Shown here in pieces: positions 1-64,000 of a stretch of 64,000 bases of DNA. The notes beneath the pieces are model-generated. The model saw only the letters and a list, made by a program, of their open reading frames with translations. It did no database searches and was not told the origin of the DNA. The stretch is taken from the IMG/VR virus record IMGVR_UViG_3300006033_000024, positions 1-64,000 of that record. One strand, 5' to 3'. The stretch comes from a virus. Both the position numbers and the translations under genes were made by a program. Position 1 is the stretch's first letter, and each line of letters begins with the position of its first letter.

Positions 1-54
1 GATCATGTGAACATTAACGGCAACAAGATTAAAAGCAACAATAAGAAGAAGTAA
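1..54 (+). CDS. 3' end of a CDS cut by the window edge
   Basis: Frame 1 is open from the first base and stops with TAA at 52-54. The visible C-terminus is lysine and asparagine rich (ending KSNNKKK). It lies 2 bases before the next ATG at 57, which suggests a translationally coupled pair. Too little is visible to assign a function. Confidence 0.5.
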   Translation, partial: DHVNINGNKIKSNNKKK

Positions 55-56
55 GT

Positions 57-191
57 ATGCCATTTGAAAAAATAAACGTTAGTGAAATAATTCGTGACAA
101 TAAGAAAGATCTAAGATTCCGCATAGCATATCTAAATGTAAGGATTAGATATGTAATTCACAAGTTCTTGGATAGAATTTTTAACAAATGA
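57..191 (+). CDS. 44-aa basic hypothetical protein
   Basis: ATG at 57 begins two bases after the preceding stop; a purine run (AAGAAGAAG) just upstream can serve as ribosome binding site. The 44-residue product (starts MPFEKINVSEIIRD, ends FLDRIFNK) is rich in Lys, Arg and Ile. No family is recognised. It is the last coding signal before a long structured non-coding stretch. Confidence 0.5.
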   Translation: MPFEKINVSEIIRDNKKDLRFRIAYLNVRIRYVIHKFLDRIFNK

Positions 192-602
192 TGTTGGTCT
201 TACGCCGGAATGACCTTAAACTTCCAGAGTCCCAAAAGTGTATGTACTTTTGCAAGTGGGGACAGGCACATGTCTGCGCTATTTTTCCAAACAACCCTTG
301 AGGATAGACGAGGCAGCTATCACACCACTTGACGTGCCGTTGGGTGGTCTTTAAAGAGATACGGGGACATAGCCAACCCGTCAAGGGTACCCCTATTTTA
401 CATATTTTAATTTTTTATAACTTGTGCGTTGTATGGGATTTTGGGATATTGATCCGATAGTAATATCGTCACAATTTTCGCAAAATCTCGTAAATATAAC
501 GAGGTGGCGACCTTTTTATCGCCCGTTACCTACTTATCGTTAAATTTGAGTTGTAGGCTCAATCGCGTGTGATCCCGAACGCCAACCATCGGGGTGATTT
601 AT
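192..602. other. structured non-coding region upstream of the tRNAs
   Basis: No convincing ORF on either strand. Several local inverted repeats are visible: CAAAAGT/ACTTTTG around 232-252, CTCGT/ACGAG around 486-502, GGCGA/TCGCC around 507-524, TTGAG/CTCAA around 546-562, and ATCCCGA/TCGGGGT around 571-597. They could be transcript processing signals, leaders or degenerate RNA genes; the function is not known. Confidence 0.5.
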
Positions 603-679
603 CGTGGAGTAGAACAGTGGTCAGTTCGCTTGGTTCATACCCAAGAGGTCAATGGTTCAAATCCATTCTCTCGCAACCA
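603..679 (+). tRNA. tRNA-Met (anticodon CAT), initiator-like ends
   Basis: The cloverleaf is readable: D-arm GAAC/GTTC, anticodon arm CTTGG-TTCATAC-CCAAG, T-arm AATGG-TTCAAAT-CCATT, and an encoded 3' ACCA. The 5' end CGTGGAG and 3' end CGCAACCA resemble bacterial initiator tRNA, which has an unpaired C1-A72. The acceptor pairs only if one C in the 3' strand is bulged. The anticodon stem has two, not three, closing G-C pairs, so initiator function is uncertain. CAT could also read Ile after lysidine modification. Confidence 0.75.
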
Positions 680-680
680 T

Positions 681-755
681 GCCGACTTAACTCTAATGGT
701 AGGGGTTCGCTCTTGTAAGGCGAATGTAGGGGTTCGATTCCTCTAGTCGGCACCA
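681..755 (+). tRNA. tRNA-Thr (anticodon TGT)
   Basis: Canonical cloverleaf: acceptor GCCGACT/AGTCGGC with seven pairs, anticodon loop CTTGTAA giving anticodon TGT, T-arm loop TTCGATT with five pairs, and an encoded CCA end. It follows the tRNA-Met by one base, so the two are probably one transcript that is processed. It would read ACA/ACG threonine codons. Confidence 0.93.
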
Positions 756-781
756 ATTATTTATATCAAAGGGGATTTAAT

Positions 782-1063
782 GTGTGTAATTATAGTTTGT
801 GTGATGATTTAATCTTTACTGAACACTCTAAAATTCGTCTTCAAGAAAGAGTTGGTTTTAAGAACTTACTTTTAAGAATCAACAATTCAAAAGAATTGTA
901 TTTAGACAGAGATTCTATTTATCATATTTATTTGGGCAAATCTAGGGTTGAGGTGGTTGCCAGAATGATACCGCACAAAACATTACTTATCATTACGGTC
1001 ATTGCTGATTGCAGCCTGTCTGATTTTAGAGAAAAGCGCAAATCAATAATGGTTAGGCGATAA
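782..1063 (+). CDS. 93-aa hypothetical protein
   Basis: GTG start chosen because AAAGGGG sits at the right spacing; the overlapping ATG at 780 is in a frame that closes after ten codons. The N-terminal pattern (FTEHSKIRLQERVG) followed by a beta-rich part resembles small DUF4258-type proteins that begin with a His-x-x-x-R-x-x-x-R segment, but this is a weak likeness. The TAA stop lies inside an ATAAAA-N6-TTTTAT dyad. Confidence 0.7.
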   Translation: MCNYSLCDDLIFTEHSKIRLQERVGFKNLLLRINNSKELYLDRDSIYHIYLGKSRVEVVARMIPHKTLLIITVIADCSLSDFREKRKSIMVRR

Positions 1064-1077
1064 AATACCAATTTTAT
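1060..1077. repeat. 18-bp dyad ATAAAA-TACCAA-TTTTAT
   Basis: Exact member of the dispersed dyad family; it overlaps the stop codon of the 782-1063 gene. Its flanks (GCG before, TTG after) match those of the copy at 24261. Confidence 0.85.
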
Positions 1078-1220
1078 TTGTTGTTAACCCGTGCGGGGTC
1101 AACATATCTTACAAGGAATTTCGCTACCTTGTGGAACGGTTGTAGGTTTACCGTAAAACCTTCACTTACGGGTGTGTGGCGAACGGCACACGCGTCCTCG
1201 CGAAGAGGAACGATCGGTAA
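1078..1220. other. non-coding region with several hairpins
   Basis: No supported ORF. Inverted repeats include an imperfect GTTAACCC/GGGGTCAAC hairpin near 1082-1102, ACAAGG/CCTTGT near 1110-1131, GTGTG/CACAC near 1171-1190, and TCCTC/GAGGA near 1194-1208. It lies directly upstream of a tRNA-like gene and may be the leader or processed spacer of that transcript. Confidence 0.45.
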
Positions 1221-1322
1221 TGGGCGAATAATCAGTTGAACAACTCGTAGCGTAAAATCGGTGCGAGCCAACGGGGGATTCCGTAATAACGACATTTGTG
1301 GGTTCAAATCCCACCATGCCCA
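1221..1322 (+). tRNA. tRNA-like gene, oversized (102 nt), identity unknown
   Basis: The 5' TGGGCGA pairs with 3' ATGCCCA at six of seven positions. A clear T-arm is present (GTGGG-TTCAAAT-CCCAC), with one extra base between T-stem and acceptor. The interior is longer than a class I tRNA and holds other hairpins (GTTG/CAAC, CTCG/CGAG, ACGG/CCGT); I cannot place a standard anticodon arm. It may be a tRNA with an insertion, a degenerate tRNA, or a tRNA-like RNA. Confidence 0.45.
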
Positions 1323-1358
1323 CTTAAGTTTTATACATGGCACAGGTTGTGCCAACAA

Positions 1359-1465
1359 TCTCTCGTGGCGAAAAGGCGTAGACGCGTGGCGAATGTTGTG
1401 GAACTGATAATCCCAAGCCATAGGTGCTTATCACACCGTGTAGGGTTCGATTCCCTGCCGAGAGA
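1359..1465 (+). tRNA. Leu-type tRNA-like gene with expanded anticodon loop
   Basis: Acceptor TCTCTCG/CGAGAGA is perfect. TG at positions 8-9 and D-arm GCG...CGC look like bacterial tRNA-Leu. A class II variable hairpin GGTG-CTTATCA-CACC and a T-arm with loop TTCGATT follow. The only good anticodon stem, GTGGC/GCCAT, encloses 26 bases instead of 7. The T-stem is six pairs (GTAGGG/CCCTGC). Total length 107 nt is beyond a normal class II tRNA. No CCA is encoded. Could be intron-like, or a decayed tRNA. Confidence 0.55.
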
Positions 1466-1466
1466 T

Positions 1467-1694
1467 TTTTAATTTATTCATAACGGTCAAGCCGTTAGTT
1501 GTGGTTAGCATGTAAATCCGAAACCGACGTCAGACTTGTGGGCTGACAAGTCACCTTGACAGAAACTGGTTGGTATTGTGCGACGTAGGGGCGCATCGGT
1601 CGGTATGACGTAAACTTACCAATATTACGAACCAAGTTGGCTACTTGGCAGTGACGGACACTGACATAAACTAACCAATGCCAAATAGATAATT
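1467..1694. other. structured non-coding spacer between tRNA-like genes
   Basis: No supported ORF. Perfect hairpins are visible: AACGG/CCGTT (1480-1494), GTCAG/CTGAC (1530-1548) or the alternative GACTTG/CAAGTC, CCAAGT/ACTTGG (1633-1649), and CAGTG/CACTG (1649-1663). Their density is higher than in ordinary spacers and suggests RNA structure. Confidence 0.45.
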
Positions 1695-1826
1695 TCTCTA
1701 GTGGCGGAATAGGTAGACGCACAGCAATGGCTGAAAGTAAGGTTACCACCGTGGAAAGTAGCATCACTCAGAGGGTTGCGAAGAGGAATAGCCGAAATAT
1801 GCAGGGTGCAAATCCTTGCCTAGAGA
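1695..1826 (+). tRNA. tRNA-like gene, oversized (132 nt), Leu/Ser-like
   Basis: Acceptor TCTCTAG/CTAGAGA has seven perfect pairs, followed by TG and the D-arm GCGGAATAGGTAGACGC, typical of class II Leu tRNAs. The 3' side has a T-arm GCAGGG/CCTTGC with loop TGCAAAT, six pairs rather than five. About 80 bases lie between D-arm and T-arm, including a possible long-range GGCT/AGCC stem, so an anticodon cannot be assigned with confidence. No CCA is encoded. Confidence 0.5.
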
Positions 1827-1933
1827 TATTTAATTTGTATGTTGCCTTCAAGGTAGGGTCACGGCAATCGCATATAAACAACATTATGTGCATTTGCCGT
1901 CGGTTCGTTATTTCTATCTGCTTTGGATTTCAC
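1827..1933. other. non-coding leader with a long hairpin
   Basis: A long hairpin is formed by ACGGCAA (1861-1867) and TTGCCGT (1894-1900), extended inside by CGCATA/TATGTG. There is no T-run after it, so it is not a typical terminator. It may be a processing site between the RNA genes and the 1968 gene. Confidence 0.45.
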
Positions 1934-1951
1934 ATAAAATCGGCATTTTAT
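1934..1951. repeat. 18-bp dyad ATAAAA-TCGGCA-TTTTAT
   Basis: Exact dyad copy directly joined to the ribosome binding site AAGGAGG of the 1968-2357 gene, the same arrangement seen on the other strand later in the window. Confidence 0.85.
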
Positions 1952-1967
1952 AAGGAGGAACACGGGA

Positions 1968-2357
1968 ATGATCATAAGTAAAAAAGAGAACATTGAAGTT
2001 TTGACGCATGTTTATTATGAGTTAGACGGCGTTGAACACGATGTTCTTCACGACGAGGGCGCCATGGCTATTTTGCTAAACGAGTTGACGCTATTTGTTG
2101 GTGGTGGTCTTGAGATTTGCGTAAATACAAACGGTATATTCACCGGCGATCTTCCTTGCGCGGATGCTTTTGAATTAGATTCGGTTGATCAGATTGAAGA
2201 GTTGTATACTTTTTATGAGAAATATGGGCACGATGGTGTTGTTATATTTAGCGCTAAAGCGACAAATCAACAACCTTGCAAACGTTATTTAGAATCTATT
2301 AAGGAAGAATATGGTATTGATTTATCGTATCTTCCAGAAAACCAATGGGGGCAATAA
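1968..2357 (+). CDS. 129-aa hypothetical protein
   Basis: Start chosen for the AAGGAGG motif about ten bases upstream. The product is acidic (many Asp and Glu), with no membrane segment or signal. Residues 1-60 look like mixed alpha/beta sequence; the end is YLPENQWGQ. No family recognised. It is the first of a run of small genes before the tail operon and carries a dyad element just before its ribosome binding site. Confidence 0.75.
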   Translation: MIISKKENIEVLTHVYYELDGVEHDVLHDEGAMAILLNELTLFVGGGLEICVNTNGIFTGDLPCADAFELDSVDQIEELYTFYEKYGHDGVVIFSAKATNQQPCKRYLESIKEEYGIDLSYLPENQWGQ

Positions 2358-2397
2358 TGGGAGATAATATGTTGTAATACACTTGGAGGTGTGTTAC

Positions 2398-2628
2398 ATG
2401 AATGAAGATCAAATTCGTCTTCGCAAATTAAGCAAAGAAAGTCGTCGTTTCTACAAGGGCGCCTATTACGATGAATCCAAACAACGTTATATTCGTGTTG
2501 GGATCAATCCGGTAAACGCACGTTTTGCTAAGAAACGCGCCAGTCGTAGGATTCGTAGAAGTGGTGTTGATTACAATGGCAAGACAGCTAAATACAAACG
2601 TGAACATCCCGTTTGGGGTTGGTATTAA
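2398..2628 (+). CDS. 76-aa highly basic protein
   Basis: ATG at 2398 is preferred over an upstream TTG at 2383 because TTGGAGG lies just upstream of it. The 76-residue product is strongly basic (motifs RRFYKGAYY, KKRASRRIRR), suggesting nucleic acid binding, but no named domain is visible. It precedes an 88-nt repeat element. Confidence 0.75.
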   Translation: MNEDQIRLRKLSKESRRFYKGAYYDESKQRYIRVGINPVNARFAKKRASRRIRRSGVDYNGKTAKYKREHPVWGWY

Positions 2629-2631
2629 GTT

Positions 2632-2719
2632 GTGTAGGACACGCGTAAATGTTTACAGGTGTTCTTATATGGGTTTGCATCAAATCACGCTGTAGAGGTC
2701 TGTAAATAAGCCACAAACA
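2632..2719 (+). repeat. 88-nt structured element, copy A
   Basis: Aligns without gaps to copies at 24287, 33696 and 62789. Conserved blocks: GTGTAGGAC at the start, GTAAAT at positions 14-19, AAATAAGC near position 73-80. TTGTG upstream can pair with CACAA at the end, and ACA-GCG with CGC-TGT inside. It sits between a stop codon and the gene at 2752 in the sense direction. Confidence 0.75.
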
Positions 2720-2751
2720 GGATTAGCAACAAAACAACGGAGGAACTTGGG

Positions 2752-2928
2752 ATGAAAACATTGATATTCAGAATCGATATTAAAGATGGTGACAATCTTG
2801 TTTATGCTAAGGGTGAAACTTATCCGGTTTATGATGAGGATAGGGACAACTACTACACTGGGGACTTTGGGGAAATAGGGATTGCTAAGTCGTGGGACGC
2901 CATTGCGTTCTTCGTATTAAATCGCTAA
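2752..2928 (+). CDS. 58-aa hypothetical protein
   Basis: ATG at 2752 follows GGAGGAACTTGGG. The product (starts MKTLIFRIDIKDGDN, ends WDAIAFFVLNR) is acidic with alternating hydrophobic residues, consistent with a small beta-rich fold. No family recognised. Its 5' leader is 88-nt element copy A, and a terminator follows immediately after the stop. Confidence 0.7.
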   Translation: MKTLIFRIDIKDGDNLVYAKGETYPVYDEDRDNYYTGDFGEIGIAKSWDAIAFFVLNR

Positions 2929-2932
2929 ATTG

Positions 2933-2969
2933 AAAAGACACTCACGTTGTTATGTGGGTGTCTTTTTTT
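2933..2969 (+). terminator. Rho-independent terminator
   Basis: Stem AAAAGACAC(T)CAC / GTG(G)GTGTCTTTTTTT with loop GTTGTTAT, followed by a run of seven T. It ends the small-gene unit upstream of the thioredoxin gene. Confidence 0.85.
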
Positions 2970-2988
2970 ATGCTTGAAAGGTAAAATT

Positions 2989-3264
2989 ATGAACAATAGT
3001 GAAATTGTATTGTATGACGTATTTACGAAATGGTGCGCTCCATGTCGGATGATGGAACCTACGCTTGCCAAGATCGAAGCCAAGTATGGGCGTGTCAAAG
3101 TGGTTCGTATTGATGCAGAAAAAGAGAATGACGGATCCTACCCGAACTTTGACGTTCGCAGCGTTCCGTGTTTTATTGTTGTGGTAGATGATATTGAAAG
3201 AGGTCGTAAATTCGGGTTTCAACGTGAAGAACAAATCGTTGCGATGTTTGAACCCTATCTATAA
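2989..3264 (+). CDS. thioredoxin-like protein
   Basis: The 91-residue product has the redox motif WCAPC near residue 15 within FTKWCAPCRMMEP, then the cis-proline segment VRSVPCF, as in thioredoxins. It is shorter than usual (about 105 aa) but the core is complete. Start at 2989 (MNNSEIVL) is chosen for AAAGG upstream; the longer frame from 2947 overlaps the terminator T-run. Phage thioredoxins can reduce ribonucleotide reductase or keep other enzymes reduced; neither partner is in the window except possibly the PAPS-reductase-like proteins. Confidence 0.88.
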   Translation: MNNSEIVLYDVFTKWCAPCRMMEPTLAKIEAKYGRVKVVRIDAEKENDGSYPNFDVRSVPCFIVVVDDIERGRKFGFQREEQIVAMFEPYL

Positions 3265-3279
3265 AGCGAGGTGATTTTA

Positions 3280-3816
3280 ATGGCGCCAGTATGTAACAAT
3301 GATGCTGAACTGAAATTTGCTTTGGAAATGTTGATGCAAAAAGTCACATACGACGTTTCCGTTAAAGTCCAAGCGTATTTGCGCGAATTTATTGATATTG
3401 GCATTTATATGAAACCACAAAGCCGGTTCTATGATCGGACGCATGACTTCTGGGAATCAATTTCGATTGAACCTAACGATGATAGTACGGGTTTTGAAAT
3501 CTTTGCCGATCCAGAGAAGCTGCCGTCAAAGCCACCTATGAGTCAAGGTAAGTTGGGTTCTCGTATGATGGGTGGATCTACAACGTATCGAGGGGTACCG
3601 ATTAGTGCGCTCATATTTGAATGGATCGAAACTGGCGATTCGCCTACGGGTAGACCGGCTTCGGTTGCGATGTATAAGCAGACCATTCAAGAAATGGATG
3701 CCAACTTTGATAAGATTGTCAAAGAGGTATTTTCTAAATATGGCATACAAGTAATTAAGAATGGCGAAAGTGTTGGATCGAACGCCGAAGATGAGCAGGA
3801 AGAATTTCCGTGGTAA
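3280..3816 (+). CDS. 178-aa tail-region hypothetical protein
   Basis: Start at 3280 (MAPVCNNDAELK) has GAGGTG at correct spacing; a codon at 3271 is possible but lies inside the ribosome binding site. The N-terminal third looks helical; the middle is Gly, Ser and Pro rich (GSRMMGGSTTYRG) and the C-terminus is acidic. The position just before the resolvase, recombinase and tape measure suggests a morphogenesis or minor tail role, but no family is recognised. Confidence 0.75.
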   Translation: MAPVCNNDAELKFALEMLMQKVTYDVSVKVQAYLREFIDIGIYMKPQSRFYDRTHDFWESISIEPNDDSTGFEIFADPEKLPSKPPMSQGKLGSRMMGGSTTYRGVPISALIFEWIETGDSPTGRPASVAMYKQTIQEMDANFDKIVKEVFSKYGIQVIKNGESVGSNAEDEQEEFPW

Positions 3817-3828
3817 AGGGGGATAAGA

Positions 3829-4353
3829 ATGAATCCGGGTAAAACATTTGAGCAAGATTTTGGAAAGTCTGTCGAGGGCTTTTTTTATTTGCGTTTAAAG
3901 GATAGTGCAGGGTTTGGTGCCGGTAACGACCAGACACGGTTTACGTCGCATCAGATTTGTGACGCCGTTCTGTACGCGTACCAGAGCATTTTTTTATTGG
4001 AGTTAAAGTCTAGTAAGGGAACTTCTTTTTCATTCGCCAGAGAGCCTAAAAAACAGGCTATGATTAAGTTTCATCAGATTAAAGGGTTGTGTGACCAAGC
4101 AAATCATCAAGGGGTTTATCCCATGTTTGTTTTCAACTTTCGGGAACGCCATAAAACATATCTTTTATTTGCAACGTCATTGCGCAAATTTATGGATCAG
4201 ACTGAAAAGCAATCCATTAACGAACAGGATATAATTGATAACGGTGGATTAGAAATTGCTAGTAGAAAATTAGTATCACATTATCGTTACGATGTCGCGG
4301 AAGCGTGTCGGACGATCGTAGAACGAGGTAACTATGCCAAGGAAAACATTTAA
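3829..4353 (+). CDS. RecU-like Holliday junction resolvase
   Basis: The 174-aa product matches the RecU family pattern: an early GKTFEQDFGKS segment, the PD-(D/E)XK core with Asp in CDAVLY (about residue 46) and ELKSSKG (about residues 59-65), then a KFHQIKGL helix. RecU resolves four-way DNA junctions in Bacillota; phage copies may process replication or packaging intermediates. It overlaps the recombinase gene by 20 bases, so both are probably translated together. Confidence 0.85.
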   Translation: MNPGKTFEQDFGKSVEGFFYLRLKDSAGFGAGNDQTRFTSHQICDAVLYAYQSIFLLELKSSKGTSFSFAREPKKQAMIKFHQIKGLCDQANHQGVYPMFVFNFRERHKTYLLFATSLRKFMDQTEKQSINEQDIIDNGGLEIASRKLVSHYRYDVAEACRTIVERGNYAKENI

Positions 4354-5353
4354 GAAAATTATTGTCACGGACGAGTTGTTGGGAAAAGTCAATCCAAAAA
4401 ATAAGAAATTGCAGGATTCGTTCATTCGGATCAAATCAACAACGAGTTCTGCCACAACGACCACCAGCTATTCGTCCGATCTTGATATTTTCTTTTGTTG
4501 GAACTTGTTGGAAAACGATAACAAGTTTTTTGTTGACATAAGGAAAATAGAGTTAGCGGACTTTTTTGCTTATGCCACTGAAAAACTACAGTGGAAGTCT
4601 GCAAGGTTTGGACGTATGCGGGCGTGTCTGTCAAGTTTTTCAAACTTTATTGAAAACTATTACGACGATGACTATCCGCAATTCCGTAATATTATTTTGA
4701 AAACCATCGAACCCATGCCCAAAGTAGCGGCGCGTGAGAAAACGATTTTGTCTGAGGAACAGATTGAAAACCTCAAGCAGTTCTTGTTGGAACATAAACG
4801 TTATCAAGGTTTGTGCTTTTTAATGTTGGGAATATGTAGTGGTGCCCGTATCAGTGAAATCCTACGATTTAGGATGTCGGATATTGACGAAGAAAATACG
4901 GCGTTCAATGGGTTATTTCTAAAAACTAAAAATATGATTAAAACTAAGGGTCGTACCAAAGAGGGTAAGATGTTGTATAAGTACATCTTGAAGGACGACT
5001 TTTTACCTTACTACCATTTGTGGTTAGAGGAACGCGCCAAGATCATGGAAGAAAAAGGTAAGTCACACGACTATATCTTTATTGACCGGAATGGCGATAT
5101 ACCGACAGATGGCGTTGCCCGTGGTTGGTATGATGACTGGGATACCGTTTTAGGTGTTCCGTTCTACGCTCACTCATTGCGACACTATATCGTAACGCAT
5201 ATGTTGCGACTGGGTATGGAAGTTGATTTCGTAGTTTCCGTGAATGGTTGGGCATCTTCCGAAATGGCGAAGATCTATTCGGATATATCAGATGATGAAC
5301 GCAATTGGAAGGGCTTGGATAAATTGAAAGATTATGTAGAAAAGAATAAATAA
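4334..5353 (+). CDS. tyrosine recombinase (phage integrase family)
   Basis: The 339-aa product has a core-binding N-terminal half and a C-terminal catalytic domain: GARISEI (first Arg, about residue 170), HSLRHYIVTH (His and Arg), NGWASSEMAKIYSD with Trp where His is common, and the Tyr nucleophile in IYSD. It overlaps the RecU-like gene and lies just before the tape measure, not beside an att site that I can see. SPbeta-like phages also carry recombinase-like genes near tail genes. It may act in genome resolution rather than integration. Confidence 0.85.
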   Translation: MPRKTFKKIIVTDELLGKVNPKNKKLQDSFIRIKSTTSSATTTTSYSSDLDIFFCWNLLENDNKFFVDIRKIELADFFAYATEKLQWKSARFGRMRACLSSFSNFIENYYDDDYPQFRNIILKTIEPMPKVAAREKTILSEEQIENLKQFLLEHKRYQGLCFLMLGICSGARISEILRFRMSDIDEENTAFNGLFLKTKNMIKTKGRTKEGKMLYKYILKDDFLPYYHLWLEERAKIMEEKGKSHDYIFIDRNGDIPTDGVARGWYDDWDTVLGVPFYAHSLRHYIVTHMLRLGMEVDFVVSVNGWASSEMAKIYSDISDDERNWKGLDKLKDYVEKNK

Positions 5354-5373
5354 CCACCGGAAAGGAGGTTAAT

Positions 5374-8300
5374 ATGGCTAAGACTGCAAATTATAAAATT
5401 GGCGTTGGCGCACTGATCAACGCAAGTGATATACAAAGCCAACTTAATGCGATTGCCGCTAAGAGTAAACCTAAAATCAAACTTGATGTTGAGTTGGGTG
5501 GAACGGCTACCGAACAAGGCAAGCAGAAAATCGTTAAGTATAACGAAGAAATTTCGGCGGCGATTCAAAAGACGGTTCTCAAACGTGAATATGACGAAGC
5601 ACGATTAAATGCTACGCAGAAAACCCATGCCGATTGGTACAAGAAAAATCTGTCTGAACGTGAAGCTGCGTTAGGTAAAATTAACCAGCAACACGAATTA
5701 GAAAAATCAAAACTGCAACAACTTGTTGGCGTAATGAATTCTTTGAAGATGGCCGAGGCGAGAAAAACAGATGTAGAAAATATGTCTGCAAATGACCGAT
5801 TCTTTGGCTATACAGATCCAGAAGCAAGTCGTGGGACTGCCGCCAAAAGCGCATCTTATTTTAACGAAGTATTTTCTGGTTATCGTCGGTATGGCGCTGT
5901 CATTACCGATGTAGATCAGGCGACCGGGAAGTATGATGAAAAACAAAGAAAGATTCTTGAAGATACCGCCAAACTTAATATTGAGGTTCCCAAGAGTTCG
6001 CGCTCGTTTAAGGGTCTTGGTGATATTCTTAAAAACAATATTGCTAAGTTTGCCGAATGGACAATTGCCGCAACGGTTATTATGCAAACGTTACGTCAGA
6101 TTCGTGCGGCGATTAAGTATGTTGAGGATTTAGATAAAGCGGTTACTAACTTACAAATTATTACCGGTATGAGCGAAGATTCTGCCCGTGCGCTAACTAA
6201 GCAGTACAATGAATTAGGTCGTGAAATTGGTGCGACTACAATTCAAGTCGCAGAAGGCGCCGAAGAATGGATCAGAGCCGGTAAGACCGCCGAAGAAGCA
6301 TTGGAATTAACGCGTCAAAGTTTGACTTTAAGTAAACTTTCGGGGATGTCCGCAAGTGAATCCACGCAGGCGTTGATTGCGTCGTTGAATGGATATAAGT
6401 TGGCGGCAAGCGAAGCTGCAAGTGTTGTCGATAAGTTGATCGCCGTTGATAATAAAGCTGCCACGAGTGCGCAGGAATTGGCTACTGCCATATCCTATGT
6501 ATCTTCGGTCGCGAATATTTCCGGTGTTAGCCTTGATCGTCTGGTTGGTTTAATCGGCACCGTTTCAAGCGTTACAAGATTAAGCGCCGAAACAGTTGGT
6601 CAAGGATTTAAGAGCGTATTTTCGCGTCTTGGCAATGTTAAAGTCGGTAAGTTTATTGATGATGACGGAAGCGCCATCAATGATGTTGAAGCTGTTTTGG
6701 GCAAAGTCGGAATTAAACTTCGCGAAAACCAAGATGAATTCAGAGACTTTCAAGATGTTTTGGATGATGTTGGCAAAAGTTGGTCAACGTTCACCGAACT
6801 TGAACAGTCTGCTATCGCTACGGCGTTGGCTGGAACCCGGCAAAGAAATTTACTGGTCACGGCTTTTCAGAATTACGACGAAGTTATTCGTTTGACGACC
6901 GAAGCCGAAGAATCGGCGGGGCTTTCTGCAAAACGTATGGCTGAATATACGGATTCGTTCGCCGGTAAGTCTGCCCAATTGCAGGCTAATTTAGAAAAAT
7001 TATATTCAACAATGTTGGATTCGTCTTTTTTGAAATTCGTTGTCGATCTAACAAGTGGCATTGCTAATTTTGCTTCTGCTCTTGGTGGTTGGACGGTTGT
7101 TGTTCCGGCGGCGATTATGTTGTTGGGCGCATTTAAAAAGGAATGGGCGGTAACACAATTAGCGTTGGGCGTTGGCGATACCATTATCAATGGTTTGGTA
7201 ATGTTGTTCCCAAGATTGGAAGGAGCCTTTATATCCGCGTCAGACGGGTTGATTACATTGACCGGATCTGCCACTACTGCTAAAATTGCAATGAGTGCAT
7301 TGGCTACTGGCGGTATTTTGTTGTTACTTACATTATTGCCACAATTGTTCGATTGGTTGCGCAATAATGTTGAATGGTTCGATCGTTTATTTGAAAGTAT
7401 TAAAGACGTTAGCGACAACGTTGATGATTTAACGGCGCGTGTTTCTTCGTTGCGTGATGAATATGAAAAACTTCGTGCACAAGACGAATTGACTTCTGAC
7501 GAAATGAAACGTCTTAATATGCTCAATCTTGAAATTCAAGCGCAGGAAGAATTATTGCGCATTGAACAAGAACGCCTTTATAAGAAGAAGTTTGGTGGAA
7601 ATGCTGCGAGTGGATTAGTTAGTGCTTTTTATGGTGGCATGCCAGAGGGTAAGTTCGCGTATAATGACGGTTCCGTTGGTGGCAAGGTTCTTGATACATC
7701 TCTTCCGGGCATTGAAAAGCCGGAAAACCTTGAAATATACCTTGATGCGTATCAAGATCTTAATGATGCGCGAAAAGCTGGCGTTGAACTTCAACAAATT
7801 GAACTTGAATACCTAAAGAATGTTGATGCTTATTTGGCTGAGAATTCAGAGATTGTTTACGAAAAAGCATCTAAAGAGGCTGGCGCTTACGAAAAGTTAG
7901 CGTCTGCAATGTCTGGTCTTAAAGCTGGTGTAGCAGGCGTTTCCAGTCTCTATAAAGAAATGTCGGATAATGGTCAAATTTCTATCGAAACCGTTTTGGG
8001 CTTGATGGAAAGTGGAAGCGACCTAATTGATCTTCTTTACGTTGAAAATGGCGTTTATAAACTCAATGCCAAAGCAGCCGAAGCATATTACAATGCTAAG
8101 CGCACTGCTACGGTCAATGGTTTAAAATTAACCAAAGCCGAAATTGAAGCAGAAATTGCCCAAGCAAAAACCATTATGAATACCATTACGGTTATGATGG
8201 CGAAGGGTCAACTGTTAGGTTCCGGATATGCTTATGGTATTGCTTATTCTAACGCAAAGAAAACCGTTGATCAGATGACTGCGGCGTTGAATTCGTATAA

Positions 8301-9036
8301 AACAATCATGTCTGCTATACCGGGAACGTTGTCTTCTTATACGAACGCTACAAACTCTGCGTCTACTTCAACCGGTGGACTTTCTGATGCTGTTCAAAGA
8401 CAGATTGATCTTCTTGAAAAACAAAAAGACGCCGCATTAAGTGCGATTGACGCCCAAATTAACGGGTTACAACGCCAACTTGATTTGTTGAAATCGCAAA
8501 ACGAAGAAACACAAAATCAGATTGACTTGCAAAAGGCGTTAGATGATCTTGAACGTGCCCGTAATCAGCGGAATACCCGTGTCTACACAAGTACGGGCTG
8601 GCAATGGGTTTCGGACGCTGGCGCCGTACAGGGTGCCGAAGAAAACCTTAAAGATGTTCGTGAACGTATGGCAGAAAAAGCAATCCAAGATCAGATTGAC
8701 GCTTTGGAACGCAGAAAAGAAGATACATCTGCGGGGTATGACGCGCAAATCCGTAATCTTCGTGGTTATTCGGACGGTGGATTGGTTGATTTTACTGGGC
8801 CTGCAATGTTGCATGGTTCACAAAACAACGAGGAATATGTTTCAAATTCCACAGAAACCCGTGTATTGCGTAATATGTTAAGCAAGATGGGTGGCAAGCC
8901 TTCTTCCCGTATGGGAACCGGCAGTAGTGGTATGGCATATAACATTTATGGCGACATCATCGTTAATGGCGAAGATGGCGATAGTTTAGAAGCGATTATC
9001 TCAAGGGCGACTGCGCTTGCCCGTTCTGGAAAGTAG
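5374..9036 (+). CDS. tail tape measure protein (TP901 type)
   Basis: At 1220 aa this is the longest + strand ORF, as expected for a tape measure. Residues about 220-560 match the TP901-type core (VTNLQIITGMSEDS, EEWIRAGKTAEEAL, LIASLNGYKLAA). Hydrophobic segments occur near 570-600 and 640-665, and heptad coiled coil near 1040-1100. The usual 0.15 nm per residue rule predicts a tail of roughly 180 nm, so a siphovirus-like tail. Ribosome binding site AAAGGAGG. Confidence 0.95.
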   Translation: MAKTANYKIGVGALINASDIQSQLNAIAAKSKPKIKLDVELGGTATEQGKQKIVKYNEEISAAIQKTVLKREYDEARLNATQKTHADWYKKNLSEREAALGKINQQHELEKSKLQQLVGVMNSLKMAEARKTDVENMSANDRFFGYTDPEASRGTAAKSASYFNEVFSGYRRYGAVITDVDQATGKYDEKQRKILEDTAKLNIEVPKSSRSFKGLGDILKNNIAKFAEWTIAATVIMQTLRQIRAAIKYVEDLDKAVTNLQIITGMSEDSARALTKQYNELGREIGATTIQVAEGAEEWIRAGKTAEEALELTRQSLTLSKLSGMSASESTQALIASLNGYKLAASEAASVVDKLIAVDNKAATSAQELATAISYVSSVANISGVSLDRLVGLIGTVSSVTRLSAETVGQGFKSVFSRLGNVKVGKFIDDDGSAINDVEAVLGKVGIKLRENQDEFRDFQDVLDDVGKSWSTFTELEQSAIATALAGTRQRNLLVTAFQNYDEVIRLTTEAEESAGLSAKRMAEYTDSFAGKSAQLQANLEKLYSTMLDSSFLKFVVDLTSGIANFASALGGWTVVVPAAIMLLGAFKKEWAVTQLALGVGDTIINGLVMLFPRLEGAFISASDGLITLTGSATTAKIAMSALATGGILLLLTLLPQLFDWLRNNVEWFDRLFESIKDVSDNVDDLTARVSSLRDEYEKLRAQDELTSDEMKRLNMLNLEIQAQEELLRIEQERLYKKKFGGNAASGLVSAFYGGMPEGKFAYNDGSVGGKVLDTSLPGIEKPENLEIYLDAYQDLNDARKAGVELQQIELEYLKNVDAYLAENSEIVYEKASKEAGAYEKLASAMSGLKAGVAGVSSLYKEMSDNGQISIETVLGLMESGSDLIDLLYVENGVYKLNAKAAEAYYNAKRTATVNGLKLTKAEIEAEIAQAKTIMNTITVMMAKGQLLGSGYAYGIAYSNAKKTVDQMTAALNSYKTIMSAIPGTLSSYTNATNSASTSTGGLSDAVQRQIDLLEKQKDAALSAIDAQINGLQRQLDLLKSQNEETQNQIDLQKALDDLERARNQRNTRVYTSTGWQWVSDAGAVQGAEENLKDVRERMAEKAIQDQIDALERRKEDTSAGYDAQIRNLRGYSDGGLVDFTGPAMLHGSQNNEEYVSNSTETRVLRNMLSKMGGKPSSRMGTGSSGMAYNIYGDIIVNGEDGDSLEAIISRATALARSGK

Positions 9037-9044
9037 GTGGATGT

Positions 9045-10670
9045 ATGAAAATGTATAAACCCAATCGTGTGACGATGACCCCACAAAATGAAGCCATTGA
9101 TCCTACGATTGACAATGCTTTCCAATTCGTTTTTAATGGCGAAGTTTTATCGGCATACAATATCAATTTTTTCGATCTGTTCACGGGGGTGCCCATTGCG
9201 ACAGTCCCCGTGACAGTTTCGCCTGTAAAGTATAACGGACAGACAATTAGTTATACGATGCCCGCTTCTTTCTGGACGACCTATGGCATTGAAAATTCAC
9301 AAATGTCGTATTCGATTCAGTGTTTAGGTCAAGGGTATACGTTGTCATCGACTGCTACAAGCGACATTATTACAATCGCCAACGCGAACTATTCATTAGC
9401 GGAATATGTGTTTATGAGTAGCGCTACGATTTTTGGTGGGATCCAAGATTTTTATTTGGTTCCTACTGGGAACCCCGGCGACTATTATGCCTTTAACACG
9501 ATTGAAGCCGCAAGAAACGGTTTGGTTGTTGATCGCATTGTGGCATCTACTACAGGCACCACGACTGTCAAAGCCATGGTTTTTTCTGAACAGGTTCCGT
9601 TCCGTACAGCCGGGACACCTACGCTTACGTTGGCGTTAGTGACTGCTACTTCGGCAACGCAGGACATCGTTCCGACTTATTTTCATCCGAATGGGTACCC
9701 GTTAAATCGATATACATTCTATTTGTACGATTCGGCAGAAAATCTATTATTGCAAACTTCTGAAACGTTTTCATCTTATGCAAATTACACCATGGAAAAC
9801 TTAGCGCATGGCGAGAGTTTTAAGGTGCGGTTTACCGGTTGGAGCGTTTTGGATCAGTATGTAGACACTGGATTGGTGGTATTGAATGTAACTTATCCAA
9901 TCCCTATCCCCGAAGAGTCTTATGCGGTTACTGCTACGAACGATTGCGATAATGGACGCATGAATGTGGTCATTGGATTGACGCCCGTTCAGATGTTGAT
10001 CGGCGATATGGTTCCCTATGATACATTAAACGTAACCAACATTATCTTGTACCGTCAAACATATGGCGAAGCGTCCTATGAGGTTATTGCTTTGTTGCCT
10101 GCGGCGACGGTTTTATACCATGATTATATGGTTCAATCCAGTAAAAGTTATCGTTATAAGATTGGCTTTTCTGGGTATGTCACAACTGGTTATGTTTGGT
10201 CTGGTGATTTTGTGGCCGGTAATAGTGTTGTAACAAATTATATTGATGCTATTTATTATGGCTGGTTCTTGATTGATTTGGATGCGGATAAATCATATTT
10301 GTTCGACGTTCAGTTTGAGGGTGGCGAAACTACGCAAGAGGATGATTTCACAAAATATAAGACAAATTTGCGTTATAACGCATATAGCGTTGGTAATTTG
10401 CGTTCATCTTCGTCGAGTGGTCTTGGGTTGATCAGCGTGGATAATTTACACGATGACTTCACCAATACCAATGGCTTGTTGCGTGAAATTGCCAACTTGG
10501 TATCTCCTAGCAATACGAGTCGAAAGTTGGTTAAGGATCGTCGTACACCCACAAGGATCTTCCCAGTATTCACATCTGGGTTTAAAGAATTGCCGCTGCA
10601 TAATGGAATATCCTCGCAACCCTATTTGTGTTCTTTCCAGTGGGAACAACGCGACGATATTATTGAGTAG
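9045..10670 (+). CDS. distal tail / baseplate protein
   Basis: 541 aa, beta-rich, Thr/Ser/Val rich, no transmembrane segment. Position immediately after the tape measure is that of the distal tail protein in siphoviruses. The middle part (residues about 270-370) reads like fibronectin-III style strands. The Tyr-rich end (NLRYNAYS, FTSGFKELPLHNG) may contact the next baseplate component. AGGTGGATGT precedes the ATG. Function is inferred from position. Confidence 0.75.
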   Translation: MKMYKPNRVTMTPQNEAIDPTIDNAFQFVFNGEVLSAYNINFFDLFTGVPIATVPVTVSPVKYNGQTISYTMPASFWTTYGIENSQMSYSIQCLGQGYTLSSTATSDIITIANANYSLAEYVFMSSATIFGGIQDFYLVPTGNPGDYYAFNTIEAARNGLVVDRIVASTTGTTTVKAMVFSEQVPFRTAGTPTLTLALVTATSATQDIVPTYFHPNGYPLNRYTFYLYDSAENLLLQTSETFSSYANYTMENLAHGESFKVRFTGWSVLDQYVDTGLVVLNVTYPIPIPEESYAVTATNDCDNGRMNVVIGLTPVQMLIGDMVPYDTLNVTNIILYRQTYGEASYEVIALLPAATVLYHDYMVQSSKSYRYKIGFSGYVTTGYVWSGDFVAGNSVVTNYIDAIYYGWFLIDLDADKSYLFDVQFEGGETTQEDDFTKYKTNLRYNAYSVGNLRSSSSSGLGLISVDNLHDDFTNTNGLLREIANLVSPSNTSRKLVKDRRTPTRIFPVFTSGFKELPLHNGISSQPYLCSFQWEQRDDIIE

Positions 10671-10678
10671 GTGATAGT

Positions 10679-11107
10679 GTGACACTTACATCAAGGATTT
10701 ACAAAACATATTTAGACGAAGTGTTAAATATGTACCCATCCGAACCGGAAGTAAAAATGGTAAAGTTGCCATTGGTGGATCCATATAATGCTCAAAATGG
10801 GCAGTACAAGGCGTACCTACAAACAAGTGCGGGCGCAAACGTTGGTTCGCCTATTAGTTTTGAGGCTACGTCTTTGACAAAAGGTGCAACCAGTTTTGAC
10901 ATGGTGGTTTCTCCGCTTACGTTGACATGGGTTGGCGTTGGTGGCGCAAGCGTTGGCAGGGTTTTAATTAAACAGGTCTTGCCAAGCACCACCGAAATCA
11001 ATTGCGCACTTATTGATTTTGGCGAATCTTATCTGGTAGATGGCGATGTTGTATTAGATTTTACGAATGTTGGGTTTATATCTTTTGAGAGTTCAAACTA
11101 CATTTAA
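10679..11107 (+). CDS. small tail protein, paralogue of the next gene
   Basis: 142 aa from a GTG start with GTAGGTGATA upstream. Beta-rich, no Cys pairs or membrane segment. The C-terminal pattern (VDGDVVLDFTNVGFISFES) resembles that of the 11117-11524 product (IYLDDDTMSVIFGTGFLTF), suggesting a tandem duplication. Likely a baseplate or tail decoration protein by position. Confidence 0.75.
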   Translation: MTLTSRIYKTYLDEVLNMYPSEPEVKMVKLPLVDPYNAQNGQYKAYLQTSAGANVGSPISFEATSLTKGATSFDMVVSPLTLTWVGVGGASVGRVLIKQVLPSTTEINCALIDFGESYLVDGDVVLDFTNVGFISFESSNYI

Positions 11108-11116
11108 GGAGGGTTT

Positions 11117-11524
11117 ATGGCAAGGAATGAAATATATTCCGATTTACTTTATCGCGTCCTAAACCCTCTTTATGGGTTTGGTTATATTTTACCGTATTTA
11201 GCAGGATCGGTAAGGGTTGAATTGTTAAGCCCTACGTTGATCCCCGTTTCCGGGACTACTTTTGTTCAAGTTACGACGGAAGTTAAAGAAAATACAATGG
11301 GAGCCTTTGTTATGACCCCGATTGTTGGCGACCAAAATTATGCTACTTGGCTCAATGTAACGGGGACTGCCAGATATGTGCGTGTTTATTTGACAGCCGA
11401 TACGGACGTTATTGATCCGTATGTGGTGGATATTGATTTCGATGAGGATATTTATTTGGATGACGATACGATGAGTGTCATATTCGGCACTGGGTTTCTC
11501 ACGTTTAGTGGGAACTTTATTTAA
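11117..11524 (+). CDS. small tail protein, paralogue of the previous gene
   Basis: 135 aa, ATG after AAGGAGGGTTT. Beta-rich sequence with a Tyr-rich N-terminus (LYRVLNPLYGFGY) and an acidic C-terminal third rich in Asp. The ending resembles the preceding gene product. Probably part of the baseplate or a receptor-contact accessory; no named family. Confidence 0.75.
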   Translation: MARNEIYSDLLYRVLNPLYGFGYILPYLAGSVRVELLSPTLIPVSGTTFVQVTTEVKENTMGAFVMTPIVGDQNYATWLNVTGTARYVRVYLTADTDVIDPYVVDIDFDEDIYLDDDTMSVIFGTGFLTFSGNFI

Positions 11525-11536
11525 GGGGGTCATATT

Positions 11537-12850
11537 ATGCCTTATCCAGTTGTTCCCGGCATTTACGTTGAGGGTCTAGTTCCTCTTCCAACTTTATATC
11601 CATCGAACGTTCTTTATCCACAAGAAGACAATTTGGTTGTTGTTCCACAATATATGACGATTAGCGTTGGTTCTGGACTAAATTCTCGTTGGGATGCGCA
11701 GACGCCATCGTTTACTTCTTATGTAAACTATTTGAAGACAAACGTTCGGCAAGCGTTTTTCAAGATTGATTTGTTGCGTCTTGAAGACGAAACTATTTAT
11801 GATACGTTGATTTCCGATGTGCAAAATGCCGATGGATCGACAAGTAATCAATTGCAAGAAGGGGTTCGTCGTACATGTAACTTTTCGTTGATCAATGCGT
11901 TGCGAGAATATACGTCGTTTTTTACGAATATCAGTATTGGGAATAAATTTAGATTATCACTAGGTTACGCCGTTGGATCTAAAATTAAGTGGTTTACGCA
12001 GGGCGTCTATGTGTTTGATAACCCCGTTTTGGTAAGTCAGTATTCAGACCGTAAAGTTACGGTTTCGGGTACGGATAAATGGTCGATGTTGAATGGTAAA
12101 AACGGTGGGGTTTTGGACGGGACGTATACTGCCCCCGTCGGAAGTGAAATTGTCGGGTTGATTCATTCAATCCTTAATTTTGATATTGTTCGCGACCCTG
12201 TACTTCCTTTGATCCACGAAAGTTTAGTAGGCGCAACTATTACCTACGACATTACTAAACAAGCTGGCGAAACGGTTGCAGATTTGTTGTTGGAAATTGC
12301 TTACAATATGAGTTGCTATGTTTATTACGATTCCGAGGGGCGATTTGTGATGCGTCCGTTTGAATATGACAATATCAAGGCACCGGTATTTGATTTGAAT
12401 TACTTAGATTATAATTATCTTGGCGTTTCGAAAGAATTGTCTTTTGATAAGATTTATAACGCCGTTCAAGTTCGTGCAGATAACATTCAAGATTCAAGTA
12501 CGCCTATTATCGCCGAAGCCATTAACAATGATCCGTTAGACCCGAATAGTTATCAGAATTACGGCGTTAAGAAATTGTATGTCGTAACCGATTACACCAA
12601 GGGGATTACGACGGATGATTTGGCGACGGTTCGGGCAAACTGGGAATTAAAGAATGTGAAAGCACGTCAATCGAGCGTTTCTGCCACCACTTTGGCATTG
12701 TACCATGTTGATGTAAACGATACATTGTCCGTTACCGATCCGACGACGGGGGACAATCTTTCCCCTTATTTAGTTAAGGGAATCACGTTACCGATTGGTA
12801 CGAATGTCCAATCGAACATTGCTTTGGTTAAGGTTACGGGGTTGATGTAA
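11537..12850 (+). CDS. baseplate hub / tail-associated protein
   Basis: 437 aa with features of the phage hub family: early beta strands with YMTISVGSGLNSRWD, a central VTVSGTDKWSMLNG segment, GETVADLLLEIAYNMSCYVYYD (typical hub helix followed by a strand), and a late NAVQVRADN region. In siphoviruses this protein sits at the tail tip and carries the fibres. It follows distal tail proteins in the expected order. Confidence 0.8.
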   Translation: MPYPVVPGIYVEGLVPLPTLYPSNVLYPQEDNLVVVPQYMTISVGSGLNSRWDAQTPSFTSYVNYLKTNVRQAFFKIDLLRLEDETIYDTLISDVQNADGSTSNQLQEGVRRTCNFSLINALREYTSFFTNISIGNKFRLSLGYAVGSKIKWFTQGVYVFDNPVLVSQYSDRKVTVSGTDKWSMLNGKNGGVLDGTYTAPVGSEIVGLIHSILNFDIVRDPVLPLIHESLVGATITYDITKQAGETVADLLLEIAYNMSCYVYYDSEGRFVMRPFEYDNIKAPVFDLNYLDYNYLGVSKELSFDKIYNAVQVRADNIQDSSTPIIAEAINNDPLDPNSYQNYGVKKLYVVTDYTKGITTDDLATVRANWELKNVKARQSSVSATTLALYHVDVNDTLSVTDPTTGDNLSPYLVKGITLPIGTNVQSNIALVKVTGLM

Positions 12851-12860
12851 GGAGGAATTT

Positions 12861-13157
12861 ATGAAGAAAAACGAAGAGAAGAGTGCGGTTGGGTTATATT
12901 CGATGATCATTACAATTGTTGAAAAAGTTTTGCGTAATGTGTTGCGCGATCAACAAGTCATGTGTACCATGGCGTGTACGGTTGCGACCTATAACGTTGG
13001 GCTAGGTACGGCGACGTTGTATTTGCCGCCGGATTTTACGAACGCAAGTACGGTCAATTATACAAATCGTACAGGCGCAACGTTGTTGCCCGGTCAGAAA
13101 GTTTACTTATTGTATAAATATGGCGACATTTCACAAGGGTGGATTGCGCACAAATAG
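12861..13157 (+). CDS. 98-aa tail protein
   Basis: ATG after AAGGAGGAATTT. The N-terminal helix (SMIITIVEKVLRNVLRDQQ) is followed by a beta-rich domain with GTATLYLPPD and a Gly-Ala-Thr-Leu-Leu-Pro-Gly turn typical of small phage OB-like spike or fibre-base domains. Such proteins often follow the hub. No catalytic motif. Confidence 0.7.
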   Translation: MKKNEEKSAVGLYSMIITIVEKVLRNVLRDQQVMCTMACTVATYNVGLGTATLYLPPDFTNASTVNYTNRTGATLLPGQKVYLLYKYGDISQGWIAHK

Positions 13158-13172
13158 AAAGGGGCGATCAGT

Positions 13173-13829
13173 TTGGCTTACACAAAAACAACGTGGGTGA
13201 ATGGAACAGCCCCGGCGCTTAACGCGACGAATTTAAACAAGATTGAACAGGGTATATTTGATAGTGTTAGCAAGACCGCGGCTGTTGCTGGTGTTAACCT
13301 TAATACCGTTATTGTTAGTGGTATGTATCGCGTCGATGCGGTTACAGGTTTGCCTGCCGGGGCGTCTGATTATGGGCAATTGTTGGTTTTACAAGCTGGG
13401 GGCGATACGATTTCCCAGACATATTATGATTTTGCGAATTTTAAAACATATATAAGGAATGGCACGGTTGCAGGGGGTATTGTTGTTAGCGCCGGTGGTT
13501 GGAAAGAAGTTGCGTATTATGATGCAAACTTTGGCATTGTGGTTGGATCAAATGCCAACGGACAATACACCAAGTTCCCAGATGGCACGATGATATGTTC
13601 ACACGCACTTTCTTCAAGTAGTTCAGCCAACACAACGTGGACTTATCCACAAACGTTCCAAACATTTGTATTTGCCCAAGTTACCGCAGAATCACCAACG
13701 ATCGGGGTTTTAGTGGGTCAGATTTATTCAAGAACATTTACAGAACTTGTATTAAATGTTCTTAATGCAAGTGGCGCAAGGGTTGCTTGTACAACTCACG
13801 TTCTGGCCGTAGGTCGTTGGAAACCATAA
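13173..13829 (+). CDS. tail fibre / receptor-binding protein
   Basis: 218 aa from a TTG start with AAAGGGG at correct spacing. The N-terminus (NGTAPALNATNLNKIEQGI) is a classic phage fibre anchor motif. A middle pyocin-knob-like segment (SGMYRVDAVTGLPAGASDYG) precedes a C-terminal domain starting at FPDGTMICSHALSS, like the tip domain of many phage fibres. Probably binds a cell-surface polymer. Confidence 0.85.
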   Translation: MAYTKTTWVNGTAPALNATNLNKIEQGIFDSVSKTAAVAGVNLNTVIVSGMYRVDAVTGLPAGASDYGQLLVLQAGGDTISQTYYDFANFKTYIRNGTVAGGIVVSAGGWKEVAYYDANFGIVVGSNANGQYTKFPDGTMICSHALSSSSSANTTWTYPQTFQTFVFAQVTAESPTIGVLVGQIYSRTFTELVLNVLNASGARVACTTHVLAVGRWKP

Positions 13830-13833
13830 TATG

Positions 13834-13851
13834 ATAAAATATCTATTTTAT
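13834..13851. repeat. 18-bp dyad ATAAAA-TATCTA-TTTTAT
   Basis: Exact dyad copy before the SHAEG fibre gene at 13868; followed by GTGAGGGGG, the ribosome binding site. A ten-codon reading frame (MIKYLFYVRG) spans it in the same phase as at the copy at 21435. Confidence 0.85.
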
Positions 13852-13867
13852 GTGAGGGGGTGACTTC

Positions 13868-15856
13868 GTGCATGTATTAAAAAACTATCAAAGTGGGCAA
13901 AGAGCCAATAATCAACTTGAAGAAATTCCTGCGAGCGCTAAACCACTTGATCTTAATGCCACCATTAACGAACTTAAGACGTTGGTTGAATGGATGAGAG
14001 ACCACCCTTCTGGCAATGCCGGTGGTGGCGATTATGATGATAGTGCGTTACAGTCCGCAATCAGTGATTTGCAAACAGGGAAGGCAGATGTGTCTGATTT
14101 GGACTCATTTATTTCGCTCCAGACGGGTGGATCTATTTCGGGTACAAGGGCTGCTGCTATAGGGATTAATAATGAACTATCTGGCAGTGACTCTTTCGCG
14201 ACTGGTGATTTAAATATCGTTTCTGGATTAAATGCATTTGCATCTGGGTTTAACAATAAAGCAGAGGGTGCGTATTCTCATTCAGAAGGGATGCAAACTA
14301 GGGCTACGAATATTGCGTCTCATTCCGAAGGGGATCATACGAGTTCTTTTGGATACGCCGCGCATGCCGAAGGAACATTGACGTTCGCATCTGGCACCGC
14401 CGCGCATGCGGAAGGCTATGGAACCGATGCCTCTGCAAATAATGCCCACGCTGAGGGCGCTAGCACATACGCCCAAGGCGTACAATCGCATGCAGAGGGT
14501 CTTGATACGGTTGCGTATGGACAACAATCTCATGCCGAGGGCGAGGGTACGATAGCACAAGGTGAAAACCAACATGCTGGGGGTCAATATAATATTGCCA
14601 ACGGGTCGGCTAGTTCGCATAGTCCAACTGATTATGTTTGGATTATTGGAAACGGGACTGACGACGCAAATCGGTCAGATGCCGCGGCGTTACAATGGAA
14701 CGGCGTGTTAAAGGTTGTTGATTTAGAATCATTCGATGGTACCAAAGGATTACTTTTAGATACCGATAAAACAAAGTTAGACAATTTGGTTATCCCCGAT
14801 CAACTTAGTGATTTGACAGATGATGAAACTCATCGTTTGGTCACCGATACCGAAAAGTCAACGTGGAACGCAAAACAACCTGCGATGGGTTCAGATGATA
14901 ATTATGTCACAGATGCAGAAAAAGCTGCGCTACATGCACATAGCAACAAAACTGCATTAGACGCAGTTAGTGGCACCAATACGGGCGATCAAACGTTAAG
15001 TGGCTTGGGAGGTGTGGCTGCTAATGTCGCTATTACCGGTGCAACCAAAACCAAGGTGACATATGATTCAAAAGGGTTGGTTACTGGTGGATCCGATGCG
15101 ACGACTGTCGATATTGCAGATTCTGCGAATAAACGTTATGTCACCGACGCACAACTTATTGTTATAGGGAATACTTCGGGTGCGAATAGTGGGGACGAAA
15201 CCACTTCGACCATTAAAACTAAGTTGGGAATTACAACGCTTAGTGGTTCTAATACTGGTGATAACGCCGTCAACTCTTTATATAGCGGATTGGCGACGTC
15301 GAAACAAGATACATTAGTGAGTGCTACGAATATCAAAACAATCAATGGTTCGTCAATCTTAGGTGGTGGCGACTTAGTAGTTTCTGGTGGGTCTGCCCCG
15401 TTTGCTATGTATCGTTTAACCGCACCATTTTCAAATTCGACAACGACGTTGCAAGACGTTACGGGTTGGGCATTCCCTGTTACGGCAGGGAAAATATATA
15501 GGATTGAAATTATCGCCTTATATCAGACGAATACAACTACCACCGGTGGTAAACTTGGTTTTTATTTGCCAAGCGGAACTGGTGCGGTCGTTGGCTATCT
15601 TGAGGGTGGAATTTCGTCCGCAACCGTAGCGACAGAGTTAAAGGCACCGATTTACGCTATTGGTGCAAGTAACTTGGCAGGAAGTTTTTTATTAACCTCT
15701 GGAGTAAACGTTATCAATACACCCCATCATATTGATGGCTCGTTGATTTTTAATTGTGCTACATCTGGCGAGTTCCGCGCCCAATGGTCTGGCGAAGCTG
15801 CTACCGCCGCACAACTTAATACAAATAGTGTTTTATTGGTTACGGTTTTGAATTAA
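13868..15856 (+). CDS. tail fibre with SHAEG repeats
   Basis: 662 aa from a GTG start. The N-terminal helix contains LDLNATINELKTLVEWM. Residues about 90-260 hold repeated SHAEG/AHAEG/SHSEG motifs about 14-16 residues apart, as in trimeric YadA-head type beta-roll fibres. Then come NLSDLTDDETHRLVTD-like fibre shaft repeats and a C-terminal beta domain from about residue 510 that may bind the receptor. Related in design to 21475-23817. Confidence 0.88.
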   Translation: MHVLKNYQSGQRANNQLEEIPASAKPLDLNATINELKTLVEWMRDHPSGNAGGGDYDDSALQSAISDLQTGKADVSDLDSFISLQTGGSISGTRAAAIGINNELSGSDSFATGDLNIVSGLNAFASGFNNKAEGAYSHSEGMQTRATNIASHSEGDHTSSFGYAAHAEGTLTFASGTAAHAEGYGTDASANNAHAEGASTYAQGVQSHAEGLDTVAYGQQSHAEGEGTIAQGENQHAGGQYNIANGSASSHSPTDYVWIIGNGTDDANRSDAAALQWNGVLKVVDLESFDGTKGLLLDTDKTKLDNLVIPDQLSDLTDDETHRLVTDTEKSTWNAKQPAMGSDDNYVTDAEKAALHAHSNKTALDAVSGTNTGDQTLSGLGGVAANVAITGATKTKVTYDSKGLVTGGSDATTVDIADSANKRYVTDAQLIVIGNTSGANSGDETTSTIKTKLGITTLSGSNTGDNAVNSLYSGLATSKQDTLVSATNIKTINGSSILGGGDLVVSGGSAPFAMYRLTAPFSNSTTTLQDVTGWAFPVTAGKIYRIEIIALYQTNTTTTGGKLGFYLPSGTGAVVGYLEGGISSATVATELKAPIYAIGASNLAGSFLLTSGVNVINTPHHIDGSLIFNCATSGEFRAQWSGEAATAAQLNTNSVLLVTVLN

Positions 15857-15877
15857 AAGAACAACAAGAAAGAAGGG

Positions 15878-16849
15878 ATGATTTTGATACAGACACCATA
15901 TTTTTTCGAATACCACCTTTGCGTATCGGGTAGTGAAATTGCGAACTCGCACAAAGGGACAAAGAATCTAGATTTTGCATGTGCGAAAGATCGTAATATA
16001 GTCGCACCGTGTGATTGTAAAGTTGTTGGCATTTATCATTCAACGCAATCCAACGCGAACACCGTTTGGTTTGAATCGTTGGATGAAGTAAAAGGCCCTG
16101 CGTTTACGGATTTCATCTATTGGATGATGTCACATATGTATGACGCCGATTTTAAAGCCATGAGTTATTTTGTTGGCAAGATCTTTAAACGTGGCGAATA
16201 CATGTATAAAGAGGGTGCGCAAGGAAACGCAAGTGGCGTTCATGTGCATTTCGGCGTTGGACGTGGTAAATATGTCGCACCGGGTTGGTATAAAACATCT
16301 TACAACACTTGGATGCCCAGAAATGGCGTTCATGCGTGGGAAGCGTTCTATTTGAAACCCGGCACGGCGATCGTTAAGGGTAGTGATGAGGGGTATGCCT
16401 ATAAAGATAAATGGGTTTATGCTACCGTTCCTGCGACCATGATGACCGTTGCGAATAAAGGGGTTAAGACAGGCGATGTTGCTGTCAATGTGCGCGAACA
16501 AGCATCTACGATGTATCCGGTCATTGCACAATTGCCGAAGAATCAAGTGATCGATATTTTAGAAGAGTCTACAAATATCGTTGACGGTTTCAAATGGGTC
16601 AAGGTATATATCAATGGACATTATGGATATAGCGCAATGGTCGCATCCGTATCCATTGTGGATGTATTGACACCCGAACAGATCTTGCAGAAAAAGTTGG
16701 ACGAAGCCAATGCGACGATTGCGAAACAGAATTCGGCGATTGCATTAAAAGATGCTTCGATCGCTACGTTAACGCAACAAAACGTGGCTTTGGATACACA
16801 AGTTAAGTCGTTTTCGGCAGTTACGAAAACATTGTACGAAAAGAAATAG
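15878..16849 (+). CDS. endolysin: M23 peptidase with SH3 domain
   Basis: 323 aa. Residues about 20-140 form an M23 metallopeptidase: the HKGTKNLDF segment supplies a zinc His and Asp, and GVHVHFGVG supplies the HxH motif. Residues about 195-260 form an SH3-like cell wall binding domain (DVAVNVREQASTMYPVIAQL). The last 50 residues are coiled coil. It would cleave peptide cross-bridges of Gram-positive peptidoglycan, and precedes the holin. Confidence 0.88.
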   Translation: MILIQTPYFFEYHLCVSGSEIANSHKGTKNLDFACAKDRNIVAPCDCKVVGIYHSTQSNANTVWFESLDEVKGPAFTDFIYWMMSHMYDADFKAMSYFVGKIFKRGEYMYKEGAQGNASGVHVHFGVGRGKYVAPGWYKTSYNTWMPRNGVHAWEAFYLKPGTAIVKGSDEGYAYKDKWVYATVPATMMTVANKGVKTGDVAVNVREQASTMYPVIAQLPKNQVIDILEESTNIVDGFKWVKVYINGHYGYSAMVASVSIVDVLTPEQILQKKLDEANATIAKQNSAIALKDASIATLTQQNVALDTQVKSFSAVTKTLYEKK

Positions 16850-16861
16850 AGGGACAAAAAT

Positions 16862-17308
16862 ATGTTTAACACAATCATTGACGCTTTCTTGGCGCAAGCA
16901 CCGTTGTTGATCGTTTCGATGGCGGTCTTGGCAGCTTCGTTTATCGCCTTATTCTTAGTTAGTTTAAAGGTTAACCTGTTTGAATTGAAACAGACCTTCG
17001 ATGGTAAACGCTTTGTGAATGGATTAGCCGAAATCATCTTTGGGATTTTGAGCGTATTCTTTTATGCGTTTAGCGCCGTTGGATTTATTCAAGTCATCGA
17101 AATGTCGGGATTGTTAAAAGAGGGGTTGGCAGAAACCGCCAGTATCGCCGCTCTGATCACAATCTTCGGCGTTGCTATTTATAAGAACATCTTGAAGTAT
17201 CAAGAAAAAGCAAAGGTCAAATTAGAAGTGACCGATGTTGAAATCGCAGAAGCAACGGAAGACCCCGAATCCATTTCGGGTGTTGAACCCGCGGATACCC
17301 AAGGTTAG
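16862..17308 (+). CDS. putative holin
   Basis: 148 aa with three hydrophobic helices near residues 10-35, 57-80 and 93-112, and a charged acidic C-terminus. It starts 12 bases after the endolysin stop. Size, topology and position fit a phage holin that permeabilises the membrane at lysis. No sequence family named. Confidence 0.75.
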   Translation: MFNTIIDAFLAQAPLLIVSMAVLAASFIALFLVSLKVNLFELKQTFDGKRFVNGLAEIIFGILSVFFYAFSAVGFIQVIEMSGLLKEGLAETASIAALITIFGVAIYKNILKYQEKAKVKLEVTDVEIAEATEDPESISGVEPADTQG

Positions 17309-17346
17309 TCGCCGGACTTAAATCGGGGAAGGTGGTATAAACCATA

Positions 17347-17601
17347 ATGAACATCTCAGGAACACGCATGGTAGGGTCTAACTCGATTTTAACCAGTGTT
17401 GCAGACGCGGAAATTCTTCCGAATACTGCTCAACGATTAACGGATTTTGAATTAATGAACGATCAAGCATGTACGATTTCAATTAACGGTGGCGCGTTTA
17501 TTCATTTGAGAGCATTGCAGGGTATTGCTTTTGATTTTGTACAAAGCGCACGGATCCATGAAAACGGGATTACGTTTAACTGGATTGGGACGGTGGCTTA
17601 G
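17347..17601 (+). CDS. 84-aa tail accessory protein
   Basis: ATG after GGAAGGTGG. Contains FELMNDQACTISINGG and IHENGITFNWIG, a pattern often seen in small phage proteins that accompany fibres. Its stop is separated from the next GTG start by two bases, so the two are translationally coupled. Exact role unknown. Confidence 0.7.
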   Translation: MNISGTRMVGSNSILTSVADAEILPNTAQRLTDFELMNDQACTISINGGAFIHLRALQGIAFDFVQSARIHENGITFNWIGTVA

Positions 17602-17603
17602 GT

Positions 17604-19052
17604 GTGGCATATTTAAATAAATTATCCGTTATAAGTGGGAAATCAGACATTGGATTAGAAAATGTAGATAATACTTCTGACGCAAATAAACCCGTATCGA
17701 TTGCAACACAAACGGAATTGAATCTGAAACAACCTAAAAAATATCGGTTTGGGTTTGATGAGTATGGGATGTTCAAGAAGCCATCCGATTTCACTCCGAC
17801 ACTTCCATGTAATTTCTATCGGGATAGTTCCAACGTAATCAAACATGATATGGATTTTGGTGCATTGAAAACAGGCACGAAAATCTATGTCAATGTTTCA
17901 AGTGGAAGTGATTCGACAGGGAATGGAACGATTGGAACACCGTATAAGACGATTCAAAAAGCGTGTACCATCGCCGCCGCTGGTGCAGATGCAGAGTATA
18001 GCGTCGTCGTCACAAGCACCGTTCCATTCTTCCGTGACGAACAATTAGGTGCAATCACGTTTACCAACAAGAATATATCCATCGTGCATAACGTGGCAGG
18101 AACGAGAATCGTCATGTCGATGGGGCAACGTGGATTGACGTGGACACAAGATGGAACAGGAACGTGGAAAGCATCACGAACAGGTGTTTATGCGGTCTAC
18201 GATTTCCGACGCAAAGATGTGAATGGGGTTTACATTCCGTTAGACAATAAATCGAGTTTAGCGAACTGTCAAGCGAACATCAACTCATGGTACACCGATA
18301 GCACCTATATATGGGTGCATACATCGGACGGATTGATTCCGACCGATACGAACATCGCTGCTTGCGTGCAAGTCACAACGCCGACCGTCACCTTGCTCGG
18401 AACTTCAAGAATCTATTTCGAGAATATCGACTTCTGCGCTCTCAATTTTGAATTAGGCGGAATCATCATCAAAGGTGACGCAACAGGAAGTACGGTTGTC
18501 GGTCGGGTGGTCGCAAATGGGTGTACGTTCGCTTCGCAAGGAAGATTGACAACGAATTATGGAAATGCCTTCGAAACGCAAGATGTCAAGAACGTGCAAC
18601 TATTCAATTGTTTCGGAGGGTATGCGAAAGCCGATGTATTCAACTACCACTTCACGAATGTTCCAACGAATAATCGCAGGGATTGTTTAGTGCTTGAATA
18701 CGTTGTCGAAGGATATAACGCAGGTCTTGACCGAACAGATAATAATAACAATGCAACAACCGCTCACGAAGGTGCAAATGTGCTTCGAATCGGGTGTTCG
18801 GGAAGTAATACGAAAGGGCCTGTTTTAGCCGATGTCGGCGGTTGCTATTCCATCTGTATAGATTGCGATATGGTCGATTCTACCTACTCGTTAGGAACGT
18901 ACTATTTTGAAGCAAATGTCGCAGGGAAAGCAATCCTAATCAACTGTTCGACCGATGAAGATGCAATCGGTCTAAATGCGAATTGCAAAACATACGCCTA
19001 CAATTTTATCGGAAATATCTCAAACACAGGGTATCCGATAGTTATGGATTAA
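17604..19052 (+). CDS. tail fibre / depolymerase with beta-helix
   Basis: 482 aa, GTG start. The N-terminal shaft motif KSDIGLENVDNTSDANKP is common in Bacillota phage fibres. From about residue 90 a right-handed beta-helix begins (IYVNVSSGSDSTGNG, then GTPYKTIQKAC), as in pectate-lyase-like depolymerases that degrade surface polysaccharide. Cys-rich turns occur at 265-420. Substrate unknown. The codon use (more ACG, GGA) looks different from earlier genes and may reflect module exchange. Confidence 0.82.
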   Translation: MAYLNKLSVISGKSDIGLENVDNTSDANKPVSIATQTELNLKQPKKYRFGFDEYGMFKKPSDFTPTLPCNFYRDSSNVIKHDMDFGALKTGTKIYVNVSSGSDSTGNGTIGTPYKTIQKACTIAAAGADAEYSVVVTSTVPFFRDEQLGAITFTNKNISIVHNVAGTRIVMSMGQRGLTWTQDGTGTWKASRTGVYAVYDFRRKDVNGVYIPLDNKSSLANCQANINSWYTDSTYIWVHTSDGLIPTDTNIAACVQVTTPTVTLLGTSRIYFENIDFCALNFELGGIIIKGDATGSTVVGRVVANGCTFASQGRLTTNYGNAFETQDVKNVQLFNCFGGYAKADVFNYHFTNVPTNNRRDCLVLEYVVEGYNAGLDRTDNNNNATTAHEGANVLRIGCSGSNTKGPVLADVGGCYSICIDCDMVDSTYSLGTYYFEANVAGKAILINCSTDEDAIGLNANCKTYAYNFIGNISNTGYPIVMD

Positions 19053-19082
19053 CTGACCCTCAAGGTCACAGAAAGGTATATT

Positions 19083-19184
19083 ATGAAAGCAAAATTGTTA
19101 GCAATCGGCAAAGTATTATTCGAACTTTCTGTAACCATGTATCCAATTAAGAAAGGAGGGTATAAATTTGGCATACTTAAATAA
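19083..19184 (+). CDS. 33-aa small protein
   Basis: ATG at 19083 follows AGAAAGG. The short product (starts MKAKLLAIGKVLFEL, ends GYKFGILK) overlaps the start of the next fibre gene by 17 bases and contains that gene's ribosome binding site, so its translation could regulate the fibre. It may also be just a coupling peptide. Confidence 0.45.
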   Translation: MKAKLLAIGKVLFELSVTMYPIKKGGYKFGILK

Positions 19185-20577
19185 GATAGTCGTACCAGAC
19201 GATGTTGGTACGGTTACAAGTGTCAACACCCGCATCGGGGATGTTGTTTTAGGGAAATCCGACGTTGGTTTAGATAACGCAGATAATACAAGTGATCTTG
19301 ACAAACCAATTTCTACCGCTACGCAAACAGCGTTGGATTTAAAGGTTGATGAAACAATAACGGTTAATGGTTATGCACTGTCAGCCAACGTCAATCTTGG
19401 AAAATCAGACGTTGGTCTTGGCAACGTTGACAATACAAGCGACTTAGACAAGCCAATATCTACGCTTCAACAGGGTGCGCTTGATCTAAAGATGGATTTG
19501 GATGGAAGCAATTCCAACGTTGATGTTTTAAGTTTTGACACTACTGTAACGCTTGGCGCAATAACCACTGGTCAACTTCAATATGATACGGGCGAAGGCA
19601 CATTAACCTTGGGGATGAACGGTGGAAATGTTATGCAATCCATCGGTCTTGAACAATATATCCGTATTCGCAACGTTGATTCTGTTGAAATTGTTGACGG
19701 TGATGTTGTGGCATATTTTGGAACTATTGGGAATAGTGGTAAAATCAACGTTAAACGTTTTAATCCGGCAACAATGTTGGGTGCTTATATTCTTGGTATC
19801 GCCACCGAACACATTGCAATCAACGCCGACGGTTTGTGTACTTATGTCGGTAAGGTTCGTGGTTTTGATACAAGTGGAACGCCCGTTAGCGAAGTTTGGG
19901 TTGATAATGATATTTTGTGGGCACATCCGACGTTGGCTGGCAAAATGACAAAAGTTCAACCGACTGCGCCAAGCCAACAAATCTCGATGGGGATTGTTGT
20001 AAGTGCTCATGGATCAAACGGAACATTCTCTGTTCGTGTTGTCAACATTCAAGCATTATCGCGGTTAACAGATGTTTATGCTCCGACGCGTGCAAGTGGT
20101 GATCTATTATATTGGAACGCCGCTAATTTACGTTGGGAAGTGACAAAAGCATCAGCTAATTTCTTTATCACGCCCGAAGGTGGTTATGCGATTAAGTTGA
20201 TCAACAAAACCGGTGGTGCTTCCGTTAAGGGATATGCAGTAACCACAAGCGATACGACCGATAATGCGGCTCGTAACATTGTCGTTGATGTTCCTAACCC
20301 GATCGGCGTTATTTACGAATCGGGTGTTGCGGACGGTCAGCCGATGTGGGTTGTTGTATCTGGTATTGCCGAAGCGTATTTCCAGAACGCGCCGACCCGT
20401 GCATTTTTAGCGCGTGGATTTATTACGGGGGATACGGGATATGTTTCTGGACAGATCAAGTCCGAAGCATTACCAACGTCGCCGTTTGCAACGGATAAAC
20501 ATTTTTATGAACTTGGGCATATTTTGGAAACAAAAGGTGCGCCGGGTTTGGCAAAGATGGTATTGCATTTTAATTAA
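19168..20577 (+). CDS. tail fibre protein
   Basis: 469 aa from TTG with AAAGGAGGGT upstream. The N-terminus has two copies of the fibre shaft repeat (KSDVGLDNADNTSDLDKP and GKSDVGLGNVDNTSDLDKP). The C-terminal 130 residues (INKTGGASVKGY to the end) resemble phage capsid/fibre decoration folds related to DUF2190 proteins. Closed by a terminator. Confidence 0.8.
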   Translation: MAYLNKIVVPDDVGTVTSVNTRIGDVVLGKSDVGLDNADNTSDLDKPISTATQTALDLKVDETITVNGYALSANVNLGKSDVGLGNVDNTSDLDKPISTLQQGALDLKMDLDGSNSNVDVLSFDTTVTLGAITTGQLQYDTGEGTLTLGMNGGNVMQSIGLEQYIRIRNVDSVEIVDGDVVAYFGTIGNSGKINVKRFNPATMLGAYILGIATEHIAINADGLCTYVGKVRGFDTSGTPVSEVWVDNDILWAHPTLAGKMTKVQPTAPSQQISMGIVVSAHGSNGTFSVRVVNIQALSRLTDVYAPTRASGDLLYWNAANLRWEVTKASANFFITPEGGYAIKLINKTGGASVKGYAVTTSDTTDNAARNIVVDVPNPIGVIYESGVADGQPMWVVVSGIAEAYFQNAPTRAFLARGFITGDTGYVSGQIKSEALPTSPFATDKHFYELGHILETKGAPGLAKMVLHFN

Positions 20578-20581
20578 GTAT

Positions 20582-20622
20582 AAAAACCCCGTAGTCTGGA
20601 TGGATTACGGGGTTTCCTTTTA
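20582..20622 (+). terminator. Rho-independent terminator
   Basis: Perfect stem AAACCCCGTA / TACGGGGTTT with an 11-base loop, followed by CCTTTT. It separates the fibre genes at 17604-20577 from the next fibre cluster. Confidence 0.8.
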
Positions 20623-20635
20623 AGGTGGTGAAATA

Positions 20636-20845
20636 ATGTCACTAAGATACCAGACCCAAATCCCAAATTCGGAATCCGATCAAGGGATTGACAATTATGA
20701 TTACAGTGCTTTATTGCGTTTGATCCGTGCAAGGGCGGGGTTCGTTTTTGCGAACACTGAATTTGACAACTTGCAGAATCAGATCAATGCGATTGAAGCA
20801 ACCAGTTTGATTACGTTGACCGACCCAGAAGAGGTGCTTACATAA
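20636..20845 (+). CDS. 69-aa fibre-cluster protein
   Basis: ATG after AAGGTGG. Sequence SESDQGIDNYDYSALLRL looks like a small helical phage protein. It ends LITLTDPEEVLT, almost the same as the end of the next gene product. The GAGGTG encoded by EV is also the ribosome binding site of the next gene, which starts one base before this stop ends. Confidence 0.7.
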   Translation: MSLRYQTQIPNSESDQGIDNYDYSALLRLIRARAGFVFANTEFDNLQNQINAIEATSLITLTDPEEVLT

Positions 20846-21432
20846 TGGAACAAATCACTTATTATGTCAACACACAAACAGTCACGGGGAACCCACCCTA
20901 CGAGGGTGATCACCAAACGATTAAACTTGTGCTTGACTTTACTGAAACTGACTATGAAGATTGGCCGAAATTCGTAGACTTTATTATTCCGGGCAACGTC
21001 CCCAGTTTTAAATCTTTGGGTTCGGACACAATCGTTAATTATATAATGACGAACGCCGAATTAAAAACAGGAACGTTGTACATCCAACCTTATGCGAAAC
21101 TTCCTACTGGTGAAACCAAACGTTTTTCGATCTATAATTTAAAGGTCGATGATTCGTTGGTTGTCATTACGGATATGTCTGTAATAACGCAAGACATCTT
21201 GGATTTTCTAAATACGCAACTTAATTTAAAGGTTGATAAGGTTGCAGGCAAGAGTTTGATTGCCGATTCTGCCATAACGGACTTAACCGATGGCAACGAC
21301 ACTTCGTTACACGTCCATGATTCAAGATATTACACGGAGAGCGAAGTCGATGGTCTACTTGGAAACAAGGTGGACAAGATTACCGGATACGGATTGATTT
21401 CGTTAACAGATCCTTTGGAGGTTTTAACATGA
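20845..21432 (+). CDS. baseplate / fibre-anchor protein (BppU-like N-terminus)
   Basis: 195 aa. The N-terminal 110 residues (ITYYVNTQTVTGN, DHQTIKLVLDFTETDYEDW) resemble the beta domain that starts many phage upper-baseplate (BppU) and fibre proteins. The C-terminal part has a fibre shaft (NLKVDKVAGKSLIADSAI, HVHDSRYYTESEVD) and ends LISLTDPLEVLT. It probably links the next fibre to the baseplate. Confidence 0.72.
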   Translation: MEQITYYVNTQTVTGNPPYEGDHQTIKLVLDFTETDYEDWPKFVDFIIPGNVPSFKSLGSDTIVNYIMTNAELKTGTLYIQPYAKLPTGETKRFSIYNLKVDDSLVVITDMSVITQDILDFLNTQLNLKVDKVAGKSLIADSAITDLTDGNDTSLHVHDSRYYTESEVDGLLGNKVDKITGYGLISLTDPLEVLT

Positions 21433-21434
21433 AA

Positions 21435-21452
21435 ATAAAATACTCGTTTTAT
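21435..21452. repeat. 18-bp dyad ATAAAA-TACTCG-TTTTAT
   Basis: Exact dyad copy before the fibre gene at 21475. A 17-codon reading frame (MKIKYSFYVRKGGELNG) with GGAGG upstream covers it and overlaps the fibre start. Confidence 0.85.
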
Positions 21453-21474
21453 GTGAGAAAAGGTGGTGAGTTGA

Positions 21475-23817
21475 ATGGCTAAATATATTAAGACAATGGT
21501 GGATGCCAACGGGGATACAATTTATCCACGCACACGGGCAAATGCCGTCACGATGTCGGATGGTGCAACCAATTTAGAAACCAAGATCAACTCCAAAGTT
21601 GATAAGACACAAAAAGTCAATACAAAGGCTTTGTCTGGCGATGTTACCCTTAACGCCGTTGATATTCCAAATACCCCTGCGGGTGGTATTGCAGCGACTA
21701 ACGTCCAAACTGCGATCGACGAGTTGGACACCGAAAAGGTACGTAGGGCCGGAACATCTACAATTTCCGGTGTAAACGCAGAAGCAATCGGAAGTGGTCA
21801 AATCGCAAGTGGTGTAAACTCTTTTGCCGAAGGTGCGAATAACCGAGCATTGGGTGACTTTTCCCATGCCGAAGGATACGATACCGAAGCATCCAATAAC
21901 CAAGCACATACCGAAGGGGCTCAAACCTTTGCACAAGGGCAACAATCTCACGCAGAAGGATTGGGTACGGTTGCGTATGGTAAGGCACAACACGCAAGTG
22001 GAAAGTGGAATGTCATTCAAGGAAACCCAAGTGTTGCCAATCCAACCGATCATGCCTATATTGTCGGAAACGGAACGGACGATGCCAACCGATCCAACGC
22101 TCTTGCCTTGCAATGGGATGGGAAGTTGCTTATTACCGATGTTGAAAGTTTTGACGGTACGAAGCATCTGATCACAACCGATGAAAAGTTGAAGTTGTCC
22201 GGGATTGAAGCCGGTGCAGAAGTCAACAACCTTACCGATGTGAACGCACTTGACTTGACCGATGGTGGCGATACCACGTTGCATACCCATGATGGACGGT
22301 ACTACACCGAAACCGAAGTCGATACCAAAGATGCACTCAAAGCCGACAAGGTAATGGCAACGAACTTAGTAACGAATGGGGATTTCTCAAATGGTACGAC
22401 AGGGTGGAGTGCGGGAAATGGCACTTTGGCAGTAACCAATGGAAAAGCGTTAGTCACAGGAACGGGGGCAAGTTCAAGTGTTTTGTTGATTCCGTCTGCG
22501 GGAGGGGCATCGGCTCTACTCAATGATAAAGTGTACATATCGGCACTTGTAAAAGTTCCAACCGAAGCTGATTATGTTGCATTACAACTTTATAATAATG
22601 CCTCTACGGTCGAAATCCCTTCAAGTTTAGGGAAGCCAATTGTTGACACAAGGGTTTCTACCATATACACACTAACGGCTGACCGACCCATTTTAAGAGG
22701 TGGTGTGCGTTGTTATTTCCCAAGTGCCGCTATCGCAAATGGGAAAATCTTTGAAGCAGATAATATCTTGTTAATCAATCTCACTCAAATCTTCGGCGCT
22801 GGTCTTGAACCGTCCAAAGAGCAAATCGACCGATTGCTTTCCATCTATCCGAACTCATGGTTCAACGGAACATCTGAACTTGCGAACGTGAAGCAGTTGT
22901 GGAATGAAAAGGTTGACCGACTTCTTGCGACAAACTTGGTGACCAATGGGGATTTCAGCAATGGTACGACAGGGTGGTCTATGTCGGGTGCTTCCACAGC
23001 ATCGGCATCGAATATTATGACTTCAACAGGCGATGGAACATCGACTATGTTTATTGGAACACACGCAACCTCGTTTGTTTCAGCCGTAGGGAAAAAAGTT
23101 TATGCAAAATTAAAGGTTCGATTCAGAACAGCATTACCCAATCAATTTGAATTTATTGTAGATGGAATTACGGCAGGAACAAACCAAATTTTAGTAAAAA
23201 CAGGGTTGGTTCTTGATACTTGGTATGACATGAGTTTTGTGGCAACACAACCGTCTGATGTTTTGGGTTTTATAGCGTTGAAAACAGTTGCGACATATTC
23301 AAGTTCTGGTGTTGCATTAAACGCACTTATAGATTTCCAATACGTTCTTGCTCTCGACCTAACATCCATCTTCGGTGCAGGGAAAGAACCGACCGCCGTT
23401 CAAATGGATAACCTACTCGCCAACTTCCCAAACTCATGGTTTAACGGAACGGTGGAATTAGCAAGTCTGCTGAACATTCTGAACACGAAAGCAGATAAGA
23501 CACAGGAAGCGTGGATTACACCGACATTGTTGAATGGTGCGACAAATGTTAGCGGTTATGATGTTGGCTATTTTAAGACGTCTATTGGAATGGTTGCATT
23601 GAGGGGAAGAATCAATGTAACACAAGCAGGCACTTCAACATTTTTGTTACCAGCAGGATATAAGTCATTAAGAAATTTAGCATTTCCTTTAATAAATATA
23701 TCAACTAATACAGTAACAGCAAGACTTGTTTTAAGTGGTGGGAATAGTGCTGAATTTTATGGGACGATACCAGCATCTTATTCATTGGATGGAATCATAT
23801 TCAAGGCAGAAGCGTGA
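21475..23817 (+). CDS. large tail fibre with SHAEG repeats and two ligand-binding domains
   Basis: 780 aa. Residues about 90-190 carry SHAEG/AHTEG/QHASG repeats like those at 13868. Two copies of a domain beginning NLVTNGDFSNGTTGWS (about 300 and 485) end in FGAGLEPSKEQID and FGAGKEPTAVQMD with PNSWFNGT, a carbohydrate-binding-like beta sandwich common in phage fibres. A C-terminal tip domain follows residue 680. Likely the main receptor-binding fibre. Confidence 0.88.
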   Translation: MAKYIKTMVDANGDTIYPRTRANAVTMSDGATNLETKINSKVDKTQKVNTKALSGDVTLNAVDIPNTPAGGIAATNVQTAIDELDTEKVRRAGTSTISGVNAEAIGSGQIASGVNSFAEGANNRALGDFSHAEGYDTEASNNQAHTEGAQTFAQGQQSHAEGLGTVAYGKAQHASGKWNVIQGNPSVANPTDHAYIVGNGTDDANRSNALALQWDGKLLITDVESFDGTKHLITTDEKLKLSGIEAGAEVNNLTDVNALDLTDGGDTTLHTHDGRYYTETEVDTKDALKADKVMATNLVTNGDFSNGTTGWSAGNGTLAVTNGKALVTGTGASSSVLLIPSAGGASALLNDKVYISALVKVPTEADYVALQLYNNASTVEIPSSLGKPIVDTRVSTIYTLTADRPILRGGVRCYFPSAAIANGKIFEADNILLINLTQIFGAGLEPSKEQIDRLLSIYPNSWFNGTSELANVKQLWNEKVDRLLATNLVTNGDFSNGTTGWSMSGASTASASNIMTSTGDGTSTMFIGTHATSFVSAVGKKVYAKLKVRFRTALPNQFEFIVDGITAGTNQILVKTGLVLDTWYDMSFVATQPSDVLGFIALKTVATYSSSGVALNALIDFQYVLALDLTSIFGAGKEPTAVQMDNLLANFPNSWFNGTVELASLLNILNTKADKTQEAWITPTLLNGATNVSGYDVGYFKTSIGMVALRGRINVTQAGTSTFLLPAGYKSLRNLAFPLINISTNTVTARLVLSGGNSAEFYGTIPASYSLDGIIFKAEA

Positions 23818-23828
23818 GGTGAAACAAC

Positions 23829-24209
23829 ATGAAACTATACAGAGTAACTGACTTAAACGGAAACTTCTTGCGTGATGATTTCACGTTTGATGAACTGACC
23901 GAAAAAGGAATTGAAGTGGATGTACCGCAAGGATTCATCAGTCCGAAATGGGATGGTACACAATGGATTGAAGGTGCGACACCGACAAAGTTAGCCGAAG
24001 TTGAAACGCAACGGTTAGTGTTCACGTTGAGCGAAGAAAACAGGACGAGCATCAATGCGTTCTTGAAAACGGCGATTGACGAAAACAAAGTCTACACAGC
24101 GTTGACTGCACCGACCACAACGCAGAACACGAAGCAGATTAAGGCATTGACGAAGCAGACCAACAAGATGATTCGATTGATGTTGAACTTGTTGGATTCG
24201 GCAGAATAG
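23829..24209 (+). CDS. XkdW-like tail accessory protein
   Basis: 126 aa, ATG after GAGGTGAAACAAC. The first half is beta-rich with WDGTQWIEGAT, a pattern frequent in small proteins after fibres (XkdW or fibre assembly type); the second half is helical (KQIKALTKQTNKMIRLMLNLL). It may be a fibre chaperone or fibre base. Last gene of the + strand operon. Confidence 0.72.
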   Translation: MKLYRVTDLNGNFLRDDFTFDELTEKGIEVDVPQGFISPKWDGTQWIEGATPTKLAEVETQRLVFTLSEENRTSINAFLKTAIDENKVYTALTAPTTTQNTKQIKALTKQTNKMIRLMLNLLDSAE

Positions 24210-24218
24210 CATAAAATT

Positions 24219-24256
24219 AAAAGGTATGATCCATAAAAAGACCATACCTTTTTTTT
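24219..24256 (+). terminator. Rho-independent terminator ending the late operon
   Basis: Stem AAAAGGTATG / CATACCTTTT with a 13-base loop and a run of eight T. It lies between convergent gene sets; the A-run on the other side means it could work in both directions. Confidence 0.9.
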
Positions 24257-24260
24257 AGCG

Positions 24261-24278
24261 ATAAAATAGTAATTTTAT
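24261..24278. repeat. 18-bp dyad ATAAAA-TAGTAA-TTTTAT
   Basis: Exact dyad copy between the late-operon terminator and 88-nt element copy B. No gene start follows it in either direction, so here it cannot act through a downstream ribosome binding site. Confidence 0.85.
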
Positions 24279-24286
24279 TTGAGCAT

Positions 24287-24374
24287 TTGTAGGACGCGTG
24301 TAAATGTTGGGACATGTATTTATATTGGTTTGTACCAAACATTCGTCCATAAGTCTGAAAATAAGCGTAGAACA
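24287..24374 (+). repeat. 88-nt structured element, copy B
   Basis: Same length and block spacing as copies A, C and D: GTAGGAC at the start, GTAAAT at positions 14-19, GTCTGAAAATAAGC at positions 67-80. Visible stems: GGACG/CGTCC, AATGTT/AACATT, and TTGGT/ACCAA with loop TTGT. It lies in the gap between convergent operons, antisense to the end of the sigma gene transcript. Confidence 0.78.
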
Positions 24375-24377
24375 AGA

Positions 24378-24971
24378 TTATGCCATGTTTAAGTCTTCCG
24401 GCATGAAGTAATGTTCTCTGATCAACTGTTTGCGATAAGATTGGATAAACGCCTTGATCCGCATATTCACGCCACCACGCGTAATCCCAAACCTGTCTGC
24501 AATTTCTTGGTATCCAAGTTCGTCAATATAATAATCTAACACCATCTGGGCAGTATCCTTCATGGGATGATTTTGAATGTCGTGAACAACCTTTTCAAAG
24601 ATGATATGATTCAATGAATCAATGGCCGGCGTCTGTAGATCTACAAAGAAATTGCCAGATCCTTCTTCGCTATCTTCTTTGCCGGAATACTTCTGAAACG
24701 AATGGGTTTCACCGTCACGTTCGATAGTCTTATGTTTACGCAGATAGGTGTCTATAAACCGACGGTAGATTGACATCCACAAGAAGGTTTCAATTTTGTT
24801 ATTCTTTTCCGGATCATAATCGGATAACGCTTTCCACAACCCGATCCGTCCAACTTGCATCAATTCATCGTATTCATCCAACCAATATAGATTCTTACGC
24901 TTGATGACGCTGCCGATCAACGGTTCGTACTTCTCAATCAATTCATTTTGTTCTTCTGGTGTGTAGTTCAT
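24378..24971 (-). CDS. sigma-70 family RNA polymerase sigma factor
   Basis: 197 aa. Region 2 is clear at residues about 30-80: LDEYDELMQVGRIGLWKAL then KIETFLWMSIYRRFIDTYLR. Region 4 helix-turn-helix at about 150-180: GYQEIADRFGITRGGVNMR. Regions 1 and 3 are reduced or missing, as in small phage and ECF-like sigma factors. It probably directs host RNA polymerase to phage middle or late promoters. AGAAAGAGTG precedes the start. Confidence 0.88.
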   Translation of the reverse strand: MNYTPEEQNELIEKYEPLIGSVIKRKNLYWLDEYDELMQVGRIGLWKALSDYDPEKNNKIETFLWMSIYRRFIDTYLRKHKTIERDGETHSFQKYSGKEDSEEGSGNFFVDLQTPAIDSLNHIIFEKVVHDIQNHPMKDTAQMVLDYYIDELGYQEIADRFGITRGGVNMRIKAFIQSYRKQLIREHYFMPEDLNMA

Positions 24972-24994
24972 ACATTCACTCTTTCTATCAAGTC

Positions 24995-25027
24995 AATAGG
25001 GACATATCGTAAAGATACATCCCTATT
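24995..25027. terminator. hairpin between polymerase and sigma genes
   Basis: Inverted repeat AATAGGGA...TCCCTATT with inner ATC/GAT. The T-run is on the + strand side, so it would stop antisense transcription running out of the late operon rather than the - strand operon itself. Confidence 0.6.
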
Positions 25028-25029
25028 TT

Positions 25030-28000
25030 TTAGCTGTTAACTTTGCGGTATGATTTCAGATACCAATTCACATATTTGCCGGATGTTTGTTTTTCCAACC
25101 AGTCCACCTTTGTGAAGATGATGTCGTACTTGCGAATCGGATTCTGATCATACACGCGACTGCTTAGCATCAGTTCGGAACGTTTGCCAGAACCTAAGCT
25201 GGACGTTTCTAACTTGTAAGCCCAAATCTTCTTCTTGTCTTTGGTTTTCATCGCCGTTATATCCACGATGACCAACTTGGTAGCATCTTCCAGTTTACCG
25301 GTCGATAGATCGACATACCCCAAGTGTTCCTTTTGGTATTGTATCTTTTCGGCAACAGATAAATCGGGTAGATCCAAAGATAGAATGTACTGACCGATTT
25401 CGGCTAGGATCTCTTGGATGTTTCCATCAATGCGATATTGTCGATCTGTTTCACGGGCGTTACGGGCGATGATGCTACGGATGATTTCGTCTTCAATGGT
25501 ATCCTTCTTGATGACCTTTGATGATCCGTACTTGGCATAATAATTATTCACTTGTAGCAATTCCGCAACATTCCCGAATTCATTGAAGAATCCGATCTTG
25601 ATCAGAATGTCAAGTTGCTTTGTGTTAATGGATGTTGTAGCAAGGTCGCGCAACAACGCAACGAAGTCTGGATATTTATTTCCATAGAACCGTTGCATTT
25701 CATCGGCGACCGATGCGTTCATATACTTAATCGATTCTAACCCTTTATAGACAGAATTCGTTTCGCGATCCATATAGTATTCAGATTTCGAATACCGGAA
25801 CTTAGGACGTTTAACCCGTATTCCATGTTTGGCAGCGTAATTCGTGACTTCAATTGTCTTGGCTTCTTTGTCGCGAAATACATTCAACGCCGTCGTAATA
25901 AATTCAAGTGGATAGTAATGTCGCAAATATCCACACGCATATCCAATGTATGAATACGCATCCGAATGATTTGACGAGAACATATAGGAACTAGCGTCTT
26001 CAACAACTTTCAAGAAAGACTGGATCACTTCGTGGGCATAATCTTTTTCATACCCATATTTCTTGTGAACGAAGTCAACGAATCGGCGTTCGATTTCCGG
26101 TAACAACTTATCGGTGCCCTTCTTTTTACTGACGGCGCGACGAACGTTGTCGGCTTCGGATCCACTATAACCACAGAACGTTGTTAGAAACTTCATAACT
26201 TGCTCTTGGAAAACACATCGACCCAACGTATCGGAAAAGAATTGATTGATTTCTGGCATGCCGTTATCGTAGATTTTACCTTCGGCAATTTCATCCCTAA
26301 AACTTGCACAACCCGGTCGCAACGCACCGTTAGCGAACGAGAACCATTTTAGATAACTAAACTGGGCGTTTTGTTCTTTAGCACGTTGTAATGTCGTTTC
26401 GCTAAAGAACTTGTTCATATACTGCGTTCCCATGGGTGAATTCCACTGGAAGATTGCGGCAGTATCCGAATGAATACTGTTCCACACTTTTTCATCTTCC
26501 AGATCAATGTTGTCCGGCGTAATCAATGGAATACCGGCTAACGCACATGTATCATTGATGACTGCGATGTTGTCAAGACCCAATATATCCATCTTGACAT
26601 AATTCAAAGCATCTAATTCTTTCATATCTAACATAGATACAGGATAGTCGCTTTGGGCGACGCTACACATTCCAATCGTTTCTTCAATGTCCAAATCGCT
26701 TAACAATACACCACTTGGATGTGAACCGATGGAAACAATCGTCCCCTGTACAATGTCTACATAGTAGAACAATATGGGATACTTTTCGCGCCATTTCGGA
26801 TCAATAAATTGTTGTTGGTTTTCATCTTCTTCGACTTCATTGGATATGGCGTCGGTCACGTCTAACGGCATTTCCAACGCACGACCAATATCCTTAATCG
26901 AACCCTTTAAAGCCAAAGTATTAAAGGTAATGATTTCGCTTGATCGTAGGTTCGATAGATTCATCTTATCTTTAAGAATGAACCCCTTGACCTTATCACG
27001 ATCTTCCGAACCATAGTCCGTGTCAATATCGGCTAACGATACGCGATCCGGATTGATGAACCGGAAAAAGTTTAGGTCAAACTTAATGCTATCCATCTTG
27101 GTGATTCCAAGAACATAGGCGATGAAGGATCCGTTGACAGATCCACGTCCTACGCCACGATGGATGTTATTCGCACGTTCCCATTGAAGTTTATAGTTTT
27201 CAAGCAACATAAACTCATGGGCGCCGGTCTTAACATAGGCGTCAAATTCAGTATCAACAACTTCGCGAATCTTAGCCTGCGTATGTACTTTGTGGATTGT
27301 CGGATGCAACTTGATAGCAGCTTCGACTTCTTCCCGAAACCTTTCAATTGGATTGTCATAAATCTGAGGATACTTATTACTACGATCAATCGTAAACGTT
27401 TCTACCATATCCGCCATACGGTTGGTATTTTCAATCGCATCAATATATATGAACGAATCGACGACACCCTGTTTTGCATAGGCATCTAACAATTCATCGT
27501 AGGTTTTAAACGTCAAATCCCAACCTTCTTCATCATCAAAGAAAACCTTTTTGGCACGTTGCAACATCACGCGACCTTCTGCGTGTTTCTCGTTTAGGGA
27601 ATGTGTGTCGCTGCCGGCAATTAATGGAATCCCATACTGTTTGCTATATTCTATCATGCGTAGATTGTATTCTTTTTGTTTGTCAACATTGTGATGTTGG
27701 ATTTCAAGAAAACACCGATCGGCATTTGCGCTCATATAATCCAACATACTTTGTTGCAGTTCGGCAGATCCACGCCCTAAGACGCCACCGATACACGCCG
27801 TCGTTAGGATAAGGTTGTCTGAAATGCCAAACAACTCTTTAAACGTAATGCGTGGCGAATAGTAATAATGTCCGTCTTCACGATTGAACGATTTACTGAC
27901 CAACCGATTCAACTCAAGAAAACCTTGGTAGTTTTTGGCAATTAAAATAAGGTGGTAGTTATCACGGATTTTTTCGTCTAAGGATTCAGTAACATAAACT

Positions 28001-28209
28001 TCCGAAGCGTGAATGTATTTTAATCCCGCTTTTTCGATTGCCTGTTTCTTTGAAAACCATCCGAATAGATTTCCATGTTCAGAAAACGCCATTGCGCCCA
28101 TGCCTAAATTTTTGGCGTATTGGATATAATCGTCAAACTTTGTTACCGAATCGCAACCCGAAACAAGGGACAAATCGGAATGAAGATGATATGGCGTATA
28201 ATTTCCCAA
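25030..28209 (-). CDS. DNA polymerase III alpha subunit, DnaE type
   Basis: 1059 aa, TTG start after AGAGGTGGTAG. An N-terminal PHP domain (HLHSDLS at about 8-14, MAFSEHGNLFG) is followed by the C-family polymerase core: GVGRGSVNGSF (about 355) and the catalytic Asp pair in LADIDTDYG, then HPSGVLLSD, DILGLDNIAVI and FQWNSPMGT. The helix-hairpin-helix and beta-binding region follow. SPbeta-like phages carry a similar polymerase. It is the phage replicase. Confidence 0.95.
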   Translation of the reverse strand: MGNYTPYHLHSDLSLVSGCDSVTKFDDYIQYAKNLGMGAMAFSEHGNLFGWFSKKQAIEKAGLKYIHASEVYVTESLDEKIRDNYHLILIAKNYQGFLELNRLVSKSFNREDGHYYYSPRITFKELFGISDNLILTTACIGGVLGRGSAELQQSMLDYMSANADRCFLEIQHHNVDKQKEYNLRMIEYSKQYGIPLIAGSDTHSLNEKHAEGRVMLQRAKKVFFDDEEGWDLTFKTYDELLDAYAKQGVVDSFIYIDAIENTNRMADMVETFTIDRSNKYPQIYDNPIERFREEVEAAIKLHPTIHKVHTQAKIREVVDTEFDAYVKTGAHEFMLLENYKLQWERANNIHRGVGRGSVNGSFIAYVLGITKMDSIKFDLNFFRFINPDRVSLADIDTDYGSEDRDKVKGFILKDKMNLSNLRSSEIITFNTLALKGSIKDIGRALEMPLDVTDAISNEVEEDENQQQFIDPKWREKYPILFYYVDIVQGTIVSIGSHPSGVLLSDLDIEETIGMCSVAQSDYPVSMLDMKELDALNYVKMDILGLDNIAVINDTCALAGIPLITPDNIDLEDEKVWNSIHSDTAAIFQWNSPMGTQYMNKFFSETTLQRAKEQNAQFSYLKWFSFANGALRPGCASFRDEIAEGKIYDNGMPEINQFFSDTLGRCVFQEQVMKFLTTFCGYSGSEADNVRRAVSKKKGTDKLLPEIERRFVDFVHKKYGYEKDYAHEVIQSFLKVVEDASSYMFSSNHSDAYSYIGYACGYLRHYYPLEFITTALNVFRDKEAKTIEVTNYAAKHGIRVKRPKFRYSKSEYYMDRETNSVYKGLESIKYMNASVADEMQRFYGNKYPDFVALLRDLATTSINTKQLDILIKIGFFNEFGNVAELLQVNNYYAKYGSSKVIKKDTIEDEIIRSIIARNARETDRQYRIDGNIQEILAEIGQYILSLDLPDLSVAEKIQYQKEHLGYVDLSTGKLEDATKLVIVDITAMKTKDKKKIWAYKLETSSLGSGKRSELMLSSRVYDQNPIRKYDIIFTKVDWLEKQTSGKYVNWYLKSYRKVNS

Positions 28210-28227
28210 ACTACCACCTCTTTTCTT

Positions 28228-30231
28228 TTATTCTGGTGTGGCACCGAAAACTTCGGCACCGTCGTCTTTGATGTTGGCTACAATCGTTCTTGCCGTATCT
28301 TGATCATACTTTATGTTGCTTTCACGCTGCCAACGATACTTAAACTCTTGCTCGCTTTGATTGCTATACAATCGCATCGTGCGTTTATCATAATACAACT
28401 TGCACTTCTTATTTGCCATTCCAGTGGGACGGTCTTTAATGATCTTGATTTCGGTATTAAACCCTTCGGGGTCAGTATCAAGACGCGTTACCCAAATCAT
28501 ACGGTGGGATAAGTTCGCCAGTTCAGACGCACCGGAAACAGAATAAATCCCCGGCGTTTCACCCTTGGCAGGCTTCTTAGGATGCGCTACCAAAACCGTG
28601 AATACATTGTACTTGTTGGTAAATGCCAGTAGTTTCTTAATGAACTTTGTCTGGCTTTGGAAACGGTCTTCGCTTTCATCTTCATTCGTGTTGACCGTCA
28701 TCAAATTGTCGATCAAGAAGACGCGAATATTATAACGTTTATGGGCGTAAACCATTTCTTTAATGATCTCATCGCCAGAAGCAGATAACGTATCTTTATC
28801 GCTAAAGTAAATAATCTTATCATCATAGTATTCTTTAATGCGTTTCTTCGCCTGTTTCGTAATCGAATATCCGGCAGGATTCCCATCCTTTTGCCAACGT
28901 CGAATGTGATCGATACCGGCAAGTGGCTTTAGGATCCAGTTTAACAACTGGGGACTTCCAAGTTCACCGGAGAAGATCATGGGCTTATACCCTTGTTCCA
29001 TCGGCGACAAAACGCAAAGTTGATTGGCGAATACCGACTTGCCACTATTCGGTTCGCCGGATACAATCGTAAAGCATCCCATCAGATTTCCGTACAGGAT
29101 TTCATCTAACGAACGAAACCCAGTGGATATTTTTTCCATGTCTTCGATTTCAATATCATCAACCCTCATCAGAAACGAAAGTTTCTCATTGGGGATTGGT
29201 TCGGCATCTTTAACTAAACGACGAATCGTATCTTCGCCACATGCCATCAAAACGCTATTCGGATCTGCTTTTGTGACAACACCCTTGAAGTATTTTGACA
29301 CACGTTCGCGTGTTTCAGTATCTACTTTAACAATACTGCACTTGGCTTCGCCAAGACGCGTCACAACGTCTTTCGCCATTTTTTGACCCGGTTCATCATC
29401 GTCCGGGAAAATGATAAACTGCTCAACCTCTTCGAAGATTTCCCAGTTATGGTCGATCCATTCAAAGCTGTTGGCGCCATTCGGAACGGCGATGGTGTTT
29501 GAGAACCCTGCTTGGACGCAAGATAATCGGTCAACTAATCCTTCAACAATAATGACGGGGGAAGTCAAGTCAAGTCGATTCATCCCGTATGGGATGGGAC
29601 AATGGCTAACCGTTTCCCCATCAGATCGTTTGCTTTGCCAAAACCATTTCAGTTCATTCTTGTTATTGTGGGGATGTGAGATCCGATACTTTGTTCCCAA
29701 ATGCGTTCCGTCAATATCAATGAATTGGAACGCGATTTCACCCTTTGTCCCCTGCATAACATTACAGAAGTCCATCGTCTGTTTGTTGATTCCACGACGT
29801 TCCAAATATTGTTCAACGATCTTGCGATCATTAAACGGTTCGTCTTCCGGGTATTTATACCCCAACATACGTTCGGACTTTGACTTCTTACTTTCTTTAA
29901 TCGTTTTGGGCGACCACTTCTCGTATTTAAAGTCTTTATCGCTTTTTGACGCCTCTTCAAACAATCGGTTGACGGCATCAAAAAAGGTAAGATTATATTT
30001 CCACATGAAGTGATCTAATATATCGTAAGTTTTACCCGTTGCAAAACATTTAAACGTGTTGCCCTCTGGAAACCACTGCATTGACGCCGTCAATTCACGC
30101 TTAAAAATTGACTTTCCTTTTAATTTTTCGGGGTTCCAATCTTCTATCTTTAAGTCATCCGCTATTATATGCGCCGCTTTCGTGCCAATAGACATTTTGG
30201 CTTCTTGTATTTTATCTTGATCAAATAACAT
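28228..30231 (-). CDS. primase-helicase (TOPRIM plus DnaB-like)
   Basis: 667 aa. The N-terminal 110 residues resemble a primase nucleic-acid binding region. A TOPRIM domain at about 205-300 has VIIVEGLVDRLS and FPDDDEPGQKMA. The RecA-like helicase follows with Walker A GEPNSGKS (about 388) and Walker B FLIDNLMTV, then a DnaB-type LVAHPKKP segment. This is the T7 gp4 arrangement, primase and replicative helicase in one chain. It lies directly upstream of the polymerase in the operon. Confidence 0.93.
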   Translation of the reverse strand: MLFDQDKIQEAKMSIGTKAAHIIADDLKIEDWNPEKLKGKSIFKRELTASMQWFPEGNTFKCFATGKTYDILDHFMWKYNLTFFDAVNRLFEEASKSDKDFKYEKWSPKTIKESKKSKSERMLGYKYPEDEPFNDRKIVEQYLERRGINKQTMDFCNVMQGTKGEIAFQFIDIDGTHLGTKYRISHPHNNKNELKWFWQSKRSDGETVSHCPIPYGMNRLDLTSPVIIVEGLVDRLSCVQAGFSNTIAVPNGANSFEWIDHNWEIFEEVEQFIIFPDDDEPGQKMAKDVVTRLGEAKCSIVKVDTETRERVSKYFKGVVTKADPNSVLMACGEDTIRRLVKDAEPIPNEKLSFLMRVDDIEIEDMEKISTGFRSLDEILYGNLMGCFTIVSGEPNSGKSVFANQLCVLSPMEQGYKPMIFSGELGSPQLLNWILKPLAGIDHIRRWQKDGNPAGYSITKQAKKRIKEYYDDKIIYFSDKDTLSASGDEIIKEMVYAHKRYNIRVFLIDNLMTVNTNEDESEDRFQSQTKFIKKLLAFTNKYNVFTVLVAHPKKPAKGETPGIYSVSGASELANLSHRMIWVTRLDTDPEGFNTEIKIIKDRPTGMANKKCKLYYDKRTMRLYSNQSEQEFKYRWQRESNIKYDQDTARTIVANIKDDGAEVFGATPE

Positions 30232-30261
30232 GACGCACCTCTTTCAAATTAAACACCTATT

Positions 30262-30918
30262 TCATTTTTGTTTGGCAGGTTTTGGACTTCTTCGCCGCCT
30301 ATCAAACTCGCCAGACAATATAGCATCAACAATTTTTTCTGGCGTATATCCAAGAGACAATTTTTTATGTACATACCAATACTCAACATTAAAATGTCGG
30401 CAAAAATCTGCCACAGTATATTTTTGATTACCAAAAACAATGATTCTATTATTTCTTCGGTTATTGTTTTGCACAGTAAGAGTTACCCATCTGCAATTAT
30501 TCGGACTGTAATCACCGTCCGTATCAATTCTGTCAATAGTCAAATCATTCTCGTAGCCGTTGTTCGCAGCCCAGTCAAAAAAGTTTTTGCGATCCAACCA
30601 TTCATCGCATATTTTAATTCCACGACCACCATAGTTGTGATATTCTTTGCAACTATGCGCATAACATCTTTTCCTCATATTATCGTAGGTTTGATACAAC
30701 CTTGATTGTCTCAGGCCGTGTGTAACAAAAGTGTCATATAATAAACAACCACAACTTCTAACCCAACTTCTTCTCAAGTCACACGTAGTAACTTCTTTGT
30801 GACCACCACAATCACAATCGCATAGCCATATTGCATTGCCATTCTTATCAGAATGTAGATATTTAATAGCTGTAAGTTTGCCAAATTTTTGTCCGGTTAA
30901 ATCAATCCGCTTGACCAT
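30262..30918 (-). CDS. HNH endonuclease (free-standing homing type)
   Basis: 218 aa. A Zn-like N-terminal part (GQKFGKLTAIKY, CDCDCGG, SCGCL) is followed by the HNH core YNNYGGRGIKI-like motif (here YHNYGGRGIKICDEW), NGYENDLTIDRID and NCRWVT, and a C-terminal NUMOD-like DNA binding part (YTVADFCRHFN). Such genes insert themselves between essential phage genes. It separates the primase-helicase from the nuclease gene. Confidence 0.9.
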   Translation of the reverse strand: MVKRIDLTGQKFGKLTAIKYLHSDKNGNAIWLCDCDCGGHKEVTTCDLRRSWVRSCGCLLYDTFVTHGLRQSRLYQTYDNMRKRCYAHSCKEYHNYGGRGIKICDEWLDRKNFFDWAANNGYENDLTIDRIDTDGDYSPNNCRWVTLTVQNNNRRNNRIIVFGNQKYTVADFCRHFNVEYWYVHKKLSLGYTPEKIVDAILSGEFDRRRRSPKPAKQK

Positions 30919-30927
30919 ATGCTCCTC

Positions 30928-31734
30928 CTAATACTTCGTCATCAATTCCTGTTCGCGATACATGCAATCAAATGGCATTGCCGAACAGATTTCCCTACAA
31001 AAGAAACGCTTATTCTTTTCGTCCGACTGGTTGCGCGCAAGATCCACGGACATTGGATATTCTTCTGCCGATTCGATGCGTTCAATGACATCAAACAACC
31101 AAACGATCGCCTCTTCCAACTTGGATTCATCGAAGATTTCTTCAACCATATCGTCCTTACGGAATAGATGTAGGTTTATCTTGGTCGGATACTTGCCATA
31201 CTCTTTCTTAATATATAACGAATATAAATACAATTGTCTAAAATACTCGTTCTTTTCTTTCTTAGATTTAAAGCCACTCTTACTCTTGTAATCATAGATC
31301 ATCAAATCGTCGCCCTGCATCGCAAGACGGTCAATGATTCCGGTAAATCGAATCTCCTTGCCATTATGCTCAATATCAATTTCAAACTTCTTTTCAACTT
31401 CTTTGGTCGGTTCGGTAAACCCTGCGAAGTTCTGAAAGAAACTTAGCCCTTCCATGAAGTATTTCTCATCTAACGGCGTTTTCAAAAAAGGCATAACAGG
31501 AAACGGAAGGGTTACGTTGTTCGCGTAACCCTCCTCGTAAATAGACGCCATTTCGAAGATGGCAATCTCGCCCTTTGCGTATCGCTCAAAGATTTCATGG
31601 CAGAACTTGCCATATTGAGAAAACACATTGGGTTGATCCTTTATTTTTTTAACGTATTTGAGATAATACAACCATGGGCAAGATTCAAACAGACTGACAC
31701 GGCTATATGACCATGTGTTCTTGCCCGTTGCCAT
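30928..31734 (-). CDS. PD-(D/E)XK exonuclease, Cas4/RecB-like
   Basis: 268 aa. Begins WSYSRVSLFESCPWLYYLKYV, the usual start of PDDEXK_1 nucleases. Core residues: HEIFERY, then GIIDRLAMQGDDLMIYDYKSKS with Asp and the Asp-Tyr-Lys pair. C-terminal Cys residues (FCREICSAMPFDC) could bind an Fe-S cluster together with CP near the N-terminus, as in Cas4/AddB families. It overlaps no neighbour but its ATG directly follows the SSB stop. Confidence 0.88.
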   Translation of the reverse strand: MATGKNTWSYSRVSLFESCPWLYYLKYVKKIKDQPNVFSQYGKFCHEIFERYAKGEIAIFEMASIYEEGYANNVTLPFPVMPFLKTPLDEKYFMEGLSFFQNFAGFTEPTKEVEKKFEIDIEHNGKEIRFTGIIDRLAMQGDDLMIYDYKSKSGFKSKKEKNEYFRQLYLYSLYIKKEYGKYPTKINLHLFRKDDMVEEIFDESKLEEAIVWLFDVIERIESAEEYPMSVDLARNQSDEKNKRFFCREICSAMPFDCMYREQELMTKY

Positions 31735-32208
31735 TTAGAACGGCAAGTCGTCACTATTGATGTCTAACAAAGGCCCAGTATTAGTCGAATCACCCTCGTC
31801 GGAAGGTGCCAACGCCGCCGGTTGATTGGACGGTTTCGATTGTGCGCGTGTGGTCGGTTTTGCCGAATGATCCGGCGCACTACCGGCGTTTCCACTGGTG
31901 GTAATGGCTTTAACTTCATCAACCAAGAACTTTGTAGATGTTACCGTATGTCCGTCTTTTTCGTATTTTTCAACACGGGCGCGGGCACTGACAATAATCA
32001 GATCGCCTTTTTTGGCGTACTTGCCAAGATAGTTTGCCGAATGATTCCATGCAGCAAAGTTAAGGAAAGTAACGATGTCGTCCTTATCCTTGCCTGCATA
32101 TTCGTTGATAGCGATCGAAAAGTTACATACTTCCGATTCGCCAGCTTTGCGGATTTCGGGGTCGGCAGTTAACCGACCGATGAATGAACAACTGTTATTT
32201 AGTCCCAT
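31735..32208 (-). CDS. ssb: single-stranded DNA-binding protein
   Basis: 157 aa. An OB fold begins CSFIGRLTADPEIRK and continues with VCNFSIAIN and FLNFAAWNHSANYLGKYAKKGD. A Gln/Pro/Ala-rich linker leads to an acidic tip DINSDDLPF, the tail through which SSB recruits partners. It protects ssDNA during phage replication and recombination; the neighbours are the nuclease and the Sak4-like ATPase. Confidence 0.95.
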   Translation of the reverse strand: MGLNNSCSFIGRLTADPEIRKAGESEVCNFSIAINEYAGKDKDDIVTFLNFAAWNHSANYLGKYAKKGDLIIVSARARVEKYEKDGHTVTSTKFLVDEVKAITTSGNAGSAPDHSAKPTTRAQSKPSNQPAALAPSDEGDSTNTGPLLDINSDDLPF

Positions 32209-32211
32209 GTT

Positions 32212-33213
32212 TTACTCTCCTTTTTGGGGAACGATTTCTTCAAGTTCCTTGATTAAATTCGTTAATGCTTCTGGATCTGTAACCGACAACGGGTTTCCAC
32301 CGGATTGCGGCGCGTGTTTGACGACCAACCCAACGGCTTGGTCACGGACTTCTTTGGATACGCCAGACGCTAACTTGCATAATCCCAACGCTTTTTGTTG
32401 CAACGCAGGAATATCAAATTCGACTTCACTTGCCTTACGGACGGCGACTGTTTTTTCAACAGTGGATTCTGGTGCTTGCAAACGCCATTTCTGCAATTGA
32501 CGTCCATGTTTCGGTTCGATGATGAACGATTGTTGATCGAACAATCCTGTACGGTCTTTGGCGCCAAACGCCGTATGGTCACTGTCAATTTCAAGGAATG
32601 TCGTGAATTCAAATTCAAGACCTTCGCGGAAAATAGGTGCCAACCCGATCTTACGAACGGTCGTCTTGCCGTTGCCGTCTTTTTCTTGGACGTATTCGGT
32701 TTTAGCGCGGGTCGTAACGATAACGTGCAAATGACTTTGCAACATTCTATCGACCAACCGATTGTGCTTCGGCGTAATATCTCTCCACGCCGTGTAGCTG
32801 TTGCCGGAACGTTTCGCGGCAGCGCCCTGTTGATCTAACAACCCACCCTCACCAGTCCAAGCGTGGCTTAAACTATCAATGACAATGGCTAACAGCCCTG
32901 CATCTTCGCAAATATCAATGCCATCCGTATACTTTTCCGGTGTAAAGGGAGGTTCAATATCGATCGAATTGTATTCCCCAATTGTAACCCCATGGATTTT
33001 ACGTCCTACATACAAACTGCCCGATCCGTTTTCGGTATCAATGACGGCAATTTTATTCCAAATCTCTTCGTCCGTCCACTTGGGATTTTCTTCTTTGATC
33101 ATGCCATAGGCTAACAATAACGCAGATAACGTTTTGCCAGATCCAGATGCACCAGATAATCCAATCTTTAGAAATGCCCGCGATCTAGCCGCCTTTTTTA
33201 ATACTACACTCAT
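32212..33213 (-). CDS. Sak4-like RecA-fold recombinase ATPase
   Basis: 333 aa. Walker A GASGSGKT at about residue 23; Walker B LLAIVIDSLSHAW at about 108; then HLHVIVTTRAKTEYV and RKIGLAPIFREGLEFE, typical of the phage AAA_24 / Sak4 annealase-ATPase family. An extra C-terminal helical domain of about 85 residues follows. Sak4 proteins work with SSB in phage recombination, and here the SSB gene is next. Confidence 0.88.
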   Translation of the reverse strand: MSVVLKKAARSRAFLKIGLSGASGSGKTLSALLLAYGMIKEENPKWTDEEIWNKIAVIDTENGSGSLYVGRKIHGVTIGEYNSIDIEPPFTPEKYTDGIDICEDAGLLAIVIDSLSHAWTGEGGLLDQQGAAAKRSGNSYTAWRDITPKHNRLVDRMLQSHLHVIVTTRAKTEYVQEKDGNGKTTVRKIGLAPIFREGLEFEFTTFLEIDSDHTAFGAKDRTGLFDQQSFIIEPKHGRQLQKWRLQAPESTVEKTVAVRKASEVEFDIPALQQKALGLCKLASGVSKEVRDQAVGLVVKHAPQSGGNPLSVTDPEALTNLIKELEEIVPQKGE

Positions 33214-33234
33214 GTTTTTCTTGTTCCTCCGTTT

Positions 33235-33498
33235 TTAATCCGTAAACACTGCGTCTTCTAATAATTCGTCGTCTTCTGCATCACTTTCGGCTTTTCCTCT
33301 AGGATCCAAGTAGATCGCTAAATCACTTGGGTTCTTGCCTTCAAGAATACCAAGGGCAATGCAAAACGGTGTTTCATCGTCCGTTTCGCCATCGGGGACT
33401 ACTTCATCTTCAAAATAATGTCTCAAATTCTGAAATAATTGCTTTGCAACTTGAATATCAATGGTAAGTTGCGTAGACTTAGATGTGGTAAGTTTCAT
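33235..33498 (-). CDS. 87-aa acidic protein at start of recombination operon
   Basis: ATG after GAGGAGG. The sequence (starts MKLTTSKSTQLTIDIQ, ends LLEDAVFTD) is strongly acidic, with a DEVVPDGETDDET segment. No family recognised. Because it has its own consensus promoter and precedes the Sak4-like ATPase and SSB, it is the first gene of the replication-recombination transcript. Confidence 0.75.
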   Translation of the reverse strand: MKLTTSKSTQLTIDIQVAKQLFQNLRHYFEDEVVPDGETDDETPFCIALGILEGKNPSDLAIYLDPRGKAESDAEDDELLEDAVFTD

Positions 33499-33515
33499 TT
33501 ATTTCCTCCTCACAC

Positions 33516-33544
33516 ATTATACACTTAAAATCGTTCGGTGTCAA
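33516..33544 (-). promoter_or_regulatory. consensus sigma-A promoter
   Basis: On the - strand TTGACA, a 17-base spacer, then TATAAT; both boxes are perfect. It drives 33235-33498 and probably the replication operon down to 24378. It overlaps the 3' end of the 33525-33674 gene. Confidence 0.92.
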
Positions 33545-33674
33545 CAGCCTTTCGTTTCCGATCATATTTTTTCCGGTTCTTGAAGACGTGACCCGATTTC
33601 TTTGTCCAGTTATGATACGTCGTCAGTTCTCGTTGTGACATGCCAGTTCTCGTTAATTTAGGTTTCATTTTCAT
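33525..33674 (-). CDS. 49-aa basic protein
   Basis: ATG after AGGGGGTTAATCACC. The product (starts MKMKPKLTRTGMSQREL, ends VDTERF) is rich in Lys and Arg, including KNRKKYDRKRK, so it may bind nucleic acid. Its leader is 88-nt element copy C in the sense direction, as copy A precedes the small gene at 2752. Confidence 0.6.
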   Translation of the reverse strand: MKMKPKLTRTGMSQRELTTYHNWTKKSGHVFKNRKKYDRKRKAVDTERF

Positions 33675-33695
33675 GGTGATTAACCCCCTTAAAGT

Positions 33696-33783
33696 TGTTT
33701 GTGGCTTTCTGTACGAATGTACAAGCGACGTTTGACGTTAGGTAGGGTATTTATACCTACCAAGATTTACGCACGTCCTACAC
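33696..33783 (-). repeat. 88-nt structured element, copy C
   Basis: Read on the - strand it matches copy A at both ends and in spacing: GTGTAGGACG, GCGTAAAT at positions 12-19, AGCCACAAACA at 78-88. It holds a strong hairpin GGTAGG/CCTACC around a TATAAATA centre and TGTAC/GTACA with loop ATTC. Its first bases include the TAG stop of the 33778-33981 gene. Confidence 0.8.
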
Positions 33784-33981
33784 ACTATTTTTTAATAATA
33801 ACGGACGGACACGGTAGATTGTTCCATCTGCGGCGATAATACCTTTGGAATCATTTCCAATTGCGTTCTGATCTCCAATTTGACGATTGACGAAAGCATC
33901 AGCCTCGCGTTCGCTTGTATAGCACACATCCGAAATCTTATATCCGGTCGCGCACATGATCTCTACGATATAGATGTTCAT
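33778..33981 (-). CDS. 67-aa hypothetical protein
   Basis: The ATG at 33981 overlaps the stop of the upstream gene (ATGA) and is preferred to a start at 34011 on that ground. Product starts MNIYIVEIMCATGYKISDV, a beta-alpha pattern; the end is VRPLLLKNSV. No family recognised. Confidence 0.65.
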   Translation of the reverse strand: MNIYIVEIMCATGYKISDVCYTSEREADAFVNRQIGDQNAIGNDSKGIIAADGTIYRVRPLLLKNSV

Positions 33982-34277
33982 AGCGTTTTGACGTACTTGT
34001 ATTGTCGCCAATACTTCGCCGGATCCTTATGGTACAATTCCGTGATAACAAAGTCAAAGTCTAAATTTAATACGTCAATAAAGTCAGTATCAAATAATTC
34101 TGAGTAAGCCTTTTTCATACGCATAGGGAATGTGGTGCAGATCAAGTAATCAGCCACCTCTTTCAACGGTGCGTTAGACACATCGTGCATAGTAATTACT
34201 TGTAAAAGCAAGTCGTTATACCCCATATTACATAACTTTGCAATATATTTGAATTGCTTCTTTTGTCTTCGTGTCAT
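33978..34277 (-). CDS. 99-aa hypothetical protein
   Basis: ATG after AGGAGGACAAAAT. Helical, basic N-terminus (TRRQKKQFKYIAKLC), then acidic and aromatic C-terminal half with DTDFIDVLNLDFDFV. No family recognised. It follows the recombinase gene and overlaps the next gene by four bases. Confidence 0.72.
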   Translation of the reverse strand: MTRRQKKQFKYIAKLCNMGYNDLLLQVITMHDVSNAPLKEVADYLICTTFPMRMKKAYSELFDTDFIDVLNLDFDFVITELYHKDPAKYWRQYKYVKTL

Positions 34278-34288
34278 ATTTTGTCCTC

Positions 34289-35173
34289 CTACTGAAACAT
34301 TTTGTTCAGTTTTGTTGCTTCAATAATCATACGATCATCGGTATGTGCATAGCGTTGTGTGGTTGAAATATCGGAATGACCAAGTAAATCTTGAATCAAA
34401 CGGATGTCAACCCCGTTGCGCAACGCATTGGTCGCAAACGAATGTCTGAACAAATGGTTGTGAACGCGTTCCGGGTTTTTAATCCCTGCTTTGCGCGCTA
34501 AACTTTGAAGTTTACGGTTCATGGAATAATTGTCCAATTCCGTTCCTTCTCTACTTACTAAAAGATAGTCAAGTTTACTTTCGGGACGTTCAAAGTTGAA
34601 ATAACGATCAAACTCTGCCATCGTCATTGGAGGAATGAACTTCATCATTTCTTTGTTACCCTTGCCGATAACACGAACCTTGCCCCATACATTCCCATCT
34701 TCTTCAAATCGTTCGATGTCTTCATAACGCACATGCGCCAATTCGCTAAAACGCATGCCGGTGGATGCTAACCCCATTACGAACGCCCGGTCGAACGCCG
34801 AACGCGCAGCTTGGATGATCCGTTCTACTTCGTCGTCTTGTAGAAAATCCGTATAACGCCGACCGACTTTAACCAATTCCTTATCGGCAGGATTTTCATC
34901 CAAAGCCACTTTCAACGTCTTCATCAGAAACTCATAGAAAACTTTGATGGCCGTGATATAGGTGTTCATCGAACTATCTGAAACGCCATGATCATGCAAG
35001 TACGATTTGTAGTAAATGAAATCTTCCTTCGTAACTTCCGTCAACGGTTTGTCAACAAACTCTGCCAACTTACGCACACTACGTTCATAGTATTCGACCG
35101 TATTCGGCGATACCTTATCATTATTCAGTTTCTTTACAAATAACGCGATTTGTTTCTGGTTGATTTCTAACAT
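34289..35173 (-). CDS. tyrosine recombinase, XerC/D-like
   Basis: 294 aa. N-terminal SAM-like core-binding domain (TVEYYERSVRKLAEFV), then the catalytic domain with STGMRFSELAHVRYEDI (Arg), KVRVIGKGNKEMM (Lys turn), HLFRHSFATNAL (His, Arg), LLGHSDISTTQRYAHT (His and the Tyr nucleophile). All catalytic residues are present, so it should be active. It has its own strong promoter, unlike its neighbours. SPbeta's master regulator YopR also has this fold, so a DNA-binding regulator role is a second possibility. Confidence 0.93.
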   Translation of the reverse strand: MLEINQKQIALFVKKLNNDKVSPNTVEYYERSVRKLAEFVDKPLTEVTKEDFIYYKSYLHDHGVSDSSMNTYITAIKVFYEFLMKTLKVALDENPADKELVKVGRRYTDFLQDDEVERIIQAARSAFDRAFVMGLASTGMRFSELAHVRYEDIERFEEDGNVWGKVRVIGKGNKEMMKFIPPMTMAEFDRYFNFERPESKLDYLLVSREGTELDNYSMNRKLQSLARKAGIKNPERVHNHLFRHSFATNALRNGVDIRLIQDLLGHSDISTTQRYAHTDDRMIIEATKLNKMFQ

Positions 35174-35197
35174 AACTACCTCCTTGTTTATGTAGGT

Positions 35198-35226
35198 ATT
35201 ATATCATAATGTAGGGATTATGTCAA
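35198..35226 (-). promoter_or_regulatory. consensus sigma-A promoter of the XerC/D-like gene
   Basis: TTGACA, 17-base spacer, TATAAT on the - strand. The TGA stop of the kinase-sigma fusion lies within the -35 box. CCTACAT occurs twice, once in the spacer and once just after the -10 box, a possible direct-repeat operator. Confidence 0.92.
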
Positions 35227-36344
35227 CTACTAAGAATCTCTTTTGCCATTTTTGTATCACGGATTGCCGCCAAAACCATTTTACGGATCCGTTCATGCGA
35301 ACATCCACTTTCTTTGGCTAAGGCACGATAACTTTTATTCTCATAAAAGTGTCCGATTGCCCAATCGCGAATCGTATCATCATCAATCTGGAAGATGATG
35401 GTTTGTGCTGCGTCTTTCGCGCAGTTCTTGTAAAACTCTATCCTTGCATCATACCGTTCATCCGGTATGGCATCTAACAAGGTATCGGTCGTATCGCAAT
35501 GCAATGGCGCGTCTAATTGAATCGCATCTGCCAACAGATCTAAACGTTGTTTCAACGTCCGGTAAGTGGCAATGATTTGATTGCGAATACACATGATGGC
35601 GTAAGTCGAAAACTTCAACCCACGTTCCTTATCAAAGGATCGAACAGCATTGATCAACCCGATGCAACCCACTTGGTAAACGTCGTCGTATTCATCTAAA
35701 AATTCCAGCTTGTAATGCTTGATGGCAAAGTGAACTAACGATAGGTTACTTCGTACTACGGATTCTTCTTTTGGATCCACTAAACAAGCCACAAAGTCCG
35801 TGGTCAATTCGTCCAACGTCGTATTCTTGCCGTTGTACAAAACATAATCAACTTCACCATAAATGAAATCAAAGTCAAACACTTTTGAATCGTCTTGTTG
35901 ACGTCGATCCCATTCAATCTGATCAAACCCCGGACGTTGTTGCGCACGGAATCTCCGTACTTCTTCCGGTGAATCAATAAAGAACGATACGACACGATCG
36001 CCGTAGTGTTCAACAAACCCACGCAGTCCAATAGGATCTAACACAATGACACATGGTGCGTCTGGGATGTCTTTAAATGCACATCCATAATACCATGTTG
36101 CCGGAATACCACCGACCAACGTATGATAGTCGCGATGTTCGATCAATTCGTTATTCTCAATCATTTTCAAAAACGTTTCGTTATCCTTGAAATGATACGC
36201 CCTGCCATCAATCTCTGATGGTCGCTTGGGGCGCGTGGTTGTGGATACGATGACCTCACAACCCAACACCCTTGCGATTTTCCATTGTAGGGTATCTTTC
36301 CCCGACGAACTCATACCGCATAAAACAATTATTTTATTTTCCAT
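35223..36344 (-). CDS. guanylate kinase-sigma factor fusion protein
   Basis: 373 aa in one uninterrupted frame. Residues 1-190 are a guanylate-kinase fold: P-loop GMSSSGKD at about 9-16, VSTTTRPKRPSEIDGRAYHF with the GMP-binding Arg and Tyr, FLKMIENNELIEH, and a LID-like RRFRAQQRPG. Residues about 195-265 are sigma-70 region 2 (DEYDDVYQVGCIGLINAV, GLKFSTYAIMCIRNQI), and about 325-365 a region 4 helix-turn-helix (SYRALAKESGCSHERIRKM). The kinase motifs look intact. The fusion could couple nucleotide supply to phage transcription; I know of no described case. Confidence 0.9.
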   Translation of the reverse strand: MENKIIVLCGMSSSGKDTLQWKIARVLGCEVIVSTTTRPKRPSEIDGRAYHFKDNETFLKMIENNELIEHRDYHTLVGGIPATWYYGCAFKDIPDAPCVIVLDPIGLRGFVEHYGDRVVSFFIDSPEEVRRFRAQQRPGFDQIEWDRRQQDDSKVFDFDFIYGEVDYVLYNGKNTTLDELTTDFVACLVDPKEESVVRSNLSLVHFAIKHYKLEFLDEYDDVYQVGCIGLINAVRSFDKERGLKFSTYAIMCIRNQIIATYRTLKQRLDLLADAIQLDAPLHCDTTDTLLDAIPDERYDARIEFYKNCAKDAAQTIIFQIDDDTIRDWAIGHFYENKSYRALAKESGCSHERIRKMVLAAIRDTKMAKEILSS

Positions 36345-36346
36345 AC

Positions 36347-36898
36347 CTACCTCGTTTCATACACCTTCGTTAATCCACTTGTGTAAATATCAAACTTCGC
36401 AGCACATTGAATTGCTTCTTTAAGAATAGATGGTACTTTGGTTGGATCGGTCAATTCTTTGCGTTTGCCATACATGAACCCTTCGGCATACGAAGATCCA
36501 CTCCCGACCGAAACCATATCTTCCGTAATCAACGCCGGCGAATAGACTGGATCATATACAACTAATAACCCTTTATAGCCAACCAATATTACTTGACCTT
36601 CACAATCGCAATCATCAAGGATTTCCTTTAATATAAAAGGTAAATCACCAAACAACATCTTTTTCACTTGGGCTTTGCCCAACTTGTTTAACGATGAAAT
36701 CCATTCCGGCAATTCCTCATCGTATCGCAACCGTTGTATGGATTGTAACGACCCAACGAGACCAATCAACATATCGCCAATCTTAATAATCTTCGAATCA
36801 CCACTGTCTAATTTTTCTGGACGCGCCCCACGCGTTGCTTGGGTATCGCTAACCATATAGATTACATCATTCTGTTTGAATCCAAGAATCGTTGACAT
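36347..36898 (-). CDS. proteasome/HslV-like Ntn hydrolase
   Basis: 183 aa. After the initiator Met the chain begins STILGFKQNDVIYMVSDTQAT, which lines up with proteasome beta and HslV: nucleophile position 1 (Ser here, Thr in most), Asp17, and Thr21. A DSKIIKIGD segment supplies the expected Lys about 34 residues in, then GLVGS, and VGSGSSYAEGF near 130 matches the SGS-Tyr-Ala motif. No HslU-like ATPase is visible nearby. It may be a protease subunit acting with a host unfoldase. Confidence 0.85.
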   Translation of the reverse strand: MSTILGFKQNDVIYMVSDTQATRGARPEKLDSGDSKIIKIGDMLIGLVGSLQSIQRLRYDEELPEWISSLNKLGKAQVKKMLFGDLPFILKEILDDCDCEGQVILVGYKGLLVVYDPVYSPALITEDMVSVGSGSSYAEGFMYGKRKELTDPTKVPSILKEAIQCAAKFDIYTSGLTKVYETR

Positions 36899-36900
36899 GT

Positions 36901-37380
36901 TTAAACCCCCGTTGATCCAATTCCACCTTTACGGACTTCACTCGTCTTATCATTATCGGTAATCAGATACTTCTGAAATACACCCTGCATGATCCGTTCG
37001 CCACGTTTGATAAACACTGCCTTATCGCTATCATTATGTAATGCGATATGGATATGCCCTTCGTTATCTGCATTAGAGTAGTCGGCATCAGTCACACCAA
37101 CGCTATTAGACAACCGAATATTCTTCTTAATTCCTAAACTGCTACGAATATAAAGGAATAAAACCTCGTCATCATTCATAACGGCACGGATACCACTTGG
37201 AACAACTTCCGTTTTGCCCGGATTGATATGAATTTCGCGGGGACAAAAGAAATCATACCCCGCGCTATGTAATGTTGATCTGACCGGAAACTTAATCTCC
37301 GACCATTCCTCTTCGGTTAATCCATCCTTTTCGGCTTGATACAAAGACACTTTCTCAAATAATCTCATTTGATACCCCAT
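36901..37380 (-). CDS. dut: dUTPase (dUTP diphosphatase)
   Basis: 159 aa. Family motifs are visible: STLHSAGYDFF (motif 1), RSSLGIKKNIRLSNSVG (2), VTDADY (3), RGERIMQGVF (4) and GGIGSTGV (5). It hydrolyses dUTP to dUMP and pyrophosphate, keeping uracil out of phage DNA and feeding dTMP synthesis. Directly upstream of the proteasome-like gene, downstream of the C5 methyltransferase. Confidence 0.93.
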   Translation of the reverse strand: MGYQMRLFEKVSLYQAEKDGLTEEEWSEIKFPVRSTLHSAGYDFFCPREIHINPGKTEVVPSGIRAVMNDDEVLFLYIRSSLGIKKNIRLSNSVGVTDADYSNADNEGHIHIALHNDSDKAVFIKRGERIMQGVFQKYLITDNDKTSEVRKGGIGSTGV

Positions 37381-37383
37381 TTT

Positions 37384-38280
37384 CTATTTCGCGAACGATA
37401 AAATATACGCAATTACATCTACAGTCCAACCATCGCCACAAAGCCCAAGCCGTTTATTATCAGACTTGATACAACTTGTGTAGTTATCCGGCAACCCCTG
37501 TAGGCGTTCGCCTTCGATTGGATGGCATCTGCGATACAGATCGCCACCCAGATAGATATTCAATTTACTCAATGGTTGTTGCTTCATCATGGTGCACATC
37601 GTACCGTCAAGATAATAGGCACGGTCTTCTTGTGAATAATGCCTCTTCCCACTGATGTCCCATTTGACATAATTCTTGGTAAATGTTTTACTATTTTCAA
37701 TTCGTGGATCCTTGAAGTTACGATAAGAATCATCATACAAAATGTCACACAACGCCGTATCCTTTGGTTCTGGCAAAGGAATGACACCATCGTTGATATT
37801 CGTCCAGTACAAACGCTTGCGACGTTGTGGAACGAACCAAACGCTATCAATCATAGTGGGCGCAACGGCGCCAAGTTCTTCGGTCATTATCTTAATCGTC
37901 TCTTTATCTGCCACGACGTTTTCCAATAAAAACTGAACCGAAGGATTATTGTTCGCTTGGATCCATTTTAAGATTCGAACATACTGATAAAAAAGGATTG
38001 ACTTCGTGCCGTCCAATCCTTTACGATCCGACTTGGCCTTTGATAAATCTTGACATGGCGAACCACCAATTAGAAAATCAATCTTGGGCAGCTTAGATAG
38101 CGCCACGTTGTCAAGTTCTACAACGTTTCCTAGTTGAACCGTATCCGGATAATTGCTATTTGCAACCAACATCGAATCTTCGTTAATTTCGCTTGCAAAA
38201 TAACGATCAATATCGACGCCTGCTTTTTGGAAAGCAACGCGCCCACAACTAATTCCGTCAAACAAACTAAGTACATTCAT
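37384..38280 (-). CDS. DNA cytosine-5 methyltransferase
   Basis: 298 aa. SAM-binding LSLFDGISCGRVAFQKAG at the N-terminus, catalytic GGSPCQDLS at about 72-80, ENVVA at about 118, and PQRRKRLYW near 150, all standard C5-MTase motifs; the end has GNGW-like DGWTVDVI. The target recognition region is short. No cognate restriction gene is nearby, so it probably protects phage DNA from host restriction. Confidence 0.93.
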   Translation of the reverse strand: MNVLSLFDGISCGRVAFQKAGVDIDRYFASEINEDSMLVANSNYPDTVQLGNVVELDNVALSKLPKIDFLIGGSPCQDLSKAKSDRKGLDGTKSILFYQYVRILKWIQANNNPSVQFLLENVVADKETIKIMTEELGAVAPTMIDSVWFVPQRRKRLYWTNINDGVIPLPEPKDTALCDILYDDSYRNFKDPRIENSKTFTKNYVKWDISGKRHYSQEDRAYYLDGTMCTMMKQQPLSKLNIYLGGDLYRRCHPIEGERLQGLPDNYTSCIKSDNKRLGLCGDGWTVDVIAYILSFAK

Positions 38281-38305
38281 TTTCGCTACCCCGTTTCCGA
38301 TTTAC

Positions 38306-38323
38306 ATAAAACAACAGTTTTAT
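38306..38323. repeat. 18-bp dyad ATAAAA-CAACAG-TTTTAT
   Basis: Exact dyad copy upstream of the C5 methyltransferase gene on the - strand, 25 bases before its start. Confidence 0.85.
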
Positions 38324-38338
38324 TTTAGAAATTCCCTC

Positions 38339-38356
38339 ATAAAATACTTATTTTAA
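38339..38356. repeat. imperfect dyad ATAAAA-TACTTA-TTTTAA
   Basis: One base off the consensus. It overlaps the TAA stop of the 38348-38893 gene, so two dyads stand in tandem before the methyltransferase. Confidence 0.7.
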
Positions 38357-38893
38357 GTCTGATTTTTTAGCCCATTCCGAAATCATATTCGCGAACGACT
38401 TACCATCGGTAAGTTTTACGTCGCATCCGTTTGCAATAAATATTGGTTTGTTGAGTGCGAACGCCATCCCTAAATCAAACAAGGATCCAGAGCTGTCTTT
38501 ATCCCAGAAAATATGCACCTCGTTGGCTTCGCGAATCGCATTAAGGTTATCTTTGCAAATGCGATAACCGGTGTCGTCCACTTGATTTGTGTCTCGTGCA
38601 GGATAGTAAACATCAATACCCTTCGATTCAAGATTTTCAATATATGATGCCATTTCCTGCTTTTGATAACCAGTGGCGTTGCGAACTGGGCAAATCAGAA
38701 ATACTTTTGTCTTATATTTAATGAAATTACTTTCTGAATAAATATCCTCAACAAGACCGCATCTTTTACATTCCCGATAATCATTGCTCTCGCATAATCC
38801 GCCACCACTATTGAACTCATAGTGCCATTTATGATCACAATGCATTTGTTCAACGGGAGACTTAACCTTACGCCCAAATTTAATACCGAACAT
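38348..38893 (-). CDS. zinc ribbon plus nucleoside 2-deoxyribosyltransferase-like protein
   Basis: 181 aa from the ATG after AAAGGAG; the longer frame from 38926 lacks a ribosome binding site. Residues about 17-50 hold a possible zinc ribbon (CDHKWHYEF, then ECKRCGL). From about 60 a deoxyribosyltransferase-like fold follows: VFLICPVRNA, VYYPARDTNQ, and VHIFWDKDSSGSLFDLGMA, where the catalytic Glu is replaced by Asp. It could move deoxyribose between bases or hydrolyse a nucleotide. Confidence 0.75.
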   Translation of the reverse strand: MFGIKFGRKVKSPVEQMHCDHKWHYEFNSGGGLCESNDYRECKRCGLVEDIYSESNFIKYKTKVFLICPVRNATGYQKQEMASYIENLESKGIDVYYPARDTNQVDDTGYRICKDNLNAIREANEVHIFWDKDSSGSLFDLGMAFALNKPIFIANGCDVKLTDGKSFANMISEWAKKSDLK

Positions 38894-38903
38894 AATTTCT
38901 CCT

Positions 38904-39785
38904 TTATATGTTTTGATAATCTTCAAAACGTTTACATGATTTCCAAATGATACGATTGTTGACCCAACGCGCCATATGCCTAATTTGCTTACTAGCGTTC
39001 TGCCGATCGTAAATCATTACATAAGGATCATACTCTAATTCCCTTAAACGATAAATTCGATCCAAATCTTGTTCAAACGTTGTGTCGTAATTAACCAACA
39101 CATAGACAGACAGTTGCCTGCTTTTGAATCTTAGGACATTTCTAAATTCTTTAAGTTTATCATAGGTTCGCTCATCATAACTATCCCAAGCAAAATGGAT
39201 TGTTTTGACCCTTAATTGATTGATCATTTCTGCCTTTTCTTTTGTCATTAAGCGAATATCTAACCCTTGCGAAAAGTCCACTTTGGCTTTGCTATCAACA
39301 AGCTGTTGAATCAATTCTTTCCAATCTTTACAAGCAAGTATGTTTGGATCCAATAAGACAACTTCTTTTTGTCCGTTCCAAAATTCAGATAGGTTTGCGA
39401 CCTTACGGGACTGCAAACCTTGATGTTGACTTACGTTGCAAAACGAACAATTGCGTGGACATCCTCTTGATAAAAATCCATACGCCTTATCCACACCATA
39501 TAACGAATAGTCTGGATACATATGTTCAATCTCTCGTGGCAAAGGATTATCAAAATCTAAGCCGTAGCCAATACCACCACGAATCACTTCTTTAGCACGG
39601 ATTTCAAACTGAAAGTCCGGTGTCCAATCAAACACTTTGGCGATATAAACACGATCCATTTCTAAACTAAACATCGGATCATACCATTCCACGGTATCGC
39701 CTTGCGCCTTGTGCCAAGCCGATATTTTCATTAGTGGCACGTTCGGGAACTTACTTGCATCCAAATCAATAAGTCCTACAATCAA
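38904..39785 (-). CDS. radical SAM protein
   Basis: 293 aa, TTG start after AGGAGGTGGGG. The 4Fe-4S cluster motif is RGCPRNCSFCNVS (CxxxCxxC, about residue 100-112). Downstream strands VVLLDPNILACKDWKEL and FSQGLDIRLM fit the TIM-barrel of the radical SAM family. Phage members of this subgroup have no assigned substrate. It sits among deoxyribosyltransferase-like and PAPS-reductase-like genes, so a nucleotide or tRNA substrate is plausible. Confidence 0.85.
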   Translation of the reverse strand: MIVGLIDLDASKFPNVPLMKISAWHKAQGDTVEWYDPMFSLEMDRVYIAKVFDWTPDFQFEIRAKEVIRGGIGYGLDFDNPLPREIEHMYPDYSLYGVDKAYGFLSRGCPRNCSFCNVSQHQGLQSRKVANLSEFWNGQKEVVLLDPNILACKDWKELIQQLVDSKAKVDFSQGLDIRLMTKEKAEMINQLRVKTIHFAWDSYDERTYDKLKEFRNVLRFKSRQLSVYVLVNYDTTFEQDLDRIYRLRELEYDPYVMIYDRQNASKQIRHMARWVNNRIIWKSCKRFEDYQNI

Positions 39786-39798
39786 AACCCCACCTCCT

Positions 39799-39816
39799 AT
39801 AAAATCACTCTTTTAT
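39799..39816. repeat. 18-bp dyad ATAAAA-TCACTC-TTTTAT
   Basis: Exact dyad copy; on the - strand it begins in the TAA stop of the 39813-40184 gene and joins AGGAGG before the radical SAM gene. Confidence 0.85.
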
Positions 39817-40184
39817 CGTGTTCCAATTTCTCTCATAAACTGACGCGTATCTTCAACCGACAAAACCCGATCAACCAATCCGGGTAACTCAAGCACGGGG
39901 ATGCCACATTCGATGGCGCGTACAATTTCTTTGTAGACGCCGGCAGGAATTTTGCCCGTCGGATAACCTCTAAAGATTAGTAGATTTGTACCACTAACAA
40001 TATTTAAGAAATATTCCATACCCTGCGCTTTATAAGCGTCTTCATCTTTCGGGCTATTTGGGTTAATCACTTTGTAGTTGTCGCCAAATAGGTTGTCAAT
40101 TAAATCCAAATCTCTTATTTCTTGTGGTGTATTATACAGATCAACTGGATGTGCATAATAGATTGATAAATTGCGTTCACTCAT
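39813..40184 (-). CDS. deoxyribosyltransferase-like small protein
   Basis: 123 aa. Begins LSIYYAHPVDLYNTPQE and has VINPNSPKDEDAYKAQGMEYF and TNLLIFRGYPTGKIPAGVYKEI, the layout of the nucleoside deoxyribosyltransferase-like fold (DUF4406 type) with a nucleotide pocket. Overlaps the next upstream gene by eight bases. Second member of this fold in the cluster. Confidence 0.72.
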   Translation of the reverse strand: MSERNLSIYYAHPVDLYNTPQEIRDLDLIDNLFGDNYKVINPNSPKDEDAYKAQGMEYFLNIVSGTNLLIFRGYPTGKIPAGVYKEIVRAIECGIPVLELPGLVDRVLSVEDTRQFMREIGTR

Positions 40185-41568
40185 TGTCCAACCCTCCTAT
40201 TTGTTTGGATACCTCATAAATCCATTCTGCTTTGCTAAAATCGTTTTCCATAAACCACTTTTTGCAAACTCGACCATATCCGGCAGATATTGCTTCCGAA
40301 ATGTTCCAATCATCTTCGCCTAATACCGACCCTTTTAAAACTGATAGGGCGTGTAAACTCATGCCAAACTCTTTTGATAACGCAATAAATCCATCGTGCG
40401 TTTTAGGGAAGAAATTCGCTCTAAGATTTTTCTGATTCCCACCACCCGTCAATAAAAGATAAAAGTTTTCTATAAACACATCGTAAGACACTATCTTGTT
40501 CGACGTTTTATCTTTATTCACGAATTTATGTGCTACCTGTGGGCGATGACGTTCGACCATCAAAAATCTTAAGTCTGAATATATAGAGTCCCACTTCTCT
40601 TTTCTTTGTTCTTCATATTCTTCATCGAAATCTAACTTGATATTCTTGGCAATGTATACATCCTTTAACCAAAACATACTTGCCTTGTATTTGTTAGGCT
40701 CAAAGTCTTTCAATGTCTTTAATTGATTTGAGACATCGCCACCAAACGGACAAGCAAAGCACCCAGTTCGTTGCATACCATATTTTGTGTACGCTTCAGA
40801 TAGTGGCATATTGGTTGCACTGATAAAACCTTCTACATCTTGATCAGACCAATCAATAATAGGTGATTTAACTATATATTCACCAACAATGCGTGTACAA
40901 ATCTTGTGGTTCGCGTTTTCTCTTCGTTTGGCTTGGAACTTTCTTGCGCCACCCTCTGCACTTCGTTCACCACTCATATAGCCCTTCATACCATTTTCTT
41001 TTGCAAATGTTTTAAATGGCTTCTTCTTTAAAATGTCGCAACACTCTGCACTGATCTTAATGTCAAATATAGGGCTAAAAACGTGCATATCTTTATCTGC
41101 AAGTCCCCATGTTGGGGATCTTTTTGCACCCGGCTCCTCAACAAGCTGCCGACGGATCTTTGTGGTTGGTTTTGATTGCGTTTGGCGTAGTGCGTGATCT
41201 CTCATCTTGGAAATCATTGGTTTGCCCTTATTCTTTAATACCCAATCAAATGAAACCTCTGGCGTTACAACGACAACACCATCATAGTAGTTATCCTTAG
41301 TCCATTGAACAAAATTATATATCGCGTCTAACTCAATCCCTGTATTGCTAAATACAGCAGGGATTGAATTGTATGGAATTGTATACAGTTGTTCGCACAT
41401 TTTAATCAACGTTAAAACAACCGTACTATCTTTACCACCGGAAAAACTTAGGTAACATTTCCCATCCGTTTCCTTAAACAAATCCTCAATACGGTGTTGT
41501 GCTTCGGCGATTTTTAATTGTAGACGATCGCTTATATTAATTTTGGGGTCTAATTTTACTTCAATCAA
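40177..41568 (-). CDS. PAPS-reductase-like ATP pyrophosphatase, copy 1
   Basis: 463 aa. The TTG at 41568 overlaps the stop of copy 2 and has GGGGG upstream; it makes the length equal to copy 2, so I prefer it to an ORF start at 41661. PP-loop SGGKDSTVVL near residue 40, SNTGIELDAIYNFVQW, a CCDILKKKPF pair, and CFACPFGGD. These fit the CysH/DndC (DUF3440-like) group of ATP-using sulfur transfer enzymes. The Cys residues could hold an Fe-S cluster. Confidence 0.85.
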   Translation of the reverse strand: MIEVKLDPKINISDRLQLKIAEAQHRIEDLFKETDGKCYLSFSGGKDSTVVLTLIKMCEQLYTIPYNSIPAVFSNTGIELDAIYNFVQWTKDNYYDGVVVVTPEVSFDWVLKNKGKPMISKMRDHALRQTQSKPTTKIRRQLVEEPGAKRSPTWGLADKDMHVFSPIFDIKISAECCDILKKKPFKTFAKENGMKGYMSGERSAEGGARKFQAKRRENANHKICTRIVGEYIVKSPIIDWSDQDVEGFISATNMPLSEAYTKYGMQRTGCFACPFGGDVSNQLKTLKDFEPNKYKASMFWLKDVYIAKNIKLDFDEEYEEQRKEKWDSIYSDLRFLMVERHRPQVAHKFVNKDKTSNKIVSYDVFIENFYLLLTGGGNQKNLRANFFPKTHDGFIALSKEFGMSLHALSVLKGSVLGEDDWNISEAISAGYGRVCKKWFMENDFSKAEWIYEVSKQIGGLDNE

Positions 41569-42931
41569 ATTGATTTTCCCCCATTTCCTTAGAAATCTCA
41601 TAAGCCCATTCTGCGCGTGTATGTTTATATACGTTAAACCACTTAACGCAGATTGCGTCATAACTTAAGTTAATCGCACCCACAAGGTCAACACTAAACA
41701 AATTAAGACCATCGCCAGATTGTTTATTTTTTAATATTCTAAGGCCTATACAAAAATCTTTAACCAACCGAACAAACCCCACTTGGTCGTCAGTGTACAA
41801 ATAATCATGTAGGCTGCGGTTATTTGCGTTTAATGCTAACTGCAAATAGAAACGGTTGATATATTCCTCAAAAGATACCAACTCGCGATTAATCTTATCT
41901 CTGTTGTAATATTTCTCTGATTTATCCGGTCTGTTTTCTACTAGCATTTCGTAGCGCAGATCAGAATATACTGCATCCCATTTTTTAACGCGATCTGATT
42001 CATAATCTTCATCAAACTCCAACTTTGTATTTTGCGCTATATAAACATCTTTTAACCAAAACATCGTCGCCTTATACTTGTTGGGTTCGTAATCATGCAA
42101 AACTTTTAAATTCGTCTTAAGATCTCTTGCAAATGGGCAACCGATACAACCGGTTCGCTTTAATCCGTACACCTCATATGCCTCTGACAACGGAACCTTA
42201 TATTCTTCAATGTATTCTGTAATCAAATCATCAGACCAGTCAATAATTGGAAGTTTTACGGTATATTTACCTTTAGTCTTGGTGCATATTTTACCACCGT
42301 TTTTCATCCTCATGTGTGTAGAAGTTTCTCTAACGCCACCTTCTGCCATGCGTTCACCAAGAATATAACCCAAAACATCGTGTTCCTTTTGATATTTAAC
42401 AAAGGGCTTCTTTTTGAGGTAGTTGCAACACTTAGAACTAACTTTAATGTCAAATAATGGACTCATAATATGTAAGTCTTTTTCGCCAATTTTTAACTTA
42501 GCCGTATAAGACTTTTCGTTCGTCATCATCAACCCTTTGTATCCTACCGTCTGATCATTATATTTCTTCTGATAACCCTGTATTAAATCACTTTTAAACT
42601 TAGACTTAATCGGTTTACCCTCTTTTTCAAGAACGTAAGAAAAACTAACATCCGGGCGAATAATCTGTACATTCCCATAATAGTTTTCAGACACCCATTT
42701 AACAAACTTTTCGGTGGCATCCAATTCAATCCCAGTATTACTAAAAACGGCAGGGATCGAATTAGGAATGATTGTATACGCTTCTTCGCACTGCTTTATC
42801 AACGATAACAACACCATACTATCTTTCCCACCACTAAAGGCTAAATAGCATTTGCCTTTGGTTTCGTGGTATAAATCTTCAATTCGATGTTGTGCCTCTA
42901 ATACTTTCAGTTCTAGTTCTTGAGAAGCCAT
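41561..42931 (-). CDS. PAPS-reductase-like ATP pyrophosphatase, copy 2
   Basis: 456 aa from ATG 42931 (GAAAGG upstream). The same design as copy 1: SGGKDSMVLLSLI PP-loop, SNTGIELDATEKF, CCNYLKKKPF, GERMAEGGVRE, GCIGCPFARD, then PNKYKATMFWLKDVY. The two are tandem paralogues of nearly equal length and moderate identity. Known relatives reduce PAPS or activate a substrate for sulfur insertion; the substrate here is unknown. Confidence 0.87.
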   Translation of the reverse strand: MASQELELKVLEAQHRIEDLYHETKGKCYLAFSGGKDSMVLLSLIKQCEEAYTIIPNSIPAVFSNTGIELDATEKFVKWVSENYYGNVQIIRPDVSFSYVLEKEGKPIKSKFKSDLIQGYQKKYNDQTVGYKGLMMTNEKSYTAKLKIGEKDLHIMSPLFDIKVSSKCCNYLKKKPFVKYQKEHDVLGYILGERMAEGGVRETSTHMRMKNGGKICTKTKGKYTVKLPIIDWSDDLITEYIEEYKVPLSEAYEVYGLKRTGCIGCPFARDLKTNLKVLHDYEPNKYKATMFWLKDVYIAQNTKLEFDEDYESDRVKKWDAVYSDLRYEMLVENRPDKSEKYYNRDKINRELVSFEEYINRFYLQLALNANNRSLHDYLYTDDQVGFVRLVKDFCIGLRILKNKQSGDGLNLFSVDLVGAINLSYDAICVKWFNVYKHTRAEWAYEISKEMGENQFD

Positions 42932-42956
42932 TGGCACCAACCTTTCTTTTAATCTT

Positions 42957-43127
42957 TTATCGTGTATTCCTTTTTATTGTATCTATGGTGGCGCTCATAT
43001 CTGCCGTCAATTCCAACGACCGATACCCATGATCGTGAATTGCCTCAAGCAACTCAATGATCCGATCCATCTTTGTCGAAATATCGGCAAGATATTCGGT
43101 GACAACTTCTTCGTGCGAAGGAATCAT
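42957..43127 (-). CDS. 56-aa helical protein
   Basis: ATG overlaps the stop of the upstream gene (ATGA). The product (starts MIPSHEEVVTEYLADIS, ends TIDTIKRNTR) is amphipathic helix with coiled-coil character. No family recognised. Followed by half of a dyad element (ATAAAA only) before the PAPS-reductase-like gene. Confidence 0.6.
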   Translation of the reverse strand: MIPSHEEVVTEYLADISTKMDRIIELLEAIHDHGYRSLELTADMSATIDTIKRNTR

Positions 43128-43531
43128 ATACCTTTAAACTTCTTGGCGATCACTTCATCCATCAAGTCTAACAAATACTTCTTGTTACTAGGCGTTAAGT
43201 TTTCAAATCCTTTGATGTCAAATTGGGACGCCGCCAAAGCCTTTTTGTCGGCAACCTTTGTTGCAATCGTGTCAACGACCTTGTTTTTGATTTCATTAAT
43301 AATATCGGCGTTGTTAAATGTTTTTTGGATCGAATCGGCAACGATATTCTTAATGTAAGAATCCATATCGCTATCAGACCAAACCCTGCGTTTCTTGTTA
43401 ACGTAAGTTTCAATAATGCTATTTGCGATCGTGTCGCGTACCGATTCTGTAAGCCAAGTTTCAAATTCTGGACTTTCAAAATATCCGTCACGACTGAAAT
43501 TATCCATATTAACGTCAAATTTAAATTCCAT
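43124..43531 (-). CDS. 135-aa hypothetical protein
   Basis: Starts MEFKFDVNMDNFSRDGYF. Mostly helical and charged, with regularly spaced Ile and Val (TIANSIIETYV, NEIKNKVVDTIATKV) suggestive of coiled coil, and ends DEVIAKKFKGI. No family recognised. Coupled by overlaps to both neighbours. Confidence 0.75.
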   Translation of the reverse strand: MEFKFDVNMDNFSRDGYFESPEFETWLTESVRDTIANSIIETYVNKKRRVWSDSDMDSYIKNIVADSIQKTFNNADIINEIKNKVVDTIATKVADKKALAASQFDIKGFENLTPSNKKYLLDLMDEVIAKKFKGI

Positions 43532-43865
43532 CTGTTTTATCCTCTTTCCCTGTCAATTTCTTGACCTTGATTTGCAATGCGTTCAACGTATCCTCATGTT
43601 TGAACAACCGTTTCTTGCATTTCTTAGCAGCTTCGAAATAAACCTCGTGTCTTGCGTCCAATTCCTTACATACGGCTTTGTGATATTTCACATGGGCGCG
43701 AAGTTGTGCAATCTCACGTCCCGTTTTGGCAACGAACGGAAACAGATCGTCTGGATTCCAACGCGCACGTCCTACGAACGGATGCTCAAAATCTGGGTGA
43801 TGGAACAAACAAGTTGTTTTGTTACCTTTGACAATAAATTCATACCAACCACGTTCTTTACTCAT
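43521..43865 (-). CDS. 114-aa hypothetical protein
   Basis: ATG after AGGAGGAAATGAT. N-terminal part has a Cys/His group (TTCLFHHPDFEHPF) that could bind metal; the rest is basic helix (FEAAKKCKKRLFKHED). No family recognised. First gene after the palindromic promoter at 43884. Confidence 0.72.
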   Translation of the reverse strand: MSKERGWYEFIVKGNKTTCLFHHPDFEHPFVGRARWNPDDLFPFVAKTGREIAQLRAHVKYHKAVCKELDARHEVYFEAAKKCKKRLFKHEDTLNALQIKVKKLTGKEDKTDGI

Positions 43866-43883
43866 ATCATTTCCTCCTATGGT

Positions 43884-43912
43884 ATTATACCATATTTTCT
43901 TGTTTTACGCAA
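43884..43912 (-). promoter_or_regulatory. sigma-A-like promoter with palindromic -10 region
   Basis: - strand TTGCGT, 17-base spacer, TATAAT. The -10 box is the centre of a perfect palindrome ATGGTAT-A-ATACCAT, a likely repressor site. It overlaps the stop of the 43885-44112 gene. Confidence 0.7.
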
Positions 43913-44112
43913 TCCCCATAATGCCTACAAAGAATCTCGTCAATCAATCCTTCAAATGCCCAAAAGCTGTTAACTTCACAAACCCCGTTATGTTCGGATA
44001 GAAAATATTCCCAGTCTGTACTCTTGATCATTAGGCGTTGTCCCATGATAGTCATGCGCATACCACCAACATAATTAAACACATACCCAAGTGGATATTT
44101 CGGCGGGTTCAT
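43885..44112 (-). CDS. 75-aa hypothetical protein
   Basis: Starts MNPPKYPLGYVFNYVGG. Short beta-rich N-terminus, aromatic middle (WEYFLSEHNGVCEVNSFWAF) and acidic end. No family recognised. The stop lies within the downstream promoter. Confidence 0.7.
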   Translation of the reverse strand: MNPPKYPLGYVFNYVGGMRMTIMGQRLMIKSTDWEYFLSEHNGVCEVNSFWAFEGLIDEILCRHYGDCVKQENMV

Positions 44113-44115
44113 TCT

Positions 44116-44226
44116 TTAACGCCACAAAAACATCGAAAGTACAAACAACGCCATAATGATGACCAAACCAATGTTTAACGCGTTTACATCGTTCCATAAT
44201 TGTGGTTTCTTACTTTTGAACTTCAT
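44116..44226 (-). CDS. 36-aa single-pass membrane protein
   Basis: Too short for standard ORF lists. Starts MKFKSKKPQLWNDVN and has one membrane helix (NIGLVIIMALFVLSMFLW). The basic N-terminus predicts an inside orientation. It overlaps the upstream gene by 17 bases, with GGAGGATAAAATCA before the ATG. Function unknown. Confidence 0.6.
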   Translation of the reverse strand: MKFKSKKPQLWNDVNALNIGLVIIMALFVLSMFLWR

Positions 44227-44497
44227 TGATTTTATCCTCCAGTTCTTGTGCTTCTTTCAACAAGTCCATGATATTCCCATATGTTTGCAATAAGTTGCGT
44301 TCGTCCTCTGTCCAATTACGATTTGAAGCGCGAAGTCCAGTTAATTGATACCGGTCTGCAAAGAATAAAATCAGAGCATCAAAACTGATTTCGTTGTGAC
44401 TGATCCGAACGTCTCTTTCAAAATCGATATTATCTGCCGCCAAATGGCAACACTTCACCAAATTCTTATCGCGATAAAATAAATCTTTTATTTTCAT
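44210..44497 (-). CDS. 95-aa hypothetical protein
   Basis: ATG after CGGAGGAATT. Codons 3-8 are themselves an exact ATAAAA-N6-TTTTAT dyad on the coding strand. Helical, with a coiled-coil end (MDLLKEAQELEDKINEVQK). No family recognised. Confidence 0.72.
   Translation of the reverse strand: MKIKDLFYRDKNLVKCCHLAADNIDFERDVRISHNEISFDALILFFADRYQLTGLRASNRNWTEDERNLLQTYGNIMDLLKEAQELEDKINEVQK
44474..44491. repeat. 18-bp dyad inside a coding start
   Basis: ATAAAA-TAAATC-TTTTAT on the + strand. It lies just after the ATG of the 44210-44497 gene and encodes IKDLFY, the only exact copy found inside a supported gene body. Confidence 0.75.
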
Positions 44498-44841
44498 AAT
44501 TCCTCCGGGTAGTTTTCTTCATACCACGCCACCATATCCTCAACCGAATTAAATACCGAATATTCATCCGACAGACTAAACGTTCCATCACCACATTTGT
44601 GTACGCATGTAATATATCCGTCTCGGTCGCCAGACAACCCCAGTACGGCATGCAAAGCAGCTTCAATCCGGTATAGGCGTTTGGCGTCATAAACAATCCC
44701 TTGGATCAACACAAACTCATCCGGCAAATTAAATCCTTTTTCATTATCTAACAGGATTTCCCTAACTTGTGGTGTCCACACACCATTTGACTTATCTTCA
44801 TGCTCTAAGATTTTATTCCATGCAATTTGATACTTGTTCAT
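44494..44841 (-). CDS. 115-aa hypothetical protein
   Basis: Starts MNKYQIAWNKILEHEDK. Contains IYDAKRL-like helices and an acidic aromatic C-terminus (EDMVAWYEENYPEEL). The MNKYQ start recurs in the 45061 gene, suggesting related N-termini. Its ATG lies inside a dyad and has only a weak purine group upstream. Confidence 0.75.
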   Translation of the reverse strand: MNKYQIAWNKILEHEDKSNGVWTPQVREILLDNEKGFNLPDEFVLIQGIVYDAKRLYRIEAALHAVLGLSGDRDGYITCVHKCGDGTFSLSDEYSVFNSVEDMVAWYEENYPEEL

Positions 44842-44857
44842 AAAAGTCCCATTTTAT
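44840..44857. repeat. 18-bp dyad ATAAAA-GTCCCA-TTTTAT
   Basis: Exact dyad copy holding both the TGA stop of the upstream gene and the ATG of the downstream gene on the - strand, so no separate spacer exists. Confidence 0.83.
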
Positions 44858-45060
44858 CAGTAGCAAGGCAACAAATAACGCGCCACGCGTAACAACTCTT
44901 CGGCAGGGATATGCACCTCTTCCTCGCCGATTTCACAACCATAGATAAGTCCGTTTGCATATACACAATGTAACCGTTCGCTATTGCGTGTGATCACCCA
45001 GAACGGGATACCAAGTTCAGCTACGTTGTGCAATTCTTCAATTATTTCTGAATATTTCAT
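44857..45060 (-). CDS. 67-aa hypothetical protein
   Basis: Starts MKYSEIIEELHNVAELG, ends VARYLLPCY. Compact alpha/beta pattern with YGCEIGEEEVHIP. No family recognised. Adjacent start and stop with 45061-45345. Confidence 0.72.
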   Translation of the reverse strand: MKYSEIIEELHNVAELGIPFWVITRNSERLHCVYANGLIYGCEIGEEEVHIPAEELLRVARYLLPCY

Positions 45061-45345
45061 TCATTCCAACTCCTTCCCAAACTGAATCGATTCAAGAGTG
45101 CAGCCTTTGAGATCGTGCTTTCTTGCATATTCGCGTGCCTCTTCGGATGTTCTGAAAGCGATTCTCGGCGGGTACCCAACTTTCTTAACTTTCAGAATAT
45201 GAGTGAAATTTTGGTCAACAAGTTCTTTTAACAATCCAACTTCTTGCCAACGTAGTATTCTTGATTCACCCGGAAGATCTTGTATTTGACCACAATTAAT
45301 CAAGTCTTCAACAATTTCATCCAATGCTTCTTGGTATTTATTCAT
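45061..45345 (-). CDS. 94-aa hypothetical protein
   Basis: Starts MNKYQEALDEIVEDLINCG; ends IQFGKELE. The C-terminal half (PPRIAFRTSEEAREYARKH) looks like a small alpha/beta domain. Gene begins directly after the upstream stop; CTTGGAGGAA-type purine group inside the upstream gene serves as ribosome binding site. Confidence 0.73.
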   Translation of the reverse strand: MNKYQEALDEIVEDLINCGQIQDLPGESRILRWQEVGLLKELVDQNFTHILKVKKVGYPPRIAFRTSEEAREYARKHDLKGCTLESIQFGKELE

Positions 45346-45738
45346 TCATTCCAACTCCTTCCAAACGGCTTCCAACTTCTCTTTAATTTCGTGATGTGCA
45401 AAACACTCGGCTTTTGAACGAAAACAATTGCCAAAGGCGTATCGCTGGATGTCTATGTTACAACAGAATGTTTCGTTAATGACGCCACAATTAGCCCAAC
45501 ACCAATATTCTTCTCCGAATTTAGGCTTGAACGGTTTAACAAGTTCGCGAATTTCGTCCATTAAAAGGTCTGAAAGACCATCAAGAACCAAATTGCGATG
45601 ATCTACCCCTAAATCGACCACATAGTTACCGGTGGTGCCGATAATCACTTCACGCCATCCAATGTCCGTTTTTACTTCCATGCGTTTTTTCTTATCTGCG
45701 ACATCAATCAATAATCTGCATCTTTCAAGTTTATTCAT
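45346..45738 (-). CDS. 130-aa hypothetical protein
   Basis: Starts MNKLERCRLLIDVADKKK. Contains CWANCGVINETFCCNI with several Cys, possibly metal binding, and RSKAECFAHHEIKEKLE near the end. Ends in a purine-rich coding segment that serves the next gene. No family recognised. Confidence 0.73.
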   Translation of the reverse strand: MNKLERCRLLIDVADKKKRMEVKTDIGWREVIIGTTGNYVVDLGVDHRNLVLDGLSDLLMDEIRELVKPFKPKFGEEYWCWANCGVINETFCCNIDIQRYAFGNCFRSKAECFAHHEIKEKLEAVWKELE

Positions 45739-45950
45739 TCCTTCGCCTCCTTACTTTCTAATGTGTATTCTTTCCCTAAAATACCCTCAAACGATCGGGC
45801 AATTGTATCAACACCCCAGCCCTTTGTCCAAAAAACCTCTTGTGGATCATATGGTGCCTGCTTTAACGTCCAATCCCAACCCCCAAAAGATACCACATTA
45901 CCAATTTCTAACCCCATGTACTCCGCAACTTCTCTTGTCGTTGTTTTCAC
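45735..45950 (-). CDS. 71-aa hypothetical protein
   Basis: Starts MKTTTREVAEYMGLEIGNVV. Trp-rich middle (SFGGWDWTLKQAP, FWTKGWGVD). ATG overlaps the upstream stop by four bases, and its own stop overlaps the next start, so the block 44116-46345 is tightly coupled. No family recognised. Confidence 0.72.
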   Translation of the reverse strand: MKTTTREVAEYMGLEIGNVVSFGGWDWTLKQAPYDPQEVFWTKGWGVDTIARSFEGILGKEYTLESKEAKE

Positions 45951-46345
45951 TTGTTCTCCTTAGTGGATTCATCAATCCTATCCTTACTGATCGAATACCA
46001 AAATTCAATTTCATCATCGTAATTAATATCGCCATTTTTCTTGCGTGTCGCATAGGCTTCGTAATACACAAACCACGTTCCGGGAATGAGTTCTGGATCG
46101 ACATCTTGCCAAGCAAGTTCACGCCCAAGCAGTTTCATTTCTTCGCGGATGGACAGAACGACGTCGTTGTTCGTAGTCTTCTGCAGGGGATACGATTTCT
46201 CACTTAAATCAGTGCCCCTAAACGAAGATCTAACGTTAAAATAATGACCATCTTTAATCTTCTTACGCAGCCAAACAGAATATTGTAGATTGAAATATAT
46301 CCGCCAGAACGGAACAAATAAATTATGCCAGAAACATGAGTTCAT
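45947..46345 (-). CDS. 132-aa hypothetical protein
   Basis: ATG after AAGGAGAGTAAT and its own sigma-A promoter. An aromatic N-terminus (FWHNLFVPFWRIYFNLQY) could be a short membrane-associated segment; the C-terminal half is beta-rich (LIPGTWFVYYEAYATRKK). No family recognised. First gene of the 42957-46345 small-gene unit, apart from internal promoters. Confidence 0.74.
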   Translation of the reverse strand: MNSCFWHNLFVPFWRIYFNLQYSVWLRKKIKDGHYFNVRSSFRGTDLSEKSYPLQKTTNNDVVLSIREEMKLLGRELAWQDVDPELIPGTWFVYYEAYATRKKNGDINYDDEIEFWYSISKDRIDESTKENK

Positions 46346-46368
46346 ATTACTCTCCTTAATTCTTCCCT

Positions 46369-46397
46369 ATTATAACACAATTTACTTAAAAAATCAA
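46369..46397 (-). promoter_or_regulatory. sigma-A promoter of the small-gene block
   Basis: - strand TTGATT, 17-base spacer, TATAAT, followed within 20 bases by AAGGAG and the ATG at 46345. Confidence 0.85.
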
Positions 46398-46432
46398 TTA
46401 CCAAAATAAGCACAACGCATAGCAAACAAAGG

Positions 46433-47119
46433 TCAAGAATTAACTTGACCTTGATCTACAATTTCAACGATGCCCAACTCGATCAACTCATCAACCATTT
46501 GGATAATCAACGATTGTTCTCGTATTAGTTGAATATGTCCACATCCCAATTCATATAATTCACCACTAAAATGACCACTCTTCATAAATAGTGTGGGTTC
46601 ATCGCAACCGGGATAAAAACATAAACTAACATCGCCATATGGATACTTGGCATGTTCACTATACATCCAAAACTTATTCGGGTTCCACGAAAACAACCTG
46701 TCGTTGATCAATGACCAGTCCTTAACGCGCAAGCCGCGGATAAAAAGGCTGGTATGACGCCATGTTTTATGAGAAATGGATCCCGAAGGTTCTTCCCATT
46801 CTTTTTCGTATGTTACAAGCCCACGATGATTGGGATACATTTTCATCGTCTTCTCGGCGTAACGCATCGCGCCATAACGTTCTTTCCAGTTCCTCCATAC
46901 TTTGCGTGACGCTAAGTACGAATCCCGGCGATCATCATACGCCTTAGAACGTATGCCGATATTAGTTGTGATGCCTTGCCAATCGCCATAGTCGTCCGAC
47001 GACCAATAGACCCCCACGGGATAGACATCATACTTTTTACATATAGCATCAATTTCGGCTTTCGCTAATTCGATATTGCGTAATTCTTGTTCGTTCGGCT
47101 TTACGTTTTTCTTTCGCAT
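46433..47119 (-). CDS. 228-aa hypothetical protein
   Basis: ATG after AGGAGGTCGCC. N-terminal helix is basic (RKKNVKPNEQELRNIE), then a Trp/Tyr-rich alpha/beta region (VGVYWSSDDYGDWQG, WRNWKERYGAMRYAE). Cys and His are few and no catalytic signature is visible. Dyad element directly upstream. No family recognised. Confidence 0.78.
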   Translation of the reverse strand: MRKKNVKPNEQELRNIELAKAEIDAICKKYDVYPVGVYWSSDDYGDWQGITTNIGIRSKAYDDRRDSYLASRKVWRNWKERYGAMRYAEKTMKMYPNHRGLVTYEKEWEEPSGSISHKTWRHTSLFIRGLRVKDWSLINDRLFSWNPNKFWMYSEHAKYPYGDVSLCFYPGCDEPTLFMKSGHFSGELYELGCGHIQLIREQSLIIQMVDELIELGIVEIVDQGQVNS

Positions 47120-47130
47120 GGCGACCTCCT

Positions 47131-47148
47131 ATAAAATATTGATTTTAT
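47131..47148. repeat. 18-bp dyad ATAAAA-TATTGA-TTTTAT
   Basis: Exact dyad copy between the stop of the SAM synthetase gene and the AGGAGG of the 46433-47119 gene. Confidence 0.85.
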
Positions 47149-47149
47149 G

Positions 47150-48304
47150 CTAAAACTCTAGGGTAATAAAGTCTGCGTATTCCTTAATGTCTTGCAGCTT
47201 GGGTAATTCTTCCCAAGTCCCTTTGTGACCACCGAAATGTCCGAAACAAGACGTTGTGGAATATCTGGGCAGTTTCAGTTGAAGTTCTTTAATGATATTG
47301 GCAACGCTAAAATCAAAGTGTGCGTTAATGATTTCCAACATCGCCTTTTCGCTTACGGTTGCATCGGTCGATCTGACGTGGACTGAAATGGGTTTTGCCA
47401 TTCCAATGCCGTAACTTACTTGGATTTCACAAGACGATGCAAGTCCGGCAGCGACAATGTGCTTTGCAACATAACGAGCGTAGTACGCACCGGAACGATC
47501 TACTTTAGAGGCGTCCTTGGAACTTAACGCTCCACCACCGATACGACCATGACCACCATAGGTGTCAACAACGATTTTGCGACCCGTCGTGCCACTATCG
47601 CCAAAGGATCCACCGACCGTCCATTCGCCCGCCGGGTTAATAATATATTCGGTGTTATCCAACCAACCCTGTTTAACGTTGGGGTTCCTTGTGAGTACGC
47701 AGTACGCGTCTTGTTTAATAATAGATTTCAACATGGAAAAATCTAGATTCCATTGTGATAACGGTTTATGGCATACGGAAATCAACACCGTTTTAATCCC
47801 AACAATCCTTCCATTGAGATATTCGACCGTTACTTGTGTTTTACCATCTGGATTTAAAAATCCGTCGTTAAACAACACGCTATCACTAAGAGAAGACGCA
47901 ATATCATGCGCCAGACTGATAGACAATGGCATATAGTCACGCGTTTCATTACACGCATATCCAAACACAATTCCTTGGTCGCCAGCTTTAATGTCATCTT
48001 CGTCGCTCGCAACTGCATGATTGATTTCCGGAGATTGTTGACCAACCTTAACGGCAATTTCGTAGTCTTCGTCATATCCGATTAGCACCAAGGTTTCCCT
48101 TGCGATTTCGGCGTAATCAAGGTTGGCTTTTGTTTTGGCTTCGCCATAGATCAAAACGAAGTTATCCTTGATCGTACATTCGACCGCCATCTTAGAATCT
48201 TCATCTTGTTCTAACGCAGCATCTAAAATAGCGTCTGCAATTTGGTCACAAACCTTGTCCGGATGTCCACGAAATACACTTTCGCTTGTGAAGTAAGTTA
48301 ACAT
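47150..48304 (-). CDS. metK: S-adenosylmethionine synthetase
   Basis: 384 aa, full family length. ATP and Mg site GHPDKVCDQIADAILD near the N-terminus; GDQGIVFGYAC near 108; GGSFGDSGTTGRKIVVDTYG near 235; GYGG/GHGRIGGGALSSKD after it. It makes SAM from methionine and ATP. In this genome SAM feeds two DNA methyltransferases and two radical SAM enzymes, so a phage copy makes sense. Confidence 0.95.
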   Translation of the reverse strand: MLTYFTSESVFRGHPDKVCDQIADAILDAALEQDEDSKMAVECTIKDNFVLIYGEAKTKANLDYAEIARETLVLIGYDEDYEIAVKVGQQSPEINHAVASDEDDIKAGDQGIVFGYACNETRDYMPLSISLAHDIASSLSDSVLFNDGFLNPDGKTQVTVEYLNGRIVGIKTVLISVCHKPLSQWNLDFSMLKSIIKQDAYCVLTRNPNVKQGWLDNTEYIINPAGEWTVGGSFGDSGTTGRKIVVDTYGGHGRIGGGALSSKDASKVDRSGAYYARYVAKHIVAAGLASSCEIQVSYGIGMAKPISVHVRSTDATVSEKAMLEIINAHFDFSVANIIKELQLKLPRYSTTSCFGHFGGHKGTWEELPKLQDIKEYADFITLEF

Positions 48305-48315
48305 TGTTTTCTCCT

Positions 48316-48333
48316 ATAAAACGTTCATTTTAT
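48316..48333. repeat. 18-bp dyad ATAAAA-CGTTCA-TTTTAT
   Basis: Exact dyad copy between the GHKL ATPase stop and the AGGAG of metK on the - strand. Confidence 0.85.
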
Positions 48334-48335
48334 TC

Positions 48336-49595
48336 TTAATCATCATCTTCGTCCACCACAACGTCTTCCCAGAATGTTTCATCGTCTAGATATTTGTCTA
48401 TGTTGGCAAACACCTTCGCTCTGATCTTACCAAAATAACTAGGATGGAAATCTTCGTTGTTCATCAGCTTCAAAAACTCTGCCTGCTTTTGTTTTGATAT
48501 TCTCCCCTTGACACTACGATACCACATCAGAAGTTTGCGATACGGACTATTAAAGAAAACCTTAAACGCATCATCTTCATCTGAACGTTTTTCGGATTCA
48601 TCAACGACGCGACTAAACCAATCCCACTTTTGTGCTTTCGCAATAATGAAGGATTCAATTTCTGTTCCGACGTGAACTTGTACATCTTCAAAATTATCGC
48701 TAACCAAAGCAGCTAACGCTCCAACCCCAGAAAGTTCTCGGTCAACACCTTTGGTAACAACAATCGCACTATCGGTCAAATCGTTTTCTTCGTAGTACAT
48801 TTCCTTAAACTCATTCAAGAATGTTTCACTTGCTTCGTTTAGAACGTCGAGGATGTCTTTTGCGTCCGTGTAAGTATCGGAAATCGCCTTAAAGATTTTG
48901 GGGTGACAGTTTTCAACAGTAATCAAGGATGCCGCAGTCAGTCTACGCAAATCCCAATAGTTGATTGCCTTACGGTCACGGTCAAGCGTGACCACTTCGG
49001 GATTAAAGTTGTATCCATATCTAAAGCTGCTATCCGTCTGAACATACAACCCCTTGACGAAGATCCGTCCTTCGAATTGTTTATCCAATAGGATGTCGCC
49101 ATATTCGGTCTGCACGGTTTCACCAAAGTTGTTTTCGATACATGGGAAAAGTTTGCGTAGATCATCATATACAAACTTACTTAGATTACTGATGGCAAAC
49201 GTAACCCCACCAGTGGGATCCGAACATTCATCCACTGAAATCTTCAATATAGGCGTACCGAACAATTCTGATTTGTCGAAGAATGGCGTCCATACTTCGT
49301 CATCGTTATATATGGTCACACCGTAACCATTACGCAACAAAACCAACAAGGCTAATTTATATCCTTCGCCGTACTGACCAATCTGTGCCTTGTCGTTGCC
49401 CTTTGTAGTATTGCCTAAGACTAACGTTGCAACATCAAGTTTAACGTCGGGAGAATAGATTGAAAGTGTATTATCCTCATAGTTTACTTCCATGTTGCCT
49501 TGGTCGATAGCGTTCTGCAATAATTCGCGGATTGCATCAGATACACTCCAATTGCCAACATAATTCGGCGAAATACTCAAATCAAATATTTTCAT
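48336..49595 (-). CDS. GHKL-type ATPase (Hsp90/MutL/histidine kinase fold)
   Basis: 419 aa. The N-box ATP site AIRELLQNAIDQG (about 23-35) and G-box IGQYGEGYKLALL (about 77-89) identify the GHKL fold. Missing are the dimerisation and phosphoacceptor parts of a sensor kinase and the MutL C-terminus. The rest is helical with an acidic end (VVDEDDD). It could be a DNA-dependent ATPase, a chaperone-like or an anti-host factor. Starts within the upstream gene. Confidence 0.82.
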   Translation of the reverse strand: MKIFDLSISPNYVGNWSVSDAIRELLQNAIDQGNMEVNYEDNTLSIYSPDVKLDVATLVLGNTTKGNDKAQIGQYGEGYKLALLVLLRNGYGVTIYNDDEVWTPFFDKSELFGTPILKISVDECSDPTGGVTFAISNLSKFVYDDLRKLFPCIENNFGETVQTEYGDILLDKQFEGRIFVKGLYVQTDSSFRYGYNFNPEVVTLDRDRKAINYWDLRRLTAASLITVENCHPKIFKAISDTYTDAKDILDVLNEASETFLNEFKEMYYEENDLTDSAIVVTKGVDRELSGVGALAALVSDNFEDVQVHVGTEIESFIIAKAQKWDWFSRVVDESEKRSDEDDAFKVFFNSPYRKLLMWYRSVKGRISKQKQAEFLKLMNNEDFHPSYFGKIRAKVFANIDKYLDDETFWEDVVVDEDDD

Positions 49596-49830
49596 TCTTA
49601 AGTTCCTCCATCCGTTCCTTTAATCCATCAACCACCCAATAATTTTGAACCGGCATTAAATCATCAACATCTGTAGCAGCCGAAGTATCACCCGGACTAT
49701 AATACACAAAGGCGGTGTCCGGGTAAACACCAAAACGCTTAAAAACGCCAATCTCTATCTTGCGTACCTTCCCATCTTTTACCGGAACATATGCAACCAA
49801 GTCACCCGGCTTAAAATCGTATTTACTCAT
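49582..49830 (-). CDS. 82-aa hypothetical protein
   Basis: Starts at the ATG of MSKYDFKPGDLVAYV, after ACGGGGTG; an ORF extension to 49956 has no ribosome binding site and overlaps the HAD gene. SH3-like beta barrel pattern (PGDLVAYVPVKDGKVRKIE), ending in a helix. It encodes the ribosome binding site of the GHKL gene near its end. Confidence 0.73.
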   Translation of the reverse strand: MSKYDFKPGDLVAYVPVKDGKVRKIEIGVFKRFGVYPDTAFVYYSPGDTSAATDVDDLMPVQNYWVVDGLKERMEELKNENI

Positions 49831-49831
49831 A

Positions 49832-50230
49832 TCAACACCCCGTTCCCCAGAACACGCCAATGGCGCGATCATCAATATATAAATCTGCACCGACCTTGCG
49901 TGGATCCGTACCCCATTTTTCAACCCTATCGGGAATATTCGCATTAACGGCATCAAAGGTCAACCCTTGCTCTTTACACCATGCTACGGCATTAGCAAGT
50001 AGTTCGTCCTCTCGACACGTCCATAAGATCAGTTGATGCCCGTCGGCGATTTGTTGTTTGAGAAATGCAATCAACCATACATTCGGTTTGCCGATGTCCG
50101 GCCATTTATTGACACACAACGTTCCGTCGAAGTCAACGGCGATAACTTGTTTATTGATAGATATACCCCCTATTTTACATACTCTCGTAAAACACCGAAA
50201 AAGTAACCCAAACCCATTTTTATAATCCAA
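49832..50230 (-). CDS. HAD-superfamily hydrolase
   Basis: Motif I VIAVDFDGTLC, motif II ILWTCRED, and a late YIDDRAIGVF acid pair define a small HAD phosphatase or nucleotidase, about 108 aa in its conserved part. The start is uncertain: the ORF begins with TTG at 50230 without a ribosome binding site, while AGGGGG sits seven bases before an ATC codon at 50158. A non-AUG start or a longer leader is possible. It may dephosphorylate nucleotides. Confidence 0.78.
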   Translation of the reverse strand: MDYKNGFGLLFRCFTRVCKIGGISINKQVIAVDFDGTLCVNKWPDIGKPNVWLIAFLKQQIADGHQLILWTCREDELLANAVAWCKEQGLTFDAVNANIPDRVEKWGTDPRKVGADLYIDDRAIGVFWGTGC

Positions 50231-50531
50231 GCTGCGATATTTTCATCGTCGCCTTTTATGCGTTTTTATCGCAAAATAAGGTCGTATCGGTAGAAAATAT
50301 CGGATATTATCGGTGTTTCGGTCAATGGTGTACCAAAAACCACCCAGAATAGACCCAAAACTGTCATATTTAGACATAAAAGAATAGTTTTATGTAAACT
50401 AACAAAACACGGTGGGGTGTGCAGTTTCAATCACACGTCCTGCGTACTATGGCATATCCCGAAGGCAACCATGCGTTCCGGCAGAGATTATTGTCTTAAC
50501 CGACTCTTATTGCTCGTCTACCCACCTAAGT
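50231..50531. other. non-coding spacer with dyad and structured parts
   Basis: No supported gene. Contains TATCGG three times (50290-50320), the dyad at 50376, inverted repeat GTGTG/CACAC around 50416-50434, and a CAGGACGTGTG sequence on the - strand that resembles the start of the 88-nt element but lacks its other blocks. It follows the radical SAM gene stop. Confidence 0.5.
50376..50393. repeat. 18-bp dyad ATAAAA-GAATAG-TTTTAT
   Basis: Exact dyad copy in the spacer, about 150 bases upstream of the HAD gene and not joined to a ribosome binding site. Confidence 0.83.
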
Positions 50532-51440
50532 TTACACCGTTACCGATTCTGATTTAACTAACGCAAACATATCATCAATACTATCCATAATCTTCATCCG
50601 GTGCATGTTGGTAGAACTTTGTGCGAACTCACCCATCACGGTATCAATGTACATCGTATGTTGCCCATCCGAACCCATGAAGAACTCTGCCCATTGTTCG
50701 TCTGTCAAGAACCGATGTGGATCTAATTGCTTAATGGCTAAGTTGTCAAAGCTGAATACGGGGAAATGCCCGACGTATTCCCAAAGGTTGTCATGCAACC
50801 ATTGTTTGTTGGCTTCAATCGCTTTACCCATAACGTCGTAAAGCTGTACGCCACGACGAAGATACTTATATCCTAAGACCAATACCTTGAACGGGAACTT
50901 CGACAAGTAATCAAAAACTTCCTTGCCATGGATCCCATTGATCAGATGAACAACGGCGTTCTTGTTTTGCGATACCATTTCCCAAAATGAATCATTCGTA
51001 TGATGATAGGAAACGCCAACACCATGAACCAACTTACGGTCAATCAACGTATTCACAAAGTGCAAGTTATTTTCGTATTCCACTTGGTTTACCGTAATGT
51101 TGGCTACAATGCCACGCGCCTCCAACTTGCAAAGGAACTCAACCAGATCGGGATGACTTGTAACCATGCCACCACCGATCGCCAATTCTGTCCCCGGACG
51201 CAAGGTATCAATAAACTTCAAATCCATGATGTTGCCATGTATGCCATCCAACCCACTGCCCTCGTGACACATTGTGCATCCCACGTTACAGTAGTTGGTA
51301 ATTTTGATGTCAATATTCTCTGGGAACTTGGCATCAAAGAAATCAAGATCGTTCTCGCGAACTTTTGTCCCGTCGTCAAAAAGTGTGACGGCGTAGTTTC
51401 CGTTTTGATACTGATATAATTGTTTAATTTCGTTTTCCAT
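50532..51440 (-). CDS. radical SAM protein (YCNxGCTMCHEGS subgroup)
   Basis: 302 aa. The cluster motif is TNYCNVGCTMCHEGS (CxxxCxxC, about residues 48-62), preceded by the DIKITNYC strand common to SPASM-like and phage radical SAM proteins. GGGMVTSHPDLVEFLCKL supplies a SAM-binding glycine motif. It resembles peptide- and tRNA-modifying families rather than QueE, though no SPASM domain is clear. Next to the FETNSSS genes. Confidence 0.85.
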   Translation of the reverse strand: MENEIKQLYQYQNGNYAVTLFDDGTKVRENDLDFFDAKFPENIDIKITNYCNVGCTMCHEGSGLDGIHGNIMDLKFIDTLRPGTELAIGGGMVTSHPDLVEFLCKLEARGIVANITVNQVEYENNLHFVNTLIDRKLVHGVGVSYHHTNDSFWEMVSQNKNAVVHLINGIHGKEVFDYLSKFPFKVLVLGYKYLRRGVQLYDVMGKAIEANKQWLHDNLWEYVGHFPVFSFDNLAIKQLDPHRFLTDEQWAEFFMGSDGQHTMYIDTVMGEFAQSSTNMHRMKIMDSIDDMFALVKSESVTV

Positions 51441-51462
51441 GTCAAGTTCCCCTTTTATTTAT

Positions 51463-51747
51463 TTATCCGTCATATCCATAATAACCGATTACCACCATTT
51501 CGTCCCCAGACGGCGTAGTGAATTTTTGCGAATAAGTTTCGTAACAATCGCCAAATTCTGTCCAAGTCCAAAAACGATATTCGTCTGTATCTGCGCTTTT
51601 ATTTTTGGCGTCAACCAACTCGCCCCCATATCGATCAAAGATAAGTTTGTTGCCTTTATAATCTTCAAATTGTTGTTTTGTAAGAATGGTCAAGCTGTGT
51701 GTGCTGCTACTGTTGGTTTCAAATACACCACGTCGAATTTGTTTCAT
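51463..51747 (-). CDS. phage protein with RRGVFETNSSSTHS start
   Basis: 94 aa. The start MKQIRRGVFETNSSSTHS is almost identical to that of the next upstream product and is known from many Bacillota phage proteins of unknown role. The remaining 75 residues (DYKGNKLIFDRYGGE, TWTEFGDCYETYSQ) are unrelated to those of the neighbour. The conserved N-terminus may be a signal for a shared partner. Confidence 0.8.
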   Translation of the reverse strand: MKQIRRGVFETNSSSTHSLTILTKQQFEDYKGNKLIFDRYGGELVDAKNKSADTDEYRFWTWTEFGDCYETYSQKFTTPSGDEMVVIGYYGYDG

Positions 51748-51758
51748 ATTTTCTATCC

Positions 51759-52283
51759 TTAATTTCCTTTAACGTAAACATAATAATTCGGATCATTTTC
51801 ATGTAAAGATTCCGGTCTATCGCAATCTTCATTGTCATTACCGGTCTCAATAATGCTATCAATGTCAAACAAGAAGTTGCACAATAGGTTTCGATCATTC
51901 AGAACGGTTTCGACAAAATCATCTAGTTCGCCACCATGATCCACACTACCGAACGAGAACCACCCACGTTCACCATCGCCCCATGTGCGATATTCAAACG
52001 TAGGCGTATCGTGTTTGACGTCCCAAGAATCCAGCGCGTCAAACAGAAGTTTAACATTGCGATTCAAAGTTTCTTGGTCTTTCGCCGAACAAGCAATCCC
52101 AGACATCAAATAGTTGGCCTTTGAATTGGTGTCTCTATATGTTTCAACTTCCCAACCAAACTCGCAATCATTATCAAACTTAATCTGTTTGGGGATTGAA
52201 TACCGATCTACACTCTTAATAATGGAAATACTATGGACACTACTACTATTCGTTTCAAATACCGATCTACGAACTTGTTTCAT
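51759..52283 (-). CDS. phage protein with RRSVFETNSSSVHS start
   Basis: 174 aa. Same leader-like start (MKQVRRSVFETNSSSVHS) as the 94-aa neighbour. Main part is acidic, with WEVETYRDTNSKANYLMSG and FEYRTWGDGERGWFSFG. No catalytic signature. Its stop is 12 bases before the neighbour's start. Function unknown. Confidence 0.8.
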   Translation of the reverse strand: MKQVRRSVFETNSSSVHSISIIKSVDRYSIPKQIKFDNDCEFGWEVETYRDTNSKANYLMSGIACSAKDQETLNRNVKLLFDALDSWDVKHDTPTFEYRTWGDGERGWFSFGSVDHGGELDDFVETVLNDRNLLCNFLFDIDSIIETGNDNEDCDRPESLHENDPNYYVYVKGN

Positions 52284-52286
52284 TTT

Positions 52287-52394
52287 CTATTTTACCTTCC
52301 GTATCCGATTTATTTGTAAGCAAGCCATGAGAACGACCCCGATAGATGCACCAAGGAATAGTCCTACAACCGCTCCAACTAAGAAATTTATCAT
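52287..52394 (-). CDS. 35-aa membrane protein, DUF3789-like
   Basis: Too short for standard lists. Starts MINFLVGAVVGLFLGASIG, one membrane helix with Gly-zipper spacing, then a basic tail QINRIRKVK. This matches the style of DUF3789 proteins common in Bacillota phages. ATG overlaps the upstream stop by four bases. Confidence 0.65.
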   Translation of the reverse strand: MINFLVGAVVGLFLGASIGVVLMACLQINRIRKVK

Positions 52395-52840
52395 TGTGGA
52401 ATCAACTCCTTGTTGTCAAAAATGTCGCCAATAATATCAAAATCAGTCAAGTCCAACCAACCAAACGGAGCGATGGTAACTAGGCGACCCTCGCTATTAT
52501 ATTCCTTACATCGGACATGATAGCCACCAGTGTACGCATCAACAGATAACACGCCCACATTTCCATTCTGATTATTGATATAGATGTCGCCATCATATGC
52601 TTCAACGCCCTTCATATCGCTAATACCCAAATACATACATACTGTTTCGGGAACGACACGGATAATGTCAACGTGCGAAATAATAGGATCACCAACTTGT
52701 GTGACATAAACATTATCGTTAAAATAATCTTTTACCAATCCGTCACTATAAACCCACGTCCCTTTAGGGATATTTGTACTCGTACCCGGTATAATGTGAT
52801 CCGCGAACCGTTTACCTCTAAATTTGAACACTTGTTTCAT
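52391..52840 (-). CDS. YopX family protein
   Basis: 149 aa from the ATG after AGGAGGTGGACG; the longer frame from 52876 has no such site. Matches the YopX pattern: FKFRGKRF start, TWVYSDGLV, QVGDPIISHVDIIRVVPETVCMYLGISD, GVEAYDGDIY, and IGDIFDN at the end. YopX proteins are widespread in phages of Bacillota including SPbeta; the role is unknown. Confidence 0.85.
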   Translation of the reverse strand: MKQVFKFRGKRFADHIIPGTSTNIPKGTWVYSDGLVKDYFNDNVYVTQVGDPIISHVDIIRVVPETVCMYLGISDMKGVEAYDGDIYINNQNGNVGVLSVDAYTGGYHVRCKEYNSEGRLVTIAPFGWLDLTDFDIIGDIFDNKELIPQ

Positions 52841-53126
52841 CGTCCACCTCCTGTGGTTTCGTAATTCCACCACCACACCATCCGTTATGTTCTAAAAACG
52901 CACAAAATGCTTCCACAAACTCGATCGGTTCACAATCCACTTCAACATTCCAATCCAGTTGAAGATCATTGCGATTCTCTGCTAATGGTTTGGGCACTTG
53001 TGATTTGAGGACTTCGGTGATTTCCACCTCTTCTTGGTAAAGCCCTCCCAATTCGTGATCAGAAAATCTCTTTCGCTCTTGATAATCAATTAGCTGCTCA
53101 ATCGTGTAATATCTCTTAAGTTTCAT
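52818..53126 (-). CDS. 102-aa hypothetical protein
   Basis: Starts MKLKRYYTIEQLIDYQERK. Helical start, then LDWNVEVDCEPIEFVEAFCAF; ends with KPQEVDDETSVQI, in which the DNA supplies the ribosome binding site for the YopX-like gene. Upstream, a 12-codon frame MDFLYALTRVIK overlaps its start and spans a dyad. No family recognised. Confidence 0.75.
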   Translation of the reverse strand: MKLKRYYTIEQLIDYQERKRFSDHELGGLYQEEVEITEVLKSQVPKPLAENRNDLQLDWNVEVDCEPIEFVEAFCAFLEHNGWCGGGITKPQEVDDETSVQI

Positions 53127-53148
53127 TTTATCACTCGCGTGAGGGCAT

Positions 53149-53166
53149 ATAAAAAATCCATTTTAT
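53149..53166. repeat. 18-bp dyad ATAAAA-AATCCA-TTTTAT
   Basis: Exact dyad copy that begins in the TAA stop of the 53166-53873 gene and precedes the 52818-53126 gene. Confidence 0.85.
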
Positions 53167-53873
53167 TATACCTTGAGCGACACCGGATTATTATGGTTTC
53201 GCTTACTCTCCTTTTCGTTCAGATAATCAACATGTTTCTGTGCTTCTTCTGTGGTTGTATATAGCGAAGTGTAAGTATCACAATTTTGTGGATCAAATAA
53301 TTCCTTTGGTGAAGTCCCCTTCCTAAATTCTATATCGTATAATTCGCCATAAAGACGATTGTTCGACCAACGGAAATCATACACAAACGGATTACCGTCT
53401 TTGTTGGTTTTAATGGCAAATCTAGCAAGGTTCGCTTCAACAACGACATATTCAGTAACCCATTTATTACAATCGCACGTCGTCTTGACCTTGGCGCCGG
53501 ACGGCAACGTAACTTCCACTTGGCGTTTGTCATCACAATAGCCACACTTAGGGAACGCAACCTGTCTGCTTCCAACACCCCACGCAACGTAGTAGGTATC
53601 CTTAAACATATCTTCCAGCTTGATTTTCTTGAAATCCCGTTCCAATTCCTGTTTCTTCTTTTCAACTTCGGATTCAACGGTTTGGATTTTGCTTTTCAAC
53701 TTATAGTTTTCTTTTTCGGTTTCTTCAAGTTTTTTTGCTAATAAATCGTAATCATCAAGTTTTACCTTGATATTTTCCGAAATATCCCCACGGATCGAAT
53801 CAATCAACTCTTGAACCTTATCCGAATAACTATCGGATTCTCTTGGTTCGTAATACTCGTATTCTTCAAACAT
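53166..53873 (-). CDS. coiled-coil and zinc-ribbon protein
   Basis: 235 aa. Residues about 35-90 are long coiled coil (KLEETEKENYKLKSKIQTVE). A probable zinc ribbon follows: CGYCDDKRQV ... TTCDCN (CxxC and CxC). The rest is beta-rich with FRWSNNRLYGELYDIEF. It could be an oligomeric nucleic-acid or protein-binding factor. No named family. Confidence 0.78.
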   Translation of the reverse strand: MFEEYEYYEPRESDSYSDKVQELIDSIRGDISENIKVKLDDYDLLAKKLEETEKENYKLKSKIQTVESEVEKKKQELERDFKKIKLEDMFKDTYYVAWGVGSRQVAFPKCGYCDDKRQVEVTLPSGAKVKTTCDCNKWVTEYVVVEANLARFAIKTNKDGNPFVYDFRWSNNRLYGELYDIEFRKGTSPKELFDPQNCDTYTSLYTTTEEAQKHVDYLNEKESKRNHNNPVSLKV

Positions 53874-53875
53874 AG

Positions 53876-54247
53876 TTAATCCTCCTTTGTTGTCAAACCT
53901 CTAATAAACTTGATTTCGTTAATTAACGCCATGTATTTATCGTATTCGCTTTTGGTTACTGTGAACCAGCTGCGACCTTTGATGAATCGTTCTTCCGATG
54001 GCACCTTAAAGACCAATACACCATCCAAACTAGCAGGATAACCAAACCCTTTTATATCTAGGATTGACGTGCTGGATTCGCCGAATTCATACGAGGTTTT
54101 AATATCATTAATCAAATATCCTTCGGCAAATATTCCGTAGATGGGTTCTGGTTGATCTTCATACTTTTTAGCAAGAAGAGAAACCCCCTTCATAAATTCA
54201 CTTGGATCTACTTTGGTAGTTGCTAAATTAACTTTTTCTTTTGTCAT
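53876..54247 (-). CDS. 123-aa hypothetical protein
   Basis: Starts MTKEKVNLATTKVDPSEF. Mixed alpha/beta with YGIFAEGYLINDI and VLVFKVPSEERFIKGRSWF. No family recognised. Overlaps the upstream gene by 20 bases and is followed two bases later by the coiled-coil gene. Confidence 0.74.
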   Translation of the reverse strand: MTKEKVNLATTKVDPSEFMKGVSLLAKKYEDQPEPIYGIFAEGYLINDIKTSYEFGESSTSILDIKGFGYPASLDGVLVFKVPSEERFIKGRSWFTVTKSEYDKYMALINEIKFIRGLTTKED

Positions 54248-54467
54248 GTTTTAAGTCCGCCAATTTCTCAATCATATTTTCGCAATACGCATACGGAATT
54301 TCTTCCACGTTGTAAACTTCCATATCATCATCCACCTCACGGATTGTGACCATAGGGAATAACGACATCACACGGTTAAACTCAAGCGTGTCACCGTCGA
54401 TCCAATCCACTTCCGTACCCGGTGTAATCTTCTTCACCGAAACAACTTGCCCAACTTTATATTTCAT
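54228..54467 (-). CDS. 79-aa hypothetical protein
   Basis: Start chosen at MKYKVGQVVSVKKIT after GAGAGGGG; the frame extending to 54512 runs through the promoter and dyad. Beta-rich with an SH3-like start (VGQVVSVKKITPGTEVDW), then helix. No family recognised. It is the first gene of a transcript from the promoter at 54511. Confidence 0.74.
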   Translation of the reverse strand: MKYKVGQVVSVKKITPGTEVDWIDGDTLEFNRVMSLFPMVTIREVDDDMEVYNVEEIPYAYCENMIEKLADLKHDKRKS

Positions 54468-54481
54468 AATACCCCTCTCGC

Positions 54482-54499
54482 ATAAAAGAACCGTTTTAT
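54482..54499. repeat. 18-bp dyad ATAAAA-GAACCG-TTTTAT
   Basis: Exact dyad copy starting about 12 bases after a -10 box, which places it at the transcription start or the first bases of the RNA, and just before GAGAGGGG. Confidence 0.87.
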
Positions 54500-54510
54500 T
54501 CTTCCTGCAC

Positions 54511-54539
54511 ATTATAACATAAAAACCCGTTTATTGCAA
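54511..54539 (-). promoter_or_regulatory. sigma-A-like promoter inside a terminator
   Basis: - strand TTGCAA, 17-base spacer, TATAAT. The -35 box lies in the loop of the terminator hairpin 54520-54544, so termination of the upstream unit and initiation of the next share the same bases. Confidence 0.75.
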
Positions 54540-54544
54540 CGGGT
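54520..54544 (-). terminator. Rho-independent terminator overlapping a stop codon
   Basis: - strand stem ACCCGTT/AACGGGT followed by TTTT. The stem contains the TAA stop of the 54531-54794 gene. Confidence 0.75.
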
Positions 54545-54794
54545 CAATTTTCTGCGCTCGCGGACTAACGATGGTCGCTGCGAACAGCTCAAACCCATTT
54601 TCAAATCTATCACGAGTCACTTCGTATTTTAATCCTGTAGACGGATCTGTTAAGATAACCAAATCTTGTTCGTGACGCAAACGAATATCAATTGAATCAA
54701 CGCGTAGCATCGTTCCAGACTTAATTACAGACCTCTGGGCGAAGATTACGCCGTTTGCAGTATAAATATACCCCTCTTTAATTTCGCGTGTCAT
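54531..54794 (-). CDS. 87-aa hypothetical protein
   Basis: Starts MTREIKEGYIYTANGVIFAQ. All-beta pattern with SVIKSGTMLRVDSIDIRL and DPSTGLKYEVTRDRF. No family recognised. Last gene of its unit: its stop codon lies in the terminator stem. Confidence 0.75.
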   Translation of the reverse strand: MTREIKEGYIYTANGVIFAQRSVIKSGTMLRVDSIDIRLRHEQDLVILTDPSTGLKYEVTRDRFENGFELFAATIVSPRAQKIDPLQ

Positions 54795-54800
54795 AGATTA

Positions 54801-55121
54801 CTATTTAAGTCCCGGAATTGTAGTGTAAGGTGACAACAACTCTTCGACTTCTTCTTTGGTAAGCGTGGGTTCGACACAATCTGGATAATCAGTTGTGGTC
54901 GTAGGCTTAACCGGTTCGGTATGATCAGAAACAGTAACGGGATACACTTTATACGGATTATATGACGTTCCCCACGGATCATTCGGTAAGTCTGGCACCG
55001 TCCAAAGTGGCATATTGCGGATATAGGATTCTAGTTCGTCCACCTTTTGACGTAAATGCTCGCGGTCAATAATCAGTCGGTTGTATTCCTCTAAGGGAAT
55101 AGTGATAATAATTTCTTTCAT
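54801..55121 (-). CDS. 106-aa hypothetical protein
   Basis: Start at MKEIIITIPLEEYNRLI after AAAGGAGC; an extension to 55196 overlaps the upstream gene without support. N-terminal coiled coil (YNRLIIDREHLRQKVDELE), then a Pro/Thr-rich linker (VKPTTTTDYP) and a helical end. No family recognised. Confidence 0.74.
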   Translation of the reverse strand: MKEIIITIPLEEYNRLIIDREHLRQKVDELESYIRNMPLWTVPDLPNDPWGTSYNPYKVYPVTVSDHTEPVKPTTTTDYPDCVEPTLTKEEVEELLSPYTTIPGLK

Positions 55122-55131
55122 TTTTGCTCCT

Positions 55132-55467
55132 TTAATATCCTTCGGATAGTTCCAACACATATTTTGAATTAACTTCCGGATCATTATACAAACCATATTG
55201 CATAATCATACCGTCGGTTATAATCCTGCTATCTTCCCACATACTCAAATAACCTCTTTGAACTTTAAGGTAATTGATATTGCTTTCCAAACTTTGAATC
55301 AAATCATCCCCAGTGCGTTTTGACGCTTCGGATTTAAGACGTTTCTCGATGTCGTCAATTAGGATCTCATATTGCCTAATCTCTCTCTTTGACACAAGGT
55401 TGCGATAAACAATCGATTCTTTGATATTGAGGGCCAAGACCTTACTGTTATGTTCTTCGACGTTCAT
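55132..55467 (-). CDS. 111-aa coiled-coil protein
   Basis: ATG after AAGGAGGAAATTGG. Long charged helices (YEILIDDIEKRLKSEASK, DDLIQSLESNINYLKVQ). No catalytic signature. Carries a dyad before its ribosome binding site. No family recognised. Confidence 0.76.
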   Translation of the reverse strand: MNVEEHNSKVLALNIKESIVYRNLVSKREIRQYEILIDDIEKRLKSEASKRTGDDLIQSLESNINYLKVQRGYLSMWEDSRIITDGMIMQYGLYNDPEVNSKYVLELSEGY

Positions 55468-55483
55468 CCAATTTCCTCCTTAG

Positions 55484-55501
55484 ATAAAATTCTAATTTTA
55501 T
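55484..55501. repeat. 18-bp dyad ATAAAA-TTCTAA-TTTTAT
   Basis: Exact dyad copy five bases before AGGAGG of the 55132-55467 gene on the - strand. Confidence 0.85.
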
Positions 55502-55511
55502 TTTCCATGTA

Positions 55512-55700
55512 TTATTTTCCCTCTGTATAGATAATGATGGTTTCGATCCAATGGTTCTTGTGACCAGACAAGCCCGACATTACCGGATTATCTATGTTCT
55601 TACGTTCCAAAGATACGACTTCAATATCTGGATGCTTTTCAAACCAAGCGTTAATCGCTTCTTCGGTAGCGTCGATCATAATTTTTAACTTATATTTCAT
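55512..55700 (-). CDS. 62-aa hypothetical protein
   Basis: ATG after GAGGCGAA gives MKYKLKIMIDATEEAINAW; an extension to 55736 is less well supported. Ferredoxin-like beta-alpha-beta pattern ending WIETIIIYTEGK. No family recognised. The leader is the repeat-rich block 55701-56001. Confidence 0.72.
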   Translation of the reverse strand: MKYKLKIMIDATEEAINAWFEKHPDIEVVSLERKNIDNPVMSGLSGHKNHWIETIIIYTEGK

Positions 55701-56001
55701 TTCGCCTCGTGCGTACACTTTACATTTTGTACGCATAAATCTGCAACGATACCCTAATCATCGTTGTATTTTGCAACGATTTTTGCAACGGTAAATCTAT
55801 CGTTGCAAAAAAGTGTAGAATTACGCATTTATCTGCAATGGGATAAACCCTATTTAATAGGGATTATATTGCACATTAACCCTATTTAATAGGGGTTATA
55901 GGCAATTAAATGCCGATTATAGGCAATTAAATGCCGATTATACCCATATGGGTGCAATACAGAACATTGATACGCATATTATACCCTATCGGATATAATT
56001 A
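55701..56001. repeat. repeat-dense non-coding block
   Basis: Three repeat types lie side by side. GCAACGAT or its complement occurs five times between 55742 and 55807. The palindrome CCCTATTTAATAGGG occurs at 55848-55862 and 55880-55894, 32 bp apart. A 21-bp tandem unit fills 55899-55919 and 55920-55940, each holding GGCAATTAAATGCC. On the - strand most units are bordered by TATAAT-like boxes. Looks like an iteron-type origin or a multi-operator promoter region. Confidence 0.75.
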
Positions 56002-56238
56002 TTACTTAAACCAATTCTCCGGATTTTCACTCTCGTATCCACACGCGATATACATTTCAATAATTTTCTTTGCGTCTGGATCATAGTTAATGTTCTGATA
56101 AACTTCACCGATCGTTTTACACATATAAGATAGCATAACGATTAGATCCGACGTCGCTTTCGTGCTATGCGCAAATGGTTTCTTTTCACCGGGCAAATAC
56201 CATTCAACATCGCCCTTGGTTTGGCTATTTTTGGACAT
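56002..56238 (-). CDS. 78-aa hypothetical protein
   Basis: Start at MSKNSQTKGDVEWYLPG, which overlaps the upstream membrane protein gene by 14 bases. Helical with MCKTIGEVYQNINYD and a polar end (GYESENPENWFK). No family recognised. Its 3' end borders the repeat block. Confidence 0.7.
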   Translation of the reverse strand: MSKNSQTKGDVEWYLPGEKKPFAHSTKATSDLIVMLSYMCKTIGEVYQNINYDPDAKKIIEMYIACGYESENPENWFK

Positions 56239-56674
56239 ATTTATTTGCCTTTGATTTAACCCACGGACGAATTTCGGTCTTGAACAAGAAATACAGTAGA
56301 TCAGTCGCATTACCGACAAACACCATCGCCCAATACCATTGATAGGCATCTGCATTACTTATTCCCAACAAAGTTGCAATCGGAAACACCGGCAACGCAA
56401 GAACGAATTCAATGATTATAAAGAAGAAAGCCAAAACATCGTGCCAATATTGACCAAACATCTTAACTGTAGCGTCAAACGAATCAGAATATAGTAACTG
56501 ATATGTATTAGCGTAAATGATCAAAATGTGCAAAACCATAAGTGGCAAAGACACAACTGGCGCACCAATCCATTTGAAAAACCAATAAGCAAGTACCAAG
56601 TCAACCAGATATGAAATAAATTTCCATACCAAATTCACCCTTTTATTCTTAAACATATGTATTTCTTTTTTCAT
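56225..56674 (-). CDS. 149-aa multi-pass membrane protein
   Basis: ATG after GGAGGGGTT. Four hydrophobic segments: about residues 15-35 (FISYLVDLVLAYWFFKW), 40-58 (LPLMVLHILIIYA), 83-105 (VLAFFFIIIEFVLALPVF) and 115-135. No signal peptide or catalytic motif. Could be a superinfection-exclusion or lysis-related protein, which is only a guess from topology. Confidence 0.75.
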   Translation of the reverse strand: MKKEIHMFKNKRVNLVWKFISYLVDLVLAYWFFKWIGAPVVSLPLMVLHILIIYANTYQLLYSDSFDATVKMFGQYWHDVLAFFFIIIEFVLALPVFPIATLLGISNADAYQWYWAMVFVGNATDLLYFLFKTEIRPWVKSKANKYVQK

Positions 56675-56685
56675 AACCCCTCCAT

Positions 56686-56737
56686 AAGCAACCATATCAA
56701 GTTGCTTTTCGTTATAGCAACCAATTTAAGTTGCTAT
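56686..56737 (-). promoter_or_regulatory. two tandem hairpins before the membrane protein gene
   Basis: On the - strand ATAGCAAC/GTTGCTAT and AAGCAAC/GTTGCTT follow each other, each with an eight-base loop. The first contains the TAG stop of the upstream gene. They lie just before GGAGGGG. Confidence 0.65.
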
Positions 56738-57150
56738 TTAAACAATTCTTTCATTTTGGCAATTTGTATTTCTCTTTCGCGTCCCAATTCAAGAAGTCTT
56801 TCTGCTTTGATTCTCTCTCGTTCATCTTCCCTACGAGCAGCTTCGGCTTTTAAAGATTCAATGTATAACTCAAATTCATCTTTCCATGGCCCGTCAATCA
56901 ACCAACCATAACTTTCAGTCCAACCACGATCGCCATCAACCATCCCATATACATTAAGCCGATTATCCCCATTAAAAGGTTTAGACGGATCATAAACATC
57001 AATACAAAACGTTTTACCTCTGGCGTGTTGCCCTAATGTGAAGATAAAATTTCCGTGGCGATATTCTTTAAAGCCACTCTTAGTTAAATCGCCATAGTAA
57101 CCTAAAACAGCGTCGTAAATAATGTCAAAATACTCTCTTGCACCCTTCAT
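56734..57150 (-). CDS. 138-aa hypothetical protein
   Basis: ATG after AGGAGGATGTAAA. N-terminal alpha/beta part has FIFTLGQHARGKTFCIDVY and DGDRGWTESYGWLIDG; the C-terminus is a long charged helix (EAARREDERERIKAERLLE). No family recognised. Confidence 0.77.
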   Translation of the reverse strand: MKGAREYFDIIYDAVLGYYGDLTKSGFKEYRHGNFIFTLGQHARGKTFCIDVYDPSKPFNGDNRLNVYGMVDGDRGWTESYGWLIDGPWKDEFELYIESLKAEAARREDERERIKAERLLELGREREIQIAKMKELFK

Positions 57151-57172
57151 TTTACATCCTCCTATTTAGCAC

Positions 57173-57190
57173 ATAAAACTTCTGTTTTAT
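57173..57190. repeat. 18-bp dyad ATAAAA-CTTCTG-TTTTAT
   Basis: Exact dyad copy. It overlaps the TAA of the small 57187-57279 frame and lies before AGGAGG of the 56734-57150 gene. Confidence 0.85.
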
Positions 57191-57279
57191 TCCTTATAAT
57201 TTCGTGGATAACGTACATTAGATTTTCTTGGTAAAGATCCCATTAAGAAAATCAAAATAACACAAATGACGATCTCCAT
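57187..57279 (-). CDS. 30-aa possible membrane peptide
   Basis: Starts MEIVICVILIFLMGSLP, a hydrophobic helix, then a basic tail SNVRYPRNYKE. The ribosome binding site is weak (GAAG), and the frame starts two bases after the upstream stop. It ends in a dyad like several real genes, which supports it. Confidence 0.4.
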   Translation of the reverse strand: MEIVICVILIFLMGSLPRKSNVRYPRNYKE

Positions 57280-57280
57280 C

Positions 57281-57814
57281 CTATTTCTTCAACTTCGATT
57301 CGCCTAACAAATCTTCAAGCTGTTTATCAAGCGCCCACCCCAAACCATTAACCGGTTTTTTCTTTTTCTTAAACAATGACTTTATCCATCCGGTGAATCG
57401 AAGGAAGTAATACTCTCTCAATTGCCACGTCCAGTTGATTCTTGACCACAATATTTCCCAACGCGTTACCGGTGGCATAGGGGTAATAACGTTGTAGAAC
57501 ACGGCTAGATCAATAATGTCGCCATCAAACCTATCAGAATCATACCAATCTAACGAATCGTAATACGACAGCAACTCGTCTAATTTGTGTAACTTGGCAG
57601 CTTCGGTAAAAGCCATCTGCCAACCATAAGATCCACTCGCATAAACCCAAGTTTCCTCATCATTGTAACCTAAGTTACTGCCATAAGTACCCTTACCCAA
57701 GTGTTTTTGCAACCCATACCGTAACGTTTGCAAGAACGACTTTGTGATCATCGCCTTATATTCTTCTGGGATACTATACTCGATTGTTCCTTCGTCAGTT
57801 ATTGGCATACGCAC
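57281..57814 (-). CDS. 177-aa hypothetical protein
   Basis: GTG at 57814 or ATG two codons later. Product contains ALDKQLEDLLG at its end and a Trp/Arg-rich helical region (WEILWSRINWTWQLREYYF) that may contact membrane. N-terminal half has YGSNLGYNDEETWVYASG. No family recognised. Overlaps the lipoprotein gene by 20 bases. Confidence 0.75.
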   Translation of the reverse strand: MRMPITDEGTIEYSIPEEYKAMITKSFLQTLRYGLQKHLGKGTYGSNLGYNDEETWVYASGSYGWQMAFTEAAKLHKLDELLSYYDSLDWYDSDRFDGDIIDLAVFYNVITPMPPVTRWEILWSRINWTWQLREYYFLRFTGWIKSLFKKKKKPVNGLGWALDKQLEDLLGESKLKK

Positions 57815-58079
57815 CCACTACCTTTTGTTCGGTCACATCAATGCGATCACAAGTATCAAACGAAAACCCATCATCCAATAAAACGGTCAACCGATATTTA
57901 TTGTTATCTGTCGGTTGAATGGCATATTCATTCGTCCAAATCTTAACACTACTCTCAAAGAACCCATCATTTTGACAGTAAATGTAATACTTATAGGTCG
58001 CCTTTTTATCTGCTAACGGATCCTTGCTGCTACATCCGAATAAGAAAATCGCTAGCAATACAACAAGTAATTTTTTCAT
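57795..58079 (-). CDS. 94-aa lipoprotein
   Basis: ATG after GAGGGGCAAC gives MKKLLVVLLAIFLFGCSS: a positively charged start, hydrophobic core and lipobox LFGC with Cys at about residue 16. The mature part is beta-rich with two Cys (YIYCQNDGF, SFDTCDR). Phage lipoproteins of this size often block superinfection at the cell surface. Confidence 0.8.
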   Translation of the reverse strand: MKKLLVVLLAIFLFGCSSKDPLADKKATYKYYIYCQNDGFFESSVKIWTNEYAIQPTDNNKYRLTVLLDDGFSFDTCDRIDVTEQKVVGAYANN

Positions 58080-58087
58080 GTTGCCCC

Positions 58088-58303
58088 TCATTTATATCTC
58101 TCCTTATTCGCTTTGATTTTCTTTCGATAATTTAAATCTAATAATGTTAAAGCAACTACAGCTGCGACCACGATTATAACCAATAATGCAATTAGCCCCC
58201 ATATTCCAGAGTGCTGCGCATATAGCATAAAAAGAGAAAACAGAGTAGCAGTAACGAGTACTCCAAAAACCAAACCTACGTTCTTCAAAATAATTTTTAA
58301 CAT
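58088..58303 (-). CDS. 71-aa two-helix membrane protein
   Basis: ATG after AGGAGAACAAA. Two hydrophobic helices (VGLVFGVLVTATLFSLFM and GLIALLVIIVVAAVVALTL) and a basic tail (RKKIKANKERYK). It could be a small holin-like or host-envelope protein. It sits beside the lipoprotein gene. Confidence 0.75.
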   Translation of the reverse strand: MLKIILKNVGLVFGVLVTATLFSLFMLYAQHSGIWGLIALLVIIVVAAVVALTLLDLNYRKKIKANKERYK

Positions 58304-58312
58304 TTTGTTCTC

Positions 58313-58489
58313 CTATAAAACTTTCGTTTCTTTATTTTCTTCTTCGATCACGCAAATAACCCCAACAGGCTTGTATTTACCGTTATAACTCATCAAAAGA
58401 TTGTCAATCTGAACCGAATCCGGTTCTTTTCCGACGCCAAATATAGAGGTTAAATTTATTTTAATTCCATTAGCAACATACAATTTCAT
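58313..58489 (-). CDS. 58-aa protein with fibre-like LTSIFGVGKEP motif
   Basis: Starts MKLYVANGIKINLTSIFG. The segment LTSIFGVGKEPDSVQIDNLL closely resembles the LTSIFGAGKEPTAVQMDNLL repeat of the large fibre at 21475-23817, here in a short early-region protein. Ribosome binding site AGGAGTTCGAT. The TAG stop lies in a degenerate dyad. Function unknown. Confidence 0.72.
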   Translation of the reverse strand: MKLYVANGIKINLTSIFGVGKEPDSVQIDNLLMSYNGKYKPVGVICVIEEENKETKVL

Positions 58490-58498
58490 ATCGAACTC

Positions 58499-58864
58499 CT
58501 ATAAAACTCTCGTTTTATCTTTTGGTTGAAATCCATACCGATCCATGCGAACGCTTTCAATACATATACCGAAGATCCAACGCAATTCTTCGCGATTGTA
58601 AGGTTTAGTCATATACGACGCCCGGAACGGATATTTATACCATTCAATCTTCAATCCGGTCGGTTTATATTCAAAATTTGGCAACGGATCGTTTTCGTCC
58701 GACCAATTATAGGGACGAATCGCGAACGTGTCGTTTTCAAACCCTTTTCCGTGCGAATTCATGCCATAGGCGTCCAAGCCACAAACTTTTAAAAGGTTGT
58801 GCCAATAAAGTTCCATTACCAAGTCACGATCCACAAGATGATCATACTTATACATACTGTTCAT
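58499..58864 (-). CDS. 121-aa hypothetical protein
   Basis: ATG after AGAGGTAAATA. Aromatic-rich, with VMELYWHNLLKVCGLDA, FAIRPYNWSDENDPLP and WYKYPFRASYMTKPYN; the end is a helix-strand pattern. The last codons and TAG stop are encoded by the dyad at 58501. No family recognised. Confidence 0.77.
   Translation of the reverse strand: MNSMYKYDHLVDRDLVMELYWHNLLKVCGLDAYGMNSHGKGFENDTFAIRPYNWSDENDPLPNFEYKPTGLKIEWYKYPFRASYMTKPYNREELRWIFGICIESVRMDRYGFQPKDKTRVL
58501..58518. repeat. 18-bp dyad ATAAAA-CTCTCG-TTTTAT
   Basis: Exact dyad copy. On the - strand it encodes KTRVL and the TAG stop of the 58499-58864 gene and joins AGGAG of the next gene. Confidence 0.85.
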
Positions 58865-58881
58865 TATTTACCTCTTGCAGA

Positions 58882-58899
58882 TAAAACTGCGATTTTATT
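58882..58899. repeat. 18-bp dyad ATAAAA-CTGCGA-TTTTAT
   Basis: Exact dyad copy between the stop of the 58899-59141 gene and AGAGG of the 58499-58864 gene. Confidence 0.85.
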
Positions 58900-59141
58900 T
58901 ATATGAGATCGTTGCGATCTGCCCACTCCCAAAAATTACGCAACAAAGACAACAATAGCGGAATCAAAAGGATGAGAAACACAAACCACAAAATCGAACC
59001 AATCTGGCTCCCTAGAACGCTAACCAACCAATCTCCACATAAAAGCACAATCGCAATAGAAACAAAAAAGCCACCAACATTAGCAAAATAGAACAATACA
59101 AATTTCATCATCTTAATATAATCATCAAATATTTTTTTCAT
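58899..59141 (-). CDS. 80-aa membrane protein
   Basis: Start at MKKIFDDYIKMMKF after AGAGGTAAAAACACA. Two hydrophobic segments (VLFYFANVGGFFVSIAIVLL and GSILWFVFLILLIPLLLSLL) and an amphipathic end (RNFWEWADRNDLI). Function unknown. Overlaps no neighbour after start correction from 59183. Confidence 0.75.
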   Translation of the reverse strand: MKKIFDDYIKMMKFVLFYFANVGGFFVSIAIVLLCGDWLVSVLGSQIGSILWFVFLILLIPLLLSLLRNFWEWADRNDLI

Positions 59142-59154
59142 TGTGTTTTTACCT

Positions 59155-59775
59155 CTATTCTCCCCGATCAAAATGATCGGCAAGTTTACCGTTTTTCATA
59201 CGAACATACTTGCAAATCTGACCGTTGATGTTGATTACAAACCCCTCAACGTTACGACCAACCTCTTGGGTATACTGATCGTATAAATAGTTCAACGCAC
59301 CAATGTTCAAGTCCTCGTACCCAGCTTCCGGCAAAACCACCGGAACATGTTCGATAAAACTTGGCGTCCAATCTTCTTGAAAAGAATAGTGAAACAAGTT
59401 AGGATCATACTTTAAGTTGGAAACTTTAAGGGAAATATCGACGTTGCCTTTGGCGAACATGAAGAATCTATTATTGCCAAAGTCGTATTTAAGTTTTCCC
59501 ATGCCAATCCACTCACCCCAGATAGCACTACCATCATTCAATGAGGTTAACAGGCTTTCGCCATATTCTTTTAACCAACCATATAACCCCTTGTACAAAA
59601 CAGGTTTTGCGTCTTCAATCTCGCTTAGCGTAAACACATTGCTTCTGGTTGCAATATAAAGCGTGTCACCTAATTTAAAAAACCCAAGGTTACTTCCGTC
59701 TAGTTTTTCTGTAATGATGATATTCGGATTCAACCCAATCCGAACCGTCTTGGGATATAACTCTTTTTTGATCAT
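59155..59775 (-). CDS. RNA ligase family protein
   Basis: 206 aa from the ATG after GGAGGAACAC. Nucleotidyltransferase motif I is ITEKLDGSNLGF with the adenylated Lys (about residue 26); SAIWGEWIGMG fits motif III/IIIa; VEGFVININGQ is motif IV; CKYVRMKNG is motif V. These match T4 Rnl2-like RNA ligases. It probably repairs RNA breaks, for example in tRNA cut by host defences; the phage tRNAs are in the same genome. Confidence 0.85.
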   Translation of the reverse strand: MIKKELYPKTVRIGLNPNIIITEKLDGSNLGFFKLGDTLYIATRSNVFTLSEIEDAKPVLYKGLYGWLKEYGESLLTSLNDGSAIWGEWIGMGKLKYDFGNNRFFMFAKGNVDISLKVSNLKYDPNLFHYSFQEDWTPSFIEHVPVVLPEAGYEDLNIGALNYLYDQYTQEVGRNVEGFVININGQICKYVRMKNGKLADHFDRGE

Positions 59776-59785
59776 GTGTTCCTCC

Positions 59786-59803
59786 ATAAAACCCTTGTTT
59801 TAT
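59786..59803. repeat. 18-bp dyad ATAAAA-CCCTTG-TTTTAT
   Basis: Exact dyad copy joined to GGAGG of the RNA ligase gene on the - strand. Confidence 0.85.
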
Positions 59804-59819
59804 TTTTTAATGCAAAATA

Positions 59820-60932
59820 TCAATTCTTATAAAATACATATACGCCCTCTGATTTCGGCTTATCAATACCGTTATCATCTTTATGACCAGATCCTTTTCT
59901 TGTTTGTAATTTCATTTCAAGTTTTTCCACAAAATCAAAACCAACCTCTTTACTTGCTTCAATCCATCTATCAACATATTGAACCTTTTTATTTCCAACA
60001 TTGAAATCGGCTATGTTGACCGCATAGAACCGATTATGTTTCAACATCCCATAAATATTTTGTATTGTGGGCTTAACATATCCGGCTATCCAAGATTCAA
60101 TATCGCCAAACTTAATATAGCACTGCGTATCTTCGTCGGAATAGGACTCTAAATTGAAATAAGGTGGGCTGCTAAACGCAAAATCTGCCGTTAGTGGATG
60201 GTAATTGATGTTTTCGCTACCGGAACACAATACTTTAAAAGAGTTTTTGCGCCCAGTAACCGATTCGATGTATCCACCTAATACCTTTAGGTTTTCATAT
60301 GTTTCGGTACACGGATCGACTCCGAAATATTTGTAATTGTTTTTGCTTGTTAATGCACCCAACATACGCCCACCGAAACCACACGAATAGTCAAAGATAA
60401 CCCCGTTTTGGGGGCAATACTTCTCATAAATCGACTTAGCCTTCATAGGTGGAAAATTTGTGGCAACGTTACCACCAATTAACCTTGAGTTACGATATAA
60501 CCCACTATAAATATTCCGTAATCTTTCATATGTCAAAGCGAACCTAATTGTTTTTTTAAGTTTATGATCATCATAGAATCTATCGTACATAGAGTTGCCC
60601 TTGGCGCCCTTGCACTGGACTTGGTGTAAATTCTTGAACAGCAACATACAAACATACTGCCCAGCATTACTTTTTTCGTCAACCACCTTGTTCAACTTGA
60701 CATCCTTACCAATACATTTGACAATCTCTTTTTTAATTCCATCTTCATTAAAATAATATATGGGGAAAATGTTTTTTGATCTTACAACGTTAAAGATTTT
60801 CTCAACCACTTCGTCCTTTGCCGCATCATCCAACAAGTTAAAGTCATCCGGTGAAATGATGTCGATTTGATTCATAACATCTTCATATCCGGTAGACGTT
60901 TCTGTTGGACTTGTATAATCCCAATTAAACAT
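59820..60932 (-). CDS. DNA methyltransferase, amino (N4/N6) type
   Basis: 370 aa. SAM-binding motif DYSCGFGGRMLGAL at about 182-195 and catalytic FSSPPYFNLESYS at about 262-274 (SPPY). SAM and Gly motifs come before the catalytic one, as in beta or D21-like groups. The N-terminal 150 residues hold no known restriction domain. It has its own promoter and likely methylates phage DNA against host restriction. Confidence 0.85.
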   Translation of the reverse strand: MFNWDYTSPTETSTGYEDVMNQIDIISPDDFNLLDDAAKDEVVEKIFNVVRSKNIFPIYYFNEDGIKKEIVKCIGKDVKLNKVVDEKSNAGQYVCMLLFKNLHQVQCKGAKGNSMYDRFYDDHKLKKTIRFALTYERLRNIYSGLYRNSRLIGGNVATNFPPMKAKSIYEKYCPQNGVIFDYSCGFGGRMLGALTSKNNYKYFGVDPCTETYENLKVLGGYIESVTGRKNSFKVLCSGSENINYHPLTADFAFSSPPYFNLESYSDEDTQCYIKFGDIESWIAGYVKPTIQNIYGMLKHNRFYAVNIADFNVGNKKVQYVDRWIEASKEVGFDFVEKLEMKLQTRKGSGHKDDNGIDKPKSEGVYVFYKN

Positions 60933-60964
60933 TTGACATCCCCCTTGTTTTATTTACTGTTATC

Positions 60965-60993
60965 ATTATACTATAAATTAGATCAATCGTCAA
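60965..60993 (-). promoter_or_regulatory. sigma-A promoter of the methyltransferase
   Basis: - strand TTGACG, 17-base spacer, TATAAT, followed by GGGGGATG and the ATG at 60932. Likely serves the methyltransferase and the RNA ligase downstream. Confidence 0.88.
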
Positions 60994-61104
60994 GAATCAA
61001 TCGGTAAAGCGTGACGCCAACATCCGGTTATAGAACATCGACATACACGCAGCTAGGATCCGAACCCATATTCTGTTCCTGCTTTTACGCATAATGTTTC
61101 TTTA
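60994..61104. other. non-coding spacer with partial tRNA-like T-arm
   Basis: No ORF. On the - strand GCAG...CTGC encloses a T-arm-like segment with loop TTCGGAT. No acceptor stem or D-arm is found, so it is not called a tRNA. Confidence 0.4.
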
Positions 61105-61470
61105 TTACAATGTTTGACCTAATTTTAAGAACTCTTTAACGTTTATAAAATTGTTTAACGCAGAAAAGAACGGCATAAGGTTCACCGAATCTGCCCAAGG
61201 CGCGACCTCAAATTCATAGCCCATCCTAAATGCAGTCCGACAATTAAAGTAGTGCGCCTTAACATCAAGACACGCCCAAGACAACTTGCCATCTTCGAAC
61301 TCAAAGTCAAAGTGATCAACAATTTCCAATTCTTTTACTAATGAAATACCACGATCGTTAAACTCTTTTAGTGCATCCACCAAGAACCCCTCAAGCATCC
61401 ACAAATCATAGATGGTCAAATCATGCCAATCACCTACAACTTCTTTGAATCGTTGAATTGTCGCTCTCAC
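61105..61470 (-). CDS. 121-aa hypothetical protein
   Basis: GTG at 61470 is preferred to the ORF start at 61509 because GAGGAGG lies just upstream and the overlap with the previous gene disappears. Product starts VRATIQRFKEVVGDWHDL and has LEIVDHFDFEFEDGKLSWA; ends VKEFLKLGQTL. No family recognised. Confidence 0.74.
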   Translation of the reverse strand: MRATIQRFKEVVGDWHDLTIYDLWMLEGFLVDALKEFNDRGISLVKELEIVDHFDFEFEDGKLSWACLDVKAHYFNCRTAFRMGYEFEVAPWADSVNLMPFFSALNNFINVKEFLKLGQTL

Positions 61471-61471
61471 G

Positions 61472-61759
61472 TTAATCCTCCTCTGCGTAGCACGTTTTGT
61501 AGTACGCATCCACCGCCCAAATAAACTTATCCCAATCCGGGATTAGAAATAGTTCGCCATCACGATCAATCAATCCTTGTCGAACCAACAGTGTGAATTC
61601 ACCCACAAACGCACGGTAATGATTTACTGAAAGAACGACTTCCAACAACGTAGTGGGATCAATTTTTAAATTGACTTCCCCCTTGAAGCCATCATAATCG
61701 CCTACCGGATACTTCGCAACGCCATCTTTAAGAACACTATCAATTAATTGTTTTGTCAT
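61472..61759 (-). CDS. 95-aa hypothetical protein
   Basis: Starts MTKQLIDSVLKDGVAKYPVG. Alpha/beta with GDYDGFKGEVNLKIDP and WAVDAYYKTCYAEED at the end, where the DNA gives the ribosome binding site of the next gene. No family recognised. Confidence 0.75.
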   Translation of the reverse strand: MTKQLIDSVLKDGVAKYPVGDYDGFKGEVNLKIDPTTLLEVVLSVNHYRAFVGEFTLLVRQGLIDRDGELFLIPDWDKFIWAVDAYYKTCYAEED

Positions 61760-61765
61760 GGTTGA

Positions 61766-62011
61766 CTATGCCTTGTAAAAAATCTCTTCGATTTCGTCAA
61801 CGCGTTTTTGTTTTAATCGAATGATTGCATTTGTTTCATCTGCGGTCAAGATGCAAATTCTGACCCGTGAATTAGGCATACCCCAAACGGAATCATCGTA
61901 AGCGATATAAACACCACCCTTAAATCTCGCCGCCAACGTGTCAATATCATCCAACAATCTTTTCTTTTCGCCCATCAGCTTTTCAAGTTCTTCAAATTTT
62001 CCCAGTTCCAT
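61766..62011 (-). CDS. 81-aa helical protein, possible paralogue of the upstream gene
   Basis: Start at MELGKFEELEKLMGEKKRLL after AAAGGAGAA. Two helices flank a short beta region, ending IIRLKQKRVDEIEEIF. The layout resembles the 62053-62292 product (helix, loop with MG, helix ending IADIKKTL). Function unknown. Confidence 0.74.
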   Translation of the reverse strand: MELGKFEELEKLMGEKKRLLDDIDTLAARFKGGVYIAYDDSVWGMPNSRVRICILTADETNAIIRLKQKRVDEIEEIFYKA

Positions 62012-62038
62012 TTTTTCTCCTTTATTGGAATGATCCAC

Positions 62039-62056
62039 ATAAAATACAGATTTTAT
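62039..62056. repeat. 18-bp dyad ATAAAA-TACAGA-TTTTAT
   Basis: Exact dyad copy overlapping the TAA of the 62053-62292 gene and lying before AAAGGAG of the 61766-62011 gene. Confidence 0.85.
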
Positions 62057-62292
62057 AACGAATCCAAAGTCTTTTTAATGTCAGCGATTGACGATTCTTT
62101 ATATTGAATAAGAGCATCAATCTCTTCGTCGCTTAAGTCACAAATAAGATCTAATCCACTACCCATGTAGCTGGGACGTCTATGAACACCCAAAGACCGT
62201 CCTTTGTTGCCAGAAAGCGACTGTACTTCACGCTGCAATTGCGTTTTTCTCTGTTCCAACAAAATAATCTGATCAATTACCACTTGATTCAT
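62053..62292 (-). CDS. 79-aa helical protein
   Basis: ATG after GGGAGGAGGTTTAG. N-terminal coiled coil (DQIILLEQRKTQLQREVQ), a Gly/Arg loop (RRPSYMGSGLDLICDLSDEE), then a helix. Similar design to the next gene. No family recognised. Long structured leader and own promoter. Confidence 0.74.
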   Translation of the reverse strand: MNQVVIDQIILLEQRKTQLQREVQSLSGNKGRSLGVHRRPSYMGSGLDLICDLSDEEIDALIQYKESSIADIKKTLDSL

Positions 62293-62389
62293 CTAAACCT
62301 CCTCCCAACTATCGCCATTTTTGCGACAGTTCAAATTGTCTGTAATACTAAACTTTTACGTTCAAGTTTACAAATACTAAACTATTTGC
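62293..62389 (-). promoter_or_regulatory. structured leader with direct repeats
   Basis: Between promoter and gene the - strand has AGTTTAGTATT twice, a GTTTA/TAAAC inverted repeat, and a stem CTGTCGC/GCGATAG just before GGGAGGAGG. This could be an operator pair plus an RNA switch controlling 62053-62292. Confidence 0.55.
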
Positions 62390-62418
62390 ATTATAACATT
62401 TCGATTGTTACAATGCAA
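62390..62418 (-). promoter_or_regulatory. sigma-A-like promoter
   Basis: - strand TTGCAT, 17-base spacer, TATAAT. Drives the 61105-62292 genes through a leader of about 100 bases. Confidence 0.78.
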
Positions 62419-62432
62419 CTTAAATGATACAA

Positions 62433-62759
62433 TCAATCCTCTTCAACGATAAATGCGCCACCCTCACGATGCCCACCAAAGCACAAGTTGCCCCGGTCGC
62501 AAATCAACATGATTTCATCATCCGACAAATGCGTTGTGTTGTGATAAATCGAATACGTTGAATGTGCGAACCCAGCAACTTGGATCAGAATCAAATCAAA
62601 GGTATCCGTATTATAAATTCCAACTTCACTTGGAAAAATGATCGCACAACGATACTTCTTCATCAACCGTCTGTAAATCTGTTGATTGATTTTCCCCTTC
62701 AAATCTTCCTGTTCGGTAAATGCCCATTTGTTATAAACGCGGCGTTCGATCTTCGACAT
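62433..62759 (-). CDS. 108-aa hypothetical protein
   Basis: ATG after CGGAGGATATT. Alpha/beta with KYRCAIIFPSEVG and LILIQVAGFAHSTYS, ending in an acidic tail (GGAFIVEED). Cys/His pattern LICDRGNLCFGGHR could bind metal. No family recognised. Confidence 0.76.
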   Translation of the reverse strand: MSKIERRVYNKWAFTEQEDLKGKINQQIYRRLMKKYRCAIIFPSEVGIYNTDTFDLILIQVAGFAHSTYSIYHNTTHLSDDEIMLICDRGNLCFGGHREGGAFIVEED

Positions 62760-62788
62760 AATATCCTCCGATTTAATGTTAAAATCTT

Positions 62789-62876
62789 TTGTACAAGCGT
62801 TGTAAATCGTTGGCGGTATATTTACCCTACCTCAACGCAAATCACGTCCTACACGTCTGAAAATAAGGCTAGTACA
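62789..62876 (+). repeat. 88-nt structured element, copy D
   Basis: Matches A-C in length and block positions: TTGTAC start, GTAAAT at 14-19, GTCTGAAAATAAG at 67-79. Stems: TTGTAC/GTACAA closing the element, GCGTTG/CAACGC inside, GGTA/TACC at the tip. It is on the + strand, opposite to the flanking genes. Confidence 0.75.
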
Positions 62877-62883
62877 ACTTTAA

Positions 62884-63090
62884 TCACTTTTGTTCGACGT
62901 TCTCAATCCATAACCGGTGTTCGCCATCGTCACGCAACCGTACACCGTACTTGGATCCATCTATGATCCAAAACACAATACAATCACGCACTTCACGATA
63001 GGTTAATCCGGTTCGTTCGATGATCTCATCAATAGTTTCTCGCAACTCGTATTCGGTTTGGAAAATCTTGGGATAATTCTTGTCTGTCAT
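62884..63090 (-). CDS. 68-aa hypothetical protein
   Basis: ATG after AAGGGGATTTAAT. Helical N-terminus (ELRETIDEIIERTGLTYRE) that looks like a winged-helix or helix-turn-helix half, then a short beta end (GEHRLWIENVEQK). May bind DNA; unproven. Confidence 0.73.
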   Translation of the reverse strand: MTDKNYPKIFQTEYELRETIDEIIERTGLTYREVRDCIVFWIIDGSKYGVRLRDDGEHRLWIENVEQK

Positions 63091-63091
63091 A

Positions 63092-63454
63092 TTAAATCCC
63101 CTTAATAATTTCTTTTAACTCGGCATTACAACTTCGTTGTGCTTTGAGAAATTCTTTTAATTCAATCTCGCGTTTATCCACGCACTTCAATTCGGCAGCA
63201 AGTCGAACCGCCAACACCAAACATTGTTCGACATTGCCAAAGCTGCCCCTTGCCATCCAATTTTCATACTTGACACCCTCGGCTAATTTCCCCTTGCCAC
63301 GGCTTGTCCGGCGAATCAATTCTTGCAACAAATATTCTTTCTTGGATCTGAACACCAACACACGCAACCGATCGGTCAACGTGATAATTAAATCGGCGCT
63401 TGTAGCGTCACCCTCTTCTTGCAACGCTTCATCTAAAACATCAACCTTTTTCAT
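63092..63454 (-). CDS. 120-aa hypothetical protein
   Basis: Starts MKKVDVLDEALQEEGD. Mixed helices with LIITLTDRLRVLVFRSKKEY and AVRLAAELKCVDKREIE; ends in a lysine-rich helix. The length and pattern (short beta, then helices) are like small phage structural or regulatory proteins. No family recognised. Confidence 0.75.
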   Translation of the reverse strand: MKKVDVLDEALQEEGDATSADLIITLTDRLRVLVFRSKKEYLLQELIRRTSRGKGKLAEGVKYENWMARGSFGNVEQCLVLAVRLAAELKCVDKREIELKEFLKAQRSCNAELKEIIKGI

Positions 63455-63731
63455 AGACAGTCATTCCTCCCTTGTCAATGGTAAAATAAGGCTTCGGTAA
63501 ATTCTCTCGATCAATACCTTTATGGTCACAAGGACGTTTGATCGGAACAAATGTATAACTATATTCTGTAAACTTAGCGTTATCCGAATAAATCCTTAAA
63601 TAATTTTTCCCTTTATAAGTGCATATAATCTCTTCATAACGAATCGTTTCAACGATCACCAAGCCGGGCGTAGCGTCAAAAATGATACCATCCGTGATTT
63701 CCTCGCCCATGAACATAATTTTTGACATAGT
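63441..63731 (-). CDS. 96-aa hypothetical protein
   Basis: Start at MSKIMFMGEEITDGIIF after GGGAGGAAC; extension to 63746 is unsupported. All-beta pattern (ATPGLVIVETIRYEEII, YSYTFVPIKRP), ending MTVYEKG. No family recognised. First gene of a transcript from the promoter at 63745. Confidence 0.76.
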   Translation of the reverse strand, partial: TMSKIMFMGEEITDGIIFDATPGLVIVETIRYEEIICTYKGKNYLRIYSDNAKFTEYSYTFVPIKRPCDHKGIDRENLPKPYFTIDKGGMTVYEKG

Positions 63732-63744
63732 TCCTCCCTTGTAC

Positions 63745-63773
63745 ATTATAACATAAATTCACAAACTTATCAA
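63745..63773 (-). promoter_or_regulatory. sigma-A promoter
   Basis: - strand TTGATA, 17-base spacer, TATAAT, then GGGAGG and the ATG at 63731. No dyad element lies here. Confidence 0.87.
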
Positions 63774-63776
63774 TGT

Positions 63777-64000
63777 CTAATCGTCAAGCGTATACTTGAT
63801 CTGTCCTAATACTTTTCCAAAGTGATTTTTATAGATAAACACATCAATGCGTTGATATTGTTCGCCATTGATACGATACATCGCTGCGCCACATAGATCT
63901 AAGAACACGCCACGGTAGGACTTACCTTGGTAGATAATCGTAACCTCGTCATAGAAGTCGAACGAAACCCAACCCAACGGAAGAACATTCCAACGCCGAC
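63777..64000 (-). CDS. hypothetical protein, 5' end beyond the window
   Basis: The frame is open to the window edge (upstream codons read RRWNVLPLGWVSF), so the TTG at 63977 is probably not the start. Visible part: beta strands DEVTIIYQGKSYRGVF and a Tyr/Phe-rich second half ending QIKYTLDD. It ends just before the 63745 promoter. Function unknown. Confidence 0.7.
   Translation of the reverse strand, partial: RRWNVLPLGWVSFDFYDEVTIIYQGKSYRGVFLDLCGAAMYRINGEQYQRIDVFIYKNHFGKVLGQIKYTLDD

Follow-up and report, generated by a model that had tools for sequence, protein, structure and literature searches.

The noncoding block at 55701-56001 fills precisely the gap between two small minus-strand genes, in the right arm of a phage genome that from ~44 kb onward carries chiefly small minus-strand genes without an assigned role. 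The first-pass annotation had described 300 bp without a gene at this position, and this description was borne out, as one flanking minus-strand open reading frame (ORF) ends at 56002 and the other starts at 55700. The window, i.e., the whole stretch of DNA analyzed (64,000 nucleotides), belongs to a 70,158-base virus record, of which it covers bases 1-64000. A second record is identical to it over 38.3 kb (window positions 1-38317) and adds 23.4 kb leftward; with both records joined, the known genome totals 93.6 kb and is incomplete. Since the second record reaches window positions 1-38317 only, it neither confirms nor varies the block, whose source is a single assembled contig. The features of the block and its neighbors are as follows.

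55512-55700, minus strand: downstream 62-aa gene, no convincing family (ORF call and homology searches)
55701-56001, no strand: whole noncoding repeat block, equal to the intergenic gap (ORF calls, repeat density, and shuffles)
55730-55746, plus strand: TACGCATAAATCTGCAA, copy 1
55741-55750, plus strand: family A unit CTGCAACGAT
55760-55769, minus strand: family A unit ATACAACGAT
55771-55780, plus strand: family A unit TTGCAACGAT
55783-55792, plus strand: family A unit TTGCAACGGT, left arm of the inverted repeat 55780-55811
55799-55808, minus strand: family A unit TTGCAACGAT, right arm of the inverted repeat 55780-55811
55822-55838, plus strand: TACGCATTTATCTGCAA, copy 2
55848-55862, no strand: dyad CCCTATTTAATAGGG, copy 1, center 55855 (repeat/palindrome search)
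55863-55868, minus strand: TATAAT box, the sole box with a dyad centered near -31
55880-55894, no strand: dyad CCCTATTTAATAGGG, copy 2, center 55887 (repeat/palindrome search)
55895-55900, minus strand: TATAAC box
55896-55942, no strand: 21-bp tandem repeat, 2.2 copies, unit TTATAGGCAATTAAATGCCGA (tandem-repeat search)
55901-55914, no strand: imperfect dyad GGCAATTAAATGCC, copy 1, center 55907.5, inside a 21-bp unit
55916-55921, minus strand: TATAAT box
55922-55935, no strand: imperfect dyad GGCAATTAAATGCC, copy 2, center 55928.5, inside a 21-bp unit
55937-55942, minus strand: TATAAT box
55943-55952, no strand: dyad CCCATATGGG, a perfect 12-bp dyad when extended to ACCCATATGGGT (55942-55953), center 55947.5
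55971-55977, plus strand: TACGCAT, third copy
55978-55983, minus strand: TATAAT box
55984-55992, no strand: imperfect dyad CCCTATCGG, center 55988
56002-56238, minus strand: upstream 78-aa gene with a single distant match, in Eggerthella phage LE2-3 (homology search)

The repeat block is real and far above chance expectation. Its 8-mer redundancy was 46, versus a mean of 2.9 and a maximum of 13 in dinucleotide shuffles (n = 2000); the second-densest 300-bp stretch of the contig reached 15. Between 55730 and 55840, the TTGCAACGAT family occurs in both orientations, together with two copies of TACGCATnnATCTGCAA. The count of five GCAACGAT units given earlier for the block was reached only when one mismatch was allowed: exact copies number three (55743 and 55773 on the plus strand and 55799 on the minus strand), and the remaining two are the one-mismatch variants ACAACGAT (55760, minus strand) and GCAACGGT (55785, plus strand). 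In shuffles, the count of this family was 0.2 (maximum, 2), versus five with at most one mismatch in the block.

Both the two identical 15-bp palindromes and the two 21-bp tandem units of the first-pass annotation were recovered, the former as CCCTATTTAATAGGG at 55848-55862 and 55880-55894 and the latter as the tandem repeat with the highest score in the window (100% matches over 55896-55942). With at most 2 mismatches, CCCTATTTAATAGGG gave 4 strand-hits, versus 0.14 expected in shuffles. Absent from that annotation were the dyads CCCATATGGG, CCCTATCGG, and GGCAATTAAATGCC (the last present once per 21-bp unit), an approximate helical phasing, and the occurrence of TACGCAT three times. The six dyads have centers between 55855 and 55988, spaced 32, 20.5, 21, 19, and 40.5 bp apart, that is, ~2 to 4 helical turns and near whole turns; the phasing of the centers reached a P value of ~0.01 to 0.02 at a best period of 10.25, in a post hoc test picked after the sites had been seen. 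Arm spacing is unequal among the dyads, so a single dimeric protein would fit some of them better than others. The AT-richness ascribed to the block was only moderate overall (34.9% GC versus 36.7% in other right-arm gaps), although in duplex stability 55842-55942 ranks with the lowest 1.3% of 100-bp stretches in the contig; this low stability falls inside the dyad part of the block and not in a separate tract.

TATAAT boxes on the minus strand were likewise found as described, at 55983, 55942, 55921, and 55868, with a TATAAC at 55900, so that five ATTATA/GTTATA boxes lie between the dyads at spacings of 32, 21, 21, and 41 bp. The regulated promoter that had been read into these repeated -10-like boxes was not supported, however, and an array of sigma-A promoters was rejected, as all five boxes lack both a -35 element at 16 to 18 bp from the -10 (best match, 3/6) and a TGn. 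The boxes scored up to ~6 on a sigma-A matrix, and the best promoter-like site of any kind in the block scored 8.6, a value equaled or beaten in 32% of 310-bp windows. On the same matrix, the clear promoters of the right arm (69692, 66812, 63750, 62395, 60970, 54516, 46374, and 43889) scored 11 to 16 and have the form TTGnnn-17-TATAAT, mostly with TGn. The boxes seem to belong to the repeat unit itself, and the box at 55868, with a dyad near -31, is a possible candidate for an activator-dependent promoter. Elsewhere in this arm, a strong TTGCAA-17-TGnTATAAT promoter at 54511-54545 on the minus strand has its -35 within the loop of a terminator-like hairpin.

The repeats of the block were found nowhere else in the known 93.6 kb apart from a GCAAC-n8-GTTGC pair at 56688-56734, where two such inverted repeats, 29 bp apart and with half-sites resembling those of the block, lie in the leader of the gene at 56225-56660. 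No match to the block sequence was obtained in phage collections, viral contigs, or 36 records with related polymerases, and the flanking proteins, searched against the same sets, yielded one distant homologue only, that of the 78-aa protein in Eggerthella phage LE2-3, in which an unrelated hairpin, long and with a T-run, lies in the gap after the homologue. When equivalent blocks were sought in 12 relatives, the strong signals were mostly coding repeats or contig-end repeats; two relatives (G005 and G017) have noncoding repeat blocks, with sequences that differ from 55701-56001. The G005 block (L171:14280-14600) contains at least 8 GCAATAACC/GGTTATTGT units (repeats at 14375-14554), some of them 11 bp apart, and adjoins the TTGACT-17-TATACT promoter of a 127-aa DUF6291/HTH gene.

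The virus, a tailed phage, carries tape-measure and tail genes. It encodes a replication set consisting of a DnaE-type polymerase (25030-28209), whose nearest sequences are from phages of Bacillota (44 to 53% identity), a primase-helicase (28228-30231), and a single-stranded-DNA-binding protein (SSB; 31735-32208), together with a PD-(D/E)XK nuclease, a tyrosine recombinase (34289-35173), and a sigma-like protein. Several other loci were recorded. A single minus-strand ORF at 35223-36344 joins a guanylate-kinase-like N terminus to a sigma-70 region 2, an unusual fusion. Between the helicase and nuclease genes, the minus-strand ORF at 30262-30918 resembles by eye an inserted HNH-type endonuclease and had no match in Pfam. 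A skipping-rope RNA (RF02924, 52.8 bits) at 293-389 on the plus strand adjoins two tRNA genes, and a duplication at a PAPS-reductase-like gene (40612-41097 versus 41999-42484, 68 to 78% identity) has its copy at 41999-42484 where no long ORF was called.

Because the regularly spaced repeats are unique to this gap in the known genome, the gap is probably where a viral protein docks. We consider it probable that the block is a cis-acting, multisite protein-binding array serving as an origin or an operator, and dyads with 0 to 1 base at the center would suit DNA-bound dimers better than RNA hairpins. Within this frame, we tentatively read the block as a putative iteron-type origin of DNA replication, which is slightly favored over an operator array by the single copy, the helical phasing, and the low duplex stability. 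Judged by the presence of repeats, the block would resemble iteron origins in having clustered copies, and the lack of these repeats in the rest of the 93.6 kb is as expected for one origin rather than a regulon. The replication genes of the phage itself, the lack of a good promoter in the block, and the semi-palindromic iterons of the PLE1 origin (PMC8263062), as a precedent, also speak for this reading. The origin suggested earlier thus draws on anatomy (single-copy array, phased dyads, low stability), whereas skew, gene content, and homology add no independent support to it. GC skew, one of the checks proposed for that suggestion, revealed no origin-like switch, its sign being unchanged across the block. 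The coding-strand GC3 skew (minus-strand genes, 24 to 70 kb) rises at ~54.2 kb, parting conserved from small early genes; a GC3 step as a signal at the block was rejected, since change-point analysis places it at ~54.2 kb, where it is tied to gene class, and its direction does not fit an origin. No match was found for the initiator genes DnaA (C-terminal), RepA_N, or Rep_3 in the known part of this incomplete genome; this, the unequal arm spacing of the dyads, and the lack of the block in the relatives searched count against an origin. In the proposed mechanism, a phage-encoded initiator, probably among the orphan early proteins, would bind the dyads on one helix face, bend the DNA and melt its AT-rich part, and recruit the primase-helicase, SSB, and DnaE polymerase; the TATAAT boxes would then be AT-rich edges of binding sites and not promoters. 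That the origin is of a new sequence type, combining two repeat families with an initiator that has an unknown fold and is encoded by one of the orphan early genes, appears rather unlikely.

The dyad repeats are equally compatible with an array of operators for a phage transcription regulator, which may include a middle-type promoter in which a -10 and an activator-bound dyad replace the -35; we regard this as possible, at clearly less than even chances. Its best candidate combines the TATAAT at 55868-55863 with the dyad at 55880-55894 near -31, with a predicted start at ~55856 (minus strand) that would drive the 62-aa gene. All five boxes are oriented toward the downstream gene, and T4 middle promoters provide a precedent for a -10 without a -35 (PMC2988021), but only one of the five boxes has a dyad at the required distance, and the best standard promoter of the block is ordinary (8.6, reached by 32% of windows). 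The sigma-70 region 2 protein of the phage speaks for this reading, but an HTH_3 repressor gene was not found in the known part of the genome. The GCAATAACC/GGTTATTGT repeats of the distant relative G005 lie beside the promoter of a small HTH gene, and the GCAAC-n8-GTTGC pair recurs in a neighboring gene's leader, but block sites are not reused at other promoters of the known genome.

The repeats might instead act in RNA, a read-through transcript forming a hairpin chain and controlling the downstream gene at the level of stability, processing, or translation. The minus strand does fold well (-94.2 kcal/mol, z = -5.8), with a hairpin (TGCGTACA/TGTACGCA) directly ahead of the start codon, but the plus strand folds just as well (z = -7.05), which palindromic DNA would predict, and dyad centers of 0 to 1 nucleotide cannot form RNA loops. 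Rfam returned no family at gathering score, so that a known structured RNA was rejected, and there is no terminator with a U-tract in the minus direction; we consider action in RNA very doubtful. An intrinsic terminator array was also rejected, T-runs being absent from the perfect hairpins or located on the wrong side. That the block serves recombination, partition, or packaging, or is a functionless by-product of local duplications, is unlikely as well. TACGCAT...CCCTA is present three times, which points to local duplication, but drift is not expected to yield perfect dyads with helical spacing; the encoded tyrosine recombinase lies 20 kb from the block, and ParA and ParB families had no match in the known part of the genome, where a parS/ParB centromere was therefore rejected.

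Replication start in large lytic-type phages that encode a DnaE polymerase of their own is poorly mapped, and one compact candidate site would, in a genome of this type, permit a direct search for its initiator. Were the block an operator array instead, it would indicate a hitherto unknown regulator of the phage in its early region.

Among known systems, the origin of phage lambda has near-identical O-protein iterons located inside gene O. The block resembles it in having imperfect palindromes lined up at intervals of about two helical turns beside AT-rich DNA but differs in lying in a gap, in having three dyad types, and in having no O-like gene nearby. PeSL cassettes of T4-type phages, reportedly described by Arbiol et al. 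in 2010, pair a complete early promoter with a stem-loop downstream of it. The block shares with them repeats that have -10 boxes and stem-loops and lie in a hypervariable early region, whereas complete early promoters, present in PeSLs, are lacking in the block, which on this definition speaks against a PeSL cassette. T4 middle promoters combine a -10 with a MotA box centered at -30 and have no -35 (PMC2988021). The TATAAT boxes of the block similarly lack a -35, and one has a dyad centered near -31, but the MotA box is neither palindromic nor arranged in tandem arrays, and four of the five boxes have no dyad at that distance; a T4-like middle promoter array was rejected, an activator box near -30 being found upstream of one -10 in five. 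The PLE1 origin of Vibrio cholerae has semi-palindromic iterons of ~30 bp bound by RepA (PMC8263062). It differs in having three such iterons and a RepA_N protein, which was not found in the known part of the phage genome here, where the protein-binding array is putative; what the two share is a short, noncoding intergenic block with several semi-palindromic repeats.
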